The notes beneath the pieces were generated by a model. That model did not search any database. It was not told where the DNA came from and saw nothing but the letters and a program-made list of their open reading frames with translations. From assembly GCA_905478775.1 (NCBI GenBank), contig CAJQKB010000050.1, forward strand, positions 1 through 64,000: a stretch of DNA of 64,000 bases. The letters run 5' to 3'. Source of the stretch: an uncultured Opitutales bacterium (GTDB lineage Bacteria; Verrucomicrobiota; Verrucomicrobiia; Opitutales; Seribacteraceae). Both the position numbers and the translations under genes were made by a program. Shown in pieces: positions 1 to 64,000 of the stretch (the stretch's first letter is position 1; each line of letters starts with the position of its first letter).

Positions 1-527
1 GGCAGGACGGCAAGCCAATTTTCATCCACCGCAAGCTCGAGTGCTTTTCGGGGATCGTTTTGAATAATACTTCTGAATACTGGCGCCCTGTCCTTCGCGA
101 ATTTTTCTCCTCTTTTGATCAATTCCCATTTAATTCTTGGATCATGTTCACAGTTCGTTTTTTCAAAGCATTGAAATGCTTCAAATGTTTGGAGCCAGTT
201 ATCAAATGCAACAATGGCAGTATGCTTGGATAAATCTTGGTACTTTTCAGTCTCACACCATTCCGCATCTTTGGATACAATCGGAAGGTTTAGTTCTGGT
301 TTACTGACTTTTTTTTCTAGCGTATTGTGTTCTTTTCTTTCGACTGATTTTTGAGAAACAACCTCTTTGTTTTCATTGGAATTACCACTTAGAAGACTCT
401 CACTTTTTTCAAAAAGGGCGAACACTAGAAACCCTAAACAAGCCCAAGGGAGAAAAAATTTGAACAAACGAGCCCCAAGCCTATGTTTTGGGCTTTTGGA
501 ATAACTGCTTGGGGCGGGCTTAGGCAT
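1..527 (-). CDS. N-terminal part of a large membrane-anchored or secreted protein (partial, runs off left edge)
   Basis: An open frame of 175 codons starts at ATG (complement of 525-527) and continues past the left edge. Residues about 16-37 form a hydrophobic segment after a basic, Pro/Ser-rich start, which suggests a signal anchor. A Lys/Glu/Ser-rich linker follows, then a helical region that ends in a stretch reading RSIIQNDPRKALELAV. From memory, this 'LIQ-DP-RAL-AV' pattern is typical of the N-terminal module of very large exoproteins (LamG, cadherin-like and similar) in Verrucomicrobiota and Planctomycetota. The family assignment is therefore inference; the reading frame, membrane segment and truncation are seen directly. 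It lies downstream of the pilus-like operon on the same strand, separated by about 240 bp, and is probably a separate transcription unit. Confidence 0.7.
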   Translation of the reverse strand, partial: MPKPAPSSYSKSPKHRLGARLFKFFLPWACLGFLVFALFEKSESLLSGNSNENKEVVSQKSVERKEHNTLEKKVSKPELNLPIVSKDAEWCETEKYQDLSKHTAIVAFDNWLQTFEAFQCFEKTNCEHDPRIKWELIKRGEKFAKDRAPVFRSIIQNDPRKALELAVDENWLAVL

Positions 528-768
528 ATTGTAAGTTACATTATAAACAAATTATTATCAAGCTTACCGATTAAGGCCAGATACAGATGTAGTGGATGTC
601 ATATAATAGGGTAATCTTTTCCATTTAATAGATTATATGTAATAGTTGCGTATATTCTTATGGTTTCTCTTATTCTTTCTTTACCAAATTCAAATTACTG
701 GAAGGGCTAGACAGATCATTAAAACCAAATGCTGGGCGATTACTGACATTCCTTGAAAAGAATTATAA
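528..768. other. intergenic region between the pilus-like operon and the left-edge gene
   Basis: About 240 bp of AT-rich sequence lies between the 3' end of the secretin gene and the start of the left-edge gene, both on the minus strand. I see no RNA gene, no repeat and no convincing stem plus T-run terminator. It probably holds the promoter of the left-edge gene. Confidence 0.5.
540..545 (-). promoter_or_regulatory. possible -10 box for the partial gene at the left edge
   Basis: A perfect TATAAT lies on the minus strand 12 bases upstream of the ATG at 527. No convincing -35 box sits 16-18 bases further upstream. If it is used, the 5' leader would be only about six or seven bases long. The region is AT-rich, so a chance match is possible. 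Confidence 0.3.
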
Positions 769-3700
769 TTACTTAGGAGCTGCAATTTGAGCTCCCCCTT
801 TTGGAGTTCTGCGAATTGTTCCCGTAGGAGTCATAATAACGGGATCTTTAAAAATAGATTGCGGGCTGATATTTTGAATCACTTCACGAACCGGCGAACC
901 ACCACGGGATACGATACTGGCACTTACGAAAATTAATAAATTTCTTTTGGAATAACTCTCCGCAGAAGACTGAAATAGTCTTCCGATCAAAGGAATATTT
1001 CCAAGAACGGGAATTTTGTCGTTCACCGTCTTAACTTCTTCGCGAGTAAGTCCACCGATAATTACAGTGGCACCATCAAAGATGGTTACAGATGTATTCA
1101 CCTTACGGACCGAGAAAATTGGCATTAATATACCGGAGGGTTGTATGATCATTGGGGGAGTACCGGCTGCAGAAGTTCCGATCATTGCGGACGAACCACC
1201 GTACTCAATAAAACCGTCGAATTCGGTGACCTTCGGGCTTAACTCAAGGGCAATGGAATTATATTTCTCAATCCTCGGAGTAACATCCATCACGACTCCC
1301 ACTTCCCTGAAACCGGGCTGCTCATCATCGGGTGCAACGGTATCAAATTGAGGAACTGCACTCTGTATTTGAATTGCCTGAGCCAAAGCACCAGCACCTC
1401 CTTGCTGCGCTCCTCCTCCCCCTCCTCCTCCGCCCGGCAACGGAGCGGGTTCGTAACCTGTTGGGTAAATAAATTCCTGAGCAATGGTGATTTGTGCAGG
1501 CTGTCCGTCCATTACCGTAATTCTTGGTGCACTGAGTAAGTCAGTTCCCTGTTTACGCTGCAGGGCACTTATCAGTAGTTTTGCCTGGCTTCCTCCCAAA
1601 ATCATACTGCCCCCGCTTCCCCCCATGGTTAAGCTTTGACTACTTGCTTGCATGAGTGGTGATACTCCCTGACCTATCCCAATTTTACCCGGCAAATTAG
1701 GGGTTGGGTTGGGGATATTTAAACTCGCATCGCGATTGTCAGGAATACTAATTATGGTATCTCGAGAAGTTCCGCTGGCAGAGTGAGCTGTTGCCAATGT
1801 ACGAGTATTTCCAGTAAAACTTTTCCCAAAACTAATCACCGGTTGTCCATTTGAGTCAACCACTGGGTTTAACGTAGTGGGGTCTAGGACAAAGCTGGGG
1901 TCATCCCAACTGTATTGCCAATCGAAACTAATTTCATCCAGTGCACCTTCCTGAACTTCCAAAAATTTTGTTTCGATCTCTACCTGACGGCTCGAATCAG
2001 CATCCAGTCTTTCCAAAATTCGTTCAATGAGGTCCAATAAGCGACGTTCATGAGTAACGATCATTTGAAAGCCATCAAAGACAAACTTTTGCCCTTTTGT
2101 ATCATCAAATGGAATACCCGCTCCTTCTAAAAAAGCTTTTATTTTGGCTCCTGTGTCATCCGCTCCTCCTCCGCCGCCTCCGGGTGCAGGTGCGAAAGGA
2201 TCCGCTCCTCCTCCCCCCATTCCGGCACCGGCACCTCCGGTCATTCGCTGAATCGTTCCCTGCGTAACTTCATAAAATTCCGTTTCGAGAGAGCGACCGG
2301 TAAAAGTACCGCCCGATTTCGATACCACAATCGCATCATTTCGTATGTCATAGGTCCAACTTACCATTTCTGCTATAAATTGAATCATTTTGCCAAGCGC
2401 CATAGGATTGAGGGTGATAGTAACATTAGGAAATGGCTCATCCCCATTGGCTAGTGGAATGATATTTACTCCTTTTTTGGCTGGATCCGGCTCGGTAAGA
2501 TCAAAGGTTTTTGCTTGTCTTTGAAGTTCCTGCATCACTTCTGGTAGAGGGGATTCAAAAAATTGCACACCGGGAACTTGAATAATTTTTAATTTGTTCT
2601 CTAAATTGCTCGGACCCTCTTTTACTTTCTCGACTTCTTCAATTTGTCGGTCAAATACCTTCGGCCTTTCCCATTCACGTTCAATTTCTTCAAGCATTTC
2701 TGCACGAGTCTTTAAATATCCAAGATAACTTTCCTCGGCCCGCATTCTGGCAATGCGTTTAAGCATTTCCTTCGCTTCATAATTATCAGAAAATTGAGTT
2801 TCAATGGTTCGATATGTTTCGGTCGCTCCAGTAAGATCACCATTAATAAATTGTACTTTCGCACGCATCAATAATTCATTTAGCGCCTCCCTAGTATCCT
2901 TCCAATCCGCCGTAAACTCAGTAATATCTCTACGATAGGGGTTTGCCTTGTCTGCCGCAATTCGATCTTCCATGCGTTTTGCTTTTTCCAATTCGTTATC
3001 AAGTGCCTTCTCCCCTTCCGTCTGTTTTAGACCGGGTCTACCAAATGACATTGGATCTCCCTGTATATCGCGATCCTGGTAAAAACCGGTTCGAAATGCG
3101 TCTAAATACTGATTCGCTAAGTCCCAGTCTTTGTTGGATCGTGCATCTTCCGCTTTGTCTAAATTGATACGATTTTTTAACAACGCTGCATCCAATATTA
3201 ATGGCCAAGTACGCGTATTGGGCTCGAGGAAAAGCTTTATCTTAAGAAGGGATTTGTCCGCCTCTTCGTATTCTTTCTTTCGAATCATGCCCTTTGCTTT
3301 TGCCAAAAGTTCTTCAGCCAGTACTGCCTGTTCCTCCATTTTTTCTTTGGCTTTATCCATTTCGGCCTCGAAGTCTGTTTGTTGCTCTATTCCCAAAGTT
3401 TCAGACTCTGCCTTTCTGCGAGACTCCTCCACATCTTGATAGTCAACCACAAGCTCCTGCACCCGTCCTACCTTACCCTTGAGCATCGCCTCCCCCATGC
3501 GGTACCATGTGATTTGTTGTTTCGTTTTATAAATATCACTAATTAGTGCAATGCTTGAAACATTCGATGGCAATATCCCCAGGGCTTCATCAAGCTGATC
3601 TAGGGCTAAGTCATATTGGCCATCAGCACCGTCTTTGCGGGCTTTTTCTAACAATCTCTCGGCTCGACGCATCGATGTGCCCATTTTTGCCTTCTCGGAC

Positions 3701-4311
3701 TCCATTAGCCTTTCAAAGTCTGGCTTTGCGTCATCTTCGGGAAGGCCCGCCTTCGCACGAATCTCGGATAAATCTTTTTTGGCCTTTTCTAATTCTTCGA
3801 CTAATTTGCCTACTAGTGTTGCATCGGTTGAACCCTCTTTCTTAAGAACCAATTCTCTCTGTCTTTTTCTACCCTGTAATTCGACATCAATATTTTCTCG
3901 ATAGCGAGAAAGGAATTGACTGGCTAATGAATATTTTTTATCCGCCATCGCTTCCTGTGCCAATTGGTAATATAGTTTCGTTTCTGCCTTTCGGATTTGA
4001 TTGAGATAAAAACTATTTTCTTCGTTTTCGGTTATTTTCTCTAACACAACTCGAGCCATTTTCTGAGCCTCTTCCACTTTTCCCGCGCCAGCTAACTCAC
4101 GGATATTTTGAAGTACTCGAACTAAATTCGTTTCCGTTCCAATGTTAAATATTGGTTCCGAAACCACATTGGTTTTTATTTCGGGAGAAGTAGATTGTTG
4201 AGGTAAATTATTGAGCTGCGAATTTTTATCACTTATTTGGGCATGCAAGGAAGGGAAAGACAGGCATACACATGTCATTGTGATTAAACGAAAGTATAAG
4301 TTTAAATGCAT
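769..4311 (-). CDS. Amuc_1098-type pilus-like outer-membrane secretin
   Basis: A protein of about 1180 residues with a signal peptide ending in SLHA. A long alpha-helical, TPR/coiled-coil-like region spans roughly residues 40-570 and is rich in Lys, Glu and Ala. Two glycine-rich runs (near residues 700-730 and 980-1000) separate the later domains. The C-terminal third is secretin-like: it has VEIETKFLEVQEG and near the end the signature VIIGGLTREE followed by KIPVLGNIPLIGRLF. The domain order and length match the Amuc_1098 family, the outer-membrane ring of the verrucomicrobial pilus-like complex. I prefer the ATG at 4311 because it gives a compact signal peptide; an in-frame GTG at 4347 would add 12 hydrophobic residues. 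It is the last gene of a five-gene operon, 66-102 bp after the Amuc_1099-like gene. Its job is probably to form the outer-membrane channel through which the other components act. Confidence 0.9.
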   Translation of the reverse strand: MHLNLYFRLITMTCVCLSFPSLHAQISDKNSQLNNLPQQSTSPEIKTNVVSEPIFNIGTETNLVRVLQNIRELAGAGKVEEAQKMARVVLEKITENEENSFYLNQIRKAETKLYYQLAQEAMADKKYSLASQFLSRYRENIDVELQGRKRQRELVLKKEGSTDATLVGKLVEELEKAKKDLSEIRAKAGLPEDDAKPDFERLMESEKAKMGTSMRRAERLLEKARKDGADGQYDLALDQLDEALGILPSNVSSIALISDIYKTKQQITWYRMGEAMLKGKVGRVQELVVDYQDVEESRRKAESETLGIEQQTDFEAEMDKAKEKMEEQAVLAEELLAKAKGMIRKKEYEEADKSLLKIKLFLEPNTRTWPLILDAALLKNRINLDKAEDARSNKDWDLANQYLDAFRTGFYQDRDIQGDPMSFGRPGLKQTEGEKALDNELEKAKRMEDRIAADKANPYRRDITEFTADWKDTREALNELLMRAKVQFINGDLTGATETYRTIETQFSDNYEAKEMLKRIARMRAEESYLGYLKTRAEMLEEIEREWERPKVFDRQIEEVEKVKEGPSNLENKLKIIQVPGVQFFESPLPEVMQELQRQAKTFDLTEPDPAKKGVNIIPLANGDEPFPNVTITLNPMALGKMIQFIAEMVSWTYDIRNDAIVVSKSGGTFTGRSLETEFYEVTQGTIQRMTGGAGAGMGGGGADPFAPAPGGGGGGADDTGAKIKAFLEGAGIPFDDTKGQKFVFDGFQMIVTHERRLLDLIERILERLDADSSRQVEIETKFLEVQEGALDEISFDWQYSWDDPSFVLDPTTLNPVVDSNGQPVISFGKSFTGNTRTLATAHSASGTSRDTIISIPDNRDASLNIPNPTPNLPGKIGIGQGVSPLMQASSQSLTMGGSGGSMILGGSQAKLLISALQRKQGTDLLSAPRITVMDGQPAQITIAQEFIYPTGYEPAPLPGGGGGGGGAQQGGAGALAQAIQIQSAVPQFDTVAPDDEQPGFREVGVVMDVTPRIEKYNSIALELSPKVTEFDGFIEYGGSSAMIGTSAAGTPPMIIQPSGILMPIFSVRKVNTSVTIFDGATVIIGGLTREEVKTVNDKIPVLGNIPLIGRLFQSSAESYSKRNLLIFVSASIVSRGGSPVREVIQNISPQSIFKDPVIMTPTGTIRRTPKGGAQIAAPK

Positions 4312-4413
4312 GAAAATTAGGGGCAATAGAATAAAAATTCTTAACACACCATTCCATACATTGATGGAGTTGGGTCAATAAATAAAAATGGTAATTGTAA
4401 ACGAAATTAAATT

Positions 4414-5697
4414 TTAGAAATTAAGGGTTTTGACAGTAATTTTATCTGTCCCTGAAATCCTTTTTTCAATCTCGATATTTTTATTTTCTTTATCGATGCG
4501 AAGCAATTTATAACTCCTGTTCCCAAAATTAAATACTTTTTCAATTTCATTGGCGTCTAACTCGATCGAGCTCGGTACTTCACCCGCAATATCGAACTTT
4601 AAATTGATTTTATAATCACCTGTGTCCACTTTCTCCATCAAGCTATTAATCTCAAATGGTTTCCCTCCTTTTTTAAAATCACGAACCAAAGCACGACCCA
4701 CCATTTTAGCACCACCCGTTTTAGGGTCTTTTACCTGTTGAACGGTAAAAAATTCTACCTGTACCAGTTTTTCTTCATCGTCCGGACTTGTCTTAATTAA
4801 GGATGGCATACCCGGGCGGTAATTTTCATTTTCTTTGTAAGGAATATTCAATTCCAAACGATTTTTGACATATTTATCTGAGTTTGCGGAGACTTTAGTT
4901 TGAAAGTCCTCGAAATAAGGAGTCTTTCCTATCCAGCTCGCTAATTTTAATCGATAATGATTTTTTTCAAAGGAAACAACGGTCAAGCCAAACTCTTCTT
5001 CTTTTGCTTCTTCAGTGGGAGCTTCTGGTAGTGTTGTAGTTAATTCACCGTTTACCAAATAAATAATGGGCGGGGTAAACAGATCGTAAATGGAAGAGTT
5101 TCCTTCAGTCGCACTACTTGTCCAGCGACTCTTTTCTGTCCGATTTGAATCGTTTAAGAATTGGGACTTGGTTTGATAGACAGAAATTTTTGAATCACTT
5201 TCATCTATTGTATCGATCTCTTTATCCAAAACCAGCTTTTGTTCACCACGAATAAACTTAATATCTTTAAAACTAATATTTTTTACCCCTTTTTCGGTAT
5301 CTAAAGCGATCGGGTTTCTCGATTTGTCCCACCCAGCTGTTAAAATCGTACTACTCGGGTTTAATAATCTTCCTTTGTAAATTTCTTGAGATTTCATCTG
5401 AATGGTAACCCGGCTTTTTTTCGAAAATATTACTTTTTTTACACTGAATTTTTCGATTTCACCCGACCCGATATTATGAATTTCAATACTGTCTCCGGGT
5501 ACCAGTTGAGTCTCTTTTAACAGGACTAATACATCTTCTCCGCCAACCGAGTCGATAGAAAAGGAATGAGCGACTGAAGGTTTATTTTTCTTTTCTGAAT
5601 CACTGGGCTCCAAAAAGGAGATAACACCGACAATTCCAAGAGTCAGTAGTACCAGTACAATGGCGATTTTGTCGTAATGTGAATTAACGAATTTCAC
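4414..5697 (-). CDS. Amuc_1099-type pilus-like system protein
   Basis: A 427-residue bitopic protein. A short basic N-terminus precedes one membrane helix (about residues 10-30); the rest is beta-rich and periplasmic. Two similar segments can be seen, one near residues 50-90 (VPGDSIEIHN) and one at the C-terminus (FNFGNRSYKLLRI), both resembling the small beta domains of PilP-type alignment proteins. That comparison is inference; membership of the Amuc_1099 family follows from topology, size and position between 1100-like and 1098-like genes. The start codon is GTG and the gene overlaps the end of the upstream gene by 14 bp, which points to translational coupling. It probably links the inner-membrane proteins to the secretin. 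Confidence 0.82.
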   Translation of the reverse strand: MKFVNSHYDKIAIVLVLLTLGIVGVISFLEPSDSEKKNKPSVAHSFSIDSVGGEDVLVLLKETQLVPGDSIEIHNIGSGEIEKFSVKKVIFSKKSRVTIQMKSQEIYKGRLLNPSSTILTAGWDKSRNPIALDTEKGVKNISFKDIKFIRGEQKLVLDKEIDTIDESDSKISVYQTKSQFLNDSNRTEKSRWTSSATEGNSSIYDLFTPPIIYLVNGELTTTLPEAPTEEAKEEEFGLTVVSFEKNHYRLKLASWIGKTPYFEDFQTKVSANSDKYVKNRLELNIPYKENENYRPGMPSLIKTSPDDEEKLVQVEFFTVQQVKDPKTGGAKMVGRALVRDFKKGGKPFEINSLMEKVDTGDYKINLKFDIAGEVPSSIELDANEIEKVFNFGNRSYKLLRIDKENKNIEIEKRISGTDKITVKTLNF

Positions 5698-6796
5698 GAT
5701 TTAAAAAGATTTTATCTAATCTCGAACCTATTTTTGAATTTCCTGATAATTCTAAGAACTTCTGTAGTGGTTCTTCATTCAGTTGTACTGTCTTTAAAGA
5801 CCTAACCAAGAAAGATTCAAAGTCCCGCTCAATTTCATAAACATACTCAATTAAAAATGTAAATGTTGATTCTACATTCTGAACAATCGGGAGCGGTGTG
5901 GCGGAATTGCCCGTTTCTGAAGGAAACGGACTTGGCGCAGATTGAGGAGTGAAGGAGTTACCTAATTCAACCGATCGACTAACAATTAAGTCTTTTACAA
6001 GAAAGGGAGGCCTTAACTGATTAATAAAACTTCGTGCATGGGATGTGTGACCTTTAAACTCTATCACAAATGCAAAAGATTTTATTCCACCAGTAAAGCG
6101 AACCAATTTATCGGTAAAATTCGGGCTCGTTAATTGATCGCCAGCAATATGCTGGCTGTCTTCTTCACCCACTGGCTCACGAGATACCGTGAGGAGATTA
6201 ATTCTATGCTCCCCATTGGAGGATTCAGTTAAATATTCGATTAAGGTGGAAATAATCTTACTTTGAATGCCGAGTAATTTTGCCTCGTTTTTTGAAAAAC
6301 TTGGCCAAAATCCGTCATAGGAAGACAGCCCAAATCCGTATTTCTTTTCTTCGGCCTGGTTGGCCACACCAAACGGATTGCTTCCAGTTGATTCATTTTG
6401 ATTACAATCAATATTATTTTTTTTACACATGCTGCGTAATCGGGAATAAAGCCTTGTCAAATCTGCGTTGATTGACTCCGGACTTTTATTTTTCCAGTTG
6501 GTAAAAATATTATCACTTGGGTTTAGAATGTTATTCCAAAAACGATGCTGATCTTTTTCTAGAGTCGATAAAGTTAACAAATCATCTGTCGCTAAGCTTG
6601 CATCTTCAGAAAGTCCTTCGTATAGCAAAAGTTCTTCGTTTAGACTACCCGCCTTTTGTTCTTCACCTTTTATAGACGAAATAATTTCTTCAAGATTTTC
6701 TCCTGAATTACAGGATATAAATTGTAGTGAAGTAAACAAAACCAAAAACAAAAACAGCAAGGAAAAGAAAAACTTATTGTGTTTTAAAAAATTCAT
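5684..6796 (-). CDS. Amuc_1100-type pilus-like protein
   Basis: A 370-residue protein with an N-terminal hydrophobic helix (about residues 9-28) ending in FISCNSG. It continues with a helical stretch and a C-terminal alpha/beta region like the periplasmic part of PilN/PilO proteins. In Akkermansia the homologue (317 residues from memory) is an abundant outer-surface or periplasmic protein and was reported to act on host TLR2; no such role can be assumed here. The Cys at about residue 29 sits where a lipoprotein Cys would, but the preceding Phe-Ile-Ser is a poor lipobox, so anchoring by the uncleaved helix is equally likely. It starts 10 bp after the PilM/PilN-like gene and overlaps the next gene by 14 bp. 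Family assignment rests on synteny and architecture more than on sharp motifs. Confidence 0.82.
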   Translation of the reverse strand: MNFLKHNKFFFSLLFLFLVLFTSLQFISCNSGENLEEIISSIKGEEQKAGSLNEELLLYEGLSEDASLATDDLLTLSTLEKDQHRFWNNILNPSDNIFTNWKNKSPESINADLTRLYSRLRSMCKKNNIDCNQNESTGSNPFGVANQAEEKKYGFGLSSYDGFWPSFSKNEAKLLGIQSKIISTLIEYLTESSNGEHRINLLTVSREPVGEEDSQHIAGDQLTSPNFTDKLVRFTGGIKSFAFVIEFKGHTSHARSFINQLRPPFLVKDLIVSRSVELGNSFTPQSAPSPFPSETGNSATPLPIVQNVESTFTFLIEYVYEIERDFESFLVRSLKTVQLNEEPLQKFLELSGNSKIGSRLDKIFLNREIR

Positions 6797-6806
6797 GGAT
6801 TACAGC

Positions 6807-8570
6807 TTAAGATTTCGGAATAAATTCATATTTAAAATGAGTAAAATACCGTTTAAATAAATCTCCTTTTCCTTCGATTGAAAAAGTTTTTTTGGCAACC
6901 TTTTCAATAAAGGGAAGTGCTTCCAAATATTGAGTCAATGCTTCTTGTTTTACGCTATTTAATTCAATTAAGTGATTTCTCTTCTCGTTCGCGTCGGAGT
7001 CCTTAAAGGTTTCATCGATCCGAACTAAATATCTGCCAGAAAGTATTATTTTGTATCTCTTTTTTCCTTTCAAGAATTGAGTACCTATAATATTTTCTCG
7101 GCTTCTTGCGGAGACTTCTTGAAACCTTAATTCATCAAACCAAGCGTCCGATACATCAGCATGGTCCAATGATCCCTGCAACTGGTTAAGGAAATCTTGT
7201 ATCACCCAACAGGAAAAACTTTTTTCTCTGAATATTTGATTTCGTTCGAAAACCAATTGATTAAGTTTATCAGTAAACAAGAACTTTTCCTGAAGTAATT
7301 CCTGGTCGGCAATATTTGATTTTAGGTCTCTTGTGCCCTGCTGTAATGAACTGAGTTCTTTTTCTAGCTCATCCTCCAGAGATGATTTATTCAAAATGCT
7401 CGGTATTGGCAGTAGTGAGAAAATAAATGCGGCGGTTAATAGCAGTGGTATTTTCTTTTTAAAGGATAAGTGCGTCAGCTTATTTGCAGGGAGTAAATTA
7501 AGAGGACGCTTTAAGGTATTCCCTTCATTACTATTCAAAATTGCAGTCGCAAGCCCAACTGGTTCGCCAATCATGTAAGGAAGAAGGGCGCGCATTTCTT
7601 GGCTTATTCCATCCTCTAACAGTAAGCTCTTCAGGGGGTCAAAATAATCAATATCTAGGCTTTGGCTTTGGCTAAGGTATTCGGGTAAGTTGTTGAGCAG
7701 TGCACCTCTCCCGGCAAGAAACATCCGATTTGGAGACTTTCCTTTTTTAAGCCTTTTGTAGGTTACAATTGATCGGGTAATTTCTTGACTTGCTCGATTT
7801 AAAAACTGCTGCGAGCAATTTTCTAGTACTTGGACGCTTGGGTCTTCCGGTGAAAAAGCAACCTGTCCTGAAAAATAACTTTTTTTGATTTCCTCTGCTT
7901 TCTCAAATAATATCCCTAAACTGTCCGATATATTTTGTGTGAGAGCGTTTCCCCCTATTGCTATACTTCGGATAAGAAAGCCAGTGGGATTAATAAAAAG
8001 TAAATTCGTAGATTTTGCACCAATGTTAACAACAAGTGTCTCTTGTTGCTCTAATCCCACGCCCGATGAAATTAGTGCATTGTAGTCCAGAATCGGTGCA
8101 GGTGTAATTTGCAGAGGGTTTAATCCAATCTCAACCACTTTTTCACAAAATGTTTCCGCAATTTCTGGCTTCACCGCAAAGGCAAGAATTTCCTGCTCTA
8201 CCCCATCATCATCAATTACCTGATAGTCCCATATTAATTCGGCCAATGGGAATGGCATTTTTTGGGACAGTTCAAACGCTACTATTTTTTTCTGTTTCTC
8301 TTCGTTTACATGGGGAACACGTATTGTTTTGTTAAGAAGCAGGCTTCCGGGAAATATAAAACGTGCATCCCCTTTAAGTTTTTCGTTTTTACAGAGTAAT
8401 TCCAATCCGGCAATCAATGAATCTAGCCAGATTTGGTCATTACTGTAGTCATAGTGTAGAGTTTGAAGAGCAACCTGCTTGAGTTTTAATTTACCACCTT
8501 CTGAAGAAAACACACTCGCGGACACATGAGAAATACCGCAATTTATAATTACTTCTCTCTTCTCGCTCAT
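6807..8570 (-). CDS. Amuc_1101-type PilM-like protein fused to a PilN-like domain
   Basis: A 587-residue protein. Residues 1 to about 350 form an actin-like PilM fold: it starts with EVIINCGISHVSASVF and has later nucleotide-site-like segments such as TLVVNIGAKSTNLLFI and MFLAGRGALLNNLPEYL. At residue 357 a new module begins with LNLLPANK, the short motif that opens PilN proteins. A membrane helix (about 374-392), a coiled coil and a periplasmic alpha/beta domain follow. One polypeptide therefore covers the cytoplasmic PilM role and the inner-membrane PilN role, which are usually separate genes. It lies 24 bp after the Amuc_1102-like gene and 10 bp before the Amuc_1100-like gene. It probably nucleates the inner-membrane platform. 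Confidence 0.88.
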   Translation of the reverse strand: MSEKREVIINCGISHVSASVFSSEGGKLKLKQVALQTLHYDYSNDQIWLDSLIAGLELLCKNEKLKGDARFIFPGSLLLNKTIRVPHVNEEKQKKIVAFELSQKMPFPLAELIWDYQVIDDDGVEQEILAFAVKPEIAETFCEKVVEIGLNPLQITPAPILDYNALISSGVGLEQQETLVVNIGAKSTNLLFINPTGFLIRSIAIGGNALTQNISDSLGILFEKAEEIKKSYFSGQVAFSPEDPSVQVLENCSQQFLNRASQEITRSIVTYKRLKKGKSPNRMFLAGRGALLNNLPEYLSQSQSLDIDYFDPLKSLLLEDGISQEMRALLPYMIGEPVGLATAILNSNEGNTLKRPLNLLPANKLTHLSFKKKIPLLLTAAFIFSLLPIPSILNKSSLEDELEKELSSLQQGTRDLKSNIADQELLQEKFLFTDKLNQLVFERNQIFREKSFSCWVIQDFLNQLQGSLDHADVSDAWFDELRFQEVSARSRENIIGTQFLKGKKRYKIILSGRYLVRIDETFKDSDANEKRNHLIELNSVKQEALTQYLEALPFIEKVAKKTFSIEGKGDLFKRYFTHFKYEFIPKS

Positions 8571-8594
8571 AAAAAGAAATGGCAGGAAATAAAA

Positions 8595-9272
8595 TTAATA
8601 TCCCGATCCCTTAATTCTCTTCACCGGTCCCACTCCTTCCAAGTAATTAGAACTGACAATGTGTGCGGGTAATAAAATTCCTTCATTTTTAGACGCATTT
8701 GATTGGGCCTGTTGTTTAAACTTTTGAAGTATTGTTTCCTCCCTGTATTTATCAAAAGAAATGGAGTCCGAAATTTCTAGTGGTATTCCATCGTATATTA
8801 TTTCTACCACATACCCGACTGCATTAATATAGGTTGATAAAAAGCCATCCCTTTCGGCAATCGCGGCAGGAAATAAAAAGTGGGCATATTTTGTATTTCT
8901 ATCAAATTTAACAGTCATATATTCCACTTCCGCACTGTAGTATTGATAAAATTCTATATCGGGCAATTTCAGGGTGCGCAGATTTTTCTTTTGATATTCA
9001 TTAAGGAAACATAACGAAAGTCGAACTTTTATGTTATTGATAAAATCAATATTGATTAGGTCCTCCTTGCTCGACGGTTTTCTAGATTTAAATTTTTCCA
9101 GCAATGGATGGGTAACAAATACAAAGGGAACGGAGGCTTTGACCCACTGATCTGATTCTTTCGTAATGGTTATCTTCCCTCCCAGTTTAACAAATTGATC
9201 CGGATTTGCCTTCAAGTTTCCAATAAAAAGTACGGATACAAGAAAAAATAATGGAGTGGGTAAGAATTTCAT
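8595..9272 (-). CDS. Amuc_1102-type pilus-like exported protein
   Basis: A protein of about 225 residues with a clear signal peptide (MKFLPTPLFFLVSVLF, cleavage probably after the Lys-Ala near residue 22). The mature part is mostly beta-strand, with repeated Val/Phe/Tyr alternation and no cysteines in recognisable motifs. The first gene of an operon leading to PilM/PilN-like, 1100-like, 1099-like and secretin genes matches the Amuc_1102 position. The homologue in Akkermansia is described as an immunoglobulin-like pilus-associated protein; structure similarity here is inference. The frame extends upstream to 9335, but that start would add 21 polar residues before the signal peptide, so I chose ATG at 9272. 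Its promoter must lie in the 80 bp shared with the divergent Nudix gene. Confidence 0.8.
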   Translation of the reverse strand: MKFLPTPLFFLVSVLFIGNLKANPDQFVKLGGKITITKESDQWVKASVPFVFVTHPLLEKFKSRKPSSKEDLINIDFINNIKVRLSLCFLNEYQKKNLRTLKLPDIEFYQYYSAEVEYMTVKFDRNTKYAHFLFPAAIAERDGFLSTYINAVGYVVEIIYDGIPLEISDSISFDKYREETILQKFKQQAQSNASKNEGILLPAHIVSSNYLEGVGPVKRIKGSGY

Positions 9273-9352
9273 GGGACTGAGCTTTTGTGGTTTTGTATTA
9301 TGGTAGATTGCCATCTTTCCAAATCTTGTGTACATATAACAAGCATAAACTA

Positions 9353-9841
9353 ATGGAATTTAAGATATCTTGCTTACTTTTTATTCGCAATCACGCAGAA
9401 AAAATTCTTTTACTCAAGAGGAAAAAATCTCCGAACCAAGGTTTGTGGAGTCCTCCTGGGGGAAAATTGAATATGAACATAGGTGAATCTCCTTACGAGT
9501 GTGCAGTTCGGGAGGCAAAAGAAGAAACTGGTATGACCCTGAATAATGACGATTTATCTCTCTTTGGCTATGTGTCCGAAAAGGGATACGAAAATTCGTG
9601 CCATTGGTTAATGTTTCTATTCGAATGTAAAAAGACTATTGTAAACCTTCCCCAAGAATTTGAGGAAGGATATTTTGATTTTTTTACTAGAGATGAAATT
9701 AATCATTTAGGAATTCCAGCATCTGATCATGAACTTGTCTGGCCTTTCTACGATAAACAAAAATCTGGTTTTTGGGGAGTATCTGCTGACTGCTCTAATC
9801 CCCTTTTACCTAAGATTAAGATTGAAGCGAGTCCCGAATAA
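9353..9841 (+). CDS. Nudix hydrolase
   Basis: A 162-residue single-domain protein. The Nudix box runs from Gly36-Gly37 to about residue 61 and ends in REAKEETGM, with the catalytic REAKEE intact. The loop between the GGK and the following Glu is two residues longer than in the usual G-x5-E pattern (GGKLNMNIGE). Nudix enzymes cleave nucleoside diphosphates linked to another group; the substrate cannot be read from sequence, though size and the LWSPPGGK segment resemble MutT/ADP-ribose-type members. An upstream in-frame start at 9287 would overlap the divergent gene's promoter region, so ATG 9353 is preferred. It stands alone between the pilus-like operon and pdhA, 47 bp before the latter. Confidence 0.85.
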   Translation: MEFKISCLLFIRNHAEKILLLKRKKSPNQGLWSPPGGKLNMNIGESPYECAVREAKEETGMTLNNDDLSLFGYVSEKGYENSCHWLMFLFECKKTIVNLPQEFEEGYFDFFTRDEINHLGIPASDHELVWPFYDKQKSGFWGVSADCSNPLLPKIKIEASPE

Positions 9842-9888
9842 ATAGATAATTTCGAATTCTATTAACTTTTACCCGATTTTTTAAATTT

Positions 9889-11058
9889 ATGGAAGGCTTA
9901 CACCACGATACTATTTTAGAACCATCTGCAACAGATTCTGACAAAAAAAAGGGGGATCCAAAACTAGAAGAAAAAGAAAAAGCCCTACCGAACCAAGAGA
10001 GTGCCGAAGATTTTTCTACCTCCTCTGCGAATCAATCGCTTTCGGCTGAGGATAAGGTTGATTTGTATGAAAAAATGCTTCGGATCAGAAGGTTTGAAGA
10101 ACGATCCCTTCGCTCCTACCAACAGGGTCATATTGGAGGGTTTTTACACCTCTATATTGGGCAGGAAGCCGTGGCAGTGGGTTCAGTTTCTATGCTTGGT
10201 GAAGACGATCATGTAATCACTGCTTACAGAGACCATGGTCATGCATTGGCAGTTGGGATGGATTTTGATGAATGCATGGCTGAACTTTACGGAAAAAAAA
10301 CCGGTTGCTCCAAAGGAAAGGGCGGTTCGATGCATTTCTTCGCACCCGATAAAAACTATTGGGGGGGACATGGTATAGTAGGGGGACAGACGCCCCTTGG
10401 GTTGGGAATTGCTTTTGCCCTTAAGTATAACAATAAAAAGGGATCATGCCTTTGCTTTATGGGGGATGGCGCGACGAACCAGGGCCCTTTTTATGAATCT
10501 CTTAACTTGGCTTCTCTCTGGAATCTTCCCGTCGTTTATATCATTGAAAATAATGGCTATTCCATGGGCACGGCAGAATCTCGACATTCCGCGGGGGACC
10601 CACTTGCACGACGGGGAGACGCTTTTGACATAGATTGGTCCGTTTCCAATGGGCATGATATTTACGAGGTAAGGCAGACCATTTCGGATGCTTTGGCTAG
10701 TGCACATGAAAACTGCAGGCCCTCGGTACTTGAAATTGTAACCTACAGATACCGCGGGCATTCGGTCGCAGATCCCGACCAAACCTATCGAAGCAAAGAA
10801 GAAATTGAGGAATACAAAACAAATAAAGATCCTTTAAATTTGTTTCGTGAGAAATTAATCAAAGAAGGTAACATTACGGAAGACCAAATTAAAACAATCG
10901 ATAACAGAGCGAAGGGCGATGCGGATGCATCTGCTGAATTTGCGGATGCAAGTCCTTACCCAGATCCAAGTGAATTGATGGATGATATTTACTGGGAAAC
11001 CGATAATCCTGATAAAAAAACATCTCAGGGCACCATGTTTTTCGAAACTCCAGCTTAA
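9889..11058 (+). CDS. pdhA: pyruvate dehydrogenase E1 component, alpha subunit
   Basis: A 389-residue E1-alpha subunit, which with E1-beta decarboxylates pyruvate using thiamine diphosphate and acetylates the E2 lipoyl group. The TPP-binding motif spans GDGATNQG (from residue 192) to the Asn-Asn at 221-222. The segments MLRIRRFEERS and HLYIGQEAVAVG are typical of the family, and the loop YRYRGHSVADP holds the conserved region phosphorylated in mitochondrial E1. The first 50 or so residues are a polar, acidic extension not present in shorter homologues; it may help bind E2, but that is inference. Gene order pdhA-pdhB-pdhC with gaps of 18 and 15 bp indicates one operon. No E3 (lipoamide dehydrogenase) gene is in the window. 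No Shine-Dalgarno sequence precedes the ATG. Confidence 0.96.
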   Translation: MEGLHHDTILEPSATDSDKKKGDPKLEEKEKALPNQESAEDFSTSSANQSLSAEDKVDLYEKMLRIRRFEERSLRSYQQGHIGGFLHLYIGQEAVAVGSVSMLGEDDHVITAYRDHGHALAVGMDFDECMAELYGKKTGCSKGKGGSMHFFAPDKNYWGGHGIVGGQTPLGLGIAFALKYNNKKGSCLCFMGDGATNQGPFYESLNLASLWNLPVVYIIENNGYSMGTAESRHSAGDPLARRGDAFDIDWSVSNGHDIYEVRQTISDALASAHENCRPSVLEIVTYRYRGHSVADPDQTYRSKEEIEEYKTNKDPLNLFREKLIKEGNITEDQIKTIDNRAKGDADASAEFADASPYPDPSELMDDIYWETDNPDKKTSQGTMFFETPA

Positions 11059-11076
11059 TTCAAAAAATATAAATTT

Positions 11077-12054
11077 ATGGCAATAATAACTTACAGAGAA
11101 GCACTCAATCAAGCTCTCTCAGAAGAAATCGAAAGAGATAACAATGTGGTGCTTCTGGGAGAAGAAGTCGCTCAGTTTAAGGGCTCATATAAAGTTTCGG
11201 AAGGTATGCTAGAAAAATTTGGTGCCGACCGAGTGATCGATACCCCTATTAGTGAAGCTGCATTCTCTGGACTCGCTGTGGGGGCTGCAATGATGGGTAT
11301 GAGACCCGTTGTAGAATTTATGTTCTGGAGCTTTTGCTATGTTGCATTTGATCAAATATTTAATAACGCAGCAAGTGTGAGATATATGTCGGGAGGACTT
11401 ATTAATGTTCCAATCGTTTTTAGAGGCCCCGCAAATGGTGGAACTAATGTTGGAGCGACACACTCACATACCCCCGAAAATTTTGCTGCAAATACACCAG
11501 GCCTTAAGGTAATTTGCCCAGCGACTCCAGCCGATGCGAAAGGAATGCTTAAAGCTGCCATTCGGGACAATGACCCTGTTTGTGTTATGGAAAATACCAT
11601 TTTGTACAACATGAAGGACGAAGTTCCGGATGACCCCGATTTTATTATTCCTCTCGGGAAAGCAAATATCCTCAAAGAGGGTAATGATATGTCCATAATT
11701 GCTCACGGAAAAGCAGTTCATACCTCCCTGGAAGTTGCCCAAACACTCGAAGAGAAGCATAATATTTCCGTGGAAGTTCTGGATTTAAGGTCAATCCGAC
11801 CCTTGGATGTTGATGCAATAATTAAAACGGTCAAGAAAACTAACCGAGTGTTACTGGTGGAAGAAAACAAACCGTTTTGTGGGGTCGATGCACAGATTGC
11901 TTTTCTTATACAAGACCAAGCATTCGATTATTTGGACGCACCCATTAAAAGAGTCTCCGCAATAGATGCTCCTCAGGCATACAGTAAAGCACTTGAAAAT
12001 GTTCAAATTCCTGCCCATGACCGAATTTTGGCCAAAGCAATGGAACTAATTTAA
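11077..12054 (+). CDS. pdhB: pyruvate dehydrogenase E1 component, beta subunit
   Basis: A 325-residue E1-beta subunit and partner of the alpha chain encoded 18 bp upstream. It carries the pyrimidine-binding region of thiamine diphosphate (VVLLGEEVAQFKGSYKVS) and the conserved TPISEAAFSGLAVGAAMMG and FMFWSFCYVAFDQI segments. The transketolase C-terminal domain begins near residue 195 with DMSIIAHGKAVHTSLE and includes VLDLRSIRPLDVDAI. Length is the family norm. It is translated from ATG after an AT-rich, Shine-Dalgarno-less spacer. Confidence 0.96.
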   Translation: MAIITYREALNQALSEEIERDNNVVLLGEEVAQFKGSYKVSEGMLEKFGADRVIDTPISEAAFSGLAVGAAMMGMRPVVEFMFWSFCYVAFDQIFNNAASVRYMSGGLINVPIVFRGPANGGTNVGATHSHTPENFAANTPGLKVICPATPADAKGMLKAAIRDNDPVCVMENTILYNMKDEVPDDPDFIIPLGKANILKEGNDMSIIAHGKAVHTSLEVAQTLEEKHNISVEVLDLRSIRPLDVDAIIKTVKKTNRVLLVEENKPFCGVDAQIAFLIQDQAFDYLDAPIKRVSAIDAPQAYSKALENVQIPAHDRILAKAMELI

Positions 12055-12069
12055 ACTTTAAAACATAAG

Positions 12070-13401
12070 ATGGCTATAATTATAGAAATGCCCAAGTTGA
12101 GTGATACTATGTCGGTAGGTACTCTCGTGAAATGGCACAAAAAAGCAGGTGACCTCGTAAAGAATGGCGATATTTTAGCTGAAGTTGAAACAGACAAGGC
12201 TACGATGGAGCTAGAAAATTTTGATGATGGTACATTATTAGAAATTTTTGTAGGCGAAGGAGATGAAGTCCCAATTGGAAGTCCACTTGCCGCAGTTGGA
12301 GAACCGGGTGAAGAGGTAACTGCTCCTACAAAGCCCGCGGACGAGCCGGTGGAGGAAAAGGCGGAGAAAAAAGAAATTCCACCACAGGTCGAGGAAATTA
12401 CTGCAAGCGATCCTGCTCCGGAAGCACAATTACAACCCGCACAACCGCAAACCGAAGTCACACGGATTACTGGTGATGACTCTGATAGAATATTAATATC
12501 GCCGCTTGCAAAAAAAATGGCGGGCGATCTTAATCTCGATTTAAATGACCTAAAAGGCACCGGGCCAAAGGGGAGAATAACCAAAAAAGATATTCTTTCC
12601 CATTCTCCTGAAACATCCAAGAAACAGGAGGTCACTGTTCCCGAAAATATTCCCACCCCTCAAACAAAAAAAATCAATTTACCCTCCCCCGGTATTCGAG
12701 AAGACCGGTTAATTCCGGTTTCTAAGATGAGATCAATTATTGCCCAAAGGCTTCTCGAATCAAAAAATACCATTCCTCATTTTTATCTTCAAAAAGAAAT
12801 AAATGCCACTCCATTGAAAGAGGCACGAGTAGCATTAAATATTAAATTAGCCAACAGAAACCCTAATGCTCCGTCAAAGCTAACTCTCAATGATATTATT
12901 TTAAAAGCATGTGCTGAGACAATTTCACTCGTTCCAGAAATTAACAGTTCCTGGGAAGAAAAAGAAATCAAACTGCATGGCGGAATTCATCTCGCTTTTG
13001 GAGTTGCGGTGGAAGATGGTCTTCTTACTCCAGTTGTTCGGAATGCAGACCAATTAGCTCTAGAGGATTTATCTATCGAGGCAAAATCTCTTATAACGAA
13101 AGCCCGTACCAAAAAACTTTCTCCCAATGAAATGGCCGGGTCGACTTTTACAGTTACCAATTTAGGTATGTTTGGTATAGATTTTTTTAGTGGTATCATT
13201 AACCCACCGAATGCCGCAATTCTCTCGGTTGGTGCAATTGTCAAAAAACCTATTGTTGATTCTTTGGGCAATATAAAAGCCGGAGAAACGATGATGCTTG
13301 GATTAAGTTGCGATCATCGATTGGTAGATGGTGCGATTGGGGCTCAGTTTTTAAAACTTCTTGCTGAAACCCTAGAGAACCCAGCCTCTATGCTCGTATA
13401 A
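12070..13401 (+). CDS. pdhC: pyruvate dehydrogenase E2, dihydrolipoamide acetyltransferase
   Basis: A 443-residue E2 core protein that transfers the acetyl group to coenzyme A. One lipoyl domain occupies residues 1-80 with lipoylated Lys43 in ETDKATMEL. An acidic Pro/Ala-rich linker (about 80-138) precedes a peripheral-subunit-binding domain (about 140-177, ILISPLAKKMAGD to GPKGRITKKD). The catalytic domain ends with SCDHRLVDGA, where His416 and Asp420 are the catalytic pair. Having a single lipoyl domain is ordinary for many bacteria. The gene is the last of pdhABC and ends 3 bp from the convergent phosphohexomutase gene, so the two transcription units meet with almost no spacer. The large open frame on the opposite strand (12051-12656) is a shadow. 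Confidence 0.96.
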   Translation: MAIIIEMPKLSDTMSVGTLVKWHKKAGDLVKNGDILAEVETDKATMELENFDDGTLLEIFVGEGDEVPIGSPLAAVGEPGEEVTAPTKPADEPVEEKAEKKEIPPQVEEITASDPAPEAQLQPAQPQTEVTRITGDDSDRILISPLAKKMAGDLNLDLNDLKGTGPKGRITKKDILSHSPETSKKQEVTVPENIPTPQTKKINLPSPGIREDRLIPVSKMRSIIAQRLLESKNTIPHFYLQKEINATPLKEARVALNIKLANRNPNAPSKLTLNDIILKACAETISLVPEINSSWEEKEIKLHGGIHLAFGVAVEDGLLTPVVRNADQLALEDLSIEAKSLITKARTKKLSPNEMAGSTFTVTNLGMFGIDFFSGIINPPNAAILSVGAIVKKPIVDSLGNIKAGETMMLGLSCDHRLVDGAIGAQFLKLLAETLENPASMLV

Positions 13402-13404
13402 ATA

Positions 13405-15378
13405 TTAGGCAATCCGTTTATTTGCATCTTCGACAAGCCATTCTGAAATTTCTTTCATTTGTAAAGAAACTTGTTTCTTAGACTCGATTAAGTCTAGGGC
13501 ATTCTTTTCACCGCAGCCAAATAAATAGTATTTAATTTTGGGTTCTGTTCCACTAGGTCGGATAGCAATCGTAAAACCGTTTTCCAATTCGAGCATAAGA
13601 AAGTTTTCAATAGATAATTCGTCTTCATCCTCATCTATGTATCCCTTATCTAAAAAATCTTTACACTTTACCACAGCAATACCGGACACTTCTTTTAATT
13701 TCGAGGTCCGATAGGATGCCGCGAGAGTCTTAATGGTCTCACTTCCTTCTGCCCCTTCAAAATATAAGTTTTCGGTTTTCTCTTCATGATAACCATATTT
13801 TTTGTAAAGATTATCAAGAAATTGTAAGGGTTCAGTTTTACTGGATTTCAAAAAAGCGAAAAGTTCGGCGATTGCTAATGCGGATGCATTTCCGTCCTTA
13901 TCTCTGACTACATCTAGAGGTAAATATCCATAACTTTCTTCGACTGAAAGAATAACATAAGTTGAATATCTTGTAAGAATATCAATTCGAGCAAATAAAT
14001 CGGTCCCGTCAAAGTCGATTGATAAACCTTCTTTTTCTTTGATTTCTATTATTGCTTGGTCTTCATACTTACCTAGCTTTTCCGCCATCCACTTAAAACC
14101 GGTTGGTGTATTGATACATTTTACCCCAAATGATTCTGCAATGCGAGAAATCATCGGAGTGGTAACAAATGTCTTTAAAATGGCCACCTGATTAGGACCT
14201 TCGTCGGTAATTATTTTCTTTCTTCTGGCCACAATTAACCGGTATTCAGAGAGCATGACAGCGACTTGATTACCTGTTAAACAAACATACTTCCCCGCTG
14301 ATGTACGAACAGCTACTCCAATTCTGTCACTGTCTGGATCAGTTGCTAAAACAAGGTCAGATTTTGTTTTCTGTGCAACAGAAATTCCCTTTTTGAGTGC
14401 TGCAGGATTTTCAGGATTTGGAGAGTCAACTGTGCTAAAATTAGGGTCTTGCTGGTTTTGTTCGTCTACCACCGCAACTTCTACCCCGTGATCCCAAAGT
14501 GCTGGAATCGCCGATATTGATCCCGTTCCATGAATAGGAGTGAAAACAAGTTTGGGGGCGTGGTCTTTTAATATATCTGGATCCATCACGGAATCTTCGA
14601 GTGCTGCCCGATACGCCAAATCATCTTCAGTGGGTAATGTATTCCAATTTTTTTCTTCCGTTTTCAAGGAAAGAAGAGGTAATAATTCACTTACTGAAAT
14701 TGACTGGTATCTATTAACTACTTCTTCGGCGTGGGGTGGTACCAGTTGTGAGCCATCGGCAAAGTAAGCTTTAAAGCCATTATCGTGTGAGGGGTTATGA
14801 CTTGCCGTGATTACTACACCGGCATGTGCATATTGATGCCTTACCGTAAAACTTAATTGAGGGGTAGATCTTGCTCCTTCAAAAACAAGTGAATACCCGC
14901 CCAATTTGGTCCATGCAGATGCAGCTAATTCACAAAATTTTCGAGAAAAATGCCTTACATCATGTGCTATGATAAGCCGCGGTTGTGCTAAAATACTTTC
15001 TTCTGCCAGCCACTTGGTAATATGTAAAAATAATGCCTTAGTGGCTCTTAAAACAGTAATTTCATTAAGCGTATTGCTTCCTACTGCTGCAAAACTTGGG
15101 GTTTCTTTTCCTTTTGTTTTACCTCTTTCTGCCCTGGTTACGTAATTGCCAATCGTTCGCCCTCTCATTCCGCCAGTTCCAAATGCAAGGTTTTTGTAAA
15201 ATCGATTGTTTAATTCTTCCCAGTTTTCAGTATCTAATAATTCTGCTATTGAATCTATAATCCATTCTGGTATTTCTTTACACTCTGTTAATTCTAAAAT
15301 GTTGTCCAAGGTGGACTGGTAAAGAAATTTATTTTCTTTGGCTTTAGTTAATTGAAGAGAAATTGATTCGTTTTTCAT
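13405..15378 (-). CDS. phospho-sugar mutase (phosphoglucomutase/phosphomannomutase family)
   Basis: A 657-residue alpha-D-phosphohexomutase. The four expected parts are visible: the phosphoserine loop TASHNPSHDNG (Ser193), the metal-binding loop DPDSDRIG (about residue 345), the sugar-binding EESYGY segment in domain 3 and the phosphate-binding RPSGTEPKIKYY near the C-terminus. FGTGGMRG at residue 66 is typical of the long PGM2/PgcA branch that accepts glucose and often ribose or mannose phosphates; exact substrate choice is not resolvable. It converges on pdhC with a 3-bp gap. The next gene upstream lies about 95 bp away on the same strand, so it may be transcribed alone. Confidence 0.93.
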   Translation of the reverse strand: MKNESISLQLTKAKENKFLYQSTLDNILELTECKEIPEWIIDSIAELLDTENWEELNNRFYKNLAFGTGGMRGRTIGNYVTRAERGKTKGKETPSFAAVGSNTLNEITVLRATKALFLHITKWLAEESILAQPRLIIAHDVRHFSRKFCELAASAWTKLGGYSLVFEGARSTPQLSFTVRHQYAHAGVVITASHNPSHDNGFKAYFADGSQLVPPHAEEVVNRYQSISVSELLPLLSLKTEEKNWNTLPTEDDLAYRAALEDSVMDPDILKDHAPKLVFTPIHGTGSISAIPALWDHGVEVAVVDEQNQQDPNFSTVDSPNPENPAALKKGISVAQKTKSDLVLATDPDSDRIGVAVRTSAGKYVCLTGNQVAVMLSEYRLIVARRKKIITDEGPNQVAILKTFVTTPMISRIAESFGVKCINTPTGFKWMAEKLGKYEDQAIIEIKEKEGLSIDFDGTDLFARIDILTRYSTYVILSVEESYGYLPLDVVRDKDGNASALAIAELFAFLKSSKTEPLQFLDNLYKKYGYHEEKTENLYFEGAEGSETIKTLAASYRTSKLKEVSGIAVVKCKDFLDKGYIDEDEDELSIENFLMLELENGFTIAIRPSGTEPKIKYYLFGCGEKNALDLIESKKQVSLQMKEISEWLVEDANKRIA

Positions 15379-15472
15379 TAAATTGTTGGGATAAAAATTC
15401 GGGATGATTTCATCGCATTGATGGTAGTATATATTTTATGTTATAAAATTTTAAAAATAAGAAAATTGAAAT

Positions 15473-15769
15473 TTAATCGGTCACAATTTCTTTAGGAAAT
15501 CGATATAAGCGTTCATCCTTTTTTCCATAGCCGAGCTCTTTTCTCGCTACTGCATCTTGAAAGTCGGGGTCCCTTCGTAATTTGTCTAAAAATTGTCGAT
15601 GATCGTTCGCCTCTGTCCGTAAGTCTTCTAGTTCTTTTTCTAAAACTGCTTCCCTCGATTTCCAGTGACTAAACTCATCATAGGCACGATTGAGTTGAAG
15701 CAATAAATAAATTGCCGCCGCGAATATTATAGAGAATATCGCAAATGTTACTAATTTTTTGGGTACCAC
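15473..15769 (-). CDS. septum formation initiator (FtsB/DivIC-like) protein
   Basis: A 98-residue bitopic protein: short basic N-terminus, one membrane helix (about residues 6-25) and then a coiled coil of about 40 residues rich in Glu, Leu and Arg. A C-terminal segment reading RKELGYGKKDERLYRFP closely follows the 'R-E-LG-v-pGE-v-y-f' pattern of the FtsB/DivIC family. These proteins stabilise the FtsQ-FtsL complex at the division site. Start codon is GTG; no better start is in frame. It lies about 55 bp after the KdsD-like gene on the same strand and may share its transcript. The assignment is by topology and the C-terminal motif, as this family is short and divergent. Confidence 0.85.
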   Translation of the reverse strand: MVPKKLVTFAIFSIIFAAAIYLLLQLNRAYDEFSHWKSREAVLEKELEDLRTEANDHRQFLDKLRRDPDFQDAVARKELGYGKKDERLYRFPKEIVTD

Positions 15770-15824
15770 TTCTGAAATTTTAAACTTGTAGGATACTGCA
15801 ACCTATGTTTTCCACAAGTCTCTT

Positions 15825-16799
15825 TCACTTGTGTCCGGTAGAATAGATATCATGAAGTCGCAATAATCCCATGAGTTTATCTTGACCTGGTTCCGCAACA
15901 GGTAAAACAGATATTTGTTTAGAGCCCTCCTCCATGACCGATAATGCTTCACCTAAAGAAAGTGATGGGTCTATCGTTTTTGGTTCAGCGTTCATTATTT
16001 GCTTGGCCGTCATATTTAACAAATTTTTATTTTCCATTAAAGATCTTCTTAAATCCCCATCCGTTACAATTCCTAGTAATTTACCTTCCCTAACAACACA
16101 TGCAGCCCCTAAAGGATGTTTGGTCATTTCTATAACTAAATCACTAATTAGTGTATCTGAGAAAACTAAAGCAATTTCACTTAACGGATGCATTACATCA
16201 TTAACATTGAATAATAAATTTCGCCCCAATTGTCCTGCTGGGTGAGTCCGGGCATACTCTGACTTTGTAAATTTTTTTCTTTTCATTAAACCTGATGCAA
16301 GTGCATCGCCTAATGCCGCAGATACCATAAAACTAGCAGTAGGAACTATTCCGAGAGGGTCTGCTTCGGATAATACAGAGGAATTTAAAAAGACATCCAC
16401 TTTTTTTATTAATGGACCATCCGCATTTCCCATTATTCCAACTATTTTCCCTTTTCTTTTTCTAAATATTGGTTCCAAAAATAATAATTCAGGAGTACTG
16501 GCGCTGTTTGATAAAAATATTACTGGATCTCCTGTTTGATGAATTCCCAAATCTCCATGTACAGCTTCGGATGCATGTAAGAAGGAAGCCGGTGAACCCG
16601 TACTGCAAAATGTGGCTGCAAGCTTTTTTCCTAACAATCCTGATTTTCCTATTCCGCATACGATAATTTTGTTCTTCGGTTTAAATAATATATCTAGTGC
16701 TTGAGAAAAGTTTTTTCCAAGTTGGGATGCAGCTCTGTCTATAGATTCACTTTCTTTTTTTAAAACCTTTACGGCTTCTTTTAATTCTTGTTCACTCAT
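15825..16799 (-). CDS. kdsD: KpsF/GutQ-family arabinose-5-phosphate isomerase (KdsD-like)
   Basis: A 324-residue sugar-phosphate isomerase, expected to interconvert ribulose 5-phosphate and arabinose 5-phosphate, the first step toward KDO for lipopolysaccharide. The SIS domain covers about residues 35-170 (VCGIGKSGLLGKKLAATFCS, HGDLG, IFLSNSA). RTHPAGQLGRNL marks the link to two CBS domains (about 205-262 and 270-322). Length and domain order are those of E. coli KdsD and GutQ. KdsD is the likelier role in an organism with no sign of a gut operon nearby, but KpsF or GutQ cannot be excluded. The gene is divergent from the RelE-like gene. Confidence 0.9.
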   Translation of the reverse strand: MSEQELKEAVKVLKKESESIDRAASQLGKNFSQALDILFKPKNKIIVCGIGKSGLLGKKLAATFCSTGSPASFLHASEAVHGDLGIHQTGDPVIFLSNSASTPELLFLEPIFRKRKGKIVGIMGNADGPLIKKVDVFLNSSVLSEADPLGIVPTASFMVSAALGDALASGLMKRKKFTKSEYARTHPAGQLGRNLLFNVNDVMHPLSEIALVFSDTLISDLVIEMTKHPLGAACVVREGKLLGIVTDGDLRRSLMENKNLLNMTAKQIMNAEPKTIDPSLSLGEALSVMEEGSKQISVLPVAEPGQDKLMGLLRLHDIYSTGHK

Positions 16800-16877
16800 A
16801 CCAATATTTTATTTTGGTTAAATACTTACATCTATTATATTAATCGTCACTAGTAATTGCTTTTCTTTTTTCCTGTT

Positions 16878-17231
16878 ATGTTTCAAGTAACCTTTTCTGA
16901 ACAAAGCCTCAAAGAGCTAAATTCTTTAGCTCAATCCGATCAACTTTATTTAATGGAGAAGTTAAGTTCTCTTACTAGCAATATTCTTTCTGGAGAAGAT
17001 AGTAGTATAGGAAGTTTTATGAGAAATGGTAAAACTTTTTTTCGGCTAAGGATTGATGACCTTAGAGTATATTTTGAAAAAGTTGATATTTCTCTTCATT
17101 GTCACTTCATATTACAAAAAAACTCGTTAAACGATTTCTTAATTCGTTGTAAAATGCCTGCCTCCAATGATGCCGTCTTAGAAGATCATCAAAGTTTTTG
17201 GGAATACTTAGAGTCTTTGGCAAAAAAATGA
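16878..17231 (+). CDS. RelE/ParE-superfamily toxin-like protein without visible antitoxin
   Basis: A 117-residue protein starting MFQVTFSEQSLKELNSL and continuing with NGKTFFRLRIDDLRVYFE and FILQKNSLNDFLIR. The alternation of a helical hairpin with a four-strand sheet and the 'fRlRi-d-RvyF' strand fit the RelE/ParE fold. No antitoxin gene stands next to it: upstream is the divergent kdsD and downstream an AT-rich gap before dnaN. The sequence continues about 35 residues past the usual fold with an acidic, aromatic tail (HQSFWEYLESLAKK). It may be a domesticated stand-alone member rather than a toxin. An upstream TTG at 16857 would add a hydrophobic heptapeptide; ATG 16878 is preferred. The fold assignment is fairly sure, the function unknown. 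Confidence 0.72.
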   Translation: MFQVTFSEQSLKELNSLAQSDQLYLMEKLSSLTSNILSGEDSSIGSFMRNGKTFFRLRIDDLRVYFEKVDISLHCHFILQKNSLNDFLIRCKMPASNDAVLEDHQSFWEYLESLAKK

Positions 17232-17476
17232 ATAGCTTGTTAAAAAGATGTTTATCAAAAAAACTTTTTCACAGTTTTTTTCAAGTTTCAACTTTTTCGG
17301 ATGTTACTCTTTTTTTATTCACAGTCTTTTTTTTCATAAGTTCCTTGTCTCTTAAAAGTTTAGATAGTTATTGCTCTTTTTTCCTTCTATAATAATGAAT
17401 AGTTTTTATATATGTTTACTTATCTTTAATAATTATAGATTGAAGATAACTTCATTTTCAGACAAAAAGGATAACA
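17232..17476. other. AT-rich gap upstream of dnaN, candidate replication origin region
   Basis: About 245 bp of very AT-rich DNA between the RelE-like gene and dnaN. It contains TTATTCACA at 17315-17323, which fits the DnaA-box consensus TTATNCACA, and TTTTTCACA at 17265-17273 with one mismatch to that consensus. T-runs and an AT-rich stretch follow toward dnaN. Another box-like TTTTCCACA lies at 15808-15816. Gene polarity changes around here: mostly minus to the left, mostly plus to the right. These facts fit an origin but do not prove one; dnaA is not in the window. A small open frame at 17198-17392 inside the gap is judged spurious. Confidence 0.35.
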
Positions 17477-18616
17477 ATGAAATTTAAGATAAATCGAGAC
17501 CATTTCAGTTCAGGGCTCCAATTGGTGACAAGTGTAGTCGGTGCAAGAAAAACGATGCCTATCCTCCAAAATGTTTTAATCGAAGCAAAAGATGGACTGG
17601 TTAGGCTCACCACAACCAATTTAGATTTGGGAGCAAGATGTTCAGTAAAGGCTGATGTCTCTACCGAGGGGTCGATAACCTTGCCGGTAAAGGAGGTGGG
17701 AAGAATTGTTAGAGAACTTGCAGACATTGAAGTAAGTGTAGAAACTTCAGATCATGCGAAAGCAACAATTAGCACAAGGGGATCAATATTTAATGTGGTG
17801 GGAATGGATAGCAAAGAATTCCCTCCCCTTCCCGAACTGGAAGAACAGAAGGAGTTCACCCTGGAGAGAAACGAAATCATTTCTATGCTCAAAAGTGTAT
17901 CCTATGCCCAATCAGTAAATGAAGAAAGGTACATGTTAAAAGGAGTCTTTTTTCAATTTAGTAAGGAAAAAATATCGCTAGTTGCTACAGATGGCAGAAG
18001 ATTAGCGGTAACAAACCGAGAAATGAAAGTAGATGAAGGGGATGAAGGGGAATTTATATTACCCTCTTTAACCGTTTCAGAAATAGAAAAGCTTCCTGAT
18101 ATAGGTAATGAGATCAGTATTTCATTTACCGATAGACAGGTAGCTTTCGAATTAAAGGTAAAAGCAGATGACAATTCAACAGGTGGATTTAGAGAGTCCG
18201 TCTATCTTGTTTCAAAAGTAGTAGAAGGAAAATACCCAAACTATAAGCAGGTCATCCCTAAAGATGATTTTAACCATGCAGAAATTGAACGAGAATTAAT
18301 GCAAGAGTGTGTCCACCGTGCAGCTTTAGTCTCCGATGAAAAAGTAACACTACGGATCAAGTCAGAGGAGATGGAAATAACAGGCCAAAGTGTGGTAGGA
18401 GATGCCTGTGAATCAATGCCTATAACCTACAGCGGAGAAGATGCAGCAGTGTCGTTTAACCCAAGATTTTTGTTAGACCCCCTAAAATCGATAACTAAAG
18501 ATAAAATATCATTAGAGTTTAGAGACGATATGAGTCCGGGTGTTTTTAAAGTAAATGAAACCGAAGGAAATAAACTATCTTTTCTTTGTGTTGTAATGCC
18601 AATTAGAACCGATTAA
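17477..18616 (+). CDS. dnaN: DNA polymerase III sliding clamp (beta subunit)
   Basis: A 379-residue beta clamp that encircles DNA and tethers the polymerase. Three clamp domains are visible at about residues 1-120, 130-245 and 250-379. Recognisable segments are MPILQNVLIEA in domain 1, SYAQSVNEERYMLKGVFF and ATDGRRLAV in domain 2, and the C-terminal LCVVMPIR, which forms part of the partner-binding pocket. There is a Shine-Dalgarno-like AAGGA a few bases before the ATG, unusual in this window. It converges on the lysine aminomutase gene with a 4-bp gap. dnaA, recF and gyrB do not adjoin it; gyrB is 21 kb downstream on the same strand. Confidence 0.97.
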   Translation: MKFKINRDHFSSGLQLVTSVVGARKTMPILQNVLIEAKDGLVRLTTTNLDLGARCSVKADVSTEGSITLPVKEVGRIVRELADIEVSVETSDHAKATISTRGSIFNVVGMDSKEFPPLPELEEQKEFTLERNEIISMLKSVSYAQSVNEERYMLKGVFFQFSKEKISLVATDGRRLAVTNREMKVDEGDEGEFILPSLTVSEIEKLPDIGNEISISFTDRQVAFELKVKADDNSTGGFRESVYLVSKVVEGKYPNYKQVIPKDDFNHAEIERELMQECVHRAALVSDEKVTLRIKSEEMEITGQSVVGDACESMPITYSGEDAAVSFNPRFLLDPLKSITKDKISLEFRDDMSPGVFKVNETEGNKLSFLCVVMPIRTD

Positions 18617-18620
18617 CCCA

Positions 18621-19787
18621 CTACGGTAAAAATAGGGGTTTAGTAGTAATTAAATCTGAATTAGTTGGATAATTAAATATTTTACCTTCGTAATTTTTAA
18701 GAACCAAACCATTTTCATCTGATTTAATTATATAATTCGGATTGATTGGTATTTTTCCACCTCCACCTGGTGCATCAATCACGAACTGAGGTATGGCATA
18801 TCCGGAGGTAAATCCTCTTAACTCCTCTATAATTTTTAGTCCAACCGACGGATCTGTGCGTAGATGACCGCTACCCTCTATTAAATCGCACTGGTATAAA
18901 TAATAGGGCTTAACCTTCATCATCATCAAACGGTGAATTAAGCTTTTTATTGTCTGTGTATTGTCATTAATTCCCCTGAGTAATACTGCTTGATTGCCAA
19001 GAGGAATGCCATGTGCAACAATTTTTCTACAGGCATCATATAATTCCTTAGTACACTCAAGCGGGTGATTTATATGAATACTCATCCATAAGTTTTCTTG
19101 TTTCGAAAATATTTTTAGGAGTTGATCAGTTAATCTTTGGGGAAGGAAAACAGGAACACGAGAGCCTATTCTAACAAACTCGACATGGGGAATACTCGAC
19201 AAACGGTTAAGTATATACTCGATTTTATCATCCGATAAAATTAATGGATCTCCACCGCTAATGAGTACATCACGAATAGACTTATTCTCTTCGATGTATT
19301 TAAAACCAGCTTCTATAGAAGGATGAAACCCATACTTTTGTGCATTCGATACTAGCCTACTTCTTGTACAGTATCTGCAATATGAAGCACACCGATCCGT
19401 TACTAGAAACAAAACCCTGTCTGGGTACCTGTGTACGATACCAGGCACTGGCATCGTGTTTTCTTCCCCCACCGGATCCTTCTTTTCAACCCTGGAAATA
19501 ACAGACTCAAGACCGGAAGGAAGAAGTTGTTTTCTAATTGGACAATTAGGGTTATTAGGGTCGATTAGATTAAAAAAATAAGGTGTAACAGCGACAGAAA
19601 GTTTACTTTGAGCAATATCAAAACCTTGAATTTCATGTTCTGTTAACTGAATAAACCGCTCAAAATGTTCTTTTTTGGTTAAACGATTTCTCATTTGCCA
19701 TTTCCAATTAAACCAGTCTTCATCAAGGGTTTTAGACCAATGGCCTTTTCCGCTAAACCAATTTTCTTTTTCGTCTAATGGGTACAT
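18621..19787 (-). CDS. kamA: lysine 2,3-aminomutase (radical SAM, PLP)
   Basis: A 388-residue radical-SAM enzyme that converts L-lysine to beta-lysine. The [4Fe-4S] cysteines are C133, C137 and C140 in DRCASYCRYC. The PLP lysine is K345 in DAPGGGGK. The two aspartates that grip the substrate side-chain amine in the clostridial enzyme are both present, one in YQCDLIEG and one at D338 in VIDAPGG. The PGGGGK motif separates it from EpmB, which modifies EF-P and lacks this glycine run. In many bacteria KamA/AblA works with acetyltransferase AblB to make the osmolyte N-epsilon-acetyl-beta-lysine, but no ablB lies next to this gene. It stands alone, divergent from the redoxin gene. Confidence 0.92.
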   Translation of the reverse strand: MYPLDEKENWFSGKGHWSKTLDEDWFNWKWQMRNRLTKKEHFERFIQLTEHEIQGFDIAQSKLSVAVTPYFFNLIDPNNPNCPIRKQLLPSGLESVISRVEKKDPVGEENTMPVPGIVHRYPDRVLFLVTDRCASYCRYCTRSRLVSNAQKYGFHPSIEAGFKYIEENKSIRDVLISGGDPLILSDDKIEYILNRLSSIPHVEFVRIGSRVPVFLPQRLTDQLLKIFSKQENLWMSIHINHPLECTKELYDACRKIVAHGIPLGNQAVLLRGINDNTQTIKSLIHRLMMMKVKPYYLYQCDLIEGSGHLRTDPSVGLKIIEELRGFTSGYAIPQFVIDAPGGGGKIPINPNYIIKSDENGLVLKNYEGKIFNYPTNSDLITTKPLFLP

Positions 19788-19848
19788 TTGTGAAATAAAT
19801 TAAGTAAACATAACCTTCTACTCATTGTTTAGAAGATATTCAAACATT

Positions 19849-20967
19849 ATGAACACAGAAAATCTTATAAAGAAAGTAACGATAATATTAATACTAAAGG
19901 TATTAGCTACTGTTGTAATGGGAAACGAAAAGAAATTCACTCTTGAAGAAATTAATCCTTTTGCCCTACAGGGGGTAGATTCGAAGGTGTATACGAATAA
20001 AGATCTAATTGGTGAACGCGGAACTTTACTGATTTTTTTATCGAATCATTGTAGGATATCCCAAATATTTCAAAAGAAATTAGTTGAATGTAGCGAAGAA
20101 TGGAAGTCAGGAGGTATTAAAATACTTGTATTTTCCCCTAATTTTGAAAATGCAATTCTACCAGATGAATTAGCGTATTCAGACTCAGGAGATTCTTTTC
20201 AAGAAATGAAAGAAAGAGCTTTAAGTGAGAGTTATAATTTCCCCTATATTTATGACGGAAAAGAACAAATAGTAACCAAAAGCTTAGAGGTGAAAATTAC
20301 CCCCAGTGCATACCTTTATGATAGTTTGGGAAAAATTATATATTCAGGCAGATTGGGGAATCACGAAAAACCAGAGGAGATAAAAAACGGAGAACTTAAT
20401 CAAAATATAAAAAGATTAATAAACGGGAAGAAAGTAGAATTTAACAGAACTAGGAACTTTGGTACTGCAGTAAAATTTAAAAAGGATCTTTATTTAGCCG
20501 AAAACGTAAAAAGAAGGTATTCGGGTGAAACAATCCAAATAAATTATGCCGATGAAAGAAGACTAAATTTCTTTATTAGACAAAAAACAAATTATCCTAA
20601 GTTTTTCTACATATGGAGTTTACATGAAAACCAAAAACAAAATCGAGAAAATTTAATAACTATTTCTTCCAATTATAAAATATTTCGGAAAAGAGGTCTG
20701 AAAGTCTATACAATTTGTATTTGTAAGGAGGAGGAAAGAGAAGATGCACTTGAAATACTGAAGCAAGCTCAATTATCATCTTATAATTATTATTCTTTGG
20801 GCAAAGAGATTTCAGAAATAAGTAAATTAAGGTCATCAGAAGGAGAAAAAACAACACCGTTTTGTCGATTATTAACTGGAGATAATAATTTTAGATTTGG
20901 AACTAATGGTTTAATAGAAGAAAAAATTCTAACTGTTTCTTTTTTACAAACCTTAAATGCTAATTAA
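19849..20967 (+). CDS. exported redoxin (AhpC/TSA-like) domain protein
   Basis: A 372-residue protein with a signal peptide or signal anchor (about residues 8-25). It has a thioredoxin-fold domain of the AhpC/TSA or redoxin type (about residues 35-200). The segments GTLLIFLSNHCRISQIF and KITPSAYLYDSLGKIIYSGR are the expected nucleophile region and the cis-Pro strand. Only one Cys (C68) is present at the nucleophile position; there is no CxxC and no resolving Cys in the motif. The domain ends in RNFGTAVKF; related verrucomicrobial and planctomycetal redoxins usually have a Cys there. A second region (about 225-372) looks like another, degenerate thioredoxin fold. A function in envelope redox chemistry is likely but not provable. 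The 3' end overlaps comEC by 15 bp. Confidence 0.72.
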   Translation: MNTENLIKKVTIILILKVLATVVMGNEKKFTLEEINPFALQGVDSKVYTNKDLIGERGTLLIFLSNHCRISQIFQKKLVECSEEWKSGGIKILVFSPNFENAILPDELAYSDSGDSFQEMKERALSESYNFPYIYDGKEQIVTKSLEVKITPSAYLYDSLGKIIYSGRLGNHEKPEEIKNGELNQNIKRLINGKKVEFNRTRNFGTAVKFKKDLYLAENVKRRYSGETIQINYADERRLNFFIRQKTNYPKFFYIWSLHENQKQNRENLITISSNYKIFRKRGLKVYTICICKEEEREDALEILKQAQLSSYNYYSLGKEISEISKLRSSEGEKTTPFCRLLTGDNNFRFGTNGLIEEKILTVSFLQTLNAN

Positions 20968-22452
20968 AGTATAGAATAAAAACAAAACAGTCGGAAAAAA
21001 GAACTGGATAATTATTTTAGTGCTATTTTTTTTAATTAAATTAGCGAGTAAAAGAATAGCAATTATATAAAAAAAATGAATTGAGTTATCTAGCTCGCTT
21101 TTACCTTCTATTTTAAAATAGGTTAAGTCAGATACTGTTAAAATGTTTAGAAGATAATCTAGTATATTGTAAAGTCCTGAAAAAAGGATTGAAAAATAAT
21201 CAATTTCAATAAATATTGATAATGATAACATTAAGAAAATAAATACTATAAATATAAATGCAATAGGAATTGCTATTATATTTATTATTATCGAACCTGG
21301 TACTATAATGTTAAAATAATCATAAACAAGCAACATACTTCCACAAAAAGCAGAATAACTAGTAAGTAGTGAATTTATAAAAAAATTACTAAAAGTATAT
21401 TTATATTTTTCTATATACTTTTTTATTTGTATATTAAAAACAATAATAGATGTGACGACGGTGTAAGATAATTGAAATCCAATTTCCATTACTGAGGATG
21501 GGTCATTGATAAGAATCAGTAAGCAAGAGGTAGACAATGAGCATAAAGCGCTTTTCCTCTTAAAAAAAACGATAGATAATTGCCAAATATTTATCATCAT
21601 ACATGCCCGTAATGCCGATGGAGGATAATTAACCATATCTAAATAAACAAATAATATTATAGCGATTACTATTTCAGATATGTACCGGTTATATGTTATT
21701 AAAGAAATCAAAAATTTTATAATTAAATATATAAACCCTATATGAAGACCACTTACTGCAAAAAGATGTAATGTTCCGCTATTCTGAAATGTTAATTTCT
21801 GTGAATTAGACAGCATGTTTTTATTGCCCAAAAGAATCGCGTTAAGGAATGCGTTTAATTGCTCTTCATTTTTTGCAGAAATAAGCAGTGTTTTTTCTAT
21901 TAAAAAGTTTAATTGAAGTAGAGTATCCAGCCTCTTGGCTTTCGTCATATTTAAAATTTTACAATATTTAAGAGTAGTAAGATATTGATTATTGGTAAAC
22001 TTGCTTGAAAGAACTCCCTTTACCTTGATTTTTTTCTCCGTCAAATGCGCGATTTCATTATTTTCAAATCTGCATAAAATATGTTGATTTACCAAATCTT
22101 CATTTACTTTTGGTGCGGTTTTTACGCTTGCAACATAATAATTGTAGTTTAAATTGTTAACTTTTCTTTTTATTTTAATATCTAAAACCACTTCCCTTTT
22201 TGGGGTATCTTCAGGCATTTGTAATATTTTAAAATCATAGTTTTCAAGTAAAATGATAAATAGCAGTATTTCGAATATTCCGAGAAATAATATTTTATTT
22301 TTCTTAAGTAAAAAATAACTATAAATAAAAATCTTTAGAAAAATATAAAATAGGAAGATATTTACTATTAAGGCATTTTCAAAAATTTGATTTTCAAAAA
22401 GTAGAATAAAAACCAAATACGGAATTAATATACTTACAACAGGGTTTCTCAT
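20953..22452 (-). CDS. ComEC/Rec2-family competence channel protein
   Basis: A 499-residue multispanning membrane protein. The N-terminus has about three helices and then a short beta-rich insert (about residues 85-165, with ILCRFENNE and IKVKGVLSS) that corresponds to the DUF4131/OB-like region. The hallmark GTLHLFAVSGLHIGF (about residue 229) and ALRACMMINIW identify the competence domain. ComEC transports single-stranded DNA into the cytoplasm during natural transformation. The C-terminal metallo-beta-lactamase-like domain found in longer homologues (about 750 residues) is absent; the protein ends after the last helices. A strongly AT-biased codon choice (Ile, Asn, Lys, Phe) is apparent. 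It converges on and overlaps the redoxin gene and is divergent from the rhomboid gene. Confidence 0.88.
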   Translation of the reverse strand: MRNPVVSILIPYLVFILLFENQIFENALIVNIFLFYIFLKIFIYSYFLLKKNKILFLGIFEILLFIILLENYDFKILQMPEDTPKREVVLDIKIKRKVNNLNYNYYVASVKTAPKVNEDLVNQHILCRFENNEIAHLTEKKIKVKGVLSSKFTNNQYLTTLKYCKILNMTKAKRLDTLLQLNFLIEKTLLISAKNEEQLNAFLNAILLGNKNMLSNSQKLTFQNSGTLHLFAVSGLHIGFIYLIIKFLISLITYNRYISEIVIAIILFVYLDMVNYPPSALRACMMINIWQLSIVFFKRKSALCSLSTSCLLILINDPSSVMEIGFQLSYTVVTSIIVFNIQIKKYIEKYKYTFSNFFINSLLTSYSAFCGSMLLVYDYFNIIVPGSIIINIIAIPIAFIFIVFIFLMLSLSIFIEIDYFSILFSGLYNILDYLLNILTVSDLTYFKIEGKSELDNSIHFFYIIAILLLANLIKKNSTKIIIQFFFPTVLFLFYTLISI

Positions 22453-22516
22453 CCTTTACTAATTGTTTATTCAAATCAAGATTTGCACTATCAGCAGAAA
22501 AAACTAATCTGAAAAA

Positions 22517-23386
22517 ATGTTATACGACCGACCATACATGCAGAAACCCTTTTCTACCCAAGACAAATCCGTTGTAGAAATTCTCATAGTCGTTCTCATA
22601 GTTTGTTTTCTCGTTAATTCAATTGTTGGTATTTTCTCTTCTACCATAAATAATTTTATTTTTGAAAATCTTTATTTTTCTGCAGGAGCAATTTCTAGTT
22701 TTTTGCTTTGGACCCTATTCACTTATTCTTTTTTTCATGATGGTCCGTTTCATTTAATATTTAATTTATTGGGTCTTTATTTTATTGGGAGAGCGGTTGA
22801 GTCTGACATTGGAAAAACAAATTTCATTTATTTATTAATTATTGGCTCTGCTCTTGGTGCTTTCTTTTGGTTAACATTTAATAATAGTGGGCAATTTTTA
22901 TTGGGCTCCTCTTCAATGGTTATGGCTTGTTTATCAATATATTGTTTAAAACAACCGGATAATCCTATTACTCTTCTTTTGTTTTTTGTTTTACCTTGTA
23001 AGGTAAAGCCTCGATGGATCTTGATTGGAGTTTTAAGTATTGAAGTATATGGGTTTCTATTCAACGAAATTTCATCCTCTTCAGATATTGCTCATTCTGC
23101 TCACCTAGGAGGACTTTTAGCCGGTGGATTGGTTTTTTACTTCCTTCGACAAGGCAAAAACTTCCCTTCATTTGTTCTCGATACTTCGAAATCTAAGTTT
23201 TCATCCAAAAAGAGTGGTTCTTCCACGGTAGATAATAGCGATTTTAAAATCAATTTTTCTAGTACATCAGAATTACAGAAAGAGGTTGATCGCATATTAG
23301 ATAAAATTAATGAATCCGGTTTCGGTTCTTTAACCTCCAAGGAAAAGGTAACTCTGGATAAAGCAAAAAGTTTGCTTAGAAATTAA
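22517..23386 (+). CDS. rhomboid-family intramembrane serine protease
   Basis: A 289-residue membrane protein with about six helices (roughly residues 20-225). The catalytic serine lies in LLGSSSMVMA, where the residue after it is Ser instead of the usual Gly, and the catalytic His in HSAHLGGLLAGG. The loop motif FHLIFNLLGLYFIGRAVE is the typical first signature with the conserved His and Asn. After the last helix come a Lys/Ser-rich linker and a C-terminal motif, EVDRILDKINESGFGSLT, seen in many bacterial rhomboids of this type. Rhomboids cleave transmembrane substrates; the substrate here is unknown. It is 21 bp upstream of the Prc-type protease gene and probably co-transcribed with it. Confidence 0.92.
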   Translation: MLYDRPYMQKPFSTQDKSVVEILIVVLIVCFLVNSIVGIFSSTINNFIFENLYFSAGAISSFLLWTLFTYSFFHDGPFHLIFNLLGLYFIGRAVESDIGKTNFIYLLIIGSALGAFFWLTFNNSGQFLLGSSSMVMACLSIYCLKQPDNPITLLLFFVLPCKVKPRWILIGVLSIEVYGFLFNEISSSSDIAHSAHLGGLLAGGLVFYFLRQGKNFPSFVLDTSKSKFSSKKSGSSTVDNSDFKINFSSTSELQKEVDRILDKINESGFGSLTSKEKVTLDKAKSLLRN

Positions 23387-23407
23387 ATCTTTAATACAAA
23401 AATAATT

Positions 23408-25627
23408 ATGTATACCTATAATTTGTCTATTAAATTACTAGTGCCATATCTGATTTTGGTTTCATTTAATCTTGTTTCTCTAAAGCAAGTAAGGGCGAGT
23501 GATATACAACCCACTTCTTTAATGCAGCAAGAAACCAAATGGTTAGTTCAAGCCCTCCAGCAAGCTCATTTTAATAAAGTATCTATAAAAAAACTTAATT
23601 CAACAGATTTCGTTACGAGCTACTTAAATAAGTTAGATAAATCAAAATTATATTTCACTCAAACTGATGTAACAGAATTTATCAATCGGTATTCCCCAAC
23701 TTTAGTTACGTTTTTCGAGCAAGGAAATCTGTTTCCTGGATTTGAAATCTATAATTTTTATAAAACTAAATCCATCAAGAGATTAGACTGGGTGATGGAA
23801 TTTTTAGAGTCTGACTTTAGCTTTGATTCAAATAATTCATATAAATTTGATCGGGAAGATGCGGATTGGGAAACTAACAACGAGGGATTAGATGGATTAT
23901 GGAAGAGACTAATTGAATTTGAAATCTTAGGTGAAGTTTTGTCCTCCATTGAAACCAATTCAACCAATACAGAATTTAGTAAAAGTGAAATGGAAAAACT
24001 TTCTTCTGATTCTAAGGGTAAAGTTCGTAAAAGATACGAGCGTTGGAAAAAAAGTATACTTGAATTTGAGTCTACGGATGTGCAAGAATTATATTTAAGC
24101 ACTTTAACTCAAATGTTTGACCCCCACACTACTTTTATGAACATTAAAGAAAAAGAAAAGTTTAATCAAACTATGAACAACGAGCTTGTTGGGATTGGGG
24201 CAGTTTTATCGGATATTGATGGTTATTGTACTATTACTGAATTATTACCAGGTGGACCTGCAGAATCTTCAAGAGAACTTAAATCGAAAGATCAGATTAT
24301 TAAAGTGGCACAAGCGGAAGGTGAATTTGTTAATGTTGTAGATATGAAATTATCCAAGATTGTCGAGTTGATCAAAGGTCCCAAAGACACAGTTGTGAGA
24401 CTTGAGATAAAACCTGTCAACGATCCGGCATCGACCAAGATAGTAAGAATTATTAGAGATAAAATTAAACTCACATCAAATTTAGCATCTGCATCAATTC
24501 ATAAAGTGAAATTCGAAAAGGTTGATCGAAAAATTGGTGTTATTGAATTACGGACATTTTATGGCTCTAGTGGGAGTGGTCCAAAAGCAACAGATGATGT
24601 AGAAGAATTACTAGAAAAGTTAAAAGAGGAAGAAACAGAAGGAATTATACTTGATTTAAGAAGAAATGGTGGCGGTTATCTAAGTGAAGCGGTTAACTTA
24701 GCCGGTTTATTTATTTCGAGGGGGCCCGTTGTTCAGGTTAAGAGTACCGACGGAAAAATTCGCAAGAAATTTGATTTTAACCCTAAATTAGCTTGGGACG
24801 GTCCTCTTATAGTTTTGGTTTCTAGATACAGTGCTTCCGCCTCTGAAATCGTTGCAGGAGCTCTACAGAATCACAAGAGAGCAATTATTGTTGGTGACAA
24901 AACAACCCACGGGAAAGGAACGGTTCAGTCTCTCATACAAATGAATCTACCATTCAACTTTAACGCGTCTTCTGGTAAAAAAAGTGCGGCGAAAATAACT
25001 ATTCAAAAATATTATTTACCATCCGGTAAGAGTACTCAAATTCAAGGTGTAGAAAGCGATATTTCGATGCCAACAATCAACACCTATTTGCCAATCGGAG
25101 AATCGGATTTGGATAATGCCTTGCCTTGCGACAGTATTGCTCCAGTCAATTTCAGGCGACCCGCAAGTGAATTTGTTTATGATTTAGATGACATCCAAAA
25201 TCTAAAAGAGAAAAGTTTAGGAAGACAGCAATTGTTGCCCGAGTTTGTTTACCTTAATAAAGATGTAAATTGGTATAAAAATAAGAGAGAGGAAACTACT
25301 CTATCCTTAAATCTCCAAAACCGTAGGGATCAGAAAATCAAAAACCAAAAATTTAGTGATTCAATGTCGGATGATTTTGAAATTCTTTCAAAAAGTGCTT
25401 TTGTCAGAAAGAATATAAATCTTAACATTGTTGATATTCAGAATACAAAATCACGAGAGGTCAGGGGCGAGGACAATGATGATAGTAACGCAACCAATCC
25501 CTACAAATCTCCTTCAAACTTCGATATAAGATTACACGAAACATGTCGGGTTATGTCTGACTGGGTTGGTATGATAGAATCAAGAAACTTAACGCACCAA
25601 AAACCGGAATTAAAGGATGAAATCTAG
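23408..25627 (+). CDS. carboxy-terminal processing (tail-specific) protease, S41 family
   Basis: A 739-residue periplasmic protease of the Prc type. After a signal peptide (about residues 1-30) comes the N-terminal helical domain of tail-specific proteases (about 30-220, including DPHTTFMNIKE). A PDZ domain (about 240-330, GIGAVLSDIDGY and LLPGGPAESS) and the S41 catalytic core follow. The catalytic Ser is about residue 477 in SASASEIVAGAL and the Lys about 503 in HGKGTVQS. GIILDLRRNGGGYLSEAV is the conserved core strand. The C-terminal 190 residues match the DUF3340-like extension of E. coli Prc in position. It degrades or trims exported proteins from their C-terminus. Ends 3 bp before the convergent prmC. 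Confidence 0.93.
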   Translation: MYTYNLSIKLLVPYLILVSFNLVSLKQVRASDIQPTSLMQQETKWLVQALQQAHFNKVSIKKLNSTDFVTSYLNKLDKSKLYFTQTDVTEFINRYSPTLVTFFEQGNLFPGFEIYNFYKTKSIKRLDWVMEFLESDFSFDSNNSYKFDREDADWETNNEGLDGLWKRLIEFEILGEVLSSIETNSTNTEFSKSEMEKLSSDSKGKVRKRYERWKKSILEFESTDVQELYLSTLTQMFDPHTTFMNIKEKEKFNQTMNNELVGIGAVLSDIDGYCTITELLPGGPAESSRELKSKDQIIKVAQAEGEFVNVVDMKLSKIVELIKGPKDTVVRLEIKPVNDPASTKIVRIIRDKIKLTSNLASASIHKVKFEKVDRKIGVIELRTFYGSSGSGPKATDDVEELLEKLKEEETEGIILDLRRNGGGYLSEAVNLAGLFISRGPVVQVKSTDGKIRKKFDFNPKLAWDGPLIVLVSRYSASASEIVAGALQNHKRAIIVGDKTTHGKGTVQSLIQMNLPFNFNASSGKKSAAKITIQKYYLPSGKSTQIQGVESDISMPTINTYLPIGESDLDNALPCDSIAPVNFRRPASEFVYDLDDIQNLKEKSLGRQQLLPEFVYLNKDVNWYKNKREETTLSLNLQNRRDQKIKNQKFSDSMSDDFEILSKSAFVRKNINLNIVDIQNTKSREVRGEDNDDSNATNPYKSPSNFDIRLHETCRVMSDWVGMIESRNLTHQKPELKDEI

Positions 25628-25630
25628 TAT

Positions 25631-26482
25631 CTATTTTTTTCTCGCTATAATAAATCTTTCTCGGTTTGAAAAATCTTTAATTACTTCAATGTTATAAAAA
25701 TGGTTTTCCATTTTGGGTATCAAAGTATTTTTATGTCCTAATCCAGTTTCGAGAGCGATTATTCCATCTTTGCGAAGATTGGTTTTAGCGTGTTCAATTA
25801 TCTTAATCAAATCTGTAGTGCCACCTGTAGATACAAGTGCAATTTTTGGATCATATAATCTTACTTCACTTTCTGCATCTTTCCATTCCTCAATACTTAA
25901 ATAGGGCGGGTTAGAAACAATTATATCGTAAACATTCTCTAGTTTTTGGTTATCCCAATCAAATTTTTTAAAGTGTACATTTTTTAATTTATGAAACGAT
26001 GCATTTTGATTAGCGAGATCAATTGCATCACTAGATTTATCTAAACCGATTCCGTCCCAAAGTTTATTTGTCTTGCAAAGCGTTATCAGTATCGCACCAC
26101 TTCCTGTTCCTAAATCTAAAAATTTTCCACTTAATTTTTTTCCGATTCTTTCATTTATTAATTCGGTCAGGTATTCTGTCTCGGGTCTTGGAATCAATGC
26201 TCTATTATCACAATATAACTCAACTCCTGCAAAGTTAACTTTTCCAAGAATATGTTGAAGTGGAATTCTTTTTCCCCGTTTAATAACAAATTCTCTAATC
26301 TGATTTTGGTACTCTAGGTCGACCGGGTTTTCAAATTCTAAATATAGTTCTACTCTTTTCTTCTTGGTTATAAATGACACAATCCATTCCACATCACATT
26401 TAGGACTAGGAACTCCTTTTTTTCTCAGAAATTCAGTAGATAAATTTATGATTTCCAAAAATGATAACGGAGGTTTATTCAT
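25631..26482 (-). CDS. prmC: release factor glutamine N5-methyltransferase
   Basis: A 283-residue methyltransferase that methylates the Gln of the GGQ motif in release factors. The N-terminal helical domain (about 1-85) is followed by the SAM-binding core, with FLDLGTGSGAILITL as motif I and VSNPPYLSIEEW as the NPPY catalytic motif. IPLQHILGKVNFAGVEL and RALIPRPETEYL are typical PrmC segments. It lies directly downstream of prfA with an 8-bp overlap; its substrate is therefore made from the same transcript, the usual pairing. Confidence 0.95.
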   Translation of the reverse strand: MNKPPLSFLEIINLSTEFLRKKGVPSPKCDVEWIVSFITKKKRVELYLEFENPVDLEYQNQIREFVIKRGKRIPLQHILGKVNFAGVELYCDNRALIPRPETEYLTELINERIGKKLSGKFLDLGTGSGAILITLCKTNKLWDGIGLDKSSDAIDLANQNASFHKLKNVHFKKFDWDNQKLENVYDIIVSNPPYLSIEEWKDAESEVRLYDPKIALVSTGGTTDLIKIIEHAKTNLRKDGIIALETGLGHKNTLIPKMENHFYNIEVIKDFSNRERFIIARKK

Positions 26483-27551
26483 TTTCAGAAAGCATATTTT
26501 CTAATTTAATCTTTTGGTCCTCTTGGCTAAGTGCATCAAACAAATGATCTAAATCTCCTAATAATGCTTCATTTAATGCATGTGACGTATAATTTATTCT
26601 ATGGTCGGTGATTCTACTTTGTGGGAAATTATATGTTCTTATTCTCTCACTCCTATCTCCAGTCCCAACTTGGTCTCTTCTTTCCTTTGCGTATTTTTCT
26701 CTTTCTTCTGTCTGTTTTAAATTCAATAATCTTGATTTTAAAACAGTCATGCCTTTATTTTTATTCTTCAATTGCGATCTTTCATCGGCACAATAAACTG
26801 TAAGTCCTGTTGGTTTATGCAAAATCTGTACTGCTGAATCAGTTGTATTCACACCTTGGCCCCCTGGCCCACTTGCTCGGCAAACATTTATTTCCAATTC
26901 ACTCGGGTCAATTTTAATTTCTACATCCCTCGCTTCGGGTAGAACTGCCACTGTCGCGGTTGATGTGTGAATTCTTCCACTGGCCTCCGTTACTGGTACT
27001 CTTTGTACACGATGAACCCCGCTTTCGAATTTAAGTTTTGACCACACATCCTGTCCCTTTAAAAGAAATATAACTTCCTTAAATCCTCCTGTTTCTGAAG
27101 TACTTTGGCTCATACATTCGAAATTCCAATTCTTATTTTCTGCTAGTTTGCAGTACATTCTATATAAATCGGATGCAAAAAGCGAAGCCTCTCCCCCTCC
27201 TGCTCCCGCTCGAATTTCTATAATTGTATTTCTGCCTAAGTCCGGATCCTCTGGCAGCATGGAATAAAGTAAAGTTTTATGTAAAGAGGGGATTTTAATT
27301 TCTAATTTCTCAATTTCTTCCTTTGCTGTTTCGGCAAACTCAGGTTCATTGATTAATTCTTTGGCATCTTCTATCGCCTTTTGGCAAATCGAAATTTCTT
27401 CAAATTGTTCGAGAATAACTTTTATCTTGCTGTGTTCTCGAGAAATTTTAGTAGCGAGTTCTTGGTCTTTAAAAACGGACGGATCCGCAAGTTTGGATTC
27501 AAGTTCATTGTATCGTTGCAGAAAGGGTTCAATGTTTGGTAAATCAACCAT
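26475..27551 (-). CDS. prfA: peptide chain release factor 1
   Basis: A 358-residue class I release factor that reads UAA and UAG. The codon-recognition PxT motif is PVT at residues 186-188, and the GGQ peptidyl-hydrolysis motif is at 230-232 in ASGPGGQGVN. The frame stays open upstream to 27632, but those residues (YLTILLIWVHLLVL) are hydrophobic and would run into the divergent HAD gene. ATG 27551 gives the family's normal start (MVDLPNIEPFLQRYNELES) and length. It overlaps prmC by 8 bp. Its own promoter must lie in the 42 bp before the divergent gene or inside it. Confidence 0.95.
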   Translation of the reverse strand: MVDLPNIEPFLQRYNELESKLADPSVFKDQELATKISREHSKIKVILEQFEEISICQKAIEDAKELINEPEFAETAKEEIEKLEIKIPSLHKTLLYSMLPEDPDLGRNTIIEIRAGAGGGEASLFASDLYRMYCKLAENKNWNFECMSQSTSETGGFKEVIFLLKGQDVWSKLKFESGVHRVQRVPVTEASGRIHTSTATVAVLPEARDVEIKIDPSELEINVCRASGPGGQGVNTTDSAVQILHKPTGLTVYCADERSQLKNKNKGMTVLKSRLLNLKQTEEREKYAKERRDQVGTGDRSERIRTYNFPQSRITDHRINYTSHALNEALLGDLDHLFDALSQEDQKIKLENMLSENE

Positions 27552-27593
27552 GGACCATACCATAACAGAACAAAATTTCTTTAAAACTAGTAA

Positions 27594-28619
27594 ATGAACC
27601 CAAATCAACAAAATCGTCAGATACATGGACAAAACATAATTGCCTGTGTTTGGGACTTTGATAAAACTTTAATTCCTGGATACATGCAAAAACCTTTGTT
27701 TAAGCATTACGGAATAAACGAAACATCTTTTTGGTCAGAGGTAAACCAACTACCTGGTTTATATTCGTCTCGCGGTATGAAAGTTTCGCCCGATACAATT
27801 TATCTCAATCACTTGCTAAGCTATGTTAAAAATGGTCCAATGCGCGGATTAACGAATGAAAGGTTAAAAGAATTGGGAGGAGAAATCGAATTTTATCCTG
27901 GACTGCCGGACTTTTTTGTTGAATTGACTAAAATAGCAAATCAAACGGAATTTGCCGGTTACGATTTTAAAATCGAACACTATATCATAAGTACTGGGAT
28001 TTCAAAAATCATAGAAGGAACTAAAATTTCGCCTTATGTTGAAGATATATTTGCCTGTGAGTTCATTGAATCTCCATTGCCCCCGAACTTTATGAGTCAA
28101 ACTGAGTTTTCACTGCCATTAGATTTGGAAATTTCTCAGGTTGGTATGACTGTAGATAACACCATAAAGACACGTTGCATTTTTGAGATCAATAAAGGAT
28201 GCAACAAGAATTCATCGATTGATGTGAATACTTTTATACCCCATGAAGACCGACGGGTTCCTGTAGACCAAATGATTTATGTCGCAGATGGCCCCAGTGA
28301 TGTTCCTGTATTTACTGTAGTTAAACAAATGGGCGGAAAAACATATGCAGTTTATGATCCCACCAATGAAAAGGAATTTGAACAATCCTGTGATTTAGTG
28401 GAGCGCTCAAGGGTACATAATAATGGGCCCGCTGATTATCGAAAAAGTTCACCGACATCGATATGGATGAAGCAAAAAATAAAAGAAATTCTTAGAAATA
28501 TGATCAAGAAGCGAAATGATCAATTAAACGAACGTTCAGGAGCTTCTCCAAAGCATATTCAAGAAGAAAGTCATGATAAAAATGAGTTTAGCCTTAAACA
28601 GGATACCTTTTGGAAATAA
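27594..28619 (+). CDS. HAD-superfamily hydrolase
   Basis: A 341-residue protein with the haloacid-dehalogenase core. Motif I is VWDFDKTLIPG, with the nucleophile Asp and the general acid Asp. Motif II is probably the Ser/Thr in YIISTGISK, and motif IV is VADGPSDVPVF. A large cap (about residues 40-110) and an Ile/Pro-rich insert before motif IV are present. The C-terminal 50 residues are basic and polar with no obvious fold. This fits a C1/Cof-like phosphatase of unknown substrate, a family common in Bacteroidota and Verrucomicrobiota. It is divergent from prfA and followed 75 bp later by pyrB. Confidence 0.8.
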   Translation: MNPNQQNRQIHGQNIIACVWDFDKTLIPGYMQKPLFKHYGINETSFWSEVNQLPGLYSSRGMKVSPDTIYLNHLLSYVKNGPMRGLTNERLKELGGEIEFYPGLPDFFVELTKIANQTEFAGYDFKIEHYIISTGISKIIEGTKISPYVEDIFACEFIESPLPPNFMSQTEFSLPLDLEISQVGMTVDNTIKTRCIFEINKGCNKNSSIDVNTFIPHEDRRVPVDQMIYVADGPSDVPVFTVVKQMGGKTYAVYDPTNEKEFEQSCDLVERSRVHNNGPADYRKSSPTSIWMKQKIKEILRNMIKKRNDQLNERSGASPKHIQEESHDKNEFSLKQDTFWK

Positions 28620-28694
28620 ACAAAAATAGCATGAATTTAAAAAACTATCTTTCCAGCAAAGATTAAAATCGCTATTATTTAATCAAATACCAAG

Positions 28695-29636
28695 ATGGAT
28701 ATATCTAATTGGACTCGTAAAAGCCTACTCGGAATTGAGGAACTTTCTCATAATGAAATTACTCAAATTTTAGAATTAGCAAAATTGTTTAAAAAGGAGA
28801 CGGAAGGTGATATGTCCAATAAGAATTACTTGCGCGGGAAGAGAATGGTGAACCTGTTTATGGAACCAAGCACAAGAACAAGGATTGCCTTTGAGGTAGC
28901 TGCAAAGTCATTACATGCTGATGTAATTTCGGTCGCGGAACAGTCCAGTAGCTTAACTAAGGGAGAAACATTACGAGATACGGCAATGAACATACAGGCA
29001 CTGGGTGCAGACGCGATCGTCCTTCGTCATTCTTCTCCTGGTGCTTCATTATTTCTTTCCAAGATAGTGGATGTTCCAATTATAAATGCTGGGGACGGAG
29101 CTCATGAACACCCAAGCCAAGCGTTGTTAGATTTATATACGCTCCAGGACAAATTAGGAACTGTGGAGGGCAAGAAAATAACAATTTTGGGAGATATATT
29201 GTTTAGTCGAGTGGCACGGTCGAACTTTTGGGCTTTATCTAAAATGGGGGCTGAAGTTACGCTTGCTGGACCATCTACTCTAGTTCCCAAGCAATTTGAA
29301 AGTATGGGGGCACGTGTCAGTCATAATTTAGAGGAGGCACTGCAAGATGCTGATGCAGTTATGCTTTTGAGGATTCAGCACGAGAGGCAATCTTCAAGCC
29401 ATTTTCCATCACTCGCAGAATACACCAAAGTTTTTGGATTAAATAAAGACAGGAAACAGTGGTTAAAAAAAGGTGCTCTAATTCTCCATCCAGGTCCGGT
29501 AAATCGAGGCGTTGAATTAGATTCAGAACTAGCGGACTCGCCACAATCAGTTATCCTGGATCAGGTTAGCAATGGGATCGCGGTAAGAATGGCAATTCTT
29601 TATTTATGTACAATGCAAGGAGCAACCAATTTATGA
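28695..29636 (+). CDS. pyrB: aspartate carbamoyltransferase catalytic subunit
   Basis: A 313-residue ATCase that makes carbamoyl-aspartate in pyrimidine synthesis. The carbamoyl-phosphate loop is EPSTRTRIAFE (residues 58-68), and HPSQALLDLYT and the later LHPGPVNRGVEL are family signatures. The Lys of the mobile loop is in SSLTKGETLRD. No regulatory pyrI is nearby. The stop overlaps the start of the pyrC-like gene by ATGA, so the two are translationally coupled. This matches the pyrB-pyrC' pairing seen in pseudomonads, where a non-catalytic dihydroorotase-like chain supports the ATCase. Confidence 0.97.
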   Translation: MDISNWTRKSLLGIEELSHNEITQILELAKLFKKETEGDMSNKNYLRGKRMVNLFMEPSTRTRIAFEVAAKSLHADVISVAEQSSSLTKGETLRDTAMNIQALGADAIVLRHSSPGASLFLSKIVDVPIINAGDGAHEHPSQALLDLYTLQDKLGTVEGKKITILGDILFSRVARSNFWALSKMGAEVTLAGPSTLVPKQFESMGARVSHNLEEALQDADAVMLLRIQHERQSSSHFPSLAEYTKVFGLNKDRKQWLKKGALILHPGPVNRGVELDSELADSPQSVILDQVSNGIAVRMAILYLCTMQGATNL

Positions 29637-30913
29637 GCATTACATGCCTGCAAGGAGGTAGGGTTATTGATCCCGTTAATGGAGTGAACAATATCCAAGA
29701 TCTTTACTTTCAAAAAGAGAAAATAATCGCAAAACCCAGCAATCTCGATTCTAAGATTATCACGACAATCGATGTCAGTGACAAAATAATATTTCCCGGC
29801 CTAGTAGATTTGAGGTTTCATCTAAAAAATATTACTGGAGGGCAGACAGAAAATATATTAAGCGCTTCGCACGCAGCAGCAGCGGGTGGGTATACCTCTG
29901 TCTTGCTTATGCCCGACACCACTCCTAAGCCAGACAATCCCGGTACAATCCAATTCATACAAGATAGAATATTAAAAGAAGCATGTGTTAAATTTCATTT
30001 ATGCGGTAATTTAACTCAAGATGGAAAAGGAGAGCAGCTTGCCCCGTTGGGTTCTCTTCAAGAAACCGGGGTAATCGCAATAACTGACTGCCCAAACACG
30101 ACACAGAATAATCAAATATTTTCTAAGGGCGTAGAGTATGCGTCTATGTTTGGATTATTAGTAATTGATTTACCAAGAGATATATCATTGTCCAAAAATG
30201 GTTCAGCACACGATGGGCCATTAGCATTAAAAATGGGATTGGGTGGTTACCCAAGGATTGCAGAGGAACTCTATGTTCAGCGAGCAATATCAATTGCTCA
30301 AAGTATTGATACAAAAATTCATTTAACTTCGATTTCTTCGAAAGGTTCTGTTGAATTAATAAAATCCGCCAAGGACAAAGGTATCAAAATATCTGCTGAT
30401 GTAACAGCAAACCACTTATGTTTTAATGAAAACTGTATAACAGGGTTCAATCCGAATTTCAAAATGTCACCCCCGATTCGTGAAGAAATTGACAGACTCT
30501 CATTAGTAGATGCATTGCTAGAAGGTACTATCGATTGTGTTTCAACCGCTCATAATCCATTTCAAGAACATGAAAAAAATGTGGAATATGATTTATCGCC
30601 TGCGGGAGTAATAAGTTTCGAAACTAATTTATCAAGTTGTTATCAAACACTAAAAGAAAACAAGGAATTTTGTTGGACGAAGTTAATTAAAGCAATGTCA
30701 AGTAACCCATCTAGGATCCTAGAAATAGACTCAGGAAATTTATCAATTGATATGCCAGCAGACATAGCAATATTTGACCCAAATATAGAATGGGAATATG
30801 GGAGTAGAGAAGGGGTTAGTCAGGCAACTAATTCACCATTTGAAAAACACTTATTTAAGGGTAAAATAATGCAAACTTTTGTAAATGGAAAAATTGCATT
30901 TGAACTAAAATAA
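29633..30913 (+). CDS. pyrC: dihydroorotase-like protein, probably non-catalytic (PyrC')
   Basis: A 426-residue amidohydrolase-fold protein whose overall sequence follows type I dihydroorotase (AAAAGGYTSVLLMPDTTP, DGPLALKMG, MPADIAIFD). Key positions are altered. The first ligand pair, normally DxHxH, reads DLRFH, so Arg61 replaces a His. The usual HCED region reads VIDLPRD and has no His. The catalytic Asp of TDHAP is Ala306 in TAHNPF. His63 and His230 remain. A protein with this set should not hold the binuclear zinc site. The likeliest role is structural support of the coupled PyrB, with a true dihydroorotase elsewhere; that is inference from other pyrBC' systems. I chose the ATG at 29633 (ATGA overlap) over the upstream start at 29606. 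Confidence 0.85.
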   Translation: MSITCLQGGRVIDPVNGVNNIQDLYFQKEKIIAKPSNLDSKIITTIDVSDKIIFPGLVDLRFHLKNITGGQTENILSASHAAAAGGYTSVLLMPDTTPKPDNPGTIQFIQDRILKEACVKFHLCGNLTQDGKGEQLAPLGSLQETGVIAITDCPNTTQNNQIFSKGVEYASMFGLLVIDLPRDISLSKNGSAHDGPLALKMGLGGYPRIAEELYVQRAISIAQSIDTKIHLTSISSKGSVELIKSAKDKGIKISADVTANHLCFNENCITGFNPNFKMSPPIREEIDRLSLVDALLEGTIDCVSTAHNPFQEHEKNVEYDLSPAGVISFETNLSSCYQTLKENKEFCWTKLIKAMSSNPSRILEIDSGNLSIDMPADIAIFDPNIEWEYGSREGVSQATNSPFEKHLFKGKIMQTFVNGKIAFELK

Positions 30914-30927
30914 AATATTTTTATACT

Positions 30928-31611
30928 TTGCAAGCTGAATTAGTAATAAACTTAATTGTAGTACTATTTTCATTTTATATACTGCGACAAAAAAGTGTAA
31001 ATCGAAAATATCGTACGGATGTAAAGCTTGGTGAAAATAACTACTCTTTAATTACAATTCCAGCTTGCACAATTTTCTTTTTAGAAAATAGTTTGTACTA
31101 CCTCATAATTTTTTGCACCTTATTTCTAGTCGGTGCCTTAGATAAAAGAAAAACAAAAAGAATTCATTTTTCGGAAAAAATGAAATCTGGTATTAAAAGA
31201 TTAATCTTATTTTGGCCTCTATTATTGTTGATTTCATTTGTTTCAAATCATTTATTTAATGAATTTCGTGAACAGGATTTGGTTTCAAAAGTTCGAGAAT
31301 TAGGCATTTCATACGAATTAATCAATATTGTAGTACTTGCTGTCATAATTTCACCTGTACTAGAAGAAATTTTTTTTCGTAGATTAATGTATCGTTCTCT
31401 CAAGAAGAAATTCGGGGTTTTGCTGGCAGTGATAATTACTTCATTTCTCTTTGCAGTGGTACACTTGAACTTATATGCATTTCCAGTACTATTTATCCTG
31501 AGTATTATACTTATTATTATTTATGAAAAAGATAATACAATATTTTCTCCTATGCTGTTACACTCGATATTTAATTTTGTGATGATCATTTCAATATTAT
31601 TTTTAAGGTAA
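30928..31611 (+). CDS. CPBP-family intramembrane glutamic endopeptidase
   Basis: A 227-residue membrane protein with about six or seven helices. The CPBP (Abi/CAAX protease-like) motifs are present: motif 1 is VLEEIFFRRLMY with the EExxxR core, motif 2 is FAVVHLN, and motif 3 is HSIFNF. These residues form the glutamate-based proteolytic site in the membrane. Start is TTG at 30928, the first possible start in frame, 14 bp after the pyrC-like stop; the next ATG is too late. It overlaps the next gene by one base (TAATG). Substrate unknown. Members can mature prenylated proteins or bacteriocins, but nothing here supports either. Confidence 0.85.
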   Translation: MQAELVINLIVVLFSFYILRQKSVNRKYRTDVKLGENNYSLITIPACTIFFLENSLYYLIIFCTLFLVGALDKRKTKRIHFSEKMKSGIKRLILFWPLLLLISFVSNHLFNEFREQDLVSKVRELGISYELINIVVLAVIISPVLEEIFFRRLMYRSLKKKFGVLLAVIITSFLFAVVHLNLYAFPVLFILSIILIIIYEKDNTIFSPMLLHSIFNFVMIISILFLR

Positions 31612-32036
31612 TGAAAAAAACCAATATTTATGTTAGTAATGAAATCTCTTGCACTACTAGAATTGCGATCGAATTCGCGAAATCATTAAAGAATAATTGC
31701 GTAATCTATTTAAATGGTGATGTGGGATCAGGAAAAACTTTATTTACAAGCAAAGTCGCGAACTATTTCGGAACTCATACCATTACAAGTTCTTCGTTTT
31801 CAAGGATACAAGCTCACCAAGGTACACCTAATTTTATTCACTGTGATCTATACAGAGGAAACTACAGCACGAATGACTTTTTGGAGGAGCTTGATTCCCA
31901 CCTCCTAGATCCTTGGCTACTTTTTATAGAGTGGCCAAATGGAATTTTATCGATTCCAAACACTTCACAATACATTGTGAATATAGTTATAATTGGATTG
32001 AATGTTCGTAGGTTCTCTATTGAGCAAGTTATTTAA
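31611..32036 (+). CDS. tsaE: tRNA threonylcarbamoyladenosine biosynthesis ATPase TsaE
   Basis: A 141-residue ATPase that works with TsaB and TsaD to make t6A37 on ANN-reading tRNAs. The P-loop is NGDVGSGKT; TITSSSFSRIQAHQG replaces the usual TSPTF strand, and FIHCDLYR and LLFIEWPNG are the expected DLYR and EWpe motifs. Length is slightly short for the family. The start overlaps the CPBP stop by one base and the stop overlaps the convergent unknown gene by 4 bp. Confidence 0.9.
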   Translation: MKKTNIYVSNEISCTTRIAIEFAKSLKNNCVIYLNGDVGSGKTLFTSKVANYFGTHTITSSSFSRIQAHQGTPNFIHCDLYRGNYSTNDFLEELDSHLLDPWLLFIEWPNGILSIPNTSQYIVNIVIIGLNVRRFSIEQVI

Positions 32037-33229
32037 CAAACAATTGTACCATCTGAAAACTCTTTTACATAACCTTCCTTGACTAACCACTTTAGCTCGA
32101 CCAAAATTTGATTTTTTTCGAGTTTCATTTCTCCTGATTGCGATAATATACTTATAATTTTGATTGGTTCCGTTTTCTGTATGTATTTAACAATTTTCAC
32201 ACAATTTTCTGAAATCTTTGTTATTTCAATTGTTTTCGGCTTTTGGCCTGCTGCAAATAGATAATTTTTCGGTCCGTATTTAAAAATATAGAAACCACTT
32301 TTTTTAAAGTTAATTAAAGTATTGAAAAACAAATCTTTTTTCCATTGATACGAATTTTTTAGAAAGTCACTAATAAATCCGGCCAGATCTTTTTCAAAAT
32401 TATCGATACTGTCACCTTTTATTTTAATCACTTTATTTGTTTTAATAAATTGATTAGTTTCTGTTGAGGATATGTATCCTTGTACTGCTTCAATACTATT
32501 AAATGATCGTTTAGTACTACCAAGTTCTCTTGTGGTGAAAATTAATTTTTTTAGCGGTGTATTCTTCCATTCATTTATAGTAATTTCATCTTCGACAGTT
32601 ATTAATTTGTTGAGGTAATTATTATAGTTTAATTTAATTTTTTTTTCGATTAAATGTGTTTTGATAATTGCTTCAAAATCGTGAAAACTCTTCGGGGGTA
32701 GTAATATCCCACTTTCTGGACATTTTAATATATTTTTAAAATTACCACTCGGGTTTTCCCCGATTGTTTCAGTTATATCTACGACATGTTTTAATCCCTT
32801 TTCGACTATGTGGTTAATCGCGTTTGATTTTGTATAAAATACAGAATTATCAAATGTGGTTATAAAAAATGTCTCTTCTTTTAAATGCTCAATTGTGATC
32901 TGTAGTCTGTTCTTTTTATCAATTATTGCAGAGTTAATTTCTTCTAAACTATAAGATATACCAGATTTTCTAATGCCTCTTTTCAGGGTATCCAATATTG
33001 TTTTATCGGGATTAACTGTTATTTTAAATTTGTTGGCAAATGGTGAGTCATACCTTTTCGGTATTTCTTTCTTTTTTCTTTTGAACTCTCTTTGGTGTTC
33101 TTGTCGTTGTGGTTTAAACCGATCTTTCTGCTTCTCTCCAGCAATGTATTTGTTATCCCAATTTGGTGCAAAATCAAGATCGCTTAATTGGCTTAAATCA
33201 ACTTTTTTTTGTTTTTTATCCTTTTCCAT
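32033..33229 (-). CDS. unknown protein with basic linker and possible C-terminal winged helix
   Basis: A 398-residue protein I do not recognise. It opens with a charged stretch (DLSQLSDLDFAPNWDN), then a strongly basic, Arg/Lys/Gln-rich linker (about residues 30-65). A region of alternating strands and helices follows (about 75-330) with no catalytic motif I can name; HVVDITETIG and CPESGILLPPKSFHDF are candidates for a conserved core. The last 60 residues (IISILSQSGEM, ELKWLVKEGYVKEF) read like a winged helix-turn-helix. Cytoplasmic, no signal or membrane helix. Its position between tsaE and tRNA-Leu gives no clue. Likely a lineage-restricted family, possibly nucleic-acid binding; that role is inference only. 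Confidence 0.75.
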   Translation of the reverse strand: MEKDKKQKKVDLSQLSDLDFAPNWDNKYIAGEKQKDRFKPQRQEHQREFKRKKKEIPKRYDSPFANKFKITVNPDKTILDTLKRGIRKSGISYSLEEINSAIIDKKNRLQITIEHLKEETFFITTFDNSVFYTKSNAINHIVEKGLKHVVDITETIGENPSGNFKNILKCPESGILLPPKSFHDFEAIIKTHLIEKKIKLNYNNYLNKLITVEDEITINEWKNTPLKKLIFTTRELGSTKRSFNSIEAVQGYISSTETNQFIKTNKVIKIKGDSIDNFEKDLAGFISDFLKNSYQWKKDLFFNTLINFKKSGFYIFKYGPKNYLFAAGQKPKTIEITKISENCVKIVKYIQKTEPIKIISILSQSGEMKLEKNQILVELKWLVKEGYVKEFSDGTIVC

Positions 33230-33303
33230 TATCTTTCATTACTAAATAATTAAGTTTGCTATCTTGCTTTTTCATCAGAATTGTTTTAACAACACTTTTG
33301 TTT

Positions 33304-33389
33304 GCTCAGGTGGCGGAATTGGTAGACGCGCTAGACTAAGGATCTAGTGCCTGTAAGGCGTGGGGGTTCGAGTCCCCCCTTGAGCACCA
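33304..33389 (+). tRNA. tRNA-Leu (anticodon AAG)
   Basis: A class II tRNA of 86 nt including encoded CCA. The acceptor pairs GCTCAGG with CTTGAGC; the anticodon stem CTAGA/TCTAG encloses the loop CTAAGGA, giving anticodon AAG. A long variable arm (GCC/GGC stem) and a GGGGG/CCCCC T-stem are clear. Most bacteria read CUU/CUC with GAG. An A34 tRNA-Leu is uncommon in bacteria and would probably need deamination to inosine to read CUC. Confidence 0.95.
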
Positions 33390-33392
33390 AAA

Positions 33393-34373
33393 TCAACCAT
33401 CTACCTTGCGGTCGAATGATTTTGTTTTCGTTTTGTCAAAAATCTTGTGTTTTATTCGGATACCCATGTTGTATTCATCTTTGAAAGTCTTATTTCCAAA
33501 TCGATCGAAACCTTCAAATAAACCGTCTTTTTGGTTGTTTTCCCAATGTTCTAGAAGTTTAACCTGAAAACTACCTCCTGCCATTTTGTACTTCTCCACG
33601 ATCCATTTGTTTGAGTCATTCCCGTTGTACTTGTCCCCAAATTTTACTTTCGCTAGGTGGTTCCATTCCAACCACATAGTTTCATGCTCCTTATTGGAGT
33701 AATCCACCGGGTCAATTGGTTCGTTGTACCAAAAGATATGAGTTCCTTGTTTGACTCCCTGAATGTAATCCTTTGAAAATACTGGAACTCCAATTTCTGT
33801 AAACCTTTCCCATTTGCCATGAAGTCTTCCAGACAGATATTGTTTTTGAAACATAATTTGTTTGGTGGGAAATAATTTCTCGACCGTTCCGCTAAACGGA
33901 AGACTTTCATCTCCCCAAAACGCCTTGGGTGTGAAACTCCAACTAGAAGACTTAATAATATCAACACTTTTTATTTCACCTTCTACCACCTTAACATTCC
34001 CCAGGATGAATGAGTTGCCCATACTACCAGAAACTATGGCTTCAACATCATTCGAGTATCCTGTTCCTCCTGATTTGATTATCAATCTAACTAATTTACC
34101 CGATTTGGTTATCTCAGGTAAAGCGACTGCTCCTTCCCCTTTCCAAAATAAATGTTTATCTATAAACTTTACTTCGTTTGCATCATCTATTCTTAGATAA
34201 GCTGAATCTGCTCTCCTAATTTTGTAAGGACTGTATGGCAGAGTTTGACTATCTCTAGAATACGATGCCCACCACTCGAGAGTTCGGTTTATGTTTGCTT
34301 CAAAAAGGATCAGGAAAGCGAACCCAAAAAAAACTAAGCAGATAGCCAAACTGGTAATAATTAGCTTTTTCAT
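33393..34373 (-). CDS. membrane-anchored MORN-variant repeat protein
   Basis: A 326-residue protein with one N-terminal membrane helix (about residues 5-26) followed by an exported region. The middle contains a beta-rich segment (about 75-140, RLIIKSGGTGYSNDVEAIV). The second half has MORN_2 (YwqK-like) repeats: one is SGRLHGKWERFTEIGVPVFS followed by a Lys-Gln-Gly turn, another is QKDGLFEGFDRFGNKTFKDE. Such repeats form beta-hairpin rows and are common in Bacteroidota and Verrucomicrobiota envelope proteins of unknown role. It ends 4 bp from the tRNA-Leu gene on the opposite strand. No operon partner. Confidence 0.75.
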   Translation of the reverse strand: MKKLIITSLAICLVFFGFAFLILFEANINRTLEWWASYSRDSQTLPYSPYKIRRADSAYLRIDDANEVKFIDKHLFWKGEGAVALPEITKSGKLVRLIIKSGGTGYSNDVEAIVSGSMGNSFILGNVKVVEGEIKSVDIIKSSSWSFTPKAFWGDESLPFSGTVEKLFPTKQIMFQKQYLSGRLHGKWERFTEIGVPVFSKDYIQGVKQGTHIFWYNEPIDPVDYSNKEHETMWLEWNHLAKVKFGDKYNGNDSNKWIVEKYKMAGGSFQVKLLEHWENNQKDGLFEGFDRFGNKTFKDEYNMGIRIKHKIFDKTKTKSFDRKVDG

Positions 34374-34439
34374 TTTATTTTGATTAGTTCTAAATGATTG
34401 TATGTAAAAATTTTAAAATCAAGACGAAAAAATCTTTGC

Positions 34440-35504
34440 TTAAATCCAAAATTTTGATCGATGAGAAAGGGATTTATTTAATGATGCCGGAAAAAATGGA
34501 CCCTGGTAAATCAAAGAGGAGTAAATTTGCAGTAAAGACGCTCCTGCATCTAGTTTTCTAATTGCAGTATCAACCGATGAAATTCCACCTACACCTATGA
34601 TCGGGAATCTGTAATCAGTAAGCTTTGCGAGAAACTTTATAATTTGAACTGACTTTGCTTCAATCGGGTTTCCACTCATTCCACCACTTTCGAAAGAATC
34701 AAGGTTTTGGGCCTTCAATCTGCTAACCGATGTATTCGTAGCGATCACACCAGAAAAACCAATATCTCTAGCACTGCAGACAATATGTTCTAAAGATTTG
34801 TAATTTTCATCAGGTGAAATCTTGAGAAGAAGTGGAACCATTGCAATGTTGTGCTTCTTCGCACAGGTTCGGCTTGCTTTTATAAGATTTTCAAGAAAAG
34901 GAGTGATTACGGTTTTGCCATGAAGTTCCCGTAAATTCGGGGTGTTAGGAGAACTGATATTAACTGTAATATAATCAGCCTGGTTATAGCATTTATTCAA
35001 GCATGATATATAGTCATTATGTGCTTGCTCAATTGGGGTATCTTTTCCCTTCCCTATATTAATTCCCAGCGGTGTTGATCTTTTTTCTTTGGGATAAAAT
35101 TTGGCAATCCGACTTACGACCGCCTCGGCGCCATCATTGTTAAAACCCATTCGGTTCACTAATGCATTGTATTTTGGATATCGGAAAAGTCTTGGTTTGG
35201 GGTTACCAGGTTGTGCTTTTGGAGTAATTGTTCCAATTTCAACATGGCCAAAACCAAGTGAGGAGAAAGTTTTTGGAAAAGTGCCATTTTTATCCATTCC
35301 TGCAGCCAATCCTAAGCTATTGGGGAAAGACAGTCCAAAAACATTACAAGATTGATATTCGGCGTAAGAGGCCAATCTAATACATTTTCTGGCCAAACTT
35401 GATTTTTCTGTAACTTTTAGAAATCGACATGCTAAGTCGTGGGCATGTTCTGCATCTAACTGGAAGAGGAGAGGCCTAATTAATTTTTTATAAATTAGAT
35501 TCAT
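34440..35504 (-). CDS. pyrD: dihydroorotate dehydrogenase (quinone), class 2
   Basis: A 354-residue flavoenzyme that oxidises dihydroorotate to orotate with quinone as acceptor. The N-terminal amphipathic helix region (LIRPLLFQLDAEHAHDLACR) is the membrane-docking part that marks class 2. SFPNSLGLAAGMDKNG and the catalytic-serine segment VNISSPNTPNLRELHG follow, then IGVGGISSVDTAIRKLDAGA for FMN phosphate binding. Length is the class norm. It is not linked to pyrB (6 kb away). Confidence 0.96.
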   Translation of the reverse strand: MNLIYKKLIRPLLFQLDAEHAHDLACRFLKVTEKSSLARKCIRLASYAEYQSCNVFGLSFPNSLGLAAGMDKNGTFPKTFSSLGFGHVEIGTITPKAQPGNPKPRLFRYPKYNALVNRMGFNNDGAEAVVSRIAKFYPKEKRSTPLGINIGKGKDTPIEQAHNDYISCLNKCYNQADYITVNISSPNTPNLRELHGKTVITPFLENLIKASRTCAKKHNIAMVPLLLKISPDENYKSLEHIVCSARDIGFSGVIATNTSVSRLKAQNLDSFESGGMSGNPIEAKSVQIIKFLAKLTDYRFPIIGVGGISSVDTAIRKLDAGASLLQIYSSLIYQGPFFPASLNKSLSHRSKFWI

Positions 35505-35579
35505 AAATTAAATATTAATAAATCAAAAATAGCTTGTTAGAGCGATAAAGAATGAAAAATTACTCTATTTTAGAAAAAG

Positions 35580-35604
35580 ATGGTTGTAATCTTAAACCAA
35601 CCAT
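35580..35604 (+). other. small hairpin upstream of the acidic unknown gene
   Basis: ATGGTTG at 35580-35586 pairs with CAACCAT at 35598-35604 across an 11-base loop, 15 bases before the start codon at 35620. There is no T-run, so it is not an intrinsic terminator. It could be a 5'-leader structure or chance. Confidence 0.3.
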
Positions 35605-35619
35605 TCATAAGACAAATTA

Positions 35620-36354
35620 ATGAAAAAAACAGGTTCTAGTTTAGATTGGTGTATCGTTCGAATCGGAGAGGATAAGAATTGGTGGATTGATTCTATAAGT
35701 GATAACGAAAATTGGGATGCCGATAATCTAAGTATTATTGATCCTAAGCAGTTTCTTTATATTAATGAACTCCTAGATTCGATGACAGAATTTGGACTAG
35801 ATACTCAATTAGTTGACGAGGCTTTTTTTACTTTTGCAATTGAGGAAGAAATTGACGGGGGAATGATCAAGCTTGTTCGTGTTCGGGATTCGTTACTCAA
35901 GGCTGAGGATATGTTATTTGCCCTTCCCGATGTACTCGATGAGGACAAGGGACCCTATGCCGATTTTCTTAACCATGTTTCTGAAAAAAGAGTTAGCATG
36001 CTCAATGAGTTAATAGAATTTGCAGAACCTTATACTCAGGAAGAAATGGAAGAGGTTTTGGCAGAAAAACAAAATAACGATTTTCTGGAAGGAAGGCGCT
36101 CGCATTTCAGTGATGAGTTATTTTCTATTCTAGAGTTTGTACCTGACGGCTTTGCGATTGATGCAGATTTAGACGATGAATCTGACAAATCAAAGGATGA
36201 TGAGGAAGATTACTCGGATTTAGAGTCAGATTTAATCGAGGTTTCCGATAAAGAGGAAAAGTTATTACCCGATGCCGATTTAAAATGGGACGAAGAAGAA
36301 GAGAAGGATGATACTACTCCCTATGAAGGAGGCGCCCCTGACGAGAGTGCTTAA
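35620..36354 (+). CDS. acidic protein of unknown function
   Basis: A 244-residue cytoplasmic protein I do not recognise. The first 170 residues have mixed helix and strand content (DWCIVRIGEDKNWWIDSIS, ELLDSMTEFGLDTQLVDEAF). The last 70 are extremely rich in Asp and Glu and almost certainly disordered. No catalytic motif, membrane helix or signal is visible. It overlaps the 3' end of the convergent hemB by 4 bp. The acidic tail suggests a partner with a basic surface or simply a solubility role; both are speculation. Confidence 0.75.
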   Translation: MKKTGSSLDWCIVRIGEDKNWWIDSISDNENWDADNLSIIDPKQFLYINELLDSMTEFGLDTQLVDEAFFTFAIEEEIDGGMIKLVRVRDSLLKAEDMLFALPDVLDEDKGPYADFLNHVSEKRVSMLNELIEFAEPYTQEEMEEVLAEKQNNDFLEGRRSHFSDELFSILEFVPDGFAIDADLDDESDKSKDDEEDYSDLESDLIEVSDKEEKLLPDADLKWDEEEEKDDTTPYEGGAPDESA

Positions 36355-37334
36355 ATTAATTTGGCGATTCTTTCCGCAAAATAGGTAAAAATTATGTTTG
36401 CCCCTGCCCTCTTAATCGAATGCATCGATTCAAGTGCGCAGGACTCTAGGTCGAGCCAACCCTGTAAGTGAGAGGCCCATATTCGTGAATATTCTCCAGA
36501 AACCTGATACGCGGCGATTGGAATGTTGAAATTTTCCCTAGCGTACTTGATTACATCTAAATAAGGTTCTGCAGGCTTTATCATTAGAATATCAGCACCT
36601 TCTTCAAAATCTAATTCCAATTCTCTTTTTGCTTCGCGAAGGTTTGCGGGGTCTAATTGATAACAAGACTTGTCGATGGCAGTTTTTTGCCCGGTACCGA
36701 TTGCATCCCTAAAAGGTCCATAGTATGCAGATGAGAATTTAGCGGAGTAAGAAAGAATACCCGTGTTTTGTTTGTTTTGTTTATCTAATTCCTCACGAAT
36801 CAGTTTAACTCGGCCGTCCATCATATCGGAAGGAGCAACCAAATCGTACCCTGCACCCGCTGCTAATACTGCCCCCTGAGCTAGAATTTCGACAGTTCTA
36901 TCATTTTCAACCACTCCATTACAATCGAGTATGCCGTCGTGCCCGTGTGTTGTGTAAGGATCGAGAGCAATATCACCAACAAGGGCAACATTATCAATCG
37001 CTGCCTTAATTTCGTAAGCAGTCTTGTATACCAGGGAATCGGAATTGAGGATTTCTGAGCCTAAGGGGTTTTTTTTGCTAGCCTGAATTTGAGGAAAGAT
37101 AGCAAATGTATTGATCCCAATATCTTGCCATTCTTTAATTTTTGAGACCAATAAATTGAGGGGCCATCGAAATATTTCAGGCATAGAATCTATCTTTTCA
37201 GGAACTTGAGCTTGTTCAGAAACAAAAACTGGTAAGACGAGATCGTTATGAGATAATTCTTGCTCTTTGACCAAAGAACGAAGTACTGGATTATTTCTTA
37301 TACGCCTGGGGCGATGGGTTAGGTTGAAATTCAT
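36351..37334 (-). CDS. hemB: delta-aminolevulinic acid dehydratase (porphobilinogen synthase)
   Basis: A 327-residue enzyme that condenses two aminolevulinate molecules to porphobilinogen in haem synthesis. The Schiff-base lysines lie in SSAYYGPFRDAIG-region context and in ILMIKPAEPYLD. The metal region reads DIALDPYTTHGHDG (residues 121-134): Ala and two Asp stand where zinc-dependent enzymes have three Cys. This is the cysteine-free, magnesium-type variant known from plants, Pseudomonas and Bradyrhizobium. It is divergent from the permease gene and convergent with the acidic protein gene. Confidence 0.96.
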   Translation of the reverse strand: MNFNLTHRPRRIRNNPVLRSLVKEQELSHNDLVLPVFVSEQAQVPEKIDSMPEIFRWPLNLLVSKIKEWQDIGINTFAIFPQIQASKKNPLGSEILNSDSLVYKTAYEIKAAIDNVALVGDIALDPYTTHGHDGILDCNGVVENDRTVEILAQGAVLAAGAGYDLVAPSDMMDGRVKLIREELDKQNKQNTGILSYSAKFSSAYYGPFRDAIGTGQKTAIDKSCYQLDPANLREAKRELELDFEEGADILMIKPAEPYLDVIKYARENFNIPIAAYQVSGEYSRIWASHLQGWLDLESCALESMHSIKRAGANIIFTYFAERIAKLI

Positions 37335-37441
37335 TGATGAAGGGTAATTAAAATGAAATACTAATAAGCAATTATAAATTCTATTAAATGTTACTATACC
37401 TCTAAGCTATTATGATCGCTATAAAATTCTTTGATTAATCT

Positions 37442-39286
37442 ATGGAATGGGAAACGATTTTAGCGTTCGGACTCTTATTATCCGCTCTTATTTCTTTTTT
37501 AATGGAGAAAGTAAGTGTTGATACCACAGCCCTTACCTTACTAGGAATTATTTTACTATTTTCGGGCTTAGAAATAAGCGATAATTGGCCTTCTATACCT
37601 CAAATTTTGAGTGTCTTTTCTAACGAGGCACCTCTTACAATTGCGGCAATGTTTGTCATTAGTGCCTCTTTAAATCGTTGTAGATTAATTGAGCAAGCTT
37701 CCGACTCATTGGGCAAATTTTGTAAATATGGATACCGCAGGTTCATGCTTATTTTACTCTTACTGGTAGCCTTTGTATCAGCTTTTATCAATAACACCCC
37801 AGTTGTGGTTGTGTTATTGCCAGTCGTGATAAGCCTTTCGAGAAAAATGGGGGTACCATCCTCAAAGATGCTGATACCGGTATCTTATGCATCTATATTT
37901 GGTGGATGCTGTACTTTGGTTGGCACTAGCACCAATATTCTAGCAAGCGGAATTATAACAAATTCTACAATTTACCAAAACATGGAACCATTGGGTATGT
38001 TTGAGTTAGCAAAAATCGGCCTTCCCTTGCTGGCAATTTCTTTAAGTTTTTTAGTTTTATTCGGAAGAAGGTTATTGCCTGACAGGGAAGCATTATCAGA
38101 TATAATATCAGACTTAGACAGTAAAGAATTTTTAACTGAGGCTATTGTACATGATAATTCCCCACTTGTTGGGCAAAGAATTAAAGATTCTGGAATTACC
38201 AAACTTTCCGGAGTAAGACTTTTAGAAATTGTAAGAAATGGAGCGGCAATTTCAGCAAGGAAAACAGGGGAAAAACTGGAAGCAAAAGATCGCCTCGTTC
38301 TTTCTTGTAAACCACAGGGGATTATCGAAACTAGTGAGATAGAGGGTGTAAATTTATTAAATGAAACGGCTCTGGGTATTGAGCAAGTTTCCTCTAAAAC
38401 TGGAATAATGGTGGAGTGTGTGGTGGGACCCTCTTCCTCCTTGATTTCAAGGAACCTTTCGGATGCAAGTTTCAGGGCTCGTTTTAATTTAACTATTCTT
38501 GCTGTACACCGTCGGGGAAAAAATCTTGGGGTTGAAATTGAAAAGATACGACTCCAACCAAGTGATACTTTGTTAATCTTGGGTGCCGAAGATGCAATAG
38601 AAAGGCTGAGAAAATCTGACGAGGTCATCCTGTTGGACCAGGCGGCCATGCCGATGAAGAATATGAAAAAAAAGGCCCCCATCGTGATTGCAGTTCTAAT
38701 GGGAATTATAGCAGTTGCATCTTTTGGCGTACTACCGATTTCTATAACCTCTATTATTGGAGTGTCAATTTTACTGCTAACTGGTTGCCTAAAACCACGG
38801 GAAGCCTATCACGCAATCGAATGGAACATATTAATACTTATTTACGGGATGCTGGCACTTGGCATAACGATGCAAAGTACGGGTGCATCCTCAGTGATTG
38901 CATCGGTAGTAGGAGGAGTTGGGCTGGGATTATTTGAACCAGAATGGCAACCATTTGCGGTTTTAATAGTTTTATATTTATGCACCGCTTTTTTAACAGA
39001 AGTTTTATCAAATAACGCAACAATAGTTATAATGGCGCCGATATCCCTTGAGGTAGCACATTTGATGAACATGCCACCAAGCGATGCGAGAGCCTATATA
39101 TTAACAGCCTGTATTGCAGCATCTGCAAGTTTTGTCACGCCAATTGGATATCAGACAAATACATTTGTTTATACTGTTGGAGGTTATCAATTTAAAGATT
39201 TTCTAAAAGTGGGCATTTATTTTAACCTAATTTATTTTATTGGAACTGTTACACTCGTTTCCATTATTTGGGACTTCATTCCTTGA
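37442..39286 (+). CDS. SLC13-family permease with two TrkA-C (RCK_C) domains
   Basis: A 614-residue membrane transporter. About five or six helices (residues 1-205) are followed by a cytoplasmic block with two RCK_C/TrkA-C domains (about 215-290 and 310-390; the second holds HRRGKNLGVEIEKIRLQPSD). A second set of helices (about 400-614) completes it. The paired motifs AFINNTPVVVVLLPV and EVLSNNATIVIMAPI are the SNT signatures that bind sodium and substrate in the DASS family. The likely substrate is an anion (dicarboxylate, sulfate or phosphate); which one cannot be told. No neighbouring metabolic genes help. Confidence 0.9.
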   Translation: MEWETILAFGLLLSALISFLMEKVSVDTTALTLLGIILLFSGLEISDNWPSIPQILSVFSNEAPLTIAAMFVISASLNRCRLIEQASDSLGKFCKYGYRRFMLILLLLVAFVSAFINNTPVVVVLLPVVISLSRKMGVPSSKMLIPVSYASIFGGCCTLVGTSTNILASGIITNSTIYQNMEPLGMFELAKIGLPLLAISLSFLVLFGRRLLPDREALSDIISDLDSKEFLTEAIVHDNSPLVGQRIKDSGITKLSGVRLLEIVRNGAAISARKTGEKLEAKDRLVLSCKPQGIIETSEIEGVNLLNETALGIEQVSSKTGIMVECVVGPSSSLISRNLSDASFRARFNLTILAVHRRGKNLGVEIEKIRLQPSDTLLILGAEDAIERLRKSDEVILLDQAAMPMKNMKKKAPIVIAVLMGIIAVASFGVLPISITSIIGVSILLLTGCLKPREAYHAIEWNILILIYGMLALGITMQSTGASSVIASVVGGVGLGLFEPEWQPFAVLIVLYLCTAFLTEVLSNNATIVIMAPISLEVAHLMNMPPSDARAYILTACIAASASFVTPIGYQTNTFVYTVGGYQFKDFLKVGIYFNLIYFIGTVTLVSIIWDFIP

Positions 39287-42127
<2,841 letters not shown>

Positions 42128-42137
42128 TAATTTTAAA

Positions 42138-44711
42138 ATGACAGACAATAATAAATCACTCTTTTCGGGAAATATAAGCGATATTATGCAATCTGCTTAC
42201 ATCGATTATTCGATGTCAGTGATAGTTAGTCGAGCCTTACCAGATGTTCGGGATGGTTTTAAGCCAGTACATCGCAGGGTTTTGTATGCTATGCTACGGG
42301 AGGGCTTGTTGCACAGCAGGGCGTACGATAAGTGTGCTGGTGTAGTGGGAGAAGTCTTAAAAAATTATCACCCGCATGGCGATAGTTCGGTATATGATAC
42401 ATTAGTAAGAATGGCACAACCGTGGGTAATGAGGTATCCGTTGGTAGATGGTCAAGGTAATTTTGGTTCAGTCGATGGAGATTCTGCGGCAGCATATCGA
42501 TACACAGAATGTCGATTGACTAAAATAGCGGAAGAATTACTCAAGGATATCGACGAAGATACAGTCGACTTTGCCCCTAATTACAAAGAAAGTTCTACTG
42601 AACCTACAGTTTTGCCGTCTTCCCTGCCCAGCCTCCTGATGAACGGTTCTTCTGGTATCGCTGTGGGTATGGCGACTAACATACCCCCCCATAATTTGGG
42701 TGAACTGATTGACGCCGTAACCTTACTAATCGATGAGCCTAATTGTACGATTGAGCAAATTATGGAAATACTACCGGGACCCGATTTTCCAACGGGCGGT
42801 ACAATAGCGGGTAGATCCGGAATTAATTCCTACATGCATACCGGTCGTGGCATAGTAAGAATGAGAGGTACAATAACTACTGAAGAATTGCCGAATGGAA
42901 AACAACAAATAATAATTTCTGAAATTCCGTATAATGCAAATCGTGCAACTTTAGTAACTAGAATTGCAGATTTGGTGAAAGAAAAAATTCTTGATGGAGT
43001 GAGCGATCTTAGAGATGAATCGACCGAAACAACTCGTATCGTTGTAGAGCTTAAACTCGGAGAAATTGAGAGAGTTACCATCAACAAACTTTTTAAACTA
43101 ACTGCACTTGAAAGTAGTTTTGGCGTTATTCTATTGGCCTTAGATAAGAGAAGACCAAGGCAGATGAACATTAAGGAAGCTTTGGAGTGTTATGTTGACC
43201 ATCGGAGAGAGGTAATTCTTAGAAGAACTCAATTCAGATTGAGGAAGGCTGAGGATCGAGCTCATATACTAGAAGGCTATAAAATTGCACAAGATAATTT
43301 GGATGATTTTGTTCGTATAATTCGAGCTTCAGCAAACCGAATTGAAGCGAAATCGAATTTAGTCGCAAAATATACTCTTTCTGACAGGCAAGTGAATGCA
43401 ATTCTTGATTTACGATTATACCAATTGACTGGTATGGAAAGAGAGAAAATTGACGCTGAATATCAAGAATTAATGACGATTATTTCAGGCCTCAAAGAAA
43501 TTATTGAAAATGAACATATACTCTTATCCGTAATAAAAGATGAATTAAGTGCCTTGAGAGGTGTATACGCAGACGAAAGAAAATGCACAATAACGGAGTA
43601 TGAAGGCGATGTTAGAATGGAAGATTTAATTCCTAATGATGGTTGTGTTGTTACGATTACAAAAAGCGGATTCATAAAAAGAACTGGCGTCGAAGAATTT
43701 CGTTCACAAAATCGTGGAGGAAAAGGAGTAATTGGGAGTGGTCAAAAGGAGGAAGATCCTGTCGAAATTTTACAAACTTGCAATGCGCACGATACACTCA
43801 TGTTTTTTATGAAAAATGGTCGTGTCTACGTTGGAAAAGCTTATGAAATACCAGAGGGAAGTAGAATTGCAAAGGGCAGAAATATAATCAATCTTCTCGA
43901 AATGCAAAAGAGCGAAAAGGTTGCTGCCCTTATTGCGATTGATTCCTTTGAATCTGATCAATCATTAGTTTTATGTACTCAAAAAGGAGTAATCAAAAAA
44001 ACAAAGATAAATGCGTACAAAAACCATCGCAAGGGTGGAATTATTGGCATTAATGTTGATGAAGGTGATACTGTATTAAAGGCGATCAAAACGAATCCGG
44101 ATGATCATATTTTAATTTTAACCAAAAACGGAAAAGGACTGCGGTTTTGCTGCGATCAATTACGAGACCAAGGCAGAGTAACTAGAGGCGTTCGTGGGAT
44201 TAGACTCAAACCCAAAGATCAAGTGGATTCTTGCCTAGTGGTTGATGATCAAAAATTATTACTGATTGCAGGACAAAATGGTCTAGGTATCCGCACTCGG
44301 TTCAGTGCGTTTCTTCCAAATGGTGGAAAACTTGATAGTGACTCGGTTGAAGATGCTACCCCAAGGAAAAGAGGCGGTCAGGGTGTTACTGCAATGAATA
44401 CTGACAGAATAATCGGTGCACTGAGCGTAGATCCCGAGAGTGAAATCTTAATGATCACAAGTAACGGACAGGCTGTTCGTTGCCCTGTTAATAATGTCCG
44501 GGAAACAAGCCGAGGTTCGAAGGGGGTAAAGCTCGTTAATTTATCCGGTAAAGACAAATTAACAGCTATTTCTGAAGTTATAGAACTCGACGAAGGTGAT
44601 GAACTCGAAGAGGAGGGAACGGAATCCGAAAACTTGCTAGAAAACGAGCCAGAAACAGATACAGGTAATCTAAACACTGACCACGATACCAAAACTGATT
44701 CTACCGAATAA
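42138..44711 (+). CDS. gyrA: DNA gyrase subunit A
   Basis: An 857-residue breakage-reunion subunit. The active-site tyrosine is Tyr122 in AAAYRYTECRL. The quinolone-determining region reads HPHGDSSVYDTLVRM with Ser83 and Asp87 in the sensitive state. The C-terminal beta-pinwheel shows the repeated GKGVIG/GGIIGI/RGVRGI/GGQGVT blades, including a GyrA-box-like KRGGQGVTAM. A long acidic tail (Glu/Asp-rich, about 40 residues) ends the protein. It overlaps the convergent exonuclease gene by 11 bp. Confidence 0.97.
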   Translation: MTDNNKSLFSGNISDIMQSAYIDYSMSVIVSRALPDVRDGFKPVHRRVLYAMLREGLLHSRAYDKCAGVVGEVLKNYHPHGDSSVYDTLVRMAQPWVMRYPLVDGQGNFGSVDGDSAAAYRYTECRLTKIAEELLKDIDEDTVDFAPNYKESSTEPTVLPSSLPSLLMNGSSGIAVGMATNIPPHNLGELIDAVTLLIDEPNCTIEQIMEILPGPDFPTGGTIAGRSGINSYMHTGRGIVRMRGTITTEELPNGKQQIIISEIPYNANRATLVTRIADLVKEKILDGVSDLRDESTETTRIVVELKLGEIERVTINKLFKLTALESSFGVILLALDKRRPRQMNIKEALECYVDHRREVILRRTQFRLRKAEDRAHILEGYKIAQDNLDDFVRIIRASANRIEAKSNLVAKYTLSDRQVNAILDLRLYQLTGMEREKIDAEYQELMTIISGLKEIIENEHILLSVIKDELSALRGVYADERKCTITEYEGDVRMEDLIPNDGCVVTITKSGFIKRTGVEEFRSQNRGGKGVIGSGQKEEDPVEILQTCNAHDTLMFFMKNGRVYVGKAYEIPEGSRIAKGRNIINLLEMQKSEKVAALIAIDSFESDQSLVLCTQKGVIKKTKINAYKNHRKGGIIGINVDEGDTVLKAIKTNPDDHILILTKNGKGLRFCCDQLRDQGRVTRGVRGIRLKPKDQVDSCLVVDDQKLLLIAGQNGLGIRTRFSAFLPNGGKLDSDSVEDATPRKRGGQGVTAMNTDRIIGALSVDPESEILMITSNGQAVRCPVNNVRETSRGSKGVKLVNLSGKDKLTAISEVIELDEGDELEEEGTESENLLENEPETDTGNLNTDHDTKTDSTE

Positions 44712-45198
44712 ACTGTTTTATATTTACGATACTTGCTAATCTTTTATAAAGCAAGAAGGCACATATTGTATCATACAAGGCGTTGTGCGGGGTTCTTTTA
44801 TCTTCTCGGCAATGTCTTTTAGCTAGTACAGAGCTCTCTTCTTTAATAAAAATATTAGTTAAGTGCTCTAATCCGTATTCTTCCAATTGGGGATAAAGTA
44901 TTTTATACATTTCTTTAGTATCGAGCCACGGTCCCCATTCCACTCCATGGTTTGTACTGGTAATATTACTGTAAGGTAGATACTTTTTAAGAAGATTTTT
45001 CTCTGTTGGTACATTGTGTGATATTATAAAATCAGGTATTTTCTTAAATATTGTTTTAAAGAACTCGATACATTCAGCTTCATTTCGAATTGTTTGTTCC
45101 GCTAAACTTACTATGGTGGAGTTTACTGATGTGATTAAACCTATTTCTCGTATTCCATTGGAGAGTGAACCTTCAAAGTCCAGGGCTAAAATTTGCAT
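44701..45198 (-). CDS. DEDDh-type 3'-5' exonuclease domain protein
   Basis: A 165-residue protein with the RNase T/DnaQ fold. Exo I is LALDFEGS (Asp7, Glu9), Exo II is FIISHNVPTEKNLL and Exo III is HNALYDTICAFLLYK (His138, Asp143). In Exo II the usual Asp after the Asn-Val is not at its common place; Glu in PTEKN may stand in, so activity is likely but not certain. Single-domain length suits a stand-alone exonuclease acting on DNA or RNA ends. It overlaps gyrA by 11 bp and is divergent from the next gene. Confidence 0.8.
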   Translation of the reverse strand: MQILALDFEGSLSNGIREIGLITSVNSTIVSLAEQTIRNEAECIEFFKTIFKKIPDFIISHNVPTEKNLLKKYLPYSNITSTNHGVEWGPWLDTKEMYKILYPQLEEYGLEHLTNIFIKEESSVLAKRHCREDKRTPHNALYDTICAFLLYKRLASIVNIKQFIR

Positions 45199-45214
45199 AT
45201 TTTAAAAAATCTAA

Positions 45215-45985
45215 ATGAATAAAATAAGTTTTCCAGTTTTTACTGAATTTGTAGAAAAAATTACAACCGAAACATCTTTATCTATCAATAAATGCTTTGA
45301 TACAAATATTGTAAATAAAAGAAAAAAATGCGATGGGACAATCGTTACAGATGTTGATTTAAATACAGAACATTTTATCAGAGAACAGATTGAATTATCT
45401 TACCCGAGTCACGGAATAGTTGGTGAGGAGTTGGCAAATAAAGAAAAAAGTGCGGAAAGCATCTGGATTATTGATCCCATTGACGGAACATTTAGTTTTG
45501 CCAGGGGGATTCCTTTGTTTGGAACTTTGATAGGGTATTTGTATAATGATTACCCTGCTTATGGTTGTATGCGATTTCCTAAATTAGGGAATGATTTATT
45601 GGTTGGAGATAATGACTCTTGTTTCTTAAATGGAATAAAAACAGAATGTTCACCCTTTGTTTCATGGGGTGAATCTCTCATTCTCACAACAGACGAAAAA
45701 AGTATTTCACAGTCTTCTATTGCTTCAAATTGGCAAAGGTTAAAGAAACGAGAGGCTCAATTTAGAACCTGGGGTGACTGTTATGGGTACTATCTTTTAT
45801 GCACAGGAAAGGCTGATGCAATGTTAGATATCGATTTAAAACCCTATGACATTTTACCACTGATACCAATTTTAAAAGGAGCAGGTTTATCGATAGTAGA
45901 TTTTTCAAAAAAGAAAGATTTTACTTCCATAGTGGCTTGTAAACCCGAAATAGAACAAGAGTTTGCTCAATTGCTAATAAGTTGA
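45215..45985 (+). CDS. inositol-monophosphatase-family phosphatase (HisN-like)
   Basis: A 256-residue metal-dependent phosphatase. The metal ligands are in GEELANK, in IIDPIDGTFSFA (about residues 86-97) and in KPYDILPLIPILKGAG, where Tyr-Asp replaces the usual Trp-Asp. RTWGDCYGYYLLCTGKAD and PLFGTLIGYLY are closest to the histidinol-phosphatase HisN branch of the family. IMPase or CysQ-like activities are alternatives. No his gene is adjacent. It ends 2 bp before the convergent tRNA-Gly gene. Confidence 0.83.
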   Translation: MNKISFPVFTEFVEKITTETSLSINKCFDTNIVNKRKKCDGTIVTDVDLNTEHFIREQIELSYPSHGIVGEELANKEKSAESIWIIDPIDGTFSFARGIPLFGTLIGYLYNDYPAYGCMRFPKLGNDLLVGDNDSCFLNGIKTECSPFVSWGESLILTTDEKSISQSSIASNWQRLKKREAQFRTWGDCYGYYLLCTGKADAMLDIDLKPYDILPLIPILKGAGLSIVDFSKKKDFTSIVACKPEIEQEFAQLLIS

Positions 45986-45987
45986 AA

Positions 45988-46063
<76 letters not shown>

Positions 46064-46156
46064 GTTCCGAGATAAACTATCTAAAATTTATCTAAGTAAA
46101 TCAAGTTTATAATGTAAAAAGTAGAAACATGTTTGTGACAAAAATTTGGTTTTACT

Positions 46157-46184
46157 TGACAAAAAATCACTTTTCTCTACCTTC
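46157..46184 (+). promoter_or_regulatory. probable promoter of the tRNA-Thr/tuf operon
   Basis: TTGACA at 46157-46162 and TACCTT at 46179-46184 are separated by 16 bp, about 30 bp before the tRNA-Thr gene. The -35 box is perfect and the -10 box weak. A similar ACTTGA..TAC..T arrangement with the same spacing precedes rpsL. Confidence 0.5.
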
Positions 46185-46213
46185 AAACACTTTTCTCTAA
46201 CTCCATGCCCCCC

Positions 46214-46289
<76 letters not shown>

Positions 46290-46315
46290 CATAAAATTCA
46301 AACTAAGTCAAACAA

Positions 46316-47515
46316 ATGGCCAAAGAACAGTTCCAACGCACAAAACCCCACGTTAATGTAGGTACCATCGGTCACGTAGACCATGGTAAAACAACACTCA
46401 CGACAGCAATTTTACATGCTCAAGCCCGTCAAGGACTTGCAGAAGTAAAAAGCTATGCCGATATAGCGAAAGGCGGAACAGTACGTGACGCGTCTAAAAT
46501 TGTAACGATTGCAGTTTCTCATGTTGAGTACGAATCAGCAAACAGGCATTACGCTCATGTAGACTGCCCTGGTCACGCTGATTTTGTTAAGAATATGATC
46601 ACGGGTGCAGCTCAAATGGACGGAGCTATTTTAGTAGTAGATGCTACTACTGGCCCCATGCCTCAAACTAGAGAACATATCCTTCTTGCTCGCCAAGTAG
46701 ATGTTCCTAATTTGGTAGTTTTTCTCAATAAATGCGACCTTATGTCTGGTGATGACGAAGAATTACTTGAATTAGTCGACATGGAAATTCGCGATTTGTT
46801 GAGCAAGTATGAATTCGATGGTGACAATGCAAAAATCATCCGCGGTTCTGCTACCAAGGCACTTGAAAATGAAGAGAGTGATTTGGGCCTAGGTTCGATT
46901 CAGAAATTAATGGACGCCATTGATACTGAAGTAGCCGAACCCGTACGTGATGTTGACAAACCTTTATTGATGGCAGTGGAAGGCGTTTTTACAATTACAG
47001 GACGTGGCACTGTTGCAACTGGAAGAATCGAGCGTGGAAGAATCAAGGTCGGTGAAGAAGTTGAAATTGTTGGTCTTGGAGAATCTCGTAAGACTACATG
47101 TACCGGTGTTGAGATGTTTCGTAAGGAATTAGGACAAGGTCAAGCAGGTGATAATGTTGGAATACTGCTTCGTGGAATTGAAAAAGCTGATATACAGAGA
47201 GGTCACGTACTTGCTGCTCCAGGTAGCATAAAGCCCCATGTCAAAGCGAAAGCCCAAATTTATGTTCTTAACAAAGAAGAAGGTGGAAGGCACACCCCAT
47301 TTTTCAAAGGTTATCGTCCACAATTCTTCTTTGGTACCGCAGATGTCACCGGGATTGTTCATTTACCTGAAGGTGTTGAAATGGTAATGCCAGGTGACAA
47401 TCTGGGTGTTGAAATAGAACTTCAAAAGTCAATCGCAATGGAACCTGGACAAAGATTTGCTATTCGCGAGGGTGGCAAAACTATTGGAGCGGGTAACATT
47501 ACTGAAATTTCTTAA
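46316..47515 (+). CDS. tuf: elongation factor Tu
   Basis: A 399-residue GTPase that brings aminoacyl-tRNA to the ribosome. The P-loop is GHVDHGKT (residues 19-26), G3 is DCPGHAD, and G4 is NKCD. Domains 2 and 3 end with [17 protein letters not shown]. Switch I is unusual: in place of the near-universal RGITI it reads KIVTI (residues 61-65), preceded by [10 protein letters not shown]. The Thr that ligates magnesium is kept. From memory, EF-Tu of other Verrucomicrobiota shows a similar change, so it may be a lineage trait. It sits between tRNA-Thr and tRNA-Trp at the head of the secE-nusG-ribosomal-rpo cluster; no second tuf is in the str region. Confidence 0.98.
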
Positions 47516-47557
47516 TCATTTAGATTACTACTCGCAAATCCACCCAATTAAAACTTG

Positions 47558-47633
<76 letters not shown>

Positions 47634-47645
47634 TTTATAATAAAA

Positions 47646-47852
47646 TTGAATCCGTTTAAGAAAGTTAGAACCTTTTACAAGGAGACTATTGCTGAACTTG
47701 GGAAAGCAAGTTGGCCCACTTTTGCTGAGCTTCGCGAATCTACAATAGTTGTTGTAATCGGTGTAGTTATATTAGGCTGCTTTATTTCTGTTTCAGATTT
47801 TTCTTTATCTAATTGGGTGGAGTTTGTAACTCAATACCTTCGGTCTAGCTAA
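47646..47852 (+). CDS. secE: preprotein translocase subunit SecE
   Basis: A 68-residue single-span subunit of the SecYEG channel. The amphipathic helix FYKETIAELGKASWPTFAEL carries the conserved KASWPT signature, and one membrane helix (about 32-50) follows. Start is TTG at 47646, giving MNPFKKV; no ATG is available. It lies 12 bp before nusG, the usual partner. Confidence 0.93.
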   Translation: MNPFKKVRTFYKETIAELGKASWPTFAELRESTIVVVIGVVILGCFISVSDFSLSNWVEFVTQYLRSS

Positions 47853-47864
47853 TCCTTACACTTC

Positions 47865-48443
47865 ATGAATGATACTTTATCAACTGGAATGAGATGGTAT
47901 GCCGTACAATGTCTGTCTAATCACGAGGACAAAGTGCGCCGTTACTTTGCCAAGTATAAAGAAGAAGATGAGCATTTTGCGAAGAATTTGAATGAAGTTC
48001 TTGTGCCTATCGAAACTGTATCTGAGGTTAAGAACGGCAAAAAAAGACAAAGGGACCGTAAGTTTTATCCCGGTTATGTATTTGTAGAAATGAAACTTTA
48101 TGATGATCAAGGTACTCTTAAGAAAGAACCTTGGTATAAGGTCAAGGATACGGACGGTGTAATTAACTTTATTGGTAAGGAAAATCCAACACCTCTTCGT
48201 GATGATGAGATTTCACGTATCTTAAATCAAGTGGATGAAGCAAAAGGAAAAGAAGTTCCAAAAGTTCAATTTACTGTTGGTGAAGTGGTCAAAATACTAG
48301 ATGGACCTTTCTTAAACTTAACTGGTGAAATTGAGGACATTGACCCAGCAAAAGGAACTCTTAAAGTTTCGGTTTCCATTTTTGGCCGATTCACTCCTGT
48401 TGAACTAGAATTTTGGCAAGTCGAAAAAGCCGATCAAGAATAA
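47865..48443 (+). CDS. nusG: transcription termination/antitermination factor NusG
   Basis: A 192-residue factor that binds RNA polymerase and, in many bacteria, Rho or S10. The NGN domain starts with [19 protein letters not shown] and holds [11 protein letters not shown]. The C-terminal KOW domain has [19 protein letters not shown]. The linker region carries a modest insert relative to E. coli (181 residues). Start is ATG 47865; a second ATG nine codons in is possible. There is no Shine-Dalgarno sequence. Confidence 0.96.
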
Positions 48444-48451
48444 TATTTATA

Positions 48452-48877
48452 ATGTCTAAGAAAGCTGTTGGTCTTATTAAACTTCAATTACCTGCTGGTG
48501 CAGCCAATCCTGCACCCCCTGTTGGTCCAGCGTTGGGTGCACAAGGTGTAAACATCATGGGTTTTTGTAAAGAATTTAACGCAAAAACTAAAGATCAAGC
48601 AGGTTTGATCTTACCGGTTGTAATAACAGTATACTCAGATCGTTCATTTAGTTTTATTCTTAAGTCACCCCCTGCTTCCGTACTACTGAAGAAAGCTGCT
48701 GGTTTAGCCAAAGGTTCTGGTGTTCCGAATCGAGATAAGGTCGGTACGGTAACCCGTGATCAAATCAAGGACATTGTAAAGACTAAGCAAAATGATTTAA
48801 ACGCATCTGATGAAGATGCTGCTTGTAGGATAATAGAAGGTACGGCAAGAAGCATGGGAATCGAAGTCTCCAATTAA
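48452..48877 (+). CDS. rplK: 50S ribosomal protein L11
   Basis: A 141-residue protein of the GTPase-associated centre that binds 23S r[23 protein letters not shown] and the GQGV-like [15 protein letters not shown] segment are universal. The frame extends upstream to 48413 inside nusG; ATG 48452 gives the canonical start MSKKAVG. It lies 8 bp after nusG with no Shine-Dalgarno. Confidence 0.97.
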
Positions 48878-48888
48878 TCTAATTTAAC

Positions 48889-49581
48889 ATGATTTCTCGT
48901 AGTAAAAAATATCGCAAGTCCATGGAAGGTTTTTCACAGGACGAAACAAGCACACTTTCGGATGCGTTCGGTAGACTTGAAAAATTTGAAAAAGTAAATT
49001 TTGATGAAACAATAGAACTCTCTTGTTCTTTAGGCGTTGATCCTAAGCAAAGCTCTCAGGGTGTAAGGGGAATTGTAAATTTACCCCATGGAAGCGGTAA
49101 AGAAGTTCGTGTGATTGTTTTTACCGATAATGCGGATGAAGCTAAAGCAGCAGGTGCTGATCATGCTGGACTTGATGAGTTAATCAAAAAGGTCAAAGAC
49201 GGATGGATGGACTTCGATGTGGCCCTTGCTACAACAGATTCAATGAAAAGTGTTCGCAGTATTGCTCGTGTGCTTGGTCCAAGAGGTTTGATGCCAACCC
49301 CAAAAGCTGGTACAGTAACCGATAATGTTGCGGAAGCAATTACTGCGGTAAAGGCAGGAAGAGTTGAATTTAAAATGGATAAAACTGGTTCACTCGCTGT
49401 CGTCGTGGGTAAAAGATCTTTTACTTCAGTTCAGTTGCAGGAAAATACGTCGACTGCGTTAGAAGCGGTTTTGTCCTCGAGACCAGATGGCTTTAAGGGA
49501 AAATTTATTAAAAATGTTTACATTAGCAGTACAATGAGCCCGAGCGTTAAACTCGACACCAGTACTCTTAATCTTTCGTAA
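48889..49581 (+). CDS. rplA: 50S ribosomal protein L1
   Basis: A 230-residue L1-stalk protein and, in many bacteria, translational repressor of its own operon. Two-domain fold: signature segments VNLPHGSGKEVRV, LGPRGLMPTPKAGTVT and AGRVEFKMDKTG. Length is normal. It lies 11 bp after rplK; no L1-binding leader mimic was evident upstream of rplK. Confidence 0.97.
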   Translation: MISRSKKYRKSMEGFSQDETSTLSDAFGRLEKFEKVNFDETIELSCSLGVDPKQSSQGVRGIVNLPHGSGKEVRVIVFTDNADEAKAAGADHAGLDELIKKVKDGWMDFDVALATTDSMKSVRSIARVLGPRGLMPTPKAGTVTDNVAEAITAVKAGRVEFKMDKTGSLAVVVGKRSFTSVQLQENTSTALEAVLSSRPDGFKGKFIKNVYISSTMSPSVKLDTSTLNLS

Positions 49582-49593
49582 TATATCTACATC

Positions 49594-50103
49594 ATGAGAC
49601 CTGAAAAATCCTATTTAATTAAAGAGGCTTCCGACTACCTCTCTCGCTCCGATTACTTTTTTCTTACCGATTACAAGGGAATAAATGCGGAAGAAACATC
49701 CGAACTAAGGAAAAAGCTTTCAGAACGAGGAGCTGAATTTCATGTCGTAAAAAATAGTTCACTTACGATCGCAACGAAGGAAAAAGAATTACCTGATTTA
49801 TCAGACCATTTATCAGGTCATACTGCAATCGTGGTTGGGGGAGATGACCCATCGGGTGTAGCAAAAGCACTTGGTGAATTCTTGAAAGAAACCAAAAAAG
49901 TAACTGTCAAAGCTGGAACACTTGGAGATCGAGTTTTAAATACTGACCAAGTTAAGCAATTGGCAAATCTACCGAGCTTAGAAGTTCTTCAATCCCAATT
50001 ACTTTCATTACTCAATACACCTGCGACTCAACTAGTATCCATCCTTAGTGCACCAGCACGTTCGATGGTTACTGTTTTACAAGCAAAGGCAGATAATTCC
50101 TAA
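49594..50103 (+). CDS. rplJ: 50S ribosomal protein L10
   Basis: A 169-residue base of the L7/L12 stalk. The N-terminal globular domain has YFFLTDYKGINAEETSELRK and FHVVKNSSLTIA; the C-terminal helix that binds L7/L12 dimers is LLSLLNTPATQLVSILSAPA. It lies 12 bp after rplA and is separated from rplL by 124 bp that contain weak hairpins. Confidence 0.97.
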   Translation: MRPEKSYLIKEASDYLSRSDYFFLTDYKGINAEETSELRKKLSERGAEFHVVKNSSLTIATKEKELPDLSDHLSGHTAIVVGGDDPSGVAKALGEFLKETKKVTVKAGTLGDRVLNTDQVKQLANLPSLEVLQSQLLSLLNTPATQLVSILSAPARSMVTVLQAKADNS

Positions 50104-50227
50104 ACCATTTTCTGGATATTCTATCCGAAAAATAAAACTATTAACCACCAACCTAGAAGAAATTAGGGGTAATTCCTTAAACACCAATAGGTACTAATCA
50201 TATTCAGGACAGGAGGTATATATTAAC
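50104..50227 (+). promoter_or_regulatory. rplJ-rplL spacer with hairpins and strong rplL ribosome binding site
   Basis: GGATA/TATCC around TTC (50114-50126) forms a small perfect hairpin just after the rplJ stop, and CCTA..TAGG near 50150 can form another. AGGAGGT at 50211-50217 is a full Shine-Dalgarno 10 bases before the rplL ATG, in contrast to its SD-less neighbours. L7/L12 is needed in several copies per ribosome, so the site probably raises its translation. Confidence 0.6.
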
Positions 50228-50617
50228 ATGTCAGACATAACAAAAGACCAAGTAGTTGATTGGCTCAGCGGCCAATCAGTAATAGAGATCGCAGATCTCG
50301 TTAAAGAGCTCGAAGACAAATGGGGCGTTAGTGCAGCAGCACCAGCAGCCGTAGCAGTCGCAGCACCAGCCGGCGGCGGAGATGCCGGTGGAGCAGCAGA
50401 AGCACAAACTGAATTCAATGTTGTTCTCATTGAATTTGGAGGCAACAAAATTGCCGTTATTAAAGAAGTCCGTGCAATTACCGGTCTTGGATTAAAAGAG
50501 GCTAAAGAACTCGTAGAAGGAGCGCCCAAGCCAGTCAAGGAAGCAGTCTCCAAGGATGAGGCAGATGAGATTGTTAAGAAATTAGAGGCTGCAGGAGCAA
50601 AAGTAGAAGTTAAATAA
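50228..50617 (+). CDS. rplL: 50S ribosomal protein L7/L12
   Basis: A 129-residue stalk protein that recruits translational GTPases. The N-terminal dimerisation domain (1-35) is followed by an Ala/Gly-rich hinge (about 36-62) and the C-terminal domain with [21 protein letters not shown] long Ala/Gly hinge is typical. A strong Shine-Dalgarno precedes it (see spacer entry). Frames antisense to it are shadows. Confidence 0.97.
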
Positions 50618-50649
50618 TGCATTTCTCTCTTTCTTTCTAGTTTTAAAGT

Positions 50650-50687
50650 AAAGCCGTATGGTTGCTATGCAATCTGCGGCTTTTTTT
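50650..50687 (+). terminator. intrinsic terminator/attenuator between rplL and rpoB
   Basis: AAGCCG at 50651-50656 pairs with CGGCTT at 50677-50682, with an inner TTGC/GCAA stem, followed by a run of T to 50687. It sits between rplL and the rpoB start at 50724. In E. coli a partial attenuator lies at the same place and sets the ratio of ribosomal protein to RNA polymerase; the same role is inferred here. Confidence 0.8.
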
Positions 50688-50723
50688 GTTCTTTCCCTAC
50701 CCCACAAGTTACCAACCAATAAT

Positions 50724-53700
50724 ATGGATACAGCAATTCGAAAAAATTTCGGTAAGCTTACAGAAGCCATCGAGCCACCAAACTTGCTTCAAAATCAAGT
50801 TGATTCTTTTCATGATTTTCTTCAAAGAGAAGTTCCATCAACTCATCGAAAAAAAGCAGGCTTAGAGGCTGTTTTTACAGAGGTTTTTCCTATCATAAGT
50901 TATGACGAAAAATCTCGTTTAGAATATGTGAGTTACACCATTGGAGAATCTAAGTTGTCTGAAATGGATTGTATCGATCAAAACTGTACATATGCAGCTC
51001 CATTACAGGTCAAACTTCGCTTGCGACTTGAAGTAGAAGGACAGAGTAAACCTTTCTACAGTGAAGAAGAAATTTTTATGGGTGAGTTGCCTATAGTAAC
51101 AGAACGGGGATCCTTTATTATAAATGGAGCCGAACGTGTTGTTGTCAGTCAATTACACCGTTCGCCTGGCGTTAGTTTTGAGGAGTCGGTCCACAGTAGT
51201 GGAAAGACGTTGCACGGATTCCGTATAATTCCGGATCGTGGAACATGGATAGAGGCACAATTTGACCAACATGATTTACTGTATGTGTACTTAGATCGTA
51301 GAAGAAGAAGAAGAAAGTTTTTAATTACCACTTTTTTACGGGCCTTACTTGATTCAGATTCTGATAAAGACAAAGATTCCGATCAAAAAATAATCGAACT
51401 TTTCTATGATATTGAAATATTATCTATTGAAGAATTGTTAAAAAAGGAGAATGTTTCAAATTATGTGCTAGTCGAACCAATGTTTGACCGTACAAAAGGT
51501 GCTGTTCTAGCAAAAGCATTTGAACCCCTTACTAAAACATATCTTAGATCTTTCCAGAAAGCAGGAGAGACACAACTCCGTGCAATTGACACTTCTGTTG
51601 ATGAAGGTGCAATCATACGTTGTCTCAAAAAAGACACCACTAAAAACAAGGATGAAGCACTAAAAGAAATTTATAAAAAACTCCGACCTGGTGAGCCACC
51701 TGACCGTGCTAATGCCGAAGCGCTTATTAAGAGGCTATTTCTTGATTCCAAGCGTTACGATTTGGCTAAAGTGGGTAGGCACATGCTTAATCTGAAATTA
51801 AATTTAGACACCCCATTGGAAGTTCGGGTAACGACTGTTGAAGATTTAGTTGCGGCCACTCGGAAGCTTACCGATTTCAAACGAGGTAAATCCAACGAAG
51901 AAAAAGCCCGGGAAGATGCGGGTAAGTTTTTCGATATGGGGATCGATGACATTGACCATTTAGGTAATCGTCGAGTTAGAACCGTAGGAGAATTACTAGC
52001 AAACGTTTGCCGAAGTGGCTTATCAAGAACGGAGCGTGTTGTTCGAGAAAGGATGACTCTGTATGACCAAGGAGTTGAATCACTTTCACCTGGCAAGTTA
52101 ATCAACCCAAAGGCTCTCACCACGGTTGTGAGAGATTTTTTTGCAAGGAGTCAACTTAGCCAATTTAAAGACCAAATTAATCCACTTGCCGAGTTGACTC
52201 ACAAGCGCCGATTATCTGCATTAGGACCGGGTGGACTTAATCGAGAGAGAGCTGGTTTTGAAGTTCGGGATGTACACCCAACTCATTATGGCAGGATTTG
52301 CCCGATCGAAACTCCCGAGGGACCCAATATCGGATTAATAAACACGCTTTCTACTTATGCTAAAATTGATGAGTTCGGATTTCTTCAATCCACTTATCAC
52401 CCTTGCTTGAATGGATATATTGGAATTATTTCCGCAAAGGATCATGTCGAGGAATCTCATCCCCTCAATAATCTCAGAAATTTAGAAAATGAACGGACTT
52501 TCGATAAATGTCGTTTTAAGCAGGGGGCTACACATTTAATTTATTTCGATGAAATAAGTAAACATGCAGAACTTAATTGGGCACTTGAAATTCTTTCCAA
52601 TGAGACAATCGCGAAAAATGACATTATCGTGTTTACGCAAAAGGGGGGAGCTGAATCAATCCCTGCACTCGCTGAGATACTAAATGTTCCTAAAATCAAA
52701 TTTGTAAAAGAATTAGAGGGAGTTGTTTTAAAACAGGCAAATTTCATTCATTCAAAGTCATTAATAAATGGTGTCATTGATCTCAATGCTTTCGCGGAGG
52801 AACAGTATTTAATCGCCCAGGCTAACACTGAGTTAGACAAATCCTCCAACAAGATCATTGGTCGTGTTACCTGTCGTGCTCGAGATCAAGTTAGTGAATA
52901 CGATGCCAATCAGGTAGAATTCATGGATGTTTCACCCAAGCAAGTAGTATCTGTTGCTGCGGGTTTAATTCCATTTCTAGAGCATGATGATGCGAATCGA
53001 GCCTTGATGGGTGCTAACATGCAGCGACAAGCAGTACCATTACTTCAGTCTGATTCGCCATTGGTTGGTACAGGCATTGAAAAGAAGGTCGCAGAAGATT
53101 CTAAAACTGTAACAGTATCAGAATCCGAAGGTGTTGTTGCGCTTGCTGATGGAAACAGAATCGTTGTAACAGATGATGGTACTCTTCCACCGCGTTTTCT
53201 CAAGGAACCCAAAAGCGACCACAAGAGAGGCATTTATTGCTACGATTTAAGAAAGTTTTTGCGCTCCAATGCTGGAACATGCTTTAATCAAAAACCTATA
53301 GTTCGAAGAGGTAATAAGGTAAAGATTGGCGATGCTCTTGCGGACGGTGCTTGCACCGATAATGGGGAGTTGGCGATTGGTCGTAATATTCTCGTAGCCT
53401 TCATGCCTTGGAAGGGATATAATTTTGAAGATGCAATTTTGATCTCTGAAAAAATGATCAAGGATGATATCTATACATCCATTCATATTGAAGAGTTTGA
53501 GGTCACGGCACGGGATACAAAACTCGGACCGGAAGAAATTACTAGGGATATACCAAACGCAGGAGAGGAAGCATTGCGTAACCTTGATCATCTAGGTGTA
53601 GTTCGTATTGGTGCAGAAGTACGACCAAGTGATATTCTCGTCGGTAAAATTACGCCTAAAAGTGAAACAGATTTAGCGCCAGAAGAAAAATTATTGCGGG

Positions 53701-54923
53701 CCATATTTGGTGAAAAAGCAGCGGACGTAAAAGATAGTTCCCTTAAGGTTCCATCAGGTACACAAGGTATCGTTATGGATGTAAAGGTTTCAAGTCGAAC
53801 CGATGCGGAGCAGGAAAAGCTTTCCCCTTCAGACCTTCGCCGTCAAAGTAAGCAAATAAAAGAAGATTACAGAAACCAAACTGATAGCCTTCGTTCACAA
53901 TTAACGGAGTCACTCTCCAACATTCTTTTGGGCGAAAAAATTCCATTAAATGTTACAAACTCTGAAACTGGTGACATAATCATTCCTTCTAATCGCAAGA
54001 TTACTAAGACATTATTAAGAAGGTTATCTTCAGTTCATCGTTATATTGATATTCCGCCTTCTCCTGTTCGAATTAAAGTTTTTGAAATAATCGAAAGTTA
54101 CGAATCTAAATTTAACGATCTAGAAGATGATCGTGATCGTAAGATTGAGTCAATAGAACAAGGTGACTCGATTGATCAGGGAGCGATTAAAAACGTACGG
54201 GTATTTGTAGCCAAAAAGCAAAAAATGCGCGTGGGTGACAAAATGGCAGGTCGACATGGTAATAAAGGTGTTGTGGCAAAAATTGTTGCCGAAGAAGACA
54301 TGCCTTTTCTTCCAGACGGTACTCCAATCCAAATTTGCTTAAATCCTTTAGGTGTTCCTAGTCGGATGAATGTAGGTCAGGTTTTGGAAACCCATTTAGG
54401 TTGGGCCTGTAATAAATTAGGCTTTAAAGTAGCTACACCAATATTTGACGGTATTTCTGAAGATAGAATCCGAGATTATCTTAAAGAAGCAAATCTACCA
54501 GAGACGGGAAAGACTGTATTATATGACGGTTGTACAGGAGAAGCTTTTTATCAAAAGATCGTCGTGGGTTATATGTACATGCTCAAATTGAATCACTTGG
54601 TATCAAGTAAGATACACGCACGTGCAGTTGGTCCATACAGCTTAATTACCCAGCAACCTCTCGGTGGTAAAGCCCAATACGGCGGACAGCGATTTGGAGA
54701 AATGGAAGTATGGGCATTGGAAGCATACGGTGCTGCATATACCCTGCAGGAGATCCTCACTGTGAAGTCGGATGATGTAGCCGGACGCACAAAGATTTAC
54801 GAGTCTCTTGTAAAGGGTGACAACTCTCTACAGGCCGGTACTCCTCAGTCTTTTAATGTGCTGATGAAGGAAATGCAAAGTCTCTGCCTAGATATACGAG
54901 TCTTAGGCGAAGATTCCCTATAA
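50724..54923 (+). CDS. rpoB: DNA-directed RNA polymerase subunit beta
   Basis: A 1399-residue catalytic subunit. Signature segments include the fork loop/rifampicin region SQLSQFKDQINPLAELTHKR, followed by LGPGGLNRERAGFEVRDVHP. The DFxxxI-like GYNFEDAILISE and the C-terminal GGQRFGEMEVWALEAYGA are also present. The rifampicin-contact residues Asp516, His526 and Ser531 (E. coli numbering) are kept; Lys stands at 515. The frame remains open to 50658, but that start overlaps the terminator; ATG 50724 gives the normal start. rpoC follows after 37 bp. Confidence 0.97.
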   Translation: MDTAIRKNFGKLTEAIEPPNLLQNQVDSFHDFLQREVPSTHRKKAGLEAVFTEVFPIISYDEKSRLEYVSYTIGESKLSEMDCIDQNCTYAAPLQVKLRLRLEVEGQSKPFYSEEEIFMGELPIVTERGSFIINGAERVVVSQLHRSPGVSFEESVHSSGKTLHGFRIIPDRGTWIEAQFDQHDLLYVYLDRRRRRRKFLITTFLRALLDSDSDKDKDSDQKIIELFYDIEILSIEELLKKENVSNYVLVEPMFDRTKGAVLAKAFEPLTKTYLRSFQKAGETQLRAIDTSVDEGAIIRCLKKDTTKNKDEALKEIYKKLRPGEPPDRANAEALIKRLFLDSKRYDLAKVGRHMLNLKLNLDTPLEVRVTTVEDLVAATRKLTDFKRGKSNEEKAREDAGKFFDMGIDDIDHLGNRRVRTVGELLANVCRSGLSRTERVVRERMTLYDQGVESLSPGKLINPKALTTVVRDFFARSQLSQFKDQINPLAELTHKRRLSALGPGGLNRERAGFEVRDVHPTHYGRICPIETPEGPNIGLINTLSTYAKIDEFGFLQSTYHPCLNGYIGIISAKDHVEESHPLNNLRNLENERTFDKCRFKQGATHLIYFDEISKHAELNWALEILSNETIAKNDIIVFTQKGGAESIPALAEILNVPKIKFVKELEGVVLKQANFIHSKSLINGVIDLNAFAEEQYLIAQANTELDKSSNKIIGRVTCRARDQVSEYDANQVEFMDVSPKQVVSVAAGLIPFLEHDDANRALMGANMQRQAVPLLQSDSPLVGTGIEKKVAEDSKTVTVSESEGVVALADGNRIVVTDDGTLPPRFLKEPKSDHKRGIYCYDLRKFLRSNAGTCFNQKPIVRRGNKVKIGDALADGACTDNGELAIGRNILVAFMPWKGYNFEDAILISEKMIKDDIYTSIHIEEFEVTARDTKLGPEEITRDIPNAGEEALRNLDHLGVVRIGAEVRPSDILVGKITPKSETDLAPEEKLLRAIFGEKAADVKDSSLKVPSGTQGIVMDVKVSSRTDAEQEKLSPSDLRRQSKQIKEDYRNQTDSLRSQLTESLSNILLGEKIPLNVTNSETGDIIIPSNRKITKTLLRRLSSVHRYIDIPPSPVRIKVFEIIESYESKFNDLEDDRDRKIESIEQGDSIDQGAIKNVRVFVAKKQKMRVGDKMAGRHGNKGVVAKIVAEEDMPFLPDGTPIQICLNPLGVPSRMNVGQVLETHLGWACNKLGFKVATPIFDGISEDRIRDYLKEANLPETGKTVLYDGCTGEAFYQKIVVGYMYMLKLNHLVSSKIHARAVGPYSLITQQPLGGKAQYGGQRFGEMEVWALEAYGAAYTLQEILTVKSDDVAGRTKIYESLVKGDNSLQAGTPQSFNVLMKEMQSLCLDIRVLGEDSL

Positions 54924-54960
54924 AATAAATATTTTAAATAACCCCTCGAAAAGGTAAATC

Positions 54961-57900
54961 ATGAGCGTTGAAGCAGTAAATGAAGCACTAGGTGTGGAAG
55001 TTGGACCCATGGATCGGGTTTCCATAACAGTAGCCTCTCCAGATGTAATAAGATCTTGGTCTAAAGGAGAAGTTAAAAATCCGGAAACAATTAATTACAG
55101 AACATTTAAGCCTGAGCCAGGTGGATTGTTTTGTCAGAAAATTTTTGGTCCTGTCCGGGATTATGAATGTGCATGTGGTAAGTACAAGCGCATCAAATAC
55201 AAAGGTGTAGTTTGTGATCGTTGCGGAGTGGAAGTTACCGTTTCACGAGTTCGCCGTGATCGCATGGGACACATAGAATTAGCAGTTCCTGTTTCCCACA
55301 TTTGGTTCCTTAAGAGTATGCCAAGCAGGTTGGGATTAATGCTCAACATGACAGCTAAGAGTTTAGAAAGAGTTCTTTATTATGAGCAGTACATGGTGAC
55401 CGACCCAGGTAGTACTCCTTTGGAAGAAAAACAATTGCTCTCTGACAAGGAATTCCGAGAAGCCCAGGATGAGTTCGGAGACGAGTTCGAGGCGAAAATG
55501 GGTGCTGAAGCGGTTCGTGATGTCTTAGGTCGCATAAACTTGGAAGAAGAATTAGAGGATCTTTATGATCAAATGCATGACACCAAGTCGAAGCAAATTA
55601 AGAAAAAGCTTTCTAGTAGATTAAAAGTTACCCAAGGTTTCTTACACTCAGGTGCTTCACCTGAATGGATGGTTTTAGATAGTATTCCTGTTATTCCACC
55701 CGATCTTCGTCCACTCGTTCCATTAGAAGGTGGCCGATTTGCAACAAGTGATCTCAATGACTTGTATCGTCGTGTCATTAACCGAAACAACCGCCTTAAA
55801 AATCTTCTCCAACTTAAGACGCCTGATGTAATCATCCACAATGAAAAGCGGATGTTGCAGGAAGCGGTAGATGCACTTTTTGATAACGGTAGGCATGGAA
55901 GAGCGATTACAGGTTCTGGAAATCGTGCACTTAAGTCATTGAGTGACATGCTGAAGGGTAAGCAGGGTCGATTTCGGCAAAATCTTCTTGGAAAACGGGT
56001 GGATTACTCGGGACGGTCGGTTATTGTTATTGGACCTGAGTTGAAGTTGCATCAATGTGGACTTCCTAAGAAAATGGCATTAATTCTATTTGAGCCATTT
56101 ATCATTCGTAGATTGAAAGAACTTGGTTTTGTTCATACTGTTCGCGGAGCGAGGAAGATGATTGAGAGTCGCTCTCCTGAAGTTTGGGACATTCTGGAAG
56201 AAGTTACCAAAGGCCATCCCGTTCTCTTGAACCGTGCCCCTACCCTCCACCGATTATCGATTCAGGCTTTTGAACCCGTTTTGATCGAAGGAAATGCGAT
56301 CCGAGTGCACCCGTTAGTTTGTACCGCATACAATGCAGACTTTGATGGTGATCAGATGGCAGTCCATGTTCCCCTTTCAGTGGAGGCAGTCATGGAGGCT
56401 AAACTGTTGATGATGGCGACACACAATATTTTCTCTCCTTCGAGTGGAAAGCCTATACTTACACCTTCTCAGGATATTGTTTTGGGTTCCTATTTCCTGA
56501 CAATGAACCCCAAGACAGAACCAAAGGAAGGTCAACGTGTACCTCTTATTGGTTGTTTGGAGGAAGCATTAAGCGCATTACATGTTGGAGTTCTAACCTT
56601 ACACGATTGGATAGACATGAAAAATCCGGATAAAGGTAAAGAATCTTTATTTGGAATAACCAAAAAAAGCGTTGTTCGTACAACAGTAGGTCGTGTTTTA
56701 TTTAATACCATTTGGCCTGATGAATTAGGTTTCTTTAATCAACCTGCACTTAAGGGAGATTTAGGTAACCTTATCTTAGAAACATTTCGTAATCGAGGTA
56801 AAGAAGAGACAATTGAATCTCTTGACCGACTGAAGGAAATGGGATTTGACATGGCTACCAAAGCAGGTATCTCGATTGGAATTTTTGACATGATTATTCC
56901 ACCCGAGAAAAAGCAGAGAATTGCTGTTGCTCGTAAGGAAATCGATAAGGTTGAAGACCAATTTAAGAAGGGTATTATTACCCGAGGTGAGAGACACAAT
57001 AAGATTATCGATGTATGGACTACCGCAACGGATGATATCGCTAAAGAAGTATTCACTTGCCTAGACGAAAATCTCGGAAAAGATACGATCAATCCAGTTT
57101 ACCTGATGATGGATTCAGGTGCACGGGGAAATCGCCAACAAGTTCGACAGTTGTGTGGAATGCGTGGTTTAATGGCAAAGCCCTCTGGTGAGATCATTGA
57201 GCAGCCAATTTTAGCATCCTTTAGGGAAGGCTTGTCGGTCCTTGAATATTTTATGTCCACACATGGTGCTCGTAAGGGGTTAGCAGATACTGCTTTGAAG
57301 ACCGCTGACGCGGGTTATTTGACCCGTAAATTATGTGATGTTGCGATGGATTGTATTATCGTTTGTGATGACGATGACCGTCGAGACGGAGTAGTCAAGA
57401 AGGCTATCATGGAGGGAGATAATGAGATTGTTCCCCTTAGAGATCGTATCATCGGTAGATATTCTACGGATGATATTAATAATCCATCTAATCCTAGTGA
57501 AATTGTAATTCCTTCTGGATCTTTAATAACGGAAGAGATTGCTTCCGATATTGATGCCCTCGGTATCACACGGGTGAAAGTAATGTCACCGCTTTCCAGT
57601 CGAATTAAAAACGGTTTAACAGCCCTAGAGTACGGTACCGATCCATCTACTAATAGTTTAGTGAAGGAAGGTTCGTCCGTTGGTATTATTGCAGCACAAT
57701 CTATTGGAGAGCCTGGTACTCAACTTACGATGAGGACATTTCATATTGGGGGAATCGCAAGTGCAGGAAGAGAAGATCCGGTTATCAATGTTAGAAAAGC
57801 TGGAAAACTTCGCTTCAAGGGCTTACGATTGGTAACTCTTGCAAATGACCAGCAGGTGACTTTAAATAAGACAGGATCTATCCAAGTTTTGGATGAAGAT

Positions 57901-59052
57901 GATCGAATTGTAGATGATTACCCAATACCCGCTGGTGCATTGTTGCACTTTAAAGACAGTGACCCAGTAGAGGACGAGGCATTATTGGCTCAGTGGGATC
58001 CCTACAATATACCTATTCTTTCCGAGAAAAAAGGCGTTATCTCCTTCGAGGACATGCTTCCAGGTGTGACTACAAAAGTCGAAAGGGACGCATCCGGTGG
58101 ACGATCGATGGTTGTGATTGAGCATAAGGAAGATTTGAATCCCCAAGTGATTGTTAAAGACTCTAAAGGCAATCCAATTGCGACTTATTCTGTACCAACG
58201 GGTGCACAGGTTGCGGTTGATGAAGGAACTAGGATAGATGCGGGTTCAATTATTGCTAAGACTCCACGACAAGCCTCGAAGACACAAGACATTACCGGTG
58301 GACTTCCACGGGTAGCAGAGCTTTTTGAAGCACGTCGGCCCAAGGAGGGAAATGTTGGGCAAATGGCTAAAATAGATGGCATTGTGTCAGAAGCTGGTAC
58401 ATTACGATCTAAAAAGAGACTACTCGTAACGAACGAAGAATCTGGTCAGGTCGAAGAACATTTAATTCCCCACGGAAAACATGTATTGGTTCAACCAGGA
58501 GATTTTGCTCAAAAAGGGCAGTTAATCACTGAGGGAGCCAAAGATCCCCATGAAATTCTAGAGATTCTAGGACCATCTGCAGTCCAAGAATATTTAATTG
58601 AGGAGATCCAAAAGGTGTACCGTCTTCAGGGAGTTACAATTAACGATAAGCACCTAGAGGTAATAATATCAAGAATGCTTTTCAAGGTTCGTATTACGGA
58701 TCCAGGTGATACCGAGTTTTTCTGGGGTGATCAAATAGATCGATTCGCCTTTATGAATTCGAATGAAGATATTTCTGAAAAAGGAGGTAAGCCAGCTGAA
58801 GGAGAACCGATTCTTTTAGGAATTACTAAAGCTTCATTAGAAACTGACAGTTTTATTTCTGCTGCTTCGTTCCAAGAAACCACTCGAGTTCTAACGAACG
58901 CTGCAACACTTGGCAAAATTGATGACTTAAAAGGATTTAAGGAAAATGTCATCATGGGACATTTAATTCCGGCAGGAACTGGTCTACCAAAATGGCGTAG
59001 ACTTAAGATAGATACTCTCGGTCAGGCTAAGACGGAAGATAAAATTGCCTAA
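54961..59052 (+). CDS. rpoC: DNA-directed RNA polymerase subunit beta'
   Basis: A 1363-residue catalytic subunit. The N-terminal zinc site [20 protein letters not shown] is intact and the active-site loop is [16 protein letters not shown]. The trigger-loop region and [20 protein letters not shown] are normal. The second zinc site is missing: E. coli has a Cys at 814 and CxxxxxxCxxC at 888-898. Here the matching places read CDDDDRRDG and [20 protein letters not shown], without the cysteines. A sandwich-barrel-hybrid insert lies in the trigger-loop part (about residues 945-1100). It follows rpoB by 37 bp and ends about 85 bp before rpsL. Confidence 0.97.
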
Positions 59053-59079
59053 TTATTTCTTCACATTAATAAATAAAAC

Positions 59080-59107
59080 TTGAGAAAACAGAAAAACCTG
59101 TTACTTT
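59080..59107 (+). promoter_or_regulatory. probable promoter of the rpsL-rpsG-fusA-rpsJ cluster
   Basis: TTGAGA at 59080-59085 and TACTTT at 59102-59107 with a 16-bp spacer, about 30 bp before the rpsL ATG. The arrangement resembles the tuf promoter (same spacing, same TAC start of the -10 box). Read-through from rpoC is also possible. Confidence 0.45.
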
Positions 59108-59135
59108 AACCAACTTTTCCTCAAAAATCTACTCC

Positions 59136-59510
59136 ATGCCCACAATAAATCAATTAGTTCGAAAAGGTCGTCGCCCTCAAAAAGCAAAGACTAAGTCACC
59201 CGCACTTAAAGCATGTCCTTTCAGAAGAGGTGTATGCGTTCAGGTTACTACTAGAACTCCAAAGAAGCCAAATTCCGCAATACGTAAAGTTGCGAAAGTT
59301 AGACTAACAACAGGACATGAAGTGATTGCTTACATACCTGATGAAGGTCATAATTTACAAGAACACAGTATTGTATTGCTTCGAGGTGGTCGTGTAAAAG
59401 ATTTGAATGGTGTTAGGTATCATATTGTAAGAGGGACGCTAGATTGCCAGGGTGTAGAAAAAAGACGACGCAGTCGTTCTAAATACGGCGTAAAACGCCC
59501 AAGAAAGTAG
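59136..59510 (+). CDS. rpsL: 30S ribosomal protein S12
   Basis: A 124-residue decoding-centre protein. [20 protein letters not shown] and [20 protein letters not shown] are conserved, with the streptomycin-region lysines K44 (E. coli K43/K42 region) and K88 (E. coli K87) present. The next loop reads KDLNGVRYH: Asn91 stands where E. coli and nearly all bacteria have Pro90. Changes at that Pro in E. coli alter streptomycin response and accuracy. Codon AAT at 59406-59408. First gene of the str-like cluster; no Shine-Dalgarno. Confidence 0.97.
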
Positions 59511-59519
59511 GAGTTTATT

Positions 59520-59993
59520 ATGTCACGCAGACGAAAAGCAGTTAAAAGACCATCCCGTCCAGATCCAAGGCACGGAAGCCCCCTTGTAAGTACCCTCGTT
59601 AACGCAGTAATGCAGAGTGGAAAAAAAACAGTGGCTCAACGAATAGTTTATGGTGCGATTGAGAAAATGGCAGAGAAGCTTGAAAAAGGTAATCCTGTTG
59701 ATTTAGTTTTGGGTGCACTGGAGAATATTCGCCCCAAGATCGAAGTGAAAAGTCGACGAGTTGGGGGGGCCACTTACCAAGTACCTATCGAAGTTCCTTT
59801 TGAGCGTCAGCAAAGCCTTGCATTTCGTTGGGTAGTAAAAGCTGCCAGTGCTAAAAAAGGTGCACCTATGGCAGATTCGTTAGCCAACGAATTAATAGAT
59901 GCCTACAATAACACTGGATCTGTTGTAAAAAAGCGTGAGGAAACTCATAAAATGGCACAAGCAAATCGTGCGTTTGCTCACTTACGTTGGTAA
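59520..59993 (+). CDS. rpsG: 30S ribosomal protein S7
   Basis: A 157-residue head protein that starts 16S rRNA 3'-domain assembly and contacts E-site tRNA. RPDPRHGSPLVSTLVNAVMQ, RRVGGATYQVPIEV and NRAFAHLRW are typical. A Shine-Dalgarno-like TAGGAG precedes the ATG. It lies 9 bp after rpsL. Confidence 0.97.
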   Translation: MSRRRKAVKRPSRPDPRHGSPLVSTLVNAVMQSGKKTVAQRIVYGAIEKMAEKLEKGNPVDLVLGALENIRPKIEVKSRRVGGATYQVPIEVPFERQQSLAFRWVVKAASAKKGAPMADSLANELIDAYNNTGSVVKKREETHKMAQANRAFAHLRW

Positions 59994-60008
59994 GTATAAT
60001 TTTTCTCA

Positions 60009-62165
60009 ATGAGTAATAACGAAAATTTTTCTTCAGCGAACTCTGAAAGTCGCCCATCCCTTTTAGAGCATACCCGTAATATTGGGATAGCAGCACATAT
60101 CGATGCAGGTAAAACAACTTGTACTGAGCGTGTTTTATTTTATTCTGGCGTTGTTCACAAAATTGGTGAAGTTCACGATGGTGGTGCAACCACAGATTGG
60201 ATGGAGCAAGAGCGTGAGCGTGGAATTACAATTACTTCCGCCGCAATTTCATGTGGATGGACTACTTCCGAAGGACCTTTTGCTACAATACCTCATCGCA
60301 TCAATATAATCGATACGCCCGGCCACGTAGATTTTACGGCCGAGGTGGAAAGATCCTTACGAGTTTTAGATGGTGCAATCGGTGTATTTACTTCAGTGGA
60401 GGGAGTACAACCGCAGTCTGAGACAGTTTGGAGGCAAATGGACAAGTACAATGTACCTCGTCTTGGCTTTATTAATAAAATGGACCGTATGGGTTCCAAT
60501 TTCTTAGCTGCTGTCACTAGTATGAGAGACAAGCTGGGTGCAAATGCACATCCATTGTTTTTAGCAATTGGTGCAGAAGAAAACTTTCGAGGTCTTGTTG
60601 ATTTGGTCAAGATGGTTGCGTATATTTATGACGAAACTGATGAATCAGGTGTTCGCTTTACAGTGGAAGAAATTCCCGCTGACCTTAAAGATTTAGCTGA
60701 CGAGTATCGCGAAGCTTTACTAGAAGCCGTTTCTGATTTTAGTGATGATATTGCAAATAAATATTTAGATGGTGAAGAAATTTCAGAAGCCGAATTTAAG
60801 TTAGGTATCAGAAAAGCCACACTCTCCTTGAAATTTATTGGCGTTATTCCTGGTAGTGCATTTAAAAATAAAGGCGTTCAAATGCTCATGGATGCTGTGG
60901 TTGACTACTTACCCAGTCCCCTTGACCTTCCCCCAATGAAGGGTGAGGATTCAGATGAAAATGCGGTAGAGGTTGCTCCCAACGACAGTGCTAAAGTTGC
61001 TGGACTTGCTTTCAAGCTAATGTCCGATCCTTATGTTGGAAAATTAGTATTTTATAGAATATATCAGGGAACATTAAAAAAAGGTTCTAGTCTGTATAAT
61101 CCCAGGACTCGTAAAAGTGAACGTGTTTCTCGACTTATGGTTATGAAGGCAAACGACCGTGAAGATATTGATGTTGCTTATTCAGGTGATATTTGTGCAC
61201 TCATTGGTGTTAAAGATGTTGTTACAGGTGATACTCTTGCGGACAAGGATTTGGATTTGCGATTGGAGCCACCCAGTTTTCCGGAACCTGTTATTTCCAT
61301 GTCGATCGAACCAGCTACCAAAGCCGATCAAGAGAGAATGGGAATTGGATTGCAACGATTGGCGGAAGAAGATCCTACTTTCGGACTTTCCACTAACGAA
61401 GAAACTGGACAAACGATTATTTCCGGTATGGGCGAACTTCACCTTGAAATCATTCGTGATCGTCTTTTTCGTGAGTTTAAGGTAGATGCAAATGCCGGTA
61501 AGCCTCAAATTGCATATCGCGAAACCATGCTTAAACCTTCTGATGGAAATGGTAAATTTATTCGTCAGTCTGGCGGACGTGGTCAGTATGGTCATGCAGT
61601 TATTAAAATGGAACCCCTCGAAAAGGGTAAGGGTGTCGAACTCGAAAATAAGATCGTAGGTGGATCTATTCCTAAAGAATTTATTAAACCCACTTTCGAT
61701 GGTATTAAAGAGGCAGCACTTTCAGGTGTAGTTGCTGGGTATCCAGTAATTGATTTCAAAATTACCCTTGTAGACGGCTCTTTCCATGATGTTGATTCCT
61801 CTGAAATGGCATTTAAAATGGCTGGTATATTTGCATTTAAAGACGCGATGAAAAATGCCAATCCTATTTTGCTTGAGCCGATCATGCAGGTTGAAGTATC
61901 CACGCCTGAAGAATATCAAGGTGAACTAATGGGTGATTTGAATCGTAGGCGCGGTCAAATTCAAGGAATGGAATCTCGCGGAAATGCTTGCATCATACAA
62001 GCATTTGTACCCCTTGAAAACATGTTTGGTTATTCTACTGATATGCGATCCCTTTCTTCAGGCAGAGCAGATTATTCCATGACACCATCCCATTTTGAGC
62101 AAGTACCCCAAAGTCTTGTGCAATCAATTGTCGAAACTTTAAGCAGGGAACCTGCAAGAACATAA
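60009..62165 (+). CDS. fusA: elongation factor G
   Basis: A 718-residue translocation GTPase. The P-loop is AHIDAGKT, switch I keeps the canonical ERGITITSAA, G3 is DTPGHVDF and G4 NKMDRMG. Domain IV tip and the C-terminal domain (GDLNRRRGQIQGM, FGYSTDMRSLSSGRA) are normal. The normal switch I makes the altered one in EF-Tu stand out. It lies 15 bp after rpsG and is followed by rpsJ, with no tuf between. Confidence 0.98.
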   Translation: MSNNENFSSANSESRPSLLEHTRNIGIAAHIDAGKTTCTERVLFYSGVVHKIGEVHDGGATTDWMEQERERGITITSAAISCGWTTSEGPFATIPHRINIIDTPGHVDFTAEVERSLRVLDGAIGVFTSVEGVQPQSETVWRQMDKYNVPRLGFINKMDRMGSNFLAAVTSMRDKLGANAHPLFLAIGAEENFRGLVDLVKMVAYIYDETDESGVRFTVEEIPADLKDLADEYREALLEAVSDFSDDIANKYLDGEEISEAEFKLGIRKATLSLKFIGVIPGSAFKNKGVQMLMDAVVDYLPSPLDLPPMKGEDSDENAVEVAPNDSAKVAGLAFKLMSDPYVGKLVFYRIYQGTLKKGSSLYNPRTRKSERVSRLMVMKANDREDIDVAYSGDICALIGVKDVVTGDTLADKDLDLRLEPPSFPEPVISMSIEPATKADQERMGIGLQRLAEEDPTFGLSTNEETGQTIISGMGELHLEIIRDRLFREFKVDANAGKPQIAYRETMLKPSDGNGKFIRQSGGRGQYGHAVIKMEPLEKGKGVELENKIVGGSIPKEFIKPTFDGIKEAALSGVVAGYPVIDFKITLVDGSFHDVDSSEMAFKMAGIFAFKDAMKNANPILLEPIMQVEVSTPEEYQGELMGDLNRRRGQIQGMESRGNACIIQAFVPLENMFGYSTDMRSLSSGRADYSMTPSHFEQVPQSLVQSIVETLSREPART

Positions 62166-62181
62166 TATACTCAATTTATAG

Positions 62182-62490
62182 ATGAACGGACAGCGCATAC
62201 GCATTAAACTTCGCGGCTTTGACTATCGTGTAATCGACCAGTCAGCCATAGACATTGTTGATACGGCTAAAAGAACTGGTGCACGAGTTGCTGGACCAAT
62301 TCCTATGCCTACACGTATTGAAAGATACACAGTAAATCGTTCTCCTCATGTCGATAAGAAATCAATGGACCAATTTGAGTTAAGAACTCACAAAAGACTC
62401 ATTGATATAATTGAGCCCACTGTTCAAACTGTGGACGAACTCAAAAAACTCAATTTACCCGCCGGTGTGGAAATTAACATTAACGTATAA
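62182..62490 (+). CDS. rpsJ: 30S ribosomal protein S10
   Basis: A 102-residue head protein, also a NusG/NusB partner in antitermination. [24 protein letters not shown] and [16 protein letters not shown] are universal. It begins 16 bp after fusA, so the S10 genes are joined to the str genes. A 70-bp spacer with a strong hairpin separates it from rplC. Confidence 0.97.
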
Positions 62491-62514
62491 ATAGGTTATT
62501 TTATAAAATTAAAC

Positions 62515-62559
62515 CTTTAAAGCAGGTCTCAAATGGTTAAAACCGCCTGCCGCTTAAAG
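62515..62559 (+). promoter_or_regulatory. long imperfect hairpin directly upstream of rplC
   Basis: CTTTAA (62515-62520) pairs with TTAAAG (62554-62559), GCAGG (62522-62526) with CCTGC (62546-62550), and GGTT (62535-62538) with AACC (62541-62544). The lower stem ends two bases before the rplC ATG at 62561. There is no T-run, so it is not a terminator. It could be a translational operator for a ribosomal protein of this operon (L3 or L4 are the obvious candidates) or a processing site; that is inference. Confidence 0.55.
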
Positions 62560-62560
62560 A

Positions 62561-63202
62561 ATGAAACTTGAACTACTAGGAAAAAAACTTGGCATGAGCC
62601 AAGTGTATGATGCGGACAATAATCTTGTCCCTGTAACGATAATTGAAGCGGGTCCTTGCCCTGTCTTACAAGTTAAGACTGGGGACAAAGATGGTTACTC
62701 TGCTATTCAGATTGGCTTCAACCCAAATGGGAAATCGCCCAACAAGGCGAATTCTTGTAAGAAAGGTCACGCTAAGAAAGCAAATGTAAGTGCGCAGCAA
62801 ATTTCTCAAGAAATTCGCTTATCTGATGATCACGATTTCAAGCAAGGAAATGTCATTACTGTCGAGGACTTCAAAGAAATTAAGATGGTGGATGTAGTTT
62901 CGAAAACTAAGGGTAAAGGCTTTCAGGGAGTTGTAAAGCGCTGGAATTTTGCAGGTGGTCCTGCTTCTCATGGTTCTATGTTCCATCGACGAGGTGGTTC
63001 TTACGGTCTCTGTCAGTGGCCAGGTCGCATCTTCAAGAATAAGAAAATGCCAGGTCATATGGGTGATGTCAGTCGTACTACTCAGAATTTACAAGTTGTT
63101 AAGGTGCTACCGGAGAAAAATTTAGTTTTGATTAAGGGAAGCGTACCTGGGCACAAGGGTTCAATTTTAACTCTTCGCGTGGCAAAGAAGTCCAGAAAGT
63201 AA
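62561..63202 (+). CDS. rplC: 50S ribosomal protein L3
   Basis: A 213-residue early-assembly protein near the peptidyl-transferase centre. GKKLGMSQVYDADNNLVPVT and VKRWNFAGGPASHGSMFHRR and KMPGHMGD are typical. No Shine-Dalgarno is visible; the start abuts a hairpin (62515-62559). It lies 13 bp before rplD. Confidence 0.97.
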   Translation: MKLELLGKKLGMSQVYDADNNLVPVTIIEAGPCPVLQVKTGDKDGYSAIQIGFNPNGKSPNKANSCKKGHAKKANVSAQQISQEIRLSDDHDFKQGNVITVEDFKEIKMVDVVSKTKGKGFQGVVKRWNFAGGPASHGSMFHRRGGSYGLCQWPGRIFKNKKMPGHMGDVSRTTQNLQVVKVLPEKNLVLIKGSVPGHKGSILTLRVAKKSRK

Positions 63203-63215
63203 ACTATTATTTGTA

Positions 63216-63857
63216 ATGAAATTTAAATTATTCAAAGCGGATGGCTCTCCTAGTGGGGATGTTGATATCAAAAGTTTCCCTACTCTCGAAGAAGGAAAAG
63301 GCGTCGACGCCTTAAGGCAGGCAATAATTGCAGTACATGCAAACAACCGCCAAGGAAACGCATCGACCAAAGTACGTTCAGAAGTTAATGGCTCGGGCAA
63401 GAAAATTTACCGCCAAAAAGGTTTAGGTGTTGGACGTGCAGGAGATAAAAATGCGATTCAACGTCGCGGAGGCGGCGTGGCATTTGGACCAAGACCAAGA
63501 TCTTACAATCAAAAGTTGAACAAGAAAATTAAACGTCTTGCTATGGAGCGGGCTTTAATAGATCAGGCTAATTCCGAGAATATTTATTTAATTGAAGATT
63601 GGTCAGTTGCAGAACCTAAAACCAAACTTTTTAAAAGCTTAATTGGAACTATCGCACCAAATTCTAAAAAAGTGCTAGCAATTGGTGATTCATTCGAGGA
63701 CAAGTTTGCCCTAGCCGCCAGGAATTTGTCAACTGCACGATTAGGACGTGCACAAGATTTAAGTCCCCTTGATATTGTGCAAACTGATCAAATAGTTATG
63801 AGCCTTAAAGGGCTGGATGTATTATTAGCTAAATTCGGTAAGGAGGAGACTAAATAA
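63216..63857 (+). CDS. rplD: 50S ribosomal protein L4
   Basis: A 213-residue exit-tunnel protein and, in E. coli, repressor of the S10 operon. The tunnel loop region has GSGKKIYRQKGLGVGRAGD and the segment FGPRPRSYNQKLNKK. The C-terminal part (LAIGDSFEDKFALAARNLS) is normal. The stop overlaps the rplW start by one base (TAATG). Confidence 0.97.
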   Translation: MKFKLFKADGSPSGDVDIKSFPTLEEGKGVDALRQAIIAVHANNRQGNASTKVRSEVNGSGKKIYRQKGLGVGRAGDKNAIQRRGGGVAFGPRPRSYNQKLNKKIKRLAMERALIDQANSENIYLIEDWSVAEPKTKLFKSLIGTIAPNSKKVLAIGDSFEDKFALAARNLSTARLGRAQDLSPLDIVQTDQIVMSLKGLDVLLAKFGKEETK

Positions 63858-64000
63858 TGAAAGAGTCAGTAACTATATTAAAAGAAGCATTGCTTACCGA
63901 AAAAGCAACTATGCTCTCGGCCAATCTTAACAAATATGTGTTTTCCGTGTCTAGTTTTGCTAGTAAGTCCAATGTCAAAGATGCAGTAGAAAAGACATTT
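63857..64000 (+). CDS. rplW: 50S ribosomal protein L23 (partial, runs off right edge)
   Basis: Forty-eight codons from ATG 63857 reading MKESVTILKEALLTEKATM and on to VKDAVEKTF. LLTEKAT and the KYVFSVSSFASKSNVKDAVE segment are the L23 N-terminal pattern. A Shine-Dalgarno GGAGG lies in the end of rplD. The rest lies beyond the window. L23 sits at the tunnel exit and docks trigger factor and SRP. Confidence 0.95.
   Translation, partial: MKESVTILKEALLTEKATMLSANLNKYVFSVSSFASKSNVKDAVEKTF

Follow-up and report, generated by a model that had tools for sequence, protein, structure and literature searches.

The five genes at positions 769–9272 of the window, a 64,000-nt stretch of DNA from an uncultured Opitutales bacterium, probably encode the envelope-spanning components of a type IV pilus-like machine, capable of retraction, that is a divergent relative of the Amuc_1098–1102 (MUL2) system; we assign this reading a probability of about 0.7. 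The source bacterium, related to Akkermansia from the gut, is probably marine, a habitat taken from the isolate names of its nearest named relatives. Its genome (2.78 Mb in 185 contigs, 95.17% complete) is AT-rich, with a GC content of 28.7–43.4% across the window in 4-kb steps, yet it is not strongly reduced.

The five-gene locus and its proteins

All five open reading frames lie co-directionally on the minus strand (769–4347, 4414–5697, 5684–6796, 6807–8570 and 8595–9335); in ascending coordinates, the second and third overlap by 14 nt, and the remaining gaps measure 66, 10 and 24 nt. They correspond in order and strand to Amuc_1102-1101-1100-1099-1098 of Akkermansia, as an earlier note based on the sequence alone had proposed, and five homologues so arranged place the locus in the wider Amuc_1098–1102/MUL2-type family. 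Of 33 loci, the window among them, 25 share the complete arrangement; all but the window had been picked for a PilM or secretin match. Three NCBIfam equivalog models matched, all below their cut-offs: Amuc_1098_fam (NF042912; 379 bits, cut-off 750), Amuc_1101_fam (NF045709; 236.6 bits, cut-off 650) and Amuc_1100_fam (NF038287; 17.9 bits, E 0.0016, cut-off 180). The locus proteins are therefore divergent relatives of those in Akkermansia. No NCBIfam model matched the 1099- and 1102-like proteins. In clade-disjoint hhalign comparisons, the true partner ranked top in four of four rows (91.6–100%), while the 12 wrong pairings reached at most 17.7%. The earlier note had staked its identification on the 1099-, 1100- and 1102-like proteins, and the placement of all three is supported, by iterated profiles for the 1099- and 1100-like proteins, by these comparisons and, for the 1102-like protein, by fold.

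Judged by sequence, the secretin and the PilM-type protein are clear relatives of Amuc_1098 and Amuc_1101. The predicted outer-membrane secretin (769–4347, minus strand; 1,192 aa) exceeds the Pfam Secretin cut-off and would supply the PilQ-type component of a type IVa pilus, the PilQ model TIGR02515 scoring 90.8 bits (cut-off 284.35). It has a long N-terminal region, its exact start is uncertain, and its frame is longer than that of the Akkermansia protein. The 1101-like protein (6807–8570, minus strand; 587 aa) exceeds the Pfam PilM_2 cut-off and looks like a PilM-PilN fusion, with an actin-like PilM domain, a hydrophobic stretch at about residues 370–390 (by eye) and a PilN-like domain. The family profile A4 (27 rows) matches PilM of the Myxococcus type IVa pilus (3jc8_Ma, E 2.3e-60), and its positions 354–515 match PilN (3jc8_Na, E 2.2e-8). 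Predicted counterparts of both type IVa components are thus present, although fused here, unlike in the PilMNOPQ-PilB-PilT-PilC system.

The identity of the 1100- and 1102-like proteins is supported by the clade-disjoint comparison (98.6% and 95.5%, respectively), and that of the latter also by fold. The longest frame of the 1102-like gene starts at 9335 (246 aa), but Met22, encoded at base 9272, makes that position the better start: it is invariant across the 12 rows of alignment A5, eight of which begin with it. The protein so delimited (8595–9272, minus strand; alignments A2 and A5) carries a signal peptide, assigned by eye, and is modelled as a beta-sandwich. Its model, built from an alignment that contained Akkermansia rows, aligns to Amuc_1102 (7dsz_C) with Z 14.0 over 157 residues (rmsd 2.6), the next entry scoring Z 6.9, and it thus appears to have the 7DSZ fold of Amuc_1102 (MUL2A); Foldseek alone returned nothing for it at E ≤ 0.001. 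We know of no type IVa pilus counterpart of 1102. The 1100-like protein (5684–6796, minus strand; 370 aa) occupies the PilO position by gene order and was also recovered by an iterated profile. The PDB entries for Amuc_1100 and Amuc_1102 were hit by profiles from alignments with Akkermansia rows, which is little proof for the window; Opitutales-only profiles matched neither protein.

The 1099-like protein (4414–5697, minus strand; 427 aa), in the PilP position by gene order, is the least secure of the five assignments. It was placed by an iterated profile from the Akkermansia side, by alignment A1 and by hhalign, the 91.6% of which spans the first 35 residues only. The model has an N-terminal helix, an inserted SH3/Sm-like domain (about residues 44–176) and C-terminal beta domains; the insertion has no aligned counterpart in Akkermansia (alignment A1) and is an extra domain relative to the protein there. 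A TSP3-type motif (PF18884), found in 6 of 28 rows of 1099 proteins, is absent from that of the window, unlike in the Akkermansia locus. Foldseek retrieved nothing at E ≤ 0.001 for this model. In the VIA comparison, the inserted domain scores up to Z 7.5 over 48 residues (rmsd 1.9), perhaps because its arrangement is a common one, and rows for the C-terminal part score lower. No PilP or GspC entry was among the 50 VIA rows listed, and a PilP counterpart, present in type IVa pili, was not recognised in the locus.

Candidate motor genes and their ties to the locus

Motor and pilin genes, described as absent in the earlier note, are indeed missing from the locus, but the genome search that it proposed found candidates elsewhere. 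A PilB-PilB-PilC row lies behind coaE-rho in the source genome; by Pfam, it comprises two PilB/GspE-type ATPases and a PilC/GspF-type protein. The corresponding models match strongly yet stay under their cut-offs, and the scores cannot separate PilB and PilC from GspE and GspF. PilT scores 376.6 bits (cut-off 319.1), and class III pilin N-termini gave 11 matches at E ≤ 0.1, 10 of them above the cut-off, some being pseudopilins of a type II secretion system (T2SS). Predicted PilB, PilT, PilC and class III pilins, as in type IVa pili, are thus encoded in the genome, with the motors in a cluster apart from the locus. A T2SS belonging to the same superfamily (GspL-M-C-D-E-F) is encoded separately on contig C17, where the secretin, E, F, G and K were recognised by profile, together with further pilin N-termini; L, M and C were assigned by position only, Pfam giving no match. 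This separate set rules out that the locus is the sole GspD-E-F set of the genome.

The two clusters are connected by their neighbours. Outside Opitutales, 11 of 15 representatives carry coaE, within about 4 kb, and rho downstream of 1098, whereas in 12 of 14 Opitutales regions, as in the source genome, they head a coaE-rho-pilB1-(pilT)-pilB2-pilC row. This change of place, from behind 1098 to before pilB-pilC, ties both halves together. No pilB orthologue was found downstream of 1098 in 16 regions (the 15 representatives and G045), of which G217 was covered for only 3 kb (from L080). In G186, one GspE-like ATPase is encoded about 12 kb downstream of 1098. In nine genomes with both clusters on one contig, more than 0.5 Mb separates them.

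Co-occurrence was also assessed. Outside Opitutales, a PilB2 orthologue (in one case in a split frame) and PilT were detected in all 16 chosen genomes with 1098, and at the thresholds used, neither was detected in any of eight genomes from two families lacking it. Within Opitutales the association is modest: by profile, a PilB2 orthologue is carried by 42 of the 61 genomes in which 1098 or 1101 was matched, compared with two of the nine in which neither was (p 0.011, uncorrected for ancestry and with lone-secretin genomes among the 61). These counts (42/19/2/7) replace a BLAST-based table of 1101 against the PilB2 orthologue in 70 Opitutales (41/3/5/21, p 2.5e-10), which was withdrawn because BLAST had overlooked divergent loci: no PilM match was obtained in 15 genomes whose 1098 scored at least 180 bits. 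A threshold of 550 bits for calling the PilB2 orthologue was also too strict, as a pilB-pilT-pilB row in G428 contains a 475-bit PilB. The orthologue is kept in 7 of the 20 genomes listed without 1098, including G108 and G146 (98–99% complete). Matches to a T2SS GspD query were not associated with the 1101 gene, occurring in 40 of 46 genomes that carry it and in 20 of 24 that do not (p 0.73). PilT, found in 52 of 70 Opitutales (51 above the cut-off), did not serve as a marker in this order, since most of the larger genomes encode several. In the Akkermansia genome G113, a tandem pilB pair lies near 1.906 Mb and a pilT pair near 0.203 Mb.

Distribution in Verrucomicrobiota

A match to the Amuc_1098 family (E ≤ 1e-20) was found in 364 of 387 genomes of Verrucomicrobiota, a wide spread that supports the earlier note in part. 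Its argument from a compact, core-type context is weak: the DNA is AT-rich, but a genome of 2.78 Mb is not strongly reduced, and in nine Opitutales of 0.8–1.1 Mb, profiles did not recognise 1099–1102 beside the 1098-like secretin. Profile searches of 16 divergent Opitutales regions, which may overlook fast-evolving copies, found the five genes together in none: four genes were recognised in L135, three each in L134, L137 and L139, and the secretin alone in 12, including all nine of the small genomes. Contigs end near the secretin in L132 and L138, and in G390 a weak match of PilM type was seen on a different contig.

An ancestral function not tied to the gut has already been argued in published work on Akkermansiaceae and Verrucomicrobiales (PMC13174399), groups for which the MUL2 locus has been published; the Opitutales case adds a new member. 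Type IV pilus genes have been reported in reduced Opitutales genomes of the family UBA9783 (PMC12306168) and in four rice-associated Verrucomicrobia (PMC7251102); the parts of these two reports available to us do not name this locus. We found no description of the locus in Opitutales, or of the coaE-rho-pilB link, in the open-licence PMC literature.

Function and alternative readings

In the pilus-like machine that we propose, the 1098-like secretin would form the outer-membrane gate, and the 1101-like protein would join a PilN-type domain in the periplasm to the PilM ring in the cytoplasm. Placed where PilO and PilP would be, the 1100- and 1099-like proteins would connect the inner membrane to the gate, and the 1102-like protein may be a secreted accessory subunit. 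The coaE-rho-pilB-pilB-pilC cluster would supply the motor and platform, together with the PilT gene, and a filament of class III pilins would be extended and retracted through the gate. We infer that locus and motor cluster form one machine, which would make a filament and capture surfaces or polymers in this bacterium.

Less probably, the same apparatus pulls DNA into the periplasm for ComEC to pass inward. The window does encode a ComEC-type protein (20953–22452; PF03772, E 2e-41, 142.6 bits, cut-off 23) and PilT is present, but comEC lies about 11.6 kb from the locus and published work on the Akkermansia relatives favours glycan attachment and uptake (PMC13174399). A second GspL-M-C-D set that exports enzymes and makes no pilus is quite improbable. 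The PilM-PilN fusion is built like GspL, GspD models match the secretin as well, and GspE and PilB models give equal scores for the PilB2 ATPase, as the GspF model does for PilC; against this stand the separate T2SS on contig C17, the match of the 1101 profile to the Myxococcus pilus proteins and the PilT-type ATPase in every chosen non-Opitutales genome with 1098.

It is also unlikely that 1098–1102 form a passive polymer gate or adhesion scaffold, with PilB-PilC serving another machine. The distance between locus and motor genes, the modest co-occurrence in Opitutales, the secretin without neighbours in very small genomes and the extra lone 1098 copy in each of two Akkermansiaceae-like genomes (L076 and L079) would fit such a scaffold. 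However, the PilM domain implies, as established for type IV pili, that the complex is coupled to a motor in the cytoplasm, coaE-rho bridges both clusters, and the PilB2 orthologue and PilT are absent from the eight genomes tested in two families without 1098. Returning to the pilus-like machine, we tentatively suggest that the Verrucomicrobiota ancestor possessed a contiguous supercluster, 1102-1101-1100-1099-1098-(polA-like exonuclease)-coaE-rho-pilB-pilT-pilB-pilC, which would have split behind rho in most lineages and ahead of coaE in Opitutales. This supercluster might have encoded the retractable type IV machine of the phylum, with its PilM-PilN fusion, reeling in polymers and later turned to mucin by Akkermansia. 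Amuc_1100 has been studied for its effects on the host, and its machine has been treated as a gut trait. The Opitutales set and the coaE-rho link to PilB-PilT-PilC point to candidate motor genes in Akkermansia, and with these named, whether Amuc_1100 belongs to a retracting machine becomes directly testable.

Identity and architecture of the five products

Five ORFs, all on the minus strand, fill positions 769–9335, spaced by 66 nt, a 14-nt overlap, 10 nt and 24 nt. The fifth gene most likely starts at 9272, a start preferred because Met22 does not vary across a 12-row alignment and opens 8 of its rows. Divergent and upstream lie a NUDIX gene and, by eye, pyruvate dehydrogenase component-like genes; of 12 related Opitutales loci, 11 share the NUDIX neighbour, as does L086, a further Opitutales locus. 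The source genome measures 2.78 Mb and is 95% complete. The genome collection supplied 18 named loci. Twelve of them belong to MAGs or single cells of Verrucomicrobiota, most labelled Opitutia or Opitutales, and PilM identity is 56–97% for 11 of these and 37% for the twelfth; the remaining six are distant (20–25%). Judging by isolate names, several related loci look marine.

The secretin scored 379 bits against Amuc_1098_fam (cut-off 750) and the 587-aa PilM-type protein 236.6 bits against Amuc_1101_fam (cut-off 650), and they exceeded the Pfam Secretin and PilM_2 cut-offs, respectively. The 370-aa protein reached just 17.9 bits against Amuc_1100_fam, and no model matched the 1099-like and 1102-like proteins in the family-model searches. 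Since the earlier note had made placement of these three proteins its refuting check, we carried that check out in three ways. The first was iterated HMMs with Akkermansia seeds over 1577 ORFs. While the profiles were still free of rows from the window's clade, 1099 found the locus L027 at E 4.8e-6, 1102 found L038 at 7.1e-6 and 1100 found L036 at 1.1e-7. By the third round the window genes 1099, 1102 and 1100 were recovered at 1.7e-44, 3.6e-36 and 3.4e-81, values that are flattering because the database is small and composed of chosen loci. Seeded from the window, the 1100 HMM arrived at Akkermansia; those of 1099 and 1102 gave no Akkermansia match and stopped at L086. Clade-disjoint hhalign gave 91.6% for the true partners of 1099 (first 35 residues only), 98.6% for 1100, 100% for 1101 and 95.5% for 1102, against at most 17.7% for 12 mismatched pairings. 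An AlphaFold model of the 1102-like protein (pLDDT 83.9) matched 7dsz_C (Amuc_1102) with a Z-score of 14.0 over 157 residues, the runner-up entry reaching 6.9. Foldseek alone returned no significant match for the 1099-like or 1102-like model, and Opitutales-only profiles did not find Amuc_1100 or Amuc_1102 in the PDB. Taken together, the iterated HMMs, hhalign and the 1102 model place all three weakly matching proteins, 1099 least firmly, and the earlier note was right to read here a five-gene Amuc_1098–1102-like locus, which is real and mostly known in kind.

A 27-row 1101-family profile matched the Myxococcus pilus model proteins PilM (E 2.3e-60, positions 4–349) and PilN (E 2.2e-8, positions 354–515), so that the 1101-like protein reads as a putative PilM–PilN fusion. 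The 1099-like protein combines a helix at its N-terminus, an inserted SH3/Sm-barrel-like domain and C-terminal beta domains; the inserted domain does not align with the 1099 proteins of Akkermansia and L086. At about columns 200–275 of the 1099 alignment, rows of other families carry a TSP3-type motif (PF18884 in 6 of 28 rows, more by eye), whereas Opitutales rows show DLFTPPIIY or similar.

Distribution in Verrucomicrobiota

At E ≤ 1e-20, of 387 Verrucomicrobiota genomes 364 matched Amuc_1098_fam, a few of them close to that line, against none of 14 controls; 41 of the 387 exceeded the cut-off. At E ≤ 1e-15, 2 of the 14 controls also match, so the family grades into other secretins. All 17 genomes picked because they score highly for 1098 also matched Amuc_1100_fam at E ≤ 0.1, five of them over cut-off, and 3 of 14 controls gave sub-cut-off matches. 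All five genes were found in order and on one strand in 25 of 33 loci. The other eight comprise contig-edge cases (L029, L034 and L088), loci in which 1102 was not recognised (L081 and L087), lone second 1098 copies (L076 and L079) and one broken locus (L094). The lone secretins lie away from the locus in G113 (L076, 9147–11669) and G251 (L079, 3259–5784). In L094, 1099 is in two pieces with transposase-like ORFs (by eye) between them, and the locus appears broken; this genome, G121, also has in-frame stops in 1098, PilB2 and PilT.

None of 16 further regions from divergent Opitutales showed the full set; four had three or four genes and 12 the secretin alone. Nine Opitutales genomes of 0.8–1.1 Mb (L125–L133) encode a 1098-like secretin with no 1099–1102 recognised alongside. 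In L126, ORFs of 453 aa (no Pfam match) and 154 aa immediately upstream of the secretin are, by eye, candidate divergent PilM and PilN/O. Of the 23 genomes negative for 1098, 20 are listed, and every listed member of families f12 (six genomes) and f14 (two) is among them. We infer that f12 corresponds to Methylacidiphilales, from which PMC13174399 reports the locus absent.

Candidate motor genes and the coaE–rho neighbourhood

The earlier note had found no ATPases, platform protein or pilins in the locus; candidates occur elsewhere in the genome. PF00437 matched at five places. On contig C17, coaE and rho (Pfam-named) precede genes for two PilB/GspE-type ATPases and one PilC/GspF-type protein (L019, 4415–11796), PilT exceeded its cut-off on C167, and pilin N-termini were found on C17, C27, C75, C79 and C137. 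A separate T2SS elsewhere on C17 comprises a secretin, E, F, G and K, which profiles identify, and L, M and C assigned by position only, with no Pfam match. A third secretin (688 aa; L020 on C95, 7796–11427) stands apart from this T2SS and from the five-gene locus, preceded by a gene that matches MscS channels weakly and is much extended at its C-terminus. On C137 (L024, 5693–9587), two flagellin-like ORFs (Flagellin_N/C; one slightly under the Pfam cut-off) lie near a pilin-type gene.

As motor marker we used the second ATPase of the C17 cluster (PilB2). Its orthologue was present in 16 of 16 chosen non-Opitutales genomes with 1098 (592–683 bits in 15; a split frame in G121) versus 7 of the 20 listed 1098-negative genomes. 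Among the 13 PilB2-negatives is every one of the eight genomes of f12 and f14, and five of these eight gave a weak PilB-type match only (212–238 bits). PilT exceeded its cut-off in the same 16 genomes and in none of those eight. One genome without a 1098 match, G283, has two pilB ORFs with one TAG each on its contig C65. For 70 Opitutales, a first BLAST table was dropped as too good, because BLAST had missed divergent loci. In the corrected table, PilB2 occurs in 42 of 61 genomes with a 1098 or 1101 match, lone secretins included, versus 2 of 9 without (p 0.011, uncorrected for ancestry). A BLAST-based control in Opitutales showed no association between the T2SS secretin and 1101 (40/46 versus 20/24, p 0.73). 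In nine genomes where a single contig holds both, more than 0.5 Mb separates the locus from PilB2 (G113, G024, G251, G078, G186, G121, G128, G018 and G045).

Of 14 other Opitutales regions, 12 share the order coaE–rho–pilB1–(pilT)–pilB2–pilC, and 10 of the 14 include pilT in the row; the exceptions to the order are G102, with no rho match in the row, and G119, with neither coaE nor rho. Among 15 non-Opitutales representatives, 11 have both coaE (no more than about 4 kb off) and rho downstream of 1098; G013 makes a twelfth, with rho about 10 kb more distant, and neither was seen in G125, G078 or G121. The same housekeeping pair thus neighbours each half of the system in different lineages. A polA-like 5'–3' exonuclease gene follows 1098 in L086 and lies between 1098 and coaE in G206, G162 and G056. 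This pattern fits a single ancestral cluster, broken at different points in different lineages, although it may also reflect chance rearrangement around a housekeeping block. The available portions of PMC13174399, PMC5332112, PMC4960237, PMC11790493, PMC10688800, PMC12306168, PMC10540074 and PMC7251102 do not mention a link between coaE–rho and PilB–PilT–PilC.

Possible role of the machine

Given the gene anatomy, the locus is probably the envelope-spanning part of a type IV pilus-like machine (probability about 0.7, down from 0.72 on account of the divergent Opitutales regions, where the complete set was not seen). The 1098–1102 cluster and surface Amuc_1100 are described in PMC5332112. In PMC13174399, the Akkermansiaceae locus is linked to fucose-rich glycan attachment through structure prediction and synteny, marine members are shown to take up fluorescent fucoidan, and mucin uptake by A. 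muciniphila is stated, with a citation, to depend on mul genes. The mul-gene study cited for mucin uptake is probably that of Davey 2023. The machine may instead serve DNA uptake, in favour of which the same window holds a ComEC-type competence gene (20953–22452, minus strand; PF03772, E 2e-41) in its lowest-GC stretch, beside a rhomboid-domain gene (22517–23386) and a tail-specific protease gene (23408–25627). Within a locus of largely known kind, what we take as new is an Opitutales member with a variant 1099, the profile-based evidence for a PilM–PilN fusion and the coaE–rho bridge to the PilB–PilT–PilC cluster.
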